DNA of 21,267 nt from a virus. The stretch lies in the IMG/VR virus record IMGVR_UViG_3300024054_000496, positions 1-21,267 of that record. One strand, given 5' to 3'. A program made the translations under genes and the position numbers. Below the pieces are notes generated by a model. It was given only the letters and a program-made list of their open reading frames with translations, searched no databases and had not been told where the DNA came from. Below, in pieces: positions 1 to 21,267 of the stretch (position 1 is the stretch's first letter; each line of letters begins with the position of its first letter).

Positions 1-536
1 TGGTCGATGAGCACCCGGCGCAGGCCAAAGCCAGCAGGGCCGCCTTGCCGAAAGCCCATCTCGATCAAGCGGCACTGGCCGGCGAAGACCTTGGCGGAGA
101 GCTCGCGGCTGTATTCACCCGCCATGGCGCGCTTGACGCCTTTGACGATGGTCGAGACGGGCGAGCCATCGTTTTCAAACTGCTCGGCGACGTAGGCGAC
201 GTGGATGTCCTTTTTCTTCAGAACATATTCGTGGAATGCTGCCTCGTCCACATCTTGGAAACGGCCCCAGCGACTGACGTCGTACACCAGCACCAGATTG
301 AAATCGGTGTTGCCGGCGGCGGCATCGGCCAGCAACTGCTTCAGTCCGGCGCGGCCCTCCAGTGACAGGCCGCTTTTGCCCTCATCGGCGTACGTGCGCA
401 CGATTTGGATATTGCGCCGCTGGGCGTATTCGGCAATCTTGTCAGCCTGGTTGTGCGTGGAGTACTGCTGATGTTCGGTGGACATGCGCACGTACTGGGC
501 GGCGCGAATTGGGGTGGTTTCTTGGTCTATCGTCAT
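1..536 (-). CDS. Large serine recombinase, N-terminal part (runs off left edge)
   Basis: This is a site-specific DNA recombinase of the resolvase/invertase superfamily, which cuts DNA through a serine-phosphate intermediate. About 178 codons are visible, starting MTIDQETT, and the frame is open to base 1. The catalytic serine is Ser19 in YVRMSTEHQQYST. The conserved arginine region reads VYDVSRWGRF, and GEYSRELSAKVF follows in the helix before the DNA-binding part. The visible end, QGGPAGFGLRR, resembles the start of the Recombinase domain (PF07508) found in large serine recombinases, so the full protein is probably about 500 residues. An in-frame ATG at 566 is an alternative start, but neither start has a strong ribosome-binding site. 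It could be the integrase of this element or belong to a neighbouring one; the C-terminus and att sites lie outside the window. Confidence 0.85.
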   Translation of the reverse strand, partial: MTIDQETTPIRAAQYVRMSTEHQQYSTHNQADKIAEYAQRRNIQIVRTYADEGKSGLSLEGRAGLKQLLADAAAGNTDFNLVLVYDVSRWGRFQDVDEAAFHEYVLKKKDIHVAYVAEQFENDGSPVSTIVKGVKRAMAGEYSRELSAKVFAGQCRLIEMGFRQGGPAGFGLRRVLID

Positions 537-655
537 GATCTTCCAGTGCTTTTTGCTTGGGACCATGTTTGCTCTGCTTCGCGAGCGGTATCAAGGCATT
601 CAGCGCAGAAAGAGGGGAAGAAGTCGAAGATAGTTTCGAAGATCGGCGAAGGTGA

Positions 656-1642
656 TCAACCGGCCTTGCGCAGCCGCCCAGCGTCGATCTGCATCGGAAC
701 TAGTTTGCTGAGGATGTCGAGCAAAATGAATGCGCGTCGCTCGGCGTCTGCAGTTTGGTAGATCGCATCGATTCCGGCGAACGGGCCATCGGTGATGACC
801 ACCGAATCGCCGCTGGTAAACAAGGCTTCGGCTGGCAAGGCCTGCTCCCGCTGGCGTAACAGGTCAACCAGCGCGTCATCGACCTTGGCCGCCCGAGCCC
901 CGAAATGCACCAACTGGCTCACCCCCACGGTGGAGCGGATCGGCGACCAGCTTTTGCCCTGGTCGCTGCTGTCCAGCCGGATGAACAGGTAGCGCGGAAA
1001 CATGGGCTCGGTGGTGACTTCGGCCTTGCGCCGTCGGATCCGCTCGATGCGCATCTTCGGCAAATAGCACTCGTAGCCCTGGCGCTCCAGATTAGCCAGC
1101 GCGACATCTTCTTGGCGGGGTTTGGTGTGGACCAGGTACCAGGCCGTGGTCGGGGACGTGATGACGGTCAGCGTGGGTGGTGCAGGTGGTGGCGATGGCG
1201 CCGGTATTGAATCAGTGCGCGCGACTGCCTGCAGTTCCGACACTTCAATGGCTGGCAATGTCGGTGCAGCGGGTTTGGTCGTCGATGGCTCAGCTGCTGG
1301 TGTTGCAACTGGCACCGTGGCCGTAGCTGCTGGCGGCGCCACCTGCTGAAGGATCGGCGACAACTTCAATCCAACGGTTTCCGCCATTGCCCGGAGCAGC
1401 GCCAAAGGCCGATCACTGGCCAGCACTTGCTCCATCAGCATCACCGCCTCGTGCCGTTCGATTTCCTGTACATCTGCCAACAAGTAGTGAATCGACAGCC
1501 CCCGTTGCACGATCTGCGGCCCGATGCCGCGTAGCCGCAGGTCCTGCAGTTCCCGAGTGGTCAGCCCCATGCGGTCGGCGACCTGGACAGCGGTCAGTAT
1601 GGTGGGCGTGCTGCCGGGCGATTTGGCGTCATGTGCTTGCAT
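656..1642 (-). CDS. RfaH/NusG-like antiterminator with N-terminal HTH extension
   Basis: This is a predicted transcription elongation factor of the NusG/RfaH class, which binds RNA polymerase and suppresses pausing or termination. The protein has 328 residues. Residues about 15-65 (TAVQVADRMGLTTRELQDLR) look like a MerR/excisionase-type helix-turn-helix. Residues 100-165 are a Pro/Ala/Thr-rich linker. Residues 168-265 are an NGN domain starting WYLVHTKPRQED and containing PRYLFIRL. Residues 277-328 are a KOW-type domain (GDSVVITDGPFAG). I chose the ATG at 1642 because the longer frame, from a GTG at 1732, would run through the terminator hairpin at 1711-1766; its Shine-Dalgarno is poor, so the start is uncertain. 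RfaH paralogues usually serve specific long operons. The target here is unknown, and the N-terminal HTH is an unusual addition. Confidence 0.85.
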   Translation of the reverse strand: MQAHDAKSPGSTPTILTAVQVADRMGLTTRELQDLRLRGIGPQIVQRGLSIHYLLADVQEIERHEAVMLMEQVLASDRPLALLRAMAETVGLKLSPILQQVAPPAATATVPVATPAAEPSTTKPAAPTLPAIEVSELQAVARTDSIPAPSPPPAPPTLTVITSPTTAWYLVHTKPRQEDVALANLERQGYECYLPKMRIERIRRRKAEVTTEPMFPRYLFIRLDSSDQGKSWSPIRSTVGVSQLVHFGARAAKVDDALVDLLRQREQALPAEALFTSGDSVVITDGPFAGIDAIYQTADAERRAFILLDILSKLVPMQIDAGRLRKAG

Positions 1643-1699
1643 GCTCCAATGAAGGCGCTGTTCGTAAGTAAAGCCAAGCGGGCGCTGCAATGTTCTGGC

Positions 1700-1726
1700 C
1701 CACAAACGAAAAAAGACCCCGCCTTC
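1700..1726. repeat. 27-nt repeat, copy 1
   Basis: Copy 1 of a sequence that recurs at 3273-3299 in the same orientation with a single mismatch. It runs from CCACAAACG through the A-tract to GACCCCGCCTTC. It forms one arm and the T-tract of the terminator at 1711-1766. Together the two copies bracket the xre-TPR pair. Confidence 0.9.
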
Positions 1727-1766
1727 ACCCACTACCCAGAATCGGGAGCAGATAAGGACGGGGTCT
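1711..1766 (-). terminator. Rho-independent-type terminator after the TPR gene
   Basis: Arms AGACCCCG (1714-1721) and CGGGGTCT (1759-1766) pair perfectly, and the inner bases extend the stem weakly after one mismatch. On the minus strand the stem is followed by a run of six T. It lies between the TPR gene stop (1814) and the start of the antiterminator gene (1642). The loop of about 37 nt is long for a classic intrinsic terminator. Confidence 0.7.
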
Positions 1767-1813
1767 ATGGTTTTGCGTTTGCTACTGCTGGCGATACAGC
1801 AGGAGGACGTGGT

Positions 1814-2908
1814 CTATCTGGGTGGAGTCTTACGAAATCCGTCACGTTCCCAGGGCCAGAAATCCACGCCATAGCGGTTGCGAATCTGGCGCACCATCTT
1901 CTTCGACAGCGTATCGGTGATGCGATCGATGAATGTCATCTGTTTCAGTGAATATGGGTCTCGCTTTTCGGCATCCCATTCGTAGGTCAGTCCTTCATGA
2001 AGCGCTATCATTTCAGCGCGCTCTTTCAGCACTGCCGAGGAATTGAACACCCAGTCGACAAAGTCGATCTCTTCTGACGTCCAGTGGCCCGCGGCTCTTT
2101 CAAGATAGTCAATCGCCCACTCCGGCCCAATCACGTTGCTGGCATGCCAGACCAGGTGCTCCGTCAACACCGAGCGCCCGGTCAATCCCTCCGCAATGTA
2201 GGGGTTCGCAGCGATGCCCCGCCTAAGGTAGGTGCAGGCCGCCACATAGTCCCCCTCCCGAAATGCGATCAACGCCGCCTGGTACCAGTGCGCCGGTGAA
2301 TTGGGCGCACCTTTGAGGTATTCCTTCATGGCGGCCTTGTGGTCGCCCTTGAGCAAGGCGATATCGCCCAGCAGGAAACGTACGCCAATGTTGTCCATGG
2401 GGCACCAGGCAAGCATCTGCTTGGCCAGCGCCATGGCGGCTTCGCCCGCTTTTTCTTTGTCTGGTCGGTGCATCAATCCAAGCAAAGTGCCATGGGCCAC
2501 GCGCAGGAATGACCGGTTGTCGATTTCACCCCAGGAGATCTGACCTTTGAAGCCTTTGGGGATCATGGCCTGCGCCAGCTTGAACGCCCGTTCATACACC
2601 TCGGTGGCTTCATCCTGCAGGCCCAAGGCCCACAGCCGGTTGGCGATGAAATTCTGGATTTCCAGGTTGTAGGGGGTGGTGGCCTCCAGCTTGCGCACCT
2701 GCATCAGTGCTTGTTTATGGCTGACCTGACCGGATTCCAGTTTGTCGATCAGCACATCCAAGGCTTCTTCATCCTGCCAGTTGCGCGCAAAGCGGCCGAA
2801 CTGGGTGGGCTTGCCAGTTTCCGGGTCGTCAAAGGTTTCGATACTGAAACGCTGGGTATTTGGCTGGCCGGCGTCGGCCTTGAACAGGTCAGATTTTTTC
2901 TTGGGCAT
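1814..2908 (-). CDS. TPR-type helical repeat protein of unknown function
   Basis: This 364-residue soluble protein starts MPKKKSDLFKADAGQP. It has no signal peptide or membrane segment. Its middle is made of helical hairpins of tetratricopeptide type: WALGLQDEATEVYERAFKLA, LLGDIALLKGDHKAAMKEYL and ALIAFREGDYVAACTYLRRG each show the small-residue/aromatic TPR pattern. The C-terminus is basic and aromatic (QIRNRYGVDFWPWERDGFR). The start at 2908 overlaps the end of the upstream xre gene by 20 nt, so translation is probably coupled. The longer frame back to 3022 would lie wholly inside xre and is rejected. TPR proteins act as scaffolds or peptide-binding partners. The pairing with an HTH regulator suggests an accessory (moron-like) cassette, but no function can be assigned. 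Confidence 0.8.
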   Translation of the reverse strand: MPKKKSDLFKADAGQPNTQRFSIETFDDPETGKPTQFGRFARNWQDEEALDVLIDKLESGQVSHKQALMQVRKLEATTPYNLEIQNFIANRLWALGLQDEATEVYERAFKLAQAMIPKGFKGQISWGEIDNRSFLRVAHGTLLGLMHRPDKEKAGEAAMALAKQMLAWCPMDNIGVRFLLGDIALLKGDHKAAMKEYLKGAPNSPAHWYQAALIAFREGDYVAACTYLRRGIAANPYIAEGLTGRSVLTEHLVWHASNVIGPEWAIDYLERAAGHWTSEEIDFVDWVFNSSAVLKERAEMIALHEGLTYEWDAEKRDPYSLKQMTFIDRITDTLSKKMVRQIRNRYGVDFWPWERDGFRKTPPR

Positions 2909-3215
2909 GGTTGGGGCCGGGGATTTCAGGAGAGTTGGGCGTGGTAGCCGGATTGCCAGCCTGGGTGGTATAGATGCGACCATTGTTGGCGACATAGCGG
3001 CGCACATCAGGTGCCATGGCATCCGGCACGATCAGCACCGTCATTCCCATCGCCTCGGCCATGCGCTCGATGGACGACAAACGCGGATCGCGCTTGCCGC
3101 TTTCAATTTCCGACAGATGCTGCGGCGACATGCCGACCTTAGCAGACAACATCACCAGCGTCAGACGACGCTGGTTGCGCTGGCGACGCAGGAAAGCGGG
3201 GATCAAAGTTTCCAT
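2889..3215 (-). CDS. XRE-family HTH regulator (HipB-like)
   Basis: This is a 108-residue DNA-binding protein. Residues about 8-58 form a Cro/C1-type helix-turn-helix, with RRQRNQRRLTLVMLSAKVGM followed by SPQHLSEIESGKRDPRLSSI. The continuation AEAMGMTVLIVPD resembles the short beta segment after the HTH in HipB-like antitoxins. The C-terminal 40 residues are polar and probably disordered. I chose the ATG at 3215; a TTG at 3233 would add six residues. No good Shine-Dalgarno is visible. The gene follows the late-operon terminator directly and overlaps the TPR gene by 20 nt. Three palindromes just upstream (3236-3271) are candidate operators, so it is likely to regulate its own operon. Confidence 0.85.
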   Translation of the reverse strand: METLIPAFLRRQRNQRRLTLVMLSAKVGMSPQHLSEIESGKRDPRLSSIERMAEAMGMTVLIVPDAMAPDVRRYVANNGRIYTTQAGNPATTPNSPEIPGPNHAQEKI

Positions 3216-3235
3216 GGACGAAGCGTAGCGCAACC

Positions 3236-3271
3236 AGCGAACAATCGCTCATACGATCGTGTGAATTCACA
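3236..3271 (-). promoter_or_regulatory. Palindrome cluster upstream of xre (candidate operator/promoter)
   Basis: Three palindromes fall within 36 bp: AGCGA-ACAA-TCGCT (3236-3249), ACGATCGT (3253-3260) and the perfect 12-mer TGTGAATTCACA (3260-3271). They lie between the xre start (3215) and the upstream terminator, in the only space available for a promoter. No clean -35/-10 pair is obvious. Dyad symmetry of this type is typical of XRE repressor binding sites; the assignment is inferred. Confidence 0.55.
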
Positions 3272-3272
3272 T

Positions 3273-3299
3273 CCACAAACGCAAAAAGACCCCGCCTTC
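3273..3299. repeat. 27-nt repeat, copy 2
   Basis: Copy 2 of the sequence at 1700-1726, identical at 26 of 27 positions. It supplies the T-tract and one arm of the terminator at 3283-3337. Confidence 0.9.
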
Positions 3300-3337
3300 G
3301 CCACCTGCCGGGTAAGACAGATGACGAAGACGGGGTC
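3283..3337 (-). terminator. Terminator of the tail/holin operon
   Basis: Arms GACCCCG (3288-3294) and CGGGGTC (3331-3337) pair perfectly. After one C/A mismatch the stem continues with CTTCG (3296-3300) pairing to CGAAG (3325-3329), giving about 13 positions in all. The minus strand continues with five T. It lies just past the holin stop codon (3365) and separates the late operon from xre. Confidence 0.75.
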
Positions 3338-3364
3338 ATCGAAGGGTTTGAATTGTTGTGCTGG

Positions 3365-3793
3365 TCAGCGTGGCGCACCCCGCCATTTATCGAAACTGCG
3401 CGCGCCGGTGTAGCCGAGGTAGCCCGCACCAAAGAGCCACCACAGGCTTTCAGGCACGGCGTTCAGGAGCTTGGACAGGCTCTCGGCGGCCTGGAATACT
3501 TCCGCTGGCCACCAGATGCCGATGATGCTGCCGATGACCGACAGCAGGATCACGCCGTAGATTACATACAGAAAAGTCGGCCGCGCCCGGCTTGTCCAAG
3601 GATCTTGGCTATTGGCCTCGGCCAGGATGGCTGACAAGCTGACCTGCATTTCCTGCAGGGCTTGCTGTCCCTCGGCTTGTAGCAACGCCAGCTTGGCCTT
3701 TTCGCGTTCGGCGGGGTCGGGGATCAACCGGTCGATCAGGCGGGCACCGGCTTCGAACAGTCCGGGGGCCAGGGTTGTCAGAATCGGGTTCAT
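3365..3793 (-). CDS. Phage holin, GTA-type 3-TM family
   Basis: This is a 142-residue inner-membrane protein that resembles the Holin of 3TMs family (GTA_holin_3TM), which permeabilises the membrane for lysis. The N-terminus (MNPILTTLAPGLFEAGARLI) is amphipathic. It is followed by a charged helix rich in Glu, Lys and Gln (about 25-60). A clear membrane segment, FLYVIYGVILLSVIGSIIGI, covers about residues 74-93, and a second, LWWLFGAGYLGYTG, covers about 117-130. The start codon overlaps the stop of the upstream DUF6127-like gene (ATGA), indicating translational coupling. It is the last gene of the late operon. No endolysin or spanin is visible next to it. Confidence 0.8.
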   Translation of the reverse strand: MNPILTTLAPGLFEAGARLIDRLIPDPAEREKAKLALLQAEGQQALQEMQVSLSAILAEANSQDPWTSRARPTFLYVIYGVILLSVIGSIIGIWWPAEVFQAAESLSKLLNAVPESLWWLFGAGYLGYTGARSFDKWRGAPR

Positions 3794-4089
3794 TGCGCAC
3801 CGCCCATCAGTTTCAGCTTGATGGCGGCACCGACCAGCAATGCTGCCAGGACTCCCGTCGTGATGAGTTTGATGATGGTCTGCCAGGCGGTATGGCGCGC
3901 TTCGCGCCAGGCTTCGAGCAGATCGCGCAATTCACGGATGTCGCGCGCGGCGTGACCGTTTTCCAAGCCGAGGTGTGCCAGGCAGCGCTCGGCGCCGCGT
4001 TCGGCGGCACGGGTGAGCAGGTCATCCAGATCGTCAGGGCGTAGGGTGATGGCGGCGTCGGGTTCGGTGAGTTGGTGGTTTTCTGTCAT
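3790..4089 (-). CDS. Small membrane protein, DUF6127-like, in lysis cassette
   Basis: This 99-residue protein starts MTENHQLTEPDAA. The first 65 residues are a soluble acidic helical part (LDDLLTRAAERGAERCLAHLG, DIRELRDLLEAWREAR). A single C-terminal membrane segment follows (IIKLITTGVLAALLVGAAIK, about residues 74-93). The pattern matches small phage proteins annotated as DUF6127. I chose the start at 4089 over the longer frame at 4107 because GGAG lies 8 nt upstream. The stop overlaps the holin start. This position suggests a role in lysis control, for instance as a holin partner, but the function is not established. Confidence 0.75.
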   Translation of the reverse strand: MTENHQLTEPDAAITLRPDDLDDLLTRAAERGAERCLAHLGLENGHAARDIRELRDLLEAWREARHTAWQTIIKLITTGVLAALLVGAAIKLKLMGGAQ

Positions 4090-4109
4090 TTGCGGTCTCC
4101 AAAGCAAAT

Positions 4110-4136
4110 GGCCCGCACAGATTGCTCTGGCGGGCC
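4110..4136 (-). other. Intercistronic hairpin between tip gene and lysis genes
   Basis: Arms GGCCCGC (4110-4116) and GCGGGCC (4130-4136) pair perfectly. After one bulged A the stem continues with CAGA/TCTG around the loop TTGC. The minus strand lacks a T-tract after the stem, so it is probably not a strong terminator. It may stabilise RNA ends, attenuate transcription, or affect translation of the downstream gene, whose Shine-Dalgarno begins about 10 nt away. Confidence 0.6.
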
Positions 4137-4161
4137 GGAGGTGTTGAATGGTTTGGTTGGG

Positions 4162-6531
4162 TTACTGGTCGGCGGTGTGCACCAGTGGGTGCTCAACCAC
4201 GCAGGCAATTTCGACCTGTTCGCCCCTCGGGCGGATGGCCATGACCCGGGCCAGTTGGCTCCAGACCACTTCGGCGCTCTCCCCTGCCGTGCTTCCTTCA
4301 ATGCCACGTGCGGGCATGTCGTGACTGATGGCGATCAGGTCGCCGAAGGTGGGGATCAAGCCTTCCATCTCGGTGCGGAAGGTGATGAGCCGCCGGCGGT
4401 AGCGGTTGGCGGCGGCGATGTATTTGCCTTCGCGCATCGCCTGGCTCTGACTGGTGCAACCAAACAGGTTGACCGTGGCTGGGTTGGCCTCAGTGGAGCC
4501 TGGCAGGGAGACGGTCACCTCGGCGGGTTTCCAGGTCTTGGGGTTGAAGAACTCCACCGTCACCGCATCGGCGGTCTCTTCGCCGGGCATCACGTACTGC
4601 AGCTTGAAACTGCCTTTGACGATGTTGGCGGTGGTGAATCGGGCCACGGGCAGCGTCTTGGGCTCGTCACGCACCAGTCGCACCACGCCGCTTTGCAGAT
4701 AGGGTACGGCACGGCCACAACGAGCAATGCGAGTCAGCGCCTCCCACACCGTCACTTTCTGGTCAAAGACGGCGTCGAACTGGTCGCCCCGGGCAGCCCA
4801 GGTCTGATCCAACCGGTACAGGGCTGCCAGGTCAATCCGGCTGTCGGCCAATTTAGCACCGTAGCTGGCGCGCACGGCATCGGCAAAGGCCCAGGCGATG
4901 GACCGGGTGGCTTGCGGGCTGCTCCAGCCGGTGCTGGGGTTCCAAACCGGCAACCTGCGCGTAACCAGGCAGTTGATCAGGCGACTCGAGCGCATCGACA
5001 GGTTGTCGGTGGCGCGCATCTTGACCGCCAGGAAGGTGATGCCTGCAGGCAGGCTGGGGTTGACCAGGTAGCCACGAACCTCGCCCCAGCGCAGCTCATG
5101 ACCAGCTCTGGCCCGGGTGTCTTTGTGGTCCAGCCGAATCACTTTGACCTCATATCTCCCCGGCGTGACGGGATACCGATAGCTGCGCCGGATAGTGTCG
5201 GCGCTGGCGGCGGTGATCACCTCCTGGTCGCTGTAGGCGGTGCGGGTGCGGCGCTGGATGTAGTAGCTGTAGCAGATGCCGGAGTCGTAGTCCTGATTGG
5301 CACAACTTCCCAGCTGGTATTCCTCGGTGGCGGTGTTCGCCGGAACCGGCGGCGGGCCGTAGCTGGTGCCGTAGTAACCACCTTCAGAGCCCGGGTAGTA
5401 GGTCTGCGTGGCCACGGCATTGGCGCTCGACCAGGTGGCATCCCAGCCGCTCCAGTCGCTGTAACTCATGCCGCTGACCAGGGTTTGCCAGCCAGTGGTG
5501 GGCTCGCCCTCGTCGTTCACCGCTCGTGCTTGTACCGTCCAGCGCACTTCTTTGGCGTCTTGACCACCGCCGTCATTTGCATAGAACAGGCCACGCGGCA
5601 GCAGGATGTCGATGCCGATGGTGGTGATTTGTGTTTCGGGCGGGTTGACGATGAATGGGCCCACGGTCTCGCTGCGGGTATTGGCTGGGTCGTCGATGGC
5701 GAGCAGTTCTTGCCCGGCCACTTCGGGTGCCGTGACCACGTCGTGGTTGAACAGCGTGTTTTGGCCACCGGGCAGGATGATCTGGGCTTGCACTTCCGAG
5801 AACGACTGGATGGGCGTGTCTTCGATACGCACGGCCTCGATGTCGTAGTCGCCCTGGCCGATGACTAGCAACTGGTGCAGGTACTGCTCGTTGTCGATGT
5901 ACTCGGTGTAGGGCATGGCACCCAGGTCGGGGTAGACCAGGTGGCGGCCATAGATGACCGGCACCGGCTGCAGCAGCCGGGCAAAGTTGCCCTGCGATTG
6001 CAACGAATAGGTCGGGCTGGGTGCGATGCTGTTCTGAGCCGATGGCACATTGGCACTGGGCAGCGGCACCAGGGCGTTGACCAGGTAGGCACCCAGCACA
6101 CTGACACCGGCGGCCAGGAGACCAAAGCCGATGGTACCCATGGCCGCTTGCGCGGCGGCAATGCCGGCAGCCGTCATGCCGTAGCCCATCAGACCTGCAG
6201 CAGCATAGGGTGCCAACACCATCACTGCGATGGATAGCACCACCTGCAGTGGGTTGCTGCCACCCCCACCACCGCCGCCACCGGGCAGCCCCACCAGCAC
6301 CACGACATCATGCGATGCCAGAGGTCGGATGGCCCAATCACGGCGCAGCAGCGGCTGGCCATTGACCAGGCAGACCGTGGGCAGTGGGAATTCGGTGATG
6401 GACTGCGAGCGCATCCAGTCGGCCACCGTGCTGCCGGGCTGGACGGGGTAGAGGTCTTTGTCGGCGGGGTGGAAGGGGTTGCGGGGCCAGACAACGGTAG
6501 CTTTGGCAACAGGTAAAGCAGGCAAACTCAT
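4162..6531 (-). CDS. Phage tail tip protein, TipJ/host-specificity J type
   Basis: This 789-residue protein forms the central tip of siphovirus tails and takes part in receptor contact and DNA-passage opening. Residues 1-82 look like a small beta-grasp domain (VQPGSTVADWM, PLPTVCLVNGQPLLRRDW). An eight-glycine run (84-91) follows, then a long hydrophobic Ala/Gly stretch (about 95-158), as in lambda gpI; the gene therefore looks like an I-J fusion. The rest is the J core, including PVIYGRHLVYPDLGAMPY, LLVIGQGDYDIEAVRIEDTP, LPRGLFYANDGG and a C-terminal domain with LITFRTEMEGLIPTFGDLI. It is shorter than lambda J (about 1130 residues), so the C-terminal receptor-binding extension is missing. 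Separate fibre genes upstream may fill that role. The start overlaps the NlpC stop (ATGA). Confidence 0.9.
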   Translation of the reverse strand: MSLPALPVAKATVVWPRNPFHPADKDLYPVQPGSTVADWMRSQSITEFPLPTVCLVNGQPLLRRDWAIRPLASHDVVVLVGLPGGGGGGGGSNPLQVVLSIAVMVLAPYAAAGLMGYGMTAAGIAAAQAAMGTIGFGLLAAGVSVLGAYLVNALVPLPSANVPSAQNSIAPSPTYSLQSQGNFARLLQPVPVIYGRHLVYPDLGAMPYTEYIDNEQYLHQLLVIGQGDYDIEAVRIEDTPIQSFSEVQAQIILPGGQNTLFNHDVVTAPEVAGQELLAIDDPANTRSETVGPFIVNPPETQITTIGIDILLPRGLFYANDGGGQDAKEVRWTVQARAVNDEGEPTTGWQTLVSGMSYSDWSGWDATWSSANAVATQTYYPGSEGGYYGTSYGPPPVPANTATEEYQLGSCANQDYDSGICYSYYIQRRTRTAYSDQEVITAASADTIRRSYRYPVTPGRYEVKVIRLDHKDTRARAGHELRWGEVRGYLVNPSLPAGITFLAVKMRATDNLSMRSSRLINCLVTRRLPVWNPSTGWSSPQATRSIAWAFADAVRASYGAKLADSRIDLAALYRLDQTWAARGDQFDAVFDQKVTVWEALTRIARCGRAVPYLQSGVVRLVRDEPKTLPVARFTTANIVKGSFKLQYVMPGEETADAVTVEFFNPKTWKPAEVTVSLPGSTEANPATVNLFGCTSQSQAMREGKYIAAANRYRRRLITFRTEMEGLIPTFGDLIAISHDMPARGIEGSTAGESAEVVWSQLARVMAIRPRGEQVEIACVVEHPLVHTADQ

Positions 6532-6947
6532 GTCGGTTCACGGAAACGGTAATAGCCTTCGATACGCCAACCATGGGCATCCAACGCGGCCAGGGTTTGA
6601 AACACCACCCCAGCATGGCGTACGGCGTGCAACACGCCGCCACCATCGATGTCCAGCCATACACCGATGTGCACCGGGTAGCGCGACTGGCGCATGAGAA
6701 CGGCGTCTCCTGCTGAGGGTTGGTCCACAGATTTCCAGCGCTGACGCTCGGGGTGGCCATTGAAGGCATCGAGGACGGCGCGCAGATTGGTGGCATCCAC
6801 CGGGTTTTGCGGAAGGTCGCGACCAAAGCACTGGCGCTGCACCGTCACGAAGAGACCCCAGCAATCAAAGGCATCCGGACCAGCGGCGCCCACAACCCAA
6901 GGCAATCCAATCAGGCCAGTCAGTTCGTGAATCTGGGCGGCACTCAT
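6528..6947 (-). CDS. NlpC/P60 tail peptidase (lambda gpK-like)
   Basis: This is a 139-residue cysteine peptidase of the NlpC/P60 fold that cleaves peptidoglycan peptides when the tail penetrates the cell wall. The catalytic cysteine is Cys29 in DAFDCWGLF. The catalytic histidine is His93 in YPVHIGVWLD, and His107 in GVLHAVRHAG is the likely third residue. Lambda gpK has an extra N-terminal JAB-like domain that is missing here, so this is the compact form. The gene overlaps DUF1833 upstream and the tip gene downstream by 4 nt each, as usual for baseplate-hub operons. Confidence 0.9.
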   Translation of the reverse strand: MSAAQIHELTGLIGLPWVVGAAGPDAFDCWGLFVTVQRQCFGRDLPQNPVDATNLRAVLDAFNGHPERQRWKSVDQPSAGDAVLMRQSRYPVHIGVWLDIDGGGVLHAVRHAGVVFQTLAALDAHGWRIEGYYRFREPT

Positions 6948-7486
6948 CGCGTCAGCCCCGGAAACTCCCGGGCCGTGTAGCTGCGGCTGGGAAAGGCCTT
7001 GTTGCCGATGTCCATCATGCGGGCGCGAGCGGTGACACGCTGCACATCGGCCTCCACCTCGGACAGCACCAGCGTGATGGGCGGATCCATCTGCGGGCCT
7101 TCGAGGTCGTTGGACAGGTACGGCCGGTAGGTGATCTCGATCACTGCCTGCGATTCGGCCGCCGCATCCAAATGGCGTACGATTTCGCGGCTGACGTTGT
7201 CGAGCGTGACCACGATTTCGGGCACCGGCGCGGTGTCCACAGGCGGCAGATCCAACTCAAAGCCCATGGCGATGAAGGTGACCATCTGGCCGGGGTTGAG
7301 TAGCGCATCGGCCTCCAACCTGGCAGTCAGGTCGACTTGATCGCGCACCACGCGGATAGCGGTTGGGTTACCCGCGTCATCGCGGAAATTGGGGTGACGC
7401 AACTCCAATGTGTGCAGGATGATGGCGTCCGTAGGGGCGTGGGCGTAGGCCTCCTGGATGGCGGCACTCAATGCGGGATCGGGCAT
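6944..7486 (-). CDS. DUF1833-family phage tail protein
   Basis: This 180-residue protein resembles DUF1833, found next to NlpC/P60 and J genes in siphoviruses and occupying the place of lambda gpL. Characteristic segments are EAYAHAPTDAIILHTLELRHPNF near the N-terminus and AVIEITYRPYLSN, followed by LVLSEVEADVQRVTARARM, toward the C-terminus. It ends with FPSRSYTAREFPGL. The start is supported by GGAGG 9 nt upstream. It probably folds mainly as beta sheet and belongs to the distal tail hub. Unlike gpL it shows no cysteine cluster for an iron-sulfur centre. Confidence 0.85.
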   Translation of the reverse strand: MPDPALSAAIQEAYAHAPTDAIILHTLELRHPNFRDDAGNPTAIRVVRDQVDLTARLEADALLNPGQMVTFIAMGFELDLPPVDTAPVPEIVVTLDNVSREIVRHLDAAAESQAVIEITYRPYLSNDLEGPQMDPPITLVLSEVEADVQRVTARARMMDIGNKAFPSRSYTAREFPGLTR

Positions 7487-7501
7487 GTATCTACCCCTCC
7501 A

Positions 7502-7804
7502 TCACGGCGCGATCGCGGCCAAATCAGCCGGATTGGGCTTGTCGCCATTGCTCCAATCGCGGCAAGCATCAATGAAAGCGGTCATTTGGTCCTTTTGCAT
7601 CTTGCTGCCAACGCGCAGGAGGTTAAGTTGCTTCCACTCGGGGTAATGGGTGGTGATGTGCACTGCACACAGGCGGCGGGCCTCATCGGGCCGAGCCTCC
7701 ATGTAAACGCGATCGAGCGCAATTTCGCTGTGGGCCAGCACACCCTCGGCCAGTGCTTGGGTGGCGAAATCGCCGTAGTAGATTTGATCGACAAAGACTT
7801 TCAT
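7502..7804 (-). CDS. Small phage protein of unknown function
   Basis: This 100-residue protein starts MKVFVDQIYYGDFATQA. I do not recognise a family. It is mixed in charge, has no membrane segment and probably has alpha/beta structure. A cysteine appears in each half (RRLCAVHITTHY, FIDACRDW). I chose the ATG at 7804 because AAGGAG lies 9 nt upstream; a longer frame from 7831 would overlap the fibre-like gene. Its place directly after three fibre-type genes suggests a fibre-assembly chaperone or a small tail accessory protein. That is context only. Confidence 0.7.
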   Translation of the reverse strand: MKVFVDQIYYGDFATQALAEGVLAHSEIALDRVYMEARPDEARRLCAVHITTHYPEWKQLNLLRVGSKMQKDQMTAFIDACRDWSNGDKPNPADLAAIAP

Positions 7805-7817
7805 GATGAGGAACTCC

Positions 7818-8669
7818 TTATTCGAGAACAATGCCGGGGGCAGCGGCGGCAGGGATGAATGCGTAGGGCAAGGCCAGGTAGGCCTCGATGTTTTCTGAAC
7901 GATCGAAACCGAGAACGAAGTTGCTGCTCAGGGGTTGCACGACTTGGGAGGTGCCAACCACAAAGTCGAGGAATTTCCAGCCCTGGGGTGCGGCATCGGT
8001 TTCCTGTTTGGTGATGACGTGCCCCATCGGGCCATAACCCATGTAGCCGCTGTCCACGCCGAATCCCGCACGACTGCCTTGCACGATCTTCAGGAAACCT
8101 CGGAACCCCATACGCTCGGTGGCCGCCGCGCGCGCCATCGGAAACCAGACCGAAGTCCAGCCCTTGTTGGGATCGGGCGAAGCGGTGATCTTGAGAATGT
8201 GGCCATTGCCGATACCGGCCCAACCATCACCCAGACCACCCCGCCCGAGGCGCGGACCCTTGTAGTACACGCCGTAAAAGTATGGGTTGGCCAGCGTGGC
8301 GAGCTTGGGGTCATCGACAGCAGTGGCCGGACGTTCCGGGATGTACGGGCCTTCAAACGCCTGGGTATAGGGATGCACGGCTTCGATTTGCACACCGGAG
8401 TAGCTGTAGCCCACCGGGATGTCGGCCTCGACTTCGGTCATGAAGCTGTTGGCAATCAGGTTCGGTGGTAGCAGGTATTCCCCGCGTGCATTGGCCACAT
8501 AGCTGTTGACCGTGGCATTCATACCGTTGATGGCGTTCGTAGTGCGCGCATCGTTGTTGGCGATGGCGCTGCCCACCGTGGCATTGATCTGATCGATCTG
8601 ACCGCGCACGGTCTGGTTGAGCGCCGAGGCGGCGGCCACGACGTTTTGCAGTTCGGTTTCGATGGTCAT
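7818..8669 (-). CDS. Fibre-like tail protein with short coiled-coil N-terminus
   Basis: This is a 283-residue protein. Residues 1-60 (LQNVVAAASALNQTVRGQID and NNDARTTNAINGMNATVNSY) look like a trimeric coiled coil of the kind that anchors tail fibres. The remainder is rich in Gly, Tyr, Pro and beta-prone residues (PVGYSYSGVQIEAVHPYTQ, GVYYKGPRLGRGGLGDGW, GFGVDSGYMGYGPMGHVI), fitting a compact carbohydrate- or receptor-binding head. No enzymatic motif is seen. Shine-Dalgarno GGAG lies 7 nt before the start. It follows the large fibre gene by 24 nt and may be its distal tip or a second receptor-binding protein. Confidence 0.7.
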   Translation of the reverse strand: MTIETELQNVVAAASALNQTVRGQIDQINATVGSAIANNDARTTNAINGMNATVNSYVANARGEYLLPPNLIANSFMTEVEADIPVGYSYSGVQIEAVHPYTQAFEGPYIPERPATAVDDPKLATLANPYFYGVYYKGPRLGRGGLGDGWAGIGNGHILKITASPDPNKGWTSVWFPMARAAATERMGFRGFLKIVQGSRAGFGVDSGYMGYGPMGHVITKQETDAAPQGWKFLDFVVGTSQVVQPLSSNFVLGFDRSENIEAYLALPYAFIPAAAAPGIVLE

Positions 8670-8693
8670 GAAGTTCTCCGAGGGGTGGATGGT

Positions 8694-11312
8694 TTAGAGG
8701 TAGTTGTCGATGTCGTTCACGGTGACTCTGCCGCTGGCCAGGCCTTTGAGGAGCGCGCGCAGGGTGTTACGTAGGTTGTTGACCTGCACGTTGGCGTAAC
8801 TGAACTCGTGCCACAGCGGCGCAATGGGGTAGCGCTGTCGGAAGGTGGTCGATACCGTGGTGCCGCTGGCGTTGCGGTAATTGGCCGCGTTGCCCACCGT
8901 GATGTAGATACCCGAGTTGTCCGCCGGGTAGGCATTGCCGTCGTTGGCCCGGATCCAAACCCCGCCGCGCACCGTGTCAGACGGATCCGAGACACCTGCC
9001 GAGAAGAAGTTGGGTGGCAGCAGGTTCCACCACAGGTGGGTGTAGGCGGCATTCCACGGGTTGGCCCGACTGCCATCGCCCGAAGCGGCGGCATCCAAGG
9101 GTCCGTCGATGGTGCGCAAGCTCCACGGATTCCAGATTTCCAATGGGCTGCGCACAATCAGCTCCAGGGGGATCATATAGCTGTAGCCCTCAACCACCTC
9201 GGACCGGGTGGTGCGCGCCACGTACAGCGTCGGATCATTGAAACCGCGTCGGCCATAGGCCCGGCCCGCAGCATCCTTGCTGCCGGTGACAAAGTTGCGG
9301 TTGTACTTGGCCAGGTTGGCTTGCGAATTCCCGTCCGGGTTGAAGGTGGTGTAGACCGTGCCGTAGGAATTGATGTTCTCGGCAATAAAGGCCCCTTCAC
9401 CGTCCAGACCCCAGACCTGGGTGCACAGTGCGTCCATGTCGGCCTGATCCAGCGTGAAGCGGGCATAGCCGGAGGTGGCCAGACTGAGCCAATTGGCATT
9501 CGGGTCGCCCTCGCGCAGCCGCGCCAAAGCTTCCAGATCCTTGACCAGCTTGAATCGATTGCTGGCATCCAGGGTGTGGCTGACCGCCTTGACCAGATCG
9601 AAGGGGAAACGGTCCTGCACAAACTGCACATCGATCGGGTGGGTGTGGGGCGAGACCGAGGTGTCCCAGACCACCGGGCCGGCCTGTGCGCCGTCAAAGC
9701 GCCGGTAGATGGCAATGGCAGGCGTGGCACCACCCACAGCCAAGAAGGTGTTGCCCGTCACCCCGATGGCGCGGGCTCCTATGTCTTGCGCGACGATGGT
9801 GCTGCCGTTCCAGGTCAGTTGTTCCAGATGGGTATGGTTTTCCGAGGCGGGTGAGGCATCGGCCTTGCCGTAGCCGGTTTCCACATACAGCGTGCCGCCG
9901 CCGATCAGGGTGTTCATCTCGGCAGGCGTCAGGGGCACTTCCAGCCCATGGCCATGGGTGCCACCAAAGCCGGAGGCCACGACTGCAAAGGTGATGGTCG
10001 GCGTCTCATCCCCACTGGCATAGCTGGTCTTGGCCACCCGGTTGCTGAGCTTACCCACCGGCGTGGCCCGCACCCGATAGTTGATGTAGGCGTATTCCGG
10101 TGTGCCGTCTTCGCCGATGTGGCTGATCACGCCGCAGCGGAACGACCCGTTCTCGCCCAGATCTTTGGCGCCGGAGAAGTTCAGGCGCTGGGCGAAGGTC
10201 AGCAGGTCTTGCAGACGAGAGGCGTTTTCTCGATGGCGAAAGGACTGGATCTGGGTGTTGAGGTCACCACTGGTGGGGAGCTTTTCCAGCCAGACTTCGG
10301 CGTAGAGCAGATCGAGCCGGGTGTCTTCCAAGTGATCGGTGAACAGGTTGCGCATGTAACGGGCCTGGGTGTCGTTGGCCTTATCGATCACCACCGACCC
10401 ATCGGCGTTCAAGGTCAAGCCGATGGGCTTGGCCAGCACAGCAGCGGGTACGGGCGGTGCATCCAGGTAGCGGTTGTCCTGATCGGCGAGGATCGGGTCG
10501 TTGTGCGTCATGCGCACGTAGTAGCCGTTGACCAGGGCGGTGAGCTCACCCAGGCCGATCATGCGGTAGTAGTTGGGGTGGTTGTGCTGGCTGTGCGCTG
10601 AGTACGACACCGCAAACGGGCGGTGCAAGGCGCCAGGACCATCGTCATTGGCGTAGTTGCGCACGTTGAACAGGCCCGAGCCACCCATGCCACGCAAGAG
10701 TTCGGCGATGTAGGCCGACTCAAACCCGTCGATCAGGAAATCCTGGTCGATCAGCCCCTCATAGGCGGGCGGGATGCCAGGTTCGATGTGGGCAATAGCC
10801 TGGTCCAGGCGGGCGACTTCGGTGCTGACACGGTTGGTGAGGTTGGCCACACCGGTGACGGCCGACTGCACCTGGGCTTCCATCTGCTTGTCGTCGAGGA
10901 AGTCCAGGAGGTTTTCATGGGTGGATCGGACCAGGGCTTCGGCAACGATCGCGTTTTGGCTGGCCAGCGGCAGGTAGTCATAGTCGATCTTGCCGTCCAG
11001 ACCCGCCACCGGCACTTTGCCAGGGGCGGAATCGAAGGAGCCGTCATTGCTGGTGACCACTGCCACCGCTTGGTCGCGGTAAGACTGGGCAGCATTGCGG
11101 GCGGCTTCGGTTTCGTCCAGCGTGTTCGCTGCGGCCGATGCACTTTGACTGGCGGATTGAGCGCTGTTGGCGGCAGACGTGGCACTGCCGGATGCCGCAT
11201 CGACGCTCGCATCTAGCGTGGCTTTGCGGACATTGACGGTGTTGAGCAGTTGGGTGGTGGCGTGCGTGAGCGCCGCCACTTCGGTCATCAGACCGCTGGC
11301 AGATTCGGGCAT
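8694..11312 (-). CDS. Large tail fibre protein with HxH motifs
   Basis: This 872-residue protein is probably a trimeric tail fibre. Residues 35-85 are an Ala/Ser/Gln-rich coiled coil. The segment KVPVAGLDGKIDYDYLPL (99-116) is a typical fibre linker, and residues 140-178 form another helix. The body is a long beta-rich region. Four His-x-His motifs occur: HNH at 243-245, HGH at 453-455, HTH at 493-495 and HTH at 556-558. In the T4 long tail fibre tip such motifs coordinate iron along the trimer axis, which supports the fibre assignment. The C-terminus (about 770-872) includes SAGVSDPSDTVRGGVWIR and ends with a helical NNLRNTLRALLKGL. AAGGAG lies 7 nt before the start. It sits between the tape measure and the tip genes, not after J as in lambda. 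Confidence 0.8.
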   Translation of the reverse strand: MPESASGLMTEVAALTHATTQLLNTVNVRKATLDASVDAASGSATSAANSAQSASQSASAAANTLDETEAARNAAQSYRDQAVAVVTSNDGSFDSAPGKVPVAGLDGKIDYDYLPLASQNAIVAEALVRSTHENLLDFLDDKQMEAQVQSAVTGVANLTNRVSTEVARLDQAIAHIEPGIPPAYEGLIDQDFLIDGFESAYIAELLRGMGGSGLFNVRNYANDDGPGALHRPFAVSYSAHSQHNHPNYYRMIGLGELTALVNGYYVRMTHNDPILADQDNRYLDAPPVPAAVLAKPIGLTLNADGSVVIDKANDTQARYMRNLFTDHLEDTRLDLLYAEVWLEKLPTSGDLNTQIQSFRHRENASRLQDLLTFAQRLNFSGAKDLGENGSFRCGVISHIGEDGTPEYAYINYRVRATPVGKLSNRVAKTSYASGDETPTITFAVVASGFGGTHGHGLEVPLTPAEMNTLIGGGTLYVETGYGKADASPASENHTHLEQLTWNGSTIVAQDIGARAIGVTGNTFLAVGGATPAIAIYRRFDGAQAGPVVWDTSVSPHTHPIDVQFVQDRFPFDLVKAVSHTLDASNRFKLVKDLEALARLREGDPNANWLSLATSGYARFTLDQADMDALCTQVWGLDGEGAFIAENINSYGTVYTTFNPDGNSQANLAKYNRNFVTGSKDAAGRAYGRRGFNDPTLYVARTTRSEVVEGYSYMIPLELIVRSPLEIWNPWSLRTIDGPLDAAASGDGSRANPWNAAYTHLWWNLLPPNFFSAGVSDPSDTVRGGVWIRANDGNAYPADNSGIYITVGNAANYRNASGTTVSTTFRQRYPIAPLWHEFSYANVQVNNLRNTLRALLKGLASGRVTVNDIDNYL

Positions 11313-11344
11313 CGGAAACTCCTTGGGGGAATCGGTTCAGGGAT

Positions 11345-12532
11345 TCAGGTAAACGCGTGGTGTTCGACCACCACGGCTTGGGTGGCGATCAGGTGCGCGG
11401 CCATCTGGGTATAGGGGCTGACCACCAGGGTGTCGGCCTGCTCGACATAGACGGCGCAGGCCATTTCCGATTCAGCGGCTTGCGTGCGGTAAGTCAGTGC
11501 GGCATTGGCCGACATGCGTGCAAGATCGGCCTGTGCTCGGGCTGAGGTGGCAGACACATTGGCGCGGTCAGCAGAGGTGCTGCTCAAGCTGCCGCCGGCC
11601 AGGGCGACACCGGCCATGATTTCACCGACCCGGGTTTCGACACGGGCGAGGAATTCCAGATCGGCGGCTGTGTCGGCACTGGTGGCTGAGGCTGATGCAA
11701 AACGCGCAGAGGATTCCGCGCTTGTGCGAGAAGCCGTTGTCGAAACCGTAGCATCGATAGCCCATGCTTCAGATTGCCGCTCTGAAGCCTTTGCCGCGAG
11801 CTCGCTATCGAGCGCTCTTTCAGCGGCATCCAGTGCCGAGCGCTCAGAGGCTTGCGCATTCGCCTCACTTTGCGCAGACGCAGCCGCTGAGTTGGCTGCG
11901 GCTGTTGCCGAATTGGCGCTGGCTGCTGCGCTGGTAGCTGCCGCAGTTCCTGAGTTCGCTGCAGCTGCAGCCGATGCGGCTGAAGCCTGCGCCTTTTCAC
12001 CAGCCAAAACAGCGCTGGCTGCGGCGGACACGCTCGAAGCGGCGGCGTTCGTAGCGCTACTCGCTGCTTGACTGGCGGATGTGGCAGCACCTGCGGCAGA
12101 GGTCGATGCATGGGTCTCTGAGACTGCAGCAGCCGTTGCCCGCACCGTGGCATCGGCAGCGGAATTGGCAGATGCCGCTGCCGAGTCGGCGGAATAGTCT
12201 GCGCTGGTGCTCGATGCCGTTGCTGCGCTTTGCGCCTGTGTCCTAGCGGCAGCAGCACTGTCGGCTGAAGCCGAAGCTTCGGCTGCTTCCTGCCCGGCCA
12301 GCGTGGCAGAGGCTGCAGCACGATTGGCCGCTGCCGTCACATTGGTCAGCAGACTACTGATGGTGCCATTGATCTCGGCATCTTTGTCTGCGATCAGTTT
12401 GGCCGGAGATCGAACCTGCCCGCCTTCAGTGGTGACCACGGCAGACGTGTTGCCGTGCGCCCAGGCGTGAACCAGGCGCGAATCAGATTCCAGCTGCGTG
12501 ACCGAGGTCTGCAAGCGATCTTTGAGGGTCAT
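11345..12532 (-). CDS. Ala/Ser-rich repetitive fibre-shaft protein
   Basis: This is a 395-residue protein. The N-terminal 50 residues contain LVHAWAHGNTSAVVTTEGGQ and RSPAKLIADKDAEIN, resembling the tail-anchoring start found in other phage fibre proteins. Residues about 60-340 are almost only Ala, Ser, Thr and Gln with scattered charged residues. They carry short repeats of the type SAAASA and TSAA with a period near seven, as expected for a long trimeric coiled-coil shaft. The last 40 residues (AVYVEQADTLVVSPYTQM, HLIATQAVVVEHHAFT) are a small non-repetitive cap. It starts 8 nt after the preceding stop. It may form a shaft to which the 872-residue fibre attaches. No enzymatic feature is visible. 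Confidence 0.75.
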   Translation of the reverse strand: MTLKDRLQTSVTQLESDSRLVHAWAHGNTSAVVTTEGGQVRSPAKLIADKDAEINGTISSLLTNVTAAANRAAASATLAGQEAAEASASADSAAAARTQAQSAATASSTSADYSADSAAASANSAADATVRATAAAVSETHASTSAAGAATSASQAASSATNAAASSVSAAASAVLAGEKAQASAASAAAAANSGTAAATSAAASANSATAAANSAAASAQSEANAQASERSALDAAERALDSELAAKASERQSEAWAIDATVSTTASRTSAESSARFASASATSADTAADLEFLARVETRVGEIMAGVALAGGSLSSTSADRANVSATSARAQADLARMSANAALTYRTQAAESEMACAVYVEQADTLVVSPYTQMAAHLIATQAVVVEHHAFT

Positions 12533-12540
12533 GCGTTTTC

Positions 12541-13044
12541 TCAGAAATAGTTGAAGGACACACCGTCGCCCGGCATCTGGCTGTGCAGCCAGTGATTCAA
12601 ACGGTCGGCCAATGCCAGGCCCGCGTCGCCATAGACACTGGCAGCCTCAAGCTCTTCAGCGGTCAGGCGCTGCAGGTCGCGGATTTCCAGTTGGCCCGCC
12701 ACACGCCAGCGGCGAGCGGGTAACAGCTCCGCCTGCCATGGCCCCATGAATCGGGCCTCGACTGCCTGCACATCCAGCGGCACGGCCAATGGCAATACAA
12801 ACCACTGCTCGCCCATACGCATTTGTGTGGCCCACCAGGCATCGAAGATGGCAAAACCCAGCGGCTGAAATTGCCACTCGGCCTGGACCTGGTAGTGCAC
12901 CGACAAGGAACGCAGCCGGTGCCGCGCAGCGCCGGTTTCCATCTCGGTGCGCAGCATGCTGGGCCGAGGCGACAGGCTGTAGCCCTCGACCCGTGGGGGT
13001 GGCAGCGTCTCTGGCCAGACCGACAGGTTGTTCACGGTTGTCAT
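12541..13044 (-). CDS. Unassigned phage tail protein (after tape measure)
   Basis: This 167-residue protein lies in the place of lambda gpM. I do not recognise a named family. It has a Trp/Pro-rich start (WPETLPPPRVEGYSLSPRP), then LRTEMETGAARHRLRSLSVH, a beta-rich centre (GEQWFVLPLAVPLDVQAVEA), and a helical end that stops with VSFNYF. Comparable proteins occur after tape measure genes in other proteobacterial siphoviruses, so a distal-tail or adaptor role is likely. The start overlaps the tape measure stop (ATGA), so translation is coupled. Confidence 0.7.
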   Translation of the reverse strand: MTTVNNLSVWPETLPPPRVEGYSLSPRPSMLRTEMETGAARHRLRSLSVHYQVQAEWQFQPLGFAIFDAWWATQMRMGEQWFVLPLAVPLDVQAVEARFMGPWQAELLPARRWRVAGQLEIRDLQRLTAEELEAASVYGDAGLALADRLNHWLHSQMPGDGVSFNYF

Positions 13045-15698
13045 CGCACGGCTCCCATGGCGGGATTCAGGCCATAGCGGCGCTCCAGCGTCGGCGCAAT
13101 GCCCGTGCCTTGGCTGATGGCGCGCGCCATGCGGCCTTCGATCTGTTCGATGAACACATCCAGCCGCAGACCGCCATCGGGTTGGCGTTGCTGCTCAATG
13201 CGGGCGTCCACCCCCTTGGCCTGATTGACCACGTTGACCTGCACGTTCACTGCCGCAGGCTGGGACTTGGCACCAAGCGCACCACCCAAGGCACGCATTT
13301 GCCCACGCGTAAAGACCACTTCGCCCTCCTGGGCGATGATGGGCACCTCACCCGAAACGATGCCACCGGTGTGGAAACGCGGGGCACCCGCGAAGATAGC
13401 GGGATGAACAGTGCGACTGAGTAGCGCGTCGGCACCGATCACACCGCCGCTGTGAGCCACATTGGCCATGGTGCCCATCAAGTCGCTTGAACCCAGTGGC
13501 ATGGTTGATCCACCTGCGGTGCCACCGCCCATGCCCACACCCATTCGGGGTAGGACACTGCCCAGCCAATTGGCCAGCGGCAGGGTGATCGATCGCTGGA
13601 TCTGGATACGCACCAGGTCGGCAATGATCGAGTCGGCCATGCTCTTGAAATCCAGCTTGCCGGTCATTACGAATTTGGTCAGTGCGTCCTCCATCGATCG
13701 GAAAGCATTCGTAGTCACCTGCTGCGCCCGTTTGGCGGCGTTGGTCGCGTCGTCGATGTAGGTGCGCAGTGCCGACTTGGCACCGTACTCGAAACTGCGC
13801 TGGTATTCGGCGTTGGCCCGCACTAGGTCTTCGACGATGGGCAGCTGCCTGGCCAGGGCATCGTTGATGGTTTGAATCGTCTGCGCACGCAGCCCGGCGT
13901 CTTCGATCTGGTTGGCTTCTTTGCGCGCGGCTGCGGCTGACTTTTCCAAATCGGTTCTGGCTTGCAGCACCGATCGCTCGGTATCCGTCAAATCCAGCAT
14001 TTCGCGCTGCAGCTGCAGGGCTTCGATGCGTTGGCGGTTGCTGCCGATCAGGCCTTCGGTGATCTTGCGTGAGGCGGCTTCTTCCTTTTCGTAGGCATCG
14101 AAGGCTTTGTTGGCTTCCTTCTGGCGCTCGATGGCTTCGAGCACCTGGATGTACTGCTCGGCTTCGGCCGCAACCCCCTTGTAGCCCTTGGCTTCGATCT
14201 GCAGGGCACGGGCGCGCAGTTCAGCGGCTTCACCGTCTTGGGTGCGGGTCAGGCGCGAGCGCAGCTGGTTCAGGAAGGCTTCGCCTTCGTTGAGCTTTTC
14301 TGCGGGTTTGGGTTTTTCAAAGCCGGAGAGGTCCAGCGCCGGGCGGGGTTTGCGTGGCAGCGTGGGCAGAAGCTTGTCGTAAATCGCCTGCACTTCCTTG
14401 GCCTGCGCCTCGGTGTCGAGCACGAACTTCTGGCCCATGATGCGCACCGTGCGGCGCTGCTCGTCGAAGAATTTCTGTACTCGGCCCACATAACCAGGGT
14501 TCTGGTTGATGTTGAAGAGTCGGTCGTTGGCGGCGCCCACATAGTCGTCGCGGGCGGTCTGCAGCTTGGTGATTTCGGCATCGATGACCTTGGGGTCGTA
14601 GCCCATGGACTTCATCGATCGCAGCAAGTCCGTCTTGAACCAGGTCTCGATGTCCTTGCCCACCACCGACAGGCTGTCAAAGGGCTGGGCGATCACGCGC
14701 TTGGCCAGCACCGCCGATTCTGCAATGAAGGCCAGTCCCGAGGCGACCGACTCCAGAAACGCGAGCGTGGCCTCCCGGTTGGACGTGATGCGCTGCAGCT
14801 CATTGCTGAAACTGCCGGTCTCGCCCTGCGCCAGGATCACCTGCTCGGTGAAGTCGGCCAGCACTGGGATGACGGCAGCACCGATCTGTCGTTGCACGCC
14901 TTCGAGCATGGCGCGCAAGCGGTCCAGGTTGTCATTCAGGAGTTCGGCTGCCTGTGCAGTCTGGCTGTTGATGACCAGCCCAAAGCGCTCGGCCTCTTCC
15001 ATTAAGGCGGTGATGCCTGCACGGCCCTGGTTGAGCAGGGGGATCAGGCTCATGCCTTCCTTACCGAAGAGCTTGATGGCCAGCGCCGCCTTGTCGGCCC
15101 CATCGGGCATGTCGGCGAATTTGTCGGCCAGATCGAGCAGGACCTGCTCGGTTGGGCGGATCTGGCCTGATGCATCCACCGCCGAGACGCCCAGTGCCTT
15201 GAGAGCAGCGCTGCTCTCTTCGCCCTGGACCTGGGTGTCGAACATGGCCACCGACAAGCGCTGCAGGCCTTTGACAAGGCCCTGCAAGTCGGTGTCGGAC
15301 ATCTGAGCCACATAGGTCAGTGCCGACAGTGCTTCGACCGAAACCCCCGTCTTTTGCGCCAGATTGGCCAACTCGTCGGCGGTGTTGGCTACCGGGAGGA
15401 CCATGGCCGTGATGCCCACACCCACTGCAGCAAGTCCAGCACCGGCGATCAGACCGGCAGGGCCGAGCTTACCCAGGATCGAGCCCAGCATGCCAAGCCG
15501 GTCGGTAGCGGCCTGCAGTTGGAACTTGGCGTCATTGGCTGCCGATGACAGGAGCTTCAGGCCACTGGAAGCCGGTGTCGCCGCCGCCTCAATTTTTTTG
15601 AGCGAGCGCTCCCCCTTCTCGCCGATCTCGGACAGCTCGGCCTTGACCTTGCCGCCGTCGACCACGGACAGGCGGATGGAGAGGTTGCGTTCAGCCAT
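13041..15698 (-). CDS. Tail length tape measure protein (lambda gpH-like)
   Basis: This 885-residue protein sets tail length and is ejected through the membrane with the DNA. The N-terminus (LSIRLSVVDGGKVKAELSEI) is a typical tape measure start. A hydrophobic Gly/Ala segment covers residues about 70-104 (LGPAGLIAGAGLAAVGVGIT). A long helical middle with Lys/Glu/Gln-rich coils follows (about 460-650). The lambda-type C-terminal region is at about 665-714 (AFRSMEDALTKFVMTGKLDF, ADSIIADLVRIQIQRSITLP). A terminal FHTGGIVSGEVPIIAQEGE motif is near 775-793. The reading frame is intact. The gene lies 32 nt after the T stop and has no strong Shine-Dalgarno. Confidence 0.9.
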   Translation of the reverse strand: MAERNLSIRLSVVDGGKVKAELSEIGEKGERSLKKIEAAATPASSGLKLLSSAANDAKFQLQAATDRLGMLGSILGKLGPAGLIAGAGLAAVGVGITAMVLPVANTADELANLAQKTGVSVEALSALTYVAQMSDTDLQGLVKGLQRLSVAMFDTQVQGEESSAALKALGVSAVDASGQIRPTEQVLLDLADKFADMPDGADKAALAIKLFGKEGMSLIPLLNQGRAGITALMEEAERFGLVINSQTAQAAELLNDNLDRLRAMLEGVQRQIGAAVIPVLADFTEQVILAQGETGSFSNELQRITSNREATLAFLESVASGLAFIAESAVLAKRVIAQPFDSLSVVGKDIETWFKTDLLRSMKSMGYDPKVIDAEITKLQTARDDYVGAANDRLFNINQNPGYVGRVQKFFDEQRRTVRIMGQKFVLDTEAQAKEVQAIYDKLLPTLPRKPRPALDLSGFEKPKPAEKLNEGEAFLNQLRSRLTRTQDGEAAELRARALQIEAKGYKGVAAEAEQYIQVLEAIERQKEANKAFDAYEKEEAASRKITEGLIGSNRQRIEALQLQREMLDLTDTERSVLQARTDLEKSAAAARKEANQIEDAGLRAQTIQTINDALARQLPIVEDLVRANAEYQRSFEYGAKSALRTYIDDATNAAKRAQQVTTNAFRSMEDALTKFVMTGKLDFKSMADSIIADLVRIQIQRSITLPLANWLGSVLPRMGVGMGGGTAGGSTMPLGSSDLMGTMANVAHSGGVIGADALLSRTVHPAIFAGAPRFHTGGIVSGEVPIIAQEGEVVFTRGQMRALGGALGAKSQPAAVNVQVNVVNQAKGVDARIEQQRQPDGGLRLDVFIEQIEGRMARAISQGTGIAPTLERRYGLNPAMGAVR

Positions 15699-15730
15699 GG
15701 GGAAGTTCAGTCGTCGTGTGAGTCGTTGGT

Positions 15731-16380
15731 CTATTCGTCTTGTTGCAAGGTGCTCATCAGGCCCGCCTCGACCGCCGGGAACAGATCAATCGCAGTGGCT
15801 TTGTCCAGACCGGTGCTCTCGCAAGCCAGCATCCAGGCGTTGAGATCCAGCCCGACTACGCGGCCCTGCGCCATGCGCAACTGGCTGGCACAGACTTCAA
15901 TGGCACTCGCCGCTTGCCAGCCTTCCAGGCTTTGGGGCGCGTTCATGGTGTACGGACACTCAGGGCATGGTTCGGGGCAGGCGCTGCAGTAAGCGGGCCC
16001 GCCACCGAAGTGCCACGCGGTGCGGGCCTTCAGACGTTTTTTTCTGCATCCAGGGCGTAGAGGCCGGCGAGGTATTCACGCTCGAAGGCATCGGCCAGGA
16101 GCCAGTGCTCCATCAGGGCTGCAATCCCCTCGGATGAGACGGCCGCCGGTTTGCCCTTGTCGTCGGCCACGCCTTCCCAGGCTAGCACGGCCAGCTTGGC
16201 CAGTTCGGTGATCAGGGTAGCGGTGCGCTCGCCGGCCGCAGCGGTGTCGGTGCCAGCCACTTTGGAGGCGGCGTGGCGCGCGGCCATGACGAGTGCCGTG
16301 GTGGCGGGACGGACCTGCAGGCGCACACCGGCGGCCAGCGTGATCCAGTGCGGTTCACGCGGAAGGTTCAGTTTGATCAT
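15731..16380 (-). CDS. Tail assembly chaperone GT, made by -1 ribosomal frameshift
   Basis: This is the fusion product of the G and T frames. The ribosome reads 115 codons from 16380 to AAC at 16038-16036, slips back one base on A AAA AAC and continues CGT CTG AAG to the TAG at 15731-15733, giving 216 residues. The -1 frame has no stop across 102 codons. In lambda, G and GT coat the tape measure and recruit tail tube subunits, and T is made only as the fusion. The T-specific part begins RLKARTAWHFGGGPAYCSAC. It carries C132-x2-C135-x3-C139-x2-C142, then a helical domain (SLEGWQAASAIEVCASQLRM). An internal ATG at residue 146 could allow separate synthesis of a 71-residue T, but no Shine-Dalgarno supports it. 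Confidence 0.85.
15996..16042 (-). promoter_or_regulatory. Programmed -1 frameshift signal (slippery site plus stem-loop)
   Basis: The slippery heptamer A AAA AAC occupies 16042-16036 on the minus strand, in the correct phase with the G frame (GAA AAA AAC). Seven nt downstream, GGCCCGC (16028-16022) pairs perfectly with GCGGGCC (16002-15996). The stem is extended by ACC/GGT past one bulged G. The G stop codon (16032-16030) lies in the spacer. Heptamer phase, spacer and open downstream frame all fit the tail chaperone frameshift. Confidence 0.85.
16030..16380 (-). CDS. Tail assembly chaperone G (unshifted product)
   Basis: This 116-residue protein is made when the ribosome does not slip, and is normally the more abundant of the two chaperone forms. 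It starts MIKLNLPREPHWITLAAGVR. The first part is a beta strand region (WITLAAGVRLQVRPAT) and the rest is helical (LITELAKLAVLAWEGVADD, LMEHWLLADAFEREYLAGL), as in other gpG-like tail chaperones. GAGG lies 7 nt upstream of the start. The gene sits between tail tube and tape measure, the conserved position for this pair in siphoviruses. It shares its first 115 residues with GT. Confidence 0.85.
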   Translation of the reverse strand: MIKLNLPREPHWITLAAGVRLQVRPATTALVMAARHAASKVAGTDTAAAGERTATLITELAKLAVLAWEGVADDKGKPAAVSSEGIAALMEHWLLADAFEREYLAGLYALDAEKNV

Positions 16381-16412
16381 GAGAAACCTCAGTCGGGGAT
16401 TCAGTAGGAAAT

Positions 16413-17351
16413 TCAGTACGAAGAGACGTCGTTCACCAACTCAACGGTGAACATCTTGTTGGCCGCTGCGTTCTTGGCGGCTTGCCACTCGAAGGTGGCC
16501 TGGATGCCACCCGGCCCAGAGATGGAGAGCTTGGGCTTCGGTAAATAGACCTCGTGCGCGATGAAGGTCAGGCGACGCTCGGCGTCAATCGCGTAGCCAA
16601 AGGTCAACTCCAGTGGCGTGTTGTTGGTGGCCGCATCGATCAACGTGGTGTCGGCAAAGCGCACCTCCAGGTTGCCGGTGAGGCTGGCCACTGTCGGATC
16701 TGCGCCGTCGATCTTGCCGTCGGAACGGATGGTTTCAATGCGCTCGAGATTGTTGGAGTACGTCAGCTGCGCTGAGACCACATTGCCCAGCGCAGTACCG
16801 CCTTGCTTGATGGAACCCTGGAACTGGTTGAAGCGGATCAAGTCGCGGGTGCTGGGTGTCGCGTCCAGCGTGGCTACTTGTTTCGCTTCGCCCTGGGCAA
16901 TCAGGCCCACGGTGGCGTTGGCTGCGCCGGATCGCGCAAAGCCCACCTGCAGGCTGTTGACCATGACGCCGGAGGCCACAAACCAGGCAGGGATGTCGGG
17001 CAAACCGGTTTCCAGCAACAGGCTGGGCAAACTCGGCTTGCCCGAAGTGAAGGTGTGCGTCACCACGCCCGAGCCGCTGGTGCTGGCTTCACCCAGCAGG
17101 GCCTTGAGCCAGATACCGATGTTGCGCACGTCGATGGGCACGACGATGTCGCCCTCGACCTTGATCACATCGCGGATCGGGGCACTGGGGTCGCGACCCA
17201 GACCAATCAGGTCGTTGGCAATCAACCCCTGTTCGGAGCCGAGGGTGGTGGAAACAAAGGGCAGCTTCCAGTAGTCACCCACTGGGTTGCTGCCATAGGT
17301 GGTTTCAAACGCGGCCAACAGGCTGGCGTTCGCGCCATAGGCACGGGCCAT
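16413..17351 (-). CDS. Major tail tube protein
   Basis: This 312-residue protein is the subunit of the flexible tail tube. It begins ARAYGANASLLAAFETTYGS, and the segment DYWKLPFVSTTLGSEQGLI matches the pattern of phage tail tube proteins that start with a small clamp before the beta-barrel. Two halves of alternating beta strands follow (VEGDIVVPIDVRNIGIWLKA and NNLERIETIRSDGKIDG), with a C-terminal DAERRLTFIAHEVYLPKPKL. Its size of about 310 fits a tube domain plus extra surface domain. AAGGAG is 7 nt from the start. It lies directly upstream of the chaperone pair. Confidence 0.85.
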   Translation of the reverse strand: MARAYGANASLLAAFETTYGSNPVGDYWKLPFVSTTLGSEQGLIANDLIGLGRDPSAPIRDVIKVEGDIVVPIDVRNIGIWLKALLGEASTSGSGVVTHTFTSGKPSLPSLLLETGLPDIPAWFVASGVMVNSLQVGFARSGAANATVGLIAQGEAKQVATLDATPSTRDLIRFNQFQGSIKQGGTALGNVVSAQLTYSNNLERIETIRSDGKIDGADPTVASLTGNLEVRFADTTLIDAATNNTPLELTFGYAIDAERRLTFIAHEVYLPKPKLSISGPGGIQATFEWQAAKNAAANKMFTVELVNDVSSY

Positions 17352-17406
17352 AAAGAACTCCTTGCAGGATTGGGTGTGAATGGGTGTCGAAATGGACTTC
17401 GACGGA

Positions 17407-17838
17407 TCAGTTCAGGGAGCCGCTGCTGCTGTAGTGCAGGACCACGGGCACGAGGCAGGCCTTGATGCCACTGGTACCCTCGGGGGCCAGTTCGTTGAAT
17501 TTGGGAGGACCGATCTCGGCGTACTCGATGACACCACCCAGGCTGCGGTCGGCTTCGATCAGGGCGGCCAACTCCATGAGCAGACCGTCCATGCGCGTAT
17601 CACGCGCGTTGGCATCTGGCTCCGCCACGAACAGTTCGATGGCCACTTGGTGCTGCCAGTGGTAAGTCAACGGAGACAACGACACCTCGGACTCGCCCAT
17701 CTCACCGTCGCGCAGAATGGCCATGGCGTGGTCGGCGATGCGCTCGGGCAACGCCGCATTGCGCTTGACCGTGGCGCCGAGGGACAAGTGACCGAGCACG
17801 GCAAACAATGCGCCGATGGCGTTTTCTCGATGGCTCAT
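17407..17838 (-). CDS. Tail terminator-like protein (gpU position)
   Basis: This 143-residue protein starts MSHRENAIGALFAVLGHLSL. It is predicted alpha/beta with a central VAIELFVAEPDANARDTRMD and a C-terminal IKACLVPVVLHYSSSGSLN. The layout (N-terminal helix that ends in repeated strands, gene directly before the tail tube) fits tail terminator proteins of the lambda gpU type, which cap the tail and join it to the head. I chose the start at 17838, whose ATG overlaps the stop of the upstream gene. A longer frame to 18135 would lie within that gene. Confidence 0.7.
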   Translation of the reverse strand: MSHRENAIGALFAVLGHLSLGATVKRNAALPERIADHAMAILRDGEMGESEVSLSPLTYHWQHQVAIELFVAEPDANARDTRMDGLLMELAALIEADRSLGGVIEYAEIGPPKFNELAPEGTSGIKACLVPVVLHYSSSGSLN

Positions 17839-18497
17839 GACGCTGCCCCTCTGCGGTCGGTTTGATCGAATCGGTCTGCTATCCGGTTGGCCAGCGTGCT
17901 GATCCAACGGCGCGATGCGCTGTCGATGTCGAATTTCTTCTTCAAGGTCACTTGGGGCACGAGCAAGAACATGGGAACTGTCACCAGGCCACGGCCAGTG
18001 GACTGGGCCTTTTGTGACGCGGCCGAGAAACCGCCACGTTTGCCCTGGCGGGCACGCTGGTTCTCCGCCACCAGCAGCGAGGGTTTGCCCCTGCGGTAGA
18101 TGAACCGCAGGCGCTGGCCACGCAGTCGCTCCCACAGCCCCGGCGTCATGCGTTTGCCGCGAGGGCCCTTGCCGGCAGCTGGTAACGGGATCGCCAGCCA
18201 GAAGCCGTCTTTGGAGCGGATCGTGGCACCGTCGCCATGCGCACCGACAACCACCGGTGCCCGGCTGTAGACCAGCCCGGCGGCCTTGATGCTCATCTGC
18301 CCTTTGGGGTAGACCTCGCCGCGCCAGGTGTTGGCCAGGCGCTGACCAAGGCCAGCACCGGTGATCTGACTGCGCAGTTCGGTCTTGAGGCCATCGGTGG
18401 CTTCGCGGATCGAATGCGTCACCGCCTGCTCGGCGATGCGCACCTCGTCGGCCAGCATCTGATTCAAGTCACCTGAGAGTGCTGCTTGCAGCCTCAT
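17835..18497 (-). CDS. DUF6441-like tail completion protein (gpZ position)
   Basis: This 220-residue basic protein resembles DUF6441 proteins of phage head-tail modules. It has a helical N-terminus (LADEVRIAEQAVTHSIREAT), a central region with GFWLAIPLPAAGKGPRGKRM and LRGQRLRFIYRRGKPSLLVA, and a C-terminal helix (ASRRWISTLANRIADRFDQT). The position between the joining protein and the terminator matches lambda gpZ. The start and stop overlap both neighbours by 4 nt. Confidence 0.75.
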   Translation of the reverse strand: MRLQAALSGDLNQMLADEVRIAEQAVTHSIREATDGLKTELRSQITGAGLGQRLANTWRGEVYPKGQMSIKAAGLVYSRAPVVVGAHGDGATIRSKDGFWLAIPLPAAGKGPRGKRMTPGLWERLRGQRLRFIYRRGKPSLLVAENQRARQGKRGGFSAASQKAQSTGRGLVTVPMFLLVPQVTLKKKFDIDSASRRWISTLANRIADRFDQTDRRGAAS

Positions 18498-18802
18498 ACA
18501 GGTACCCCGGTCAGCGTCCAGATCAGGCGATCGCGGTCGGCCAACGGTTCGCCCACCACCTGGTAGGCCTGGCCCTTGAACGTGAAACGATCGCCGTCAC
18601 GGGGTATAGGCACCTCGCTGGTCATCACATCGAAGCGATGCGTGGCCAAGGCCAGTCGGCTTTCGCCAAAGGACTCGACCACATCGGCCTGCTTGCTGAT
18701 GAAGCGGGCAACGATCTCACGACCGTCGGCCAACCGGTAGGTACCTGGCACCCCCAGTCGACCAAACAGGCGTGAGACCGCCCTCTCAAAGGCGTGCGGC
18801 AT
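18494..18802 (-). CDS. Head-tail joining protein (lambda gpFII-like)
   Basis: This 102-residue protein resembles the Phage_attach family (lambda gpFII), which caps the filled head and provides the tail-docking site. It begins MPHAFERAVSRLFGRLGVPG and continues as a small beta-barrel (YRLADGREIVARFISKQ, RFDVMTSEVPIPRDGDRFTF, YQVVGEPLADRDRLIWTLTG). Only 3 nt separate its ATG from the capsid fragment's stop codon. Its survival, although the rest of the head module is missing, marks the point at which the deletion stopped. Confidence 0.8.
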   Translation of the reverse strand: MPHAFERAVSRLFGRLGVPGTYRLADGREIVARFISKQADVVESFGESRLALATHRFDVMTSEVPIPRDGDRFTFKGQAYQVVGEPLADRDRLIWTLTGVPV

Positions 18803-19958
18803 GAATCAGGCCGTCAGCTTGATCAACACGCCCGGGCGGTGGCACATGGGCAGCGGGTTGCTCTGCGTGTGCAGGTCGGTGCCGCGCTCGAACTGGCGGG
18901 GTGCCTGCTTCGCGTACAAGGGCTGGCCCAGGGTGTTGACCGTTTCGTTGAAATCGGCCGGTGCAAAGTAGGTGCCAAAGGTGTCCACCGTGCCGACTGT
19001 CAGGTCCCGGATGATTGATAACCTTTTTCTTGAACAGGTGCGGGTGTGATTCCTGCCACCTCTTCAATGCCATCTGGGGTGTCTGGTGGTTGAGAGCCTT
19101 CTGCGGCAGATGCTGGTTGTACAGCCACACGTAGCGATGCAGTGTCTTGCTCAGATCTTCCGCACTGTTGAACCGGTGGGTCTGCAGTACCTGTGCGAGC
19201 CTGCCGTTGAACCTTTCGACCATGCCGTTGGTGCGTGGTGTACGCGGCTTGGTGAGCCGGTGCTCGATGCCCAGGCTCTGGCACAGCAGGTCGAACTCAT
19301 GCTCGCCAGAGGCGTCCTTGGCCCTGCCGCCGAACAGCCTGTCGGTGAACTCCTTACCGTTGTCGGTCAGGATGGTGCTGATCACGAACGGCGCGGCCTT
19401 GGCCACCTCCTTGAGGAAGCTGCGCGCAGCCGCCGCCGTCTTGCGACGCTTGATGCTGATGAACACCCAGCGCGTTGCGCGGTCGATGGCCACGAACGCA
19501 TAGCCGCGCGACGGCTCGTCAGCCATCTGGGGCAGGTACTTCACGTCGATGTGGACGTATCCCGGCTCGTAGGCCTTGAAGGGCTTGGCAGGAGAAGACT
19601 CGGGCGACGGCTTGGGCAACTGGTCCACGCCTCGGCGCACCAACAAGCGGTGCAACGAGGAGCGGCCCATCGTCGGGTGGACGAACTCGCGCACAACCGC
19701 AAGCAGGTCATCCAGAGGAAGACGCAACTGCTTGCGCAGGTAGACCACCAGTTCCTCCTGGCCGGCGTTGAGCGTGGTCTGCAGCCGGTGCGGCGTGTGG
19801 CTGCGGTCTTCGACCGAGTCACGATGCTTCCAGCGCTGCACGGTCGTGCGGCTGATGCCGTATTGCTCCGCCAACTCGTACTCGCTGGCCGAGGACTGCT
19901 GGATCTGCGAGCGCACCGCAGGCGTTGTCGTGGCGTTCTTGTGCAGTGCGATCATCAT
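18786..19958 (-). CDS. IS481-family DDE transposase, read through into capsid DNA
   Basis: The enzyme cuts and joins the ends of the IS. Residues about 25-60 are a helix-turn-helix (EYELAEQYGISRTTVQRWKH). The DDE catalytic residues are Asp138 (VHIDVKYLPQ), Asp199 (ILTDNGKEFTDR) and Glu248 (NGMVERFNGRL). I chose the ATG at 19958, with GGGAG about 9 nt upstream, rather than the frame start at 20048. About 320 residues lie within the IS, the usual size for the family. The IS contains no stop in this frame, so the protein continues at the left end (HPGPD) into capsid DNA in another frame and ends at 18786, adding about 70 foreign residues. Activity is uncertain for that reason. Confidence 0.85.
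   Translation of the reverse strand: MMIALHKNATTTPAVRSQIQQSSASEYELAEQYGISRTTVQRWKHRDSVEDRSHTPHRLQTTLNAGQEELVVYLRKQLRLPLDDLLAVVREFVHPTMGRSSLHRLLVRRGVDQLPKPSPESSPAKPFKAYEPGYVHIDVKYLPQMADEPSRGYAFVAIDRATRWVFISIKRRKTAAAARSFLKEVAKAAPFVISTILTDNGKEFTDRLFGGRAKDASGEHEFDLLCQSLGIEHRLTKPRTPRTNGMVERFNGRLAQVLQTHRFNSAEDLSKTLHRYVWLYNQHLPQKALNHQTPQMALKRWQESHPHLFKKKVINHPGPDSRHGGHLWHLLCTGRFQRNGQHPGPALVREAGTPPVRARHRPAHAEQPAAHVPPPGRVDQADGLIHAARL
18806..18997 (-). pseudogene. Major capsid protein, C-terminal remnant cut by IS481-family element
   Basis: Sixty-three codons and a stop remain. The segment VDTFGTYFAPADFNETVNTL is followed by a terminal HTQSNPLPMCHRPGVLIKLT. The ending, a QS-NPLP-RP pattern just before the stop, resembles the C-terminus of the lambda gpE capsid family, and the gene lies directly upstream of the FII-like gene, as in lambda. 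The 5' part is replaced by the insertion sequence at 18998. A GTG at 18988 is the only start within the fragment and is unlikely to be real. Confidence 0.7.
18998..19017. repeat. IS terminal inverted repeat, left
   Basis: TGTCAGGTCCCGGATGATTG, the exact complement of the right end at 20046-20065. Transposase codons continue through this repeat. Confidence 0.9.
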
Positions 19959-20045
19959 GTGGCCAGGCTCCCGGAAGTGAATGCTGCCAGAACTGCCTTC
20001 AGGACGTCCCGCCCGAAGAGCAGAGCGCGTCGATTCTGCAGCAGC

Positions 20046-20065
20046 CAATCATCCGGGACCTGACA
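20046..20065. repeat. IS terminal inverted repeat, right
   Basis: CAATCATCCGGGACCTGACA, the exact complement of the left repeat. The motif CCTGACA occurs again at 20088-20094, 29 bp further out. Confidence 0.9.
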
Positions 20066-20151
20066 CTTAGGTGACGACAATTAGCTGCCTGACAGTCGCG
20101 TCATTAATCGTCAAGGAGGCGTCCGTCAGGGGTGAGGTCAGGGTACAGACG
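20066..20151. other. Junction segment between IS and vapC, no gene
   Basis: These 86 bp hold no open frame of note. A second CCTGACA (20088-20094) copies the tip of the IS repeat. The vapC stop codon follows at 20152. No prophage sequence is recognisable here, so the break between prophage and flanking DNA coincides with the IS. Confidence 0.5.
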
Positions 20152-20562
20152 CTACCGGCAGTCAGCCACCCAGTTCTCAAGTTCGAGCGCTGGCACCCGT
20201 TCGAACTCCGCGACGTTGTTGGTGACCAGCACCAAGCCTTCGCTGCGGGCATGCCCCGCAATGTGCAGGTCATTCACCCCGATGGGTCGGCCGAGTTTTT
20301 CAAGAGCCGCGCAGATGGCGCCGTAGTGCTGCGCGGCCTTGGCACCGTAGGGCAGCACCTCCAGGCGGCTGCAGAAGTCCTCGATGGCCGCCAGGTTCTC
20401 ACCCACGCGTTGGCTTTTCTCGGCGCCGTGTATCAGTTCGGCCAGGGTGATGGACGACATGGCCATGCGACTCGCGTTGGCGTTGAACGTGGAAAGCAAC
20501 TCGAGCGGCCGGCGCTTCAACACGTAGATGACGATGTTGGTGTCGAGCAGGTAGCGCAACAT
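20152..20562 (-). CDS. vapC: VapC-type PIN-domain ribonuclease toxin
   Basis: This 136-residue toxin of type II vapBC systems is a Mg-dependent RNase that typically cuts tRNA or rRNA. The PIN active site is present: Asp7 (MLRYLLDTNIVIYVLK), Glu42 (ITLAELIHGAEKS), Asp98 (GVNDLHIAGHA) and the TNNVAEFERVPAL segment at 114-125, where Asn116 stands at the fourth acidic site. The VapB stop and VapC start overlap as TGATG, so translation is coupled. The frame is complete and looks functional. Confidence 0.93.
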   Translation of the reverse strand: MLRYLLDTNIVIYVLKRRPLELLSTFNANASRMAMSSITLAELIHGAEKSQRVGENLAAIEDFCSRLEVLPYGAKAAQHYGAICAALEKLGRPIGVNDLHIAGHARSEGLVLVTNNVAEFERVPALELENWVADCR

Positions 20563-20795
20563 CAAAGGGCTTCCCGCTCCGGCTGATGCTGAGAGGCACG
20601 TTCGGGCAAAAAGTCATCACTCACACGCGGGCCGTCCAGAAAGAAGCTGTCCCAGGTCTGCCCGACGGGGGCGATGATGCGCTCGTGTCCTTTGACGCGG
20701 ATCTCAACTTTGTGGACGCCCTCGGGCAAACGGACGTCCAGCGGCAGCCGGACGGCTTGGGTGCGGTTGTTGACGAAGACGGTGCCGATGGACAT
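20562..20795 (-). CDS. vapB: VapB antitoxin (AbrB/SpoVT-type)
   Basis: This 77-residue antitoxin neutralises VapC and represses its own operon. The N-terminal swapped-hairpin DNA-binding domain reads GTVFVNNRTQAVRLPLDVRL, typical of VapB. The C-terminal part, with TWDSFFLDGPRVSDDFLPER, is the toxin-binding tail. I chose the ATG at 20795 because GGGAG lies 6 nt upstream; the frame to 20825 would cross the operator. A palindrome lies 20 bp upstream of the start. Confidence 0.9.
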   Translation of the reverse strand: MSIGTVFVNNRTQAVRLPLDVRLPEGVHKVEIRVKGHERIIAPVGQTWDSFFLDGPRVSDDFLPERASQHQPEREAL

Positions 20796-20814
20796 GCTGG
20801 ACTCCCTGCGCAAA

Positions 20815-20853
20815 ATATACAGCAAGTGTATATAGCGCCACCTATCGAGTCAA
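20815..20853 (-). promoter_or_regulatory. vapBC promoter and operator
   Basis: A perfect inverted repeat, ATATACA-GCAAG-TGTATAT, spans 20815-20833 and fits a VapB-binding site. A -35 box TTGACT (minus strand, 20853-20848) is followed after 17 bp by TACACT (20830-20825) as a possible -10 inside the palindrome, so binding would block RNA polymerase. This is autoregulation as known for vapBC. Confidence 0.65.
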
Positions 20854-21102
20854 GTTGACTGCTGACGGCGCACCGATTTCATTGCTCAGATCTGTGATGG
20901 GTAGAGCTTTATTTTCGCAACCTGCCCGCTGCGATCCGTTGATTTTGCGAGGTCGTATGCCTTCAACGCTCAAGAGCCCGGCAGAGAATAGAGACAGAAA
21001 AGTGGCAAAAAACGGGGTTCTGGGCGCAGAAAACGGGGCTTTCGTCGCAAGGCCGCTCAAGAAGGAAATGTGCTAAACCCCGCCATTACAGGGGGAGCGG
21101 GC
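20854..21102. other. Intergenic region between vapBC promoter and ssrA terminator
   Basis: I see no supported gene here. Short frames exist on both strands (20855-21076 plus, from a TTG; 20842-21060 minus) but lack ribosome-binding sites and recognisable domains. A perfect palindrome, AGTCAA-G-TTGACT, overlaps the left border (20848-20860) and gives a TTGACT on each strand. Two related AAAACGGGG segments occur near 21010 and 21033. Confidence 0.5.
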
Positions 21103-21136
21103 AAAAAAAATCCCGACTGATAGGAGTCGGGATTTT
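21103..21136 (-). terminator. Rho-independent terminator of ssrA
   Basis: A perfect 12-bp stem (21107-21118 with 21125-21136, AAAATCCCGACT/AGTCGGGATTTT) closes the loop GATAGG. The minus strand continues with eight T. It begins 6 bp after the tmRNA CCA end. Confidence 0.9.
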
Positions 21137-21141
21137 GCATA

Positions 21142-21267
21142 TGGTGGAGGCGGCGGGAATCGAACCCGCGTCCGCAAGCCCTCTACAGGCAGTACTACAT
21201 GCTTAGCCTGGTTGTTTGATTTAACCCGGCACACGCCAACCGGCAGGCTGGTGCTAGGCGATCCGCT
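21142..21267 (-). ncRNA. ssrA: tmRNA, 3' part (runs off right edge)
   Basis: The minus strand ends with CGGGTTCGATTCCCGCCGCC followed by TCCACCA, the T-arm and acceptor end of tmRNA, which rescues stalled ribosomes and tags their products. Upstream, GTTAAATCAAACAACCAGGC and the TAAGCATGTAGTACTGCC segment match betaproteobacterial tmRNA 3' pseudoknot regions. The tag-coding part and 5' end lie outside the window. The ssrA 3' end is a frequent phage integration site, but no second copy of the 3' sequence is seen in the window. Confidence 0.9.

Follow-up and report, generated by a model that had tools for sequence, protein, structure and literature searches.

Gene content of the xre-TPR locus

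The window, i.e., the whole 21,267-base IMG/VR record analyzed here, is a fragment of a phage and the same sequence as G000. On its minus strand, tail genes are followed by a gene for a DUF6127 protein, a 3-TM holin gene, a terminator (T1), an xre gene, a gene for a TPR protein, a second terminator (T2), a NusG/RfaH-like gene, and the start of a recombinase gene (Table 1). The last assignment was taken from relatives: Resolvase and Recombinase domains were found in the homologue from the related phage L022, and the window ORF is a predicted recombinase on that basis. The listed start of the nusG-like ORF is a GTG at 1732, within T2. However, the start used by relatives corresponds to the ATG at 1642, and T2 was therefore placed between the TPR gene and nusG. 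The G+C contents of the TPR gene (57.1%) and xre (58.7%) were modestly lower than that of the window (61.8%).

Table 1. Features of the xre-TPR locus and its flanks in the window
Feature	Position	Strand	Evidence and remarks
NusG/RfaH-like antiterminator, downstream flank, with N-terminal extension	656..1642	-	Pfam NusG, 6e-23; NCBIfam RfaH, 3.5e-49
T2, second terminator copy between TPR gene and nusG	1700..1767	-	Hairpin and T run; -37.4 kcal/mol; z -4.7
TPR protein, 364 aa	1814..2908	-	Pfam TPR_8, 4.5e-07; 20-nt overlap with xre; dN/dS 0.12-0.20
XRE/HTH_3 regulator, 108 aa	2889..3215	-	Pfam HTH_3, 1.2e-12; dN/dS 0.14-0.29
Putative -10 element TACGCT	3222..3227	-	Aligned upstream regions have a TAnnnT-like hexamer at a similar position
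Operator, 16-bp palindrome TCACACGATCGTATGA	3249..3264	.	Centered ~41.5 nt before the xre ATG; position conserved across loci
T1, intrinsic terminator after holin gene	3273..3337	-	Hairpin and T run; -43.3 kcal/mol; z -7.0
3-TM holin, upstream flank	3365..3793	-	Pfam GTA_holin_3TM, 1.5e-24; PHROG holin, 1e-30

Several other features of the record and its relatives were recorded. The N-terminal extension of the NusG/RfaH-like protein (~165 residues), which by eye has the look of an excisionase-type HTH, is present in L015, L018, L020, and L022 to L025. In L022, a family 2 glycosyltransferase gene (8689-9531) has the nusG-like gene on one side and the recombinase gene on the other. Toward the other end of the record, the minus strand encodes a PIN-domain toxin with a MazE-like antitoxin (20152-20795), and a transposase with an integrase core (18786-20048) lies between this pair and the tail genes.

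Duplicated terminators and empty sites

T1 and T2 share a 27-nt repeat (1700-1726 and 3273-3299) with 26 of 27 bases identical (37 nt at 86%). All pairs of 27-mers on one strand of the whole window, spaced by at least 30 nt, were scanned, and the T1/T2 tail pair, including its shifted registers, was the sole repeat with 23 or more matching bases. None of 200 shuffles folded as well as either terminator. The original prediction that near-identical terminator tails flank the xre-TPR pair was thus borne out by the best repeat of this kind in the window and by strong minus-strand hairpins at both copies.

Prophages were compared at 80 loci found via relatives of the DUF6127 protein. In L023, L025, and L027, a single terminator separates the same holin gene (96%) from the nusG-like gene, and xre-TPR is absent. 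Occupied sites were found in the window, L002/L012, and L011/L026; L030 and L200 have the start of the XRE gene only, at contig ends. This comparison, suggested along with the original prediction, therefore yielded both occupied and empty sites, and the three empty-site loci lack the pair at a position where related phages carry it, a feature by which morons are recognized. At the position of the window cassette, L017 (6646-7406) carries a HipB-like HTH and a HipA N-terminal domain, as expected for a cargo site.

T1 and the single terminator of the empty site in L023 are identical at 57 of 65 positions (88%). T2 has its arms, T run, and tail in common with the L023 terminator; its loop is different, and its 3' sequence runs on into the nusG leader. 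Judging by this alignment, T1 is the terminator originally present at the insertion site. Because of these matches to the L023 terminator and the nusG leader, T1 and T2 mark the left and right edges of the insert, with the terminator duplicated around it.

A conserved operator upstream of xre

The palindrome TCACACGATCGTATGA upstream of xre was the only such site in the window when up to three mismatches were allowed. The only part of the xre upstream region that does not diverge between contexts is a block containing TCATACGATCGTATGA or close variants, ~34 nt before the ATG, and the palindrome keeps this spacing in loci spanning the Betaproteobacteria with otherwise unrelated flanks. An exact degenerate operator search of 24 carrier genomes returned 14 sites, compared with none for the reversed-pattern control. 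Thirteen of these sites precede an xre-TPR locus, and the 14th (G018:C70) precedes a truncated xre; all five viral matches were cassettes. Exact matches were absent from 13 of the 24 carrier genomes; several of these have variants (e.g., TCATACGATGCGATGA), and contig ends truncate some loci. The description of the pair as having overlapping frames and a palindromic upstream region of its own was confirmed.

The cassette's own promoter is predicted from the conserved -10-like hexamer and the operator, with terminators on both sides. Because the hexamer lies 6 to 7 nt before the xre ATG, the xre transcript is probably leaderless. Autoregulation by XRE through the palindrome is likely, since the palindrome covers the -35 region; it could be of either sign, since the operator is centered near -41.5. 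A perfect inverted repeat (13/13; arms at 3169-3181 and 3227-3239, 45 nt apart) straddles the xre start. Covariation between the operator and the XRE helix was suggestive for the MSPQ/ESG and MSVQ/ESS groups but inconsistent (L103 and L026).

Distribution and joint evolution of the pair

The genome scan returned 67 loci. About 30 of them, at 58 to 84% identity, came nearly all from betaproteobacterial metagenome-assembled genomes (MAGs), some of whose labels are doubtful (one contig is labeled Akkermansia), and xre precedes the TPR gene in most that are long enough. No XRE gene was detected at the remaining loci (~27 to 36% identity; mostly alphaproteobacterial). Copy number reached six matches in one genome and up to four in others, some of them broken. 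In L104, XRE and TPR are encoded in a single fused frame that resembles a deletion.

XRE and TPR distances were correlated across 21 loci (r = 0.89; 0 of 5,000 permutations), which is expected for linked genes and therefore shows joint travel only. The dN/dS ratios (Table 1) show purifying selection on both genes. Synonymous conservation was compared between the two genes, and any excess in xre was too mild to claim.

Among 200 genomes of one order, the xre-linked pair occurred in the seed genome only, besides two distant homologues (33 to 37%). Because of this single xre-linked carrier and the widely varying contexts, the pair is accessory; a core chromosomal operon, the case set against the original prediction, is rejected on the same low prevalence and varied contexts. 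In the TPR tree, in which several inner branches are weakly placed, lysis-adjacent copies fall in two places and at least four context changes are needed; the module has thus moved between contexts. Separately, the distant TPR relatives in L124, L126, L129, L131, and L148 are convergent to one shared gene, which by eye clusters with a HipA-like protein; as their surroundings are similar although the hosts differ, an element that spread recently is suggested.

Genomic neighbors and possible functions

A lysis gene lies directly upstream in 11 of the 30 cassette loci examined, several of the others having short upstream sequence. These lysis neighbors are of at least three unrelated kinds: the holin type of the window, phage lysozymes (Phage_lysozyme), or an Rz-like gene. 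In the chromosomal loci L099, L100, L101, L105, and L112, a different NusG-like gene lies 3' of the TPR gene (~100 nt after it in four); together with the window, the pair thus adjoins a NusG-like gene in two unrelated settings.

The families of 137 neighbor proteins were counted as a description of the loci and not as an enrichment. Toxin-antitoxin and defense families comprised AbiEii (5), DUF6088/AbiEi-like (4), RES (3), PIN (3), HipA_C (2), and ParE (2); MazE/PemK and matches to AbiE, IetA, and AbiLi models were further neighbors. Because of the AbiE, HipA, MazEF, RES, and PIN neighbors and the HipB-HipA genes at the same site, a toxin-antitoxin-like or anti-phage function is favored over the others, and we place it slightly below an even chance. 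Counting against it, the TPR protein has no known toxin or defense domain and, at 364 aa, is large for a type II toxin, many copies lie beside glycan clusters rather than defense genes, and the distant TPR relatives come without a detected XRE gene.

Glycan genes were in fact the commonest neighbors among the 137 proteins (Epimerase, 6; GT2, 6; Polysacc_synt_2, 5; UDP-GlcNAc 2-epimerase, 3), and the pair is convergent on galE-like genes in L003, L092, L094, L095, and L116. These genes, with the NusG-like gene after the pair in the five chromosomal loci, would suit a lysogenic-conversion surface module in which the pair changes phage adsorption by regulating or aiding the synthesis of surface glycans. 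However, no glycan gene adjoins the window cassette, the neighboring glycan genes vary and are oriented opposite to the pair, and the 14 exact operators all lie before xre rather than before a glycan gene; we consider such a module unlikely.

A role in phage biology itself, with XRE as an auxiliary repressor or late-gene regulator and TPR as its modulator, would accord with the likeness of XRE to the HTH domains of phage repressors and with the adjoining late genes and antiterminator. Since sister phages do without the pair, the window has a single palindrome, and the unit is kept in nonphage loci, this role is quite improbable. XRE as the master repressor of the phage is ruled out by its absence in sister phages and the single operator.

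The TPR protein family

The TPR protein had no PHROG or PADLOC match, and the PADLOC scan of XRE gave a match over the HTH stretch only. Pfam gave TPR and TPR-like models only for the TPR protein, with no known toxin or defense domain, and tblastn against 50,697 phage records returned no match. By these searches the family is undescribed, in agreement with the earlier statement that no function is known for this TPR family with an XRE partner. Across 43 to 48 members, 28 to 30 alignment columns are invariant. The AlphaFold model of the TPR protein is a confident TPR superhelix (pLDDT, 88.6; <50 for the N-terminal 16 residues); the mean pLDDT of the XRE model was 67.6. Fold matches in the PDB were generic TPR proteins, with a chain of a eukaryotic RQC complex at Foldseek rank 4 (TMq, 0.50), and the BFVD search gave generic TPR matches, none at an E value of 0.001.

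An XRE domain and a confident TPR superhelix encoded together call to mind fused XRE-TPR receptors, and the TPR protein had a weak profile match to NprR (E value, 0.32). A split RRNPP-like sensor, in which TPR, on binding a ligand such as a peptide, would switch XRE at the operator, is nevertheless very doubtful: the two proteins are separate, no peptide gene was identified, and many TPR proteins match NprR at least as well.

Three distant members of the family, near relatives of each other, exceeded the Pfam cutoff for Tcf25 (PF04910; 24.2 bits; 215 residues), i.e., L130 (28.3), L153 (28.8), and L004 (24.4). The window TPR protein had no Tcf25 match at an E value of 0.1, and the other individually scanned members fell below the Pfam cutoff. 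An ST7-like family, considered as a candidate, was without Pfam support among the families shown. The link of the family to Tcf25, a eukaryotic ribosome-quality-control factor, is weak and serves as a lead; that the protein is a bacterial and phage relative of TCF25/Rqc1 acting on ribosomes or nascent chains, and that with XRE it constitutes a module of a new class for addiction or phage defense, is a long shot.

Proposed model of the cassette

The xre-TPR pair is very probably a moron-type cargo cassette, as judged from its sequence context. We propose that a ~1.45-kb unit (operator/promoter, xre, and TPR gene) was inserted behind the prophage lysis genes, with a copy of the late terminator at either end. 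The terminators would shield the cassette from late transcription and nusG from transcription begun in the cassette. By binding the palindrome, which would overlie the -35 region of the weak xre promoter, XRE would autoregulate the pair; in the lysogen, XRE on the operator would set a low level of both proteins, the overlapping TPR gene being expressed together with xre. The TPR protein would act as an effector or sensor whose function XRE restrains until the cell is infected or the element is lost. This whole account, comprising the moron cassette, its regulation, and a toxin-antitoxin-like or anti-phage role, is the one toward which we lean. The original moron reading stands well as regards accessory insertion, empty sites, and terminators on both sides, and its defense or host-fitness role stands as a suggestion. 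Because the unit recurs in many unrelated betaproteobacterial places, often close to genes for toxin-antitoxin systems, phage defense, or surface sugars, it has the appearance of mobile cargo that serves the lysogen.

The module is a compact two-gene cargo from undescribed families, and its operator lends itself to sequence searches. It sits at a prophage position also used by known toxin-antitoxin genes and thereby offers a list of candidate lysogen defense loci, and in its TPR protein it may include a bacterial relative of a eukaryotic ribosome-quality-control factor about which little is understood.

Comparison with known systems

The window TPR protein matches neither Tcf25 nor a PADLOC defense model. 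Likeness to the Tcf25/Rqc1 family lies in the three relatives over the cutoff and the RQC complex chain among the fold matches; the window protein differs in scoring below the cutoff, and generic TPR similarity could explain the matches. RRNPP regulators (NprR, PlcR, and Rap) likewise combine an XRE-type HTH with a TPR domain, on one polypeptide. The pair is encoded by two ORFs and differs further in its betaproteobacterial hosts and in having no identified peptide gene.

XRE-regulated toxin-antitoxin pairs surveyed in 2009 include HipBA, RES-Xre, GNAT-Xre, and DUF397-Xre, and the main text of that survey does not mention TPR (PMC2701414). The xre-TPR pair resembles them in its small XRE gene placed first, its overlapping second gene and palindromic operator, its patchy multicopy spread, and its proximity to other such pairs. 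Like type II systems, it consists of two overlapping genes, one encoding a predicted DNA-binding autoregulator that would bind the palindrome. It differs in that the second gene encodes a 364-aa TPR protein, which by Pfam and PADLOC belongs to no known toxin family.

Phage morons are horizontally acquired accessory loci transcribed separately from the phage genes (PMC6469090, PMC7067206). The gene family of xre-TPR, unlike these, is undescribed; the cassette resembles them in being inserted between genes that are neighbors in sister phages, with a promoter-like region of its own and terminators on both sides.
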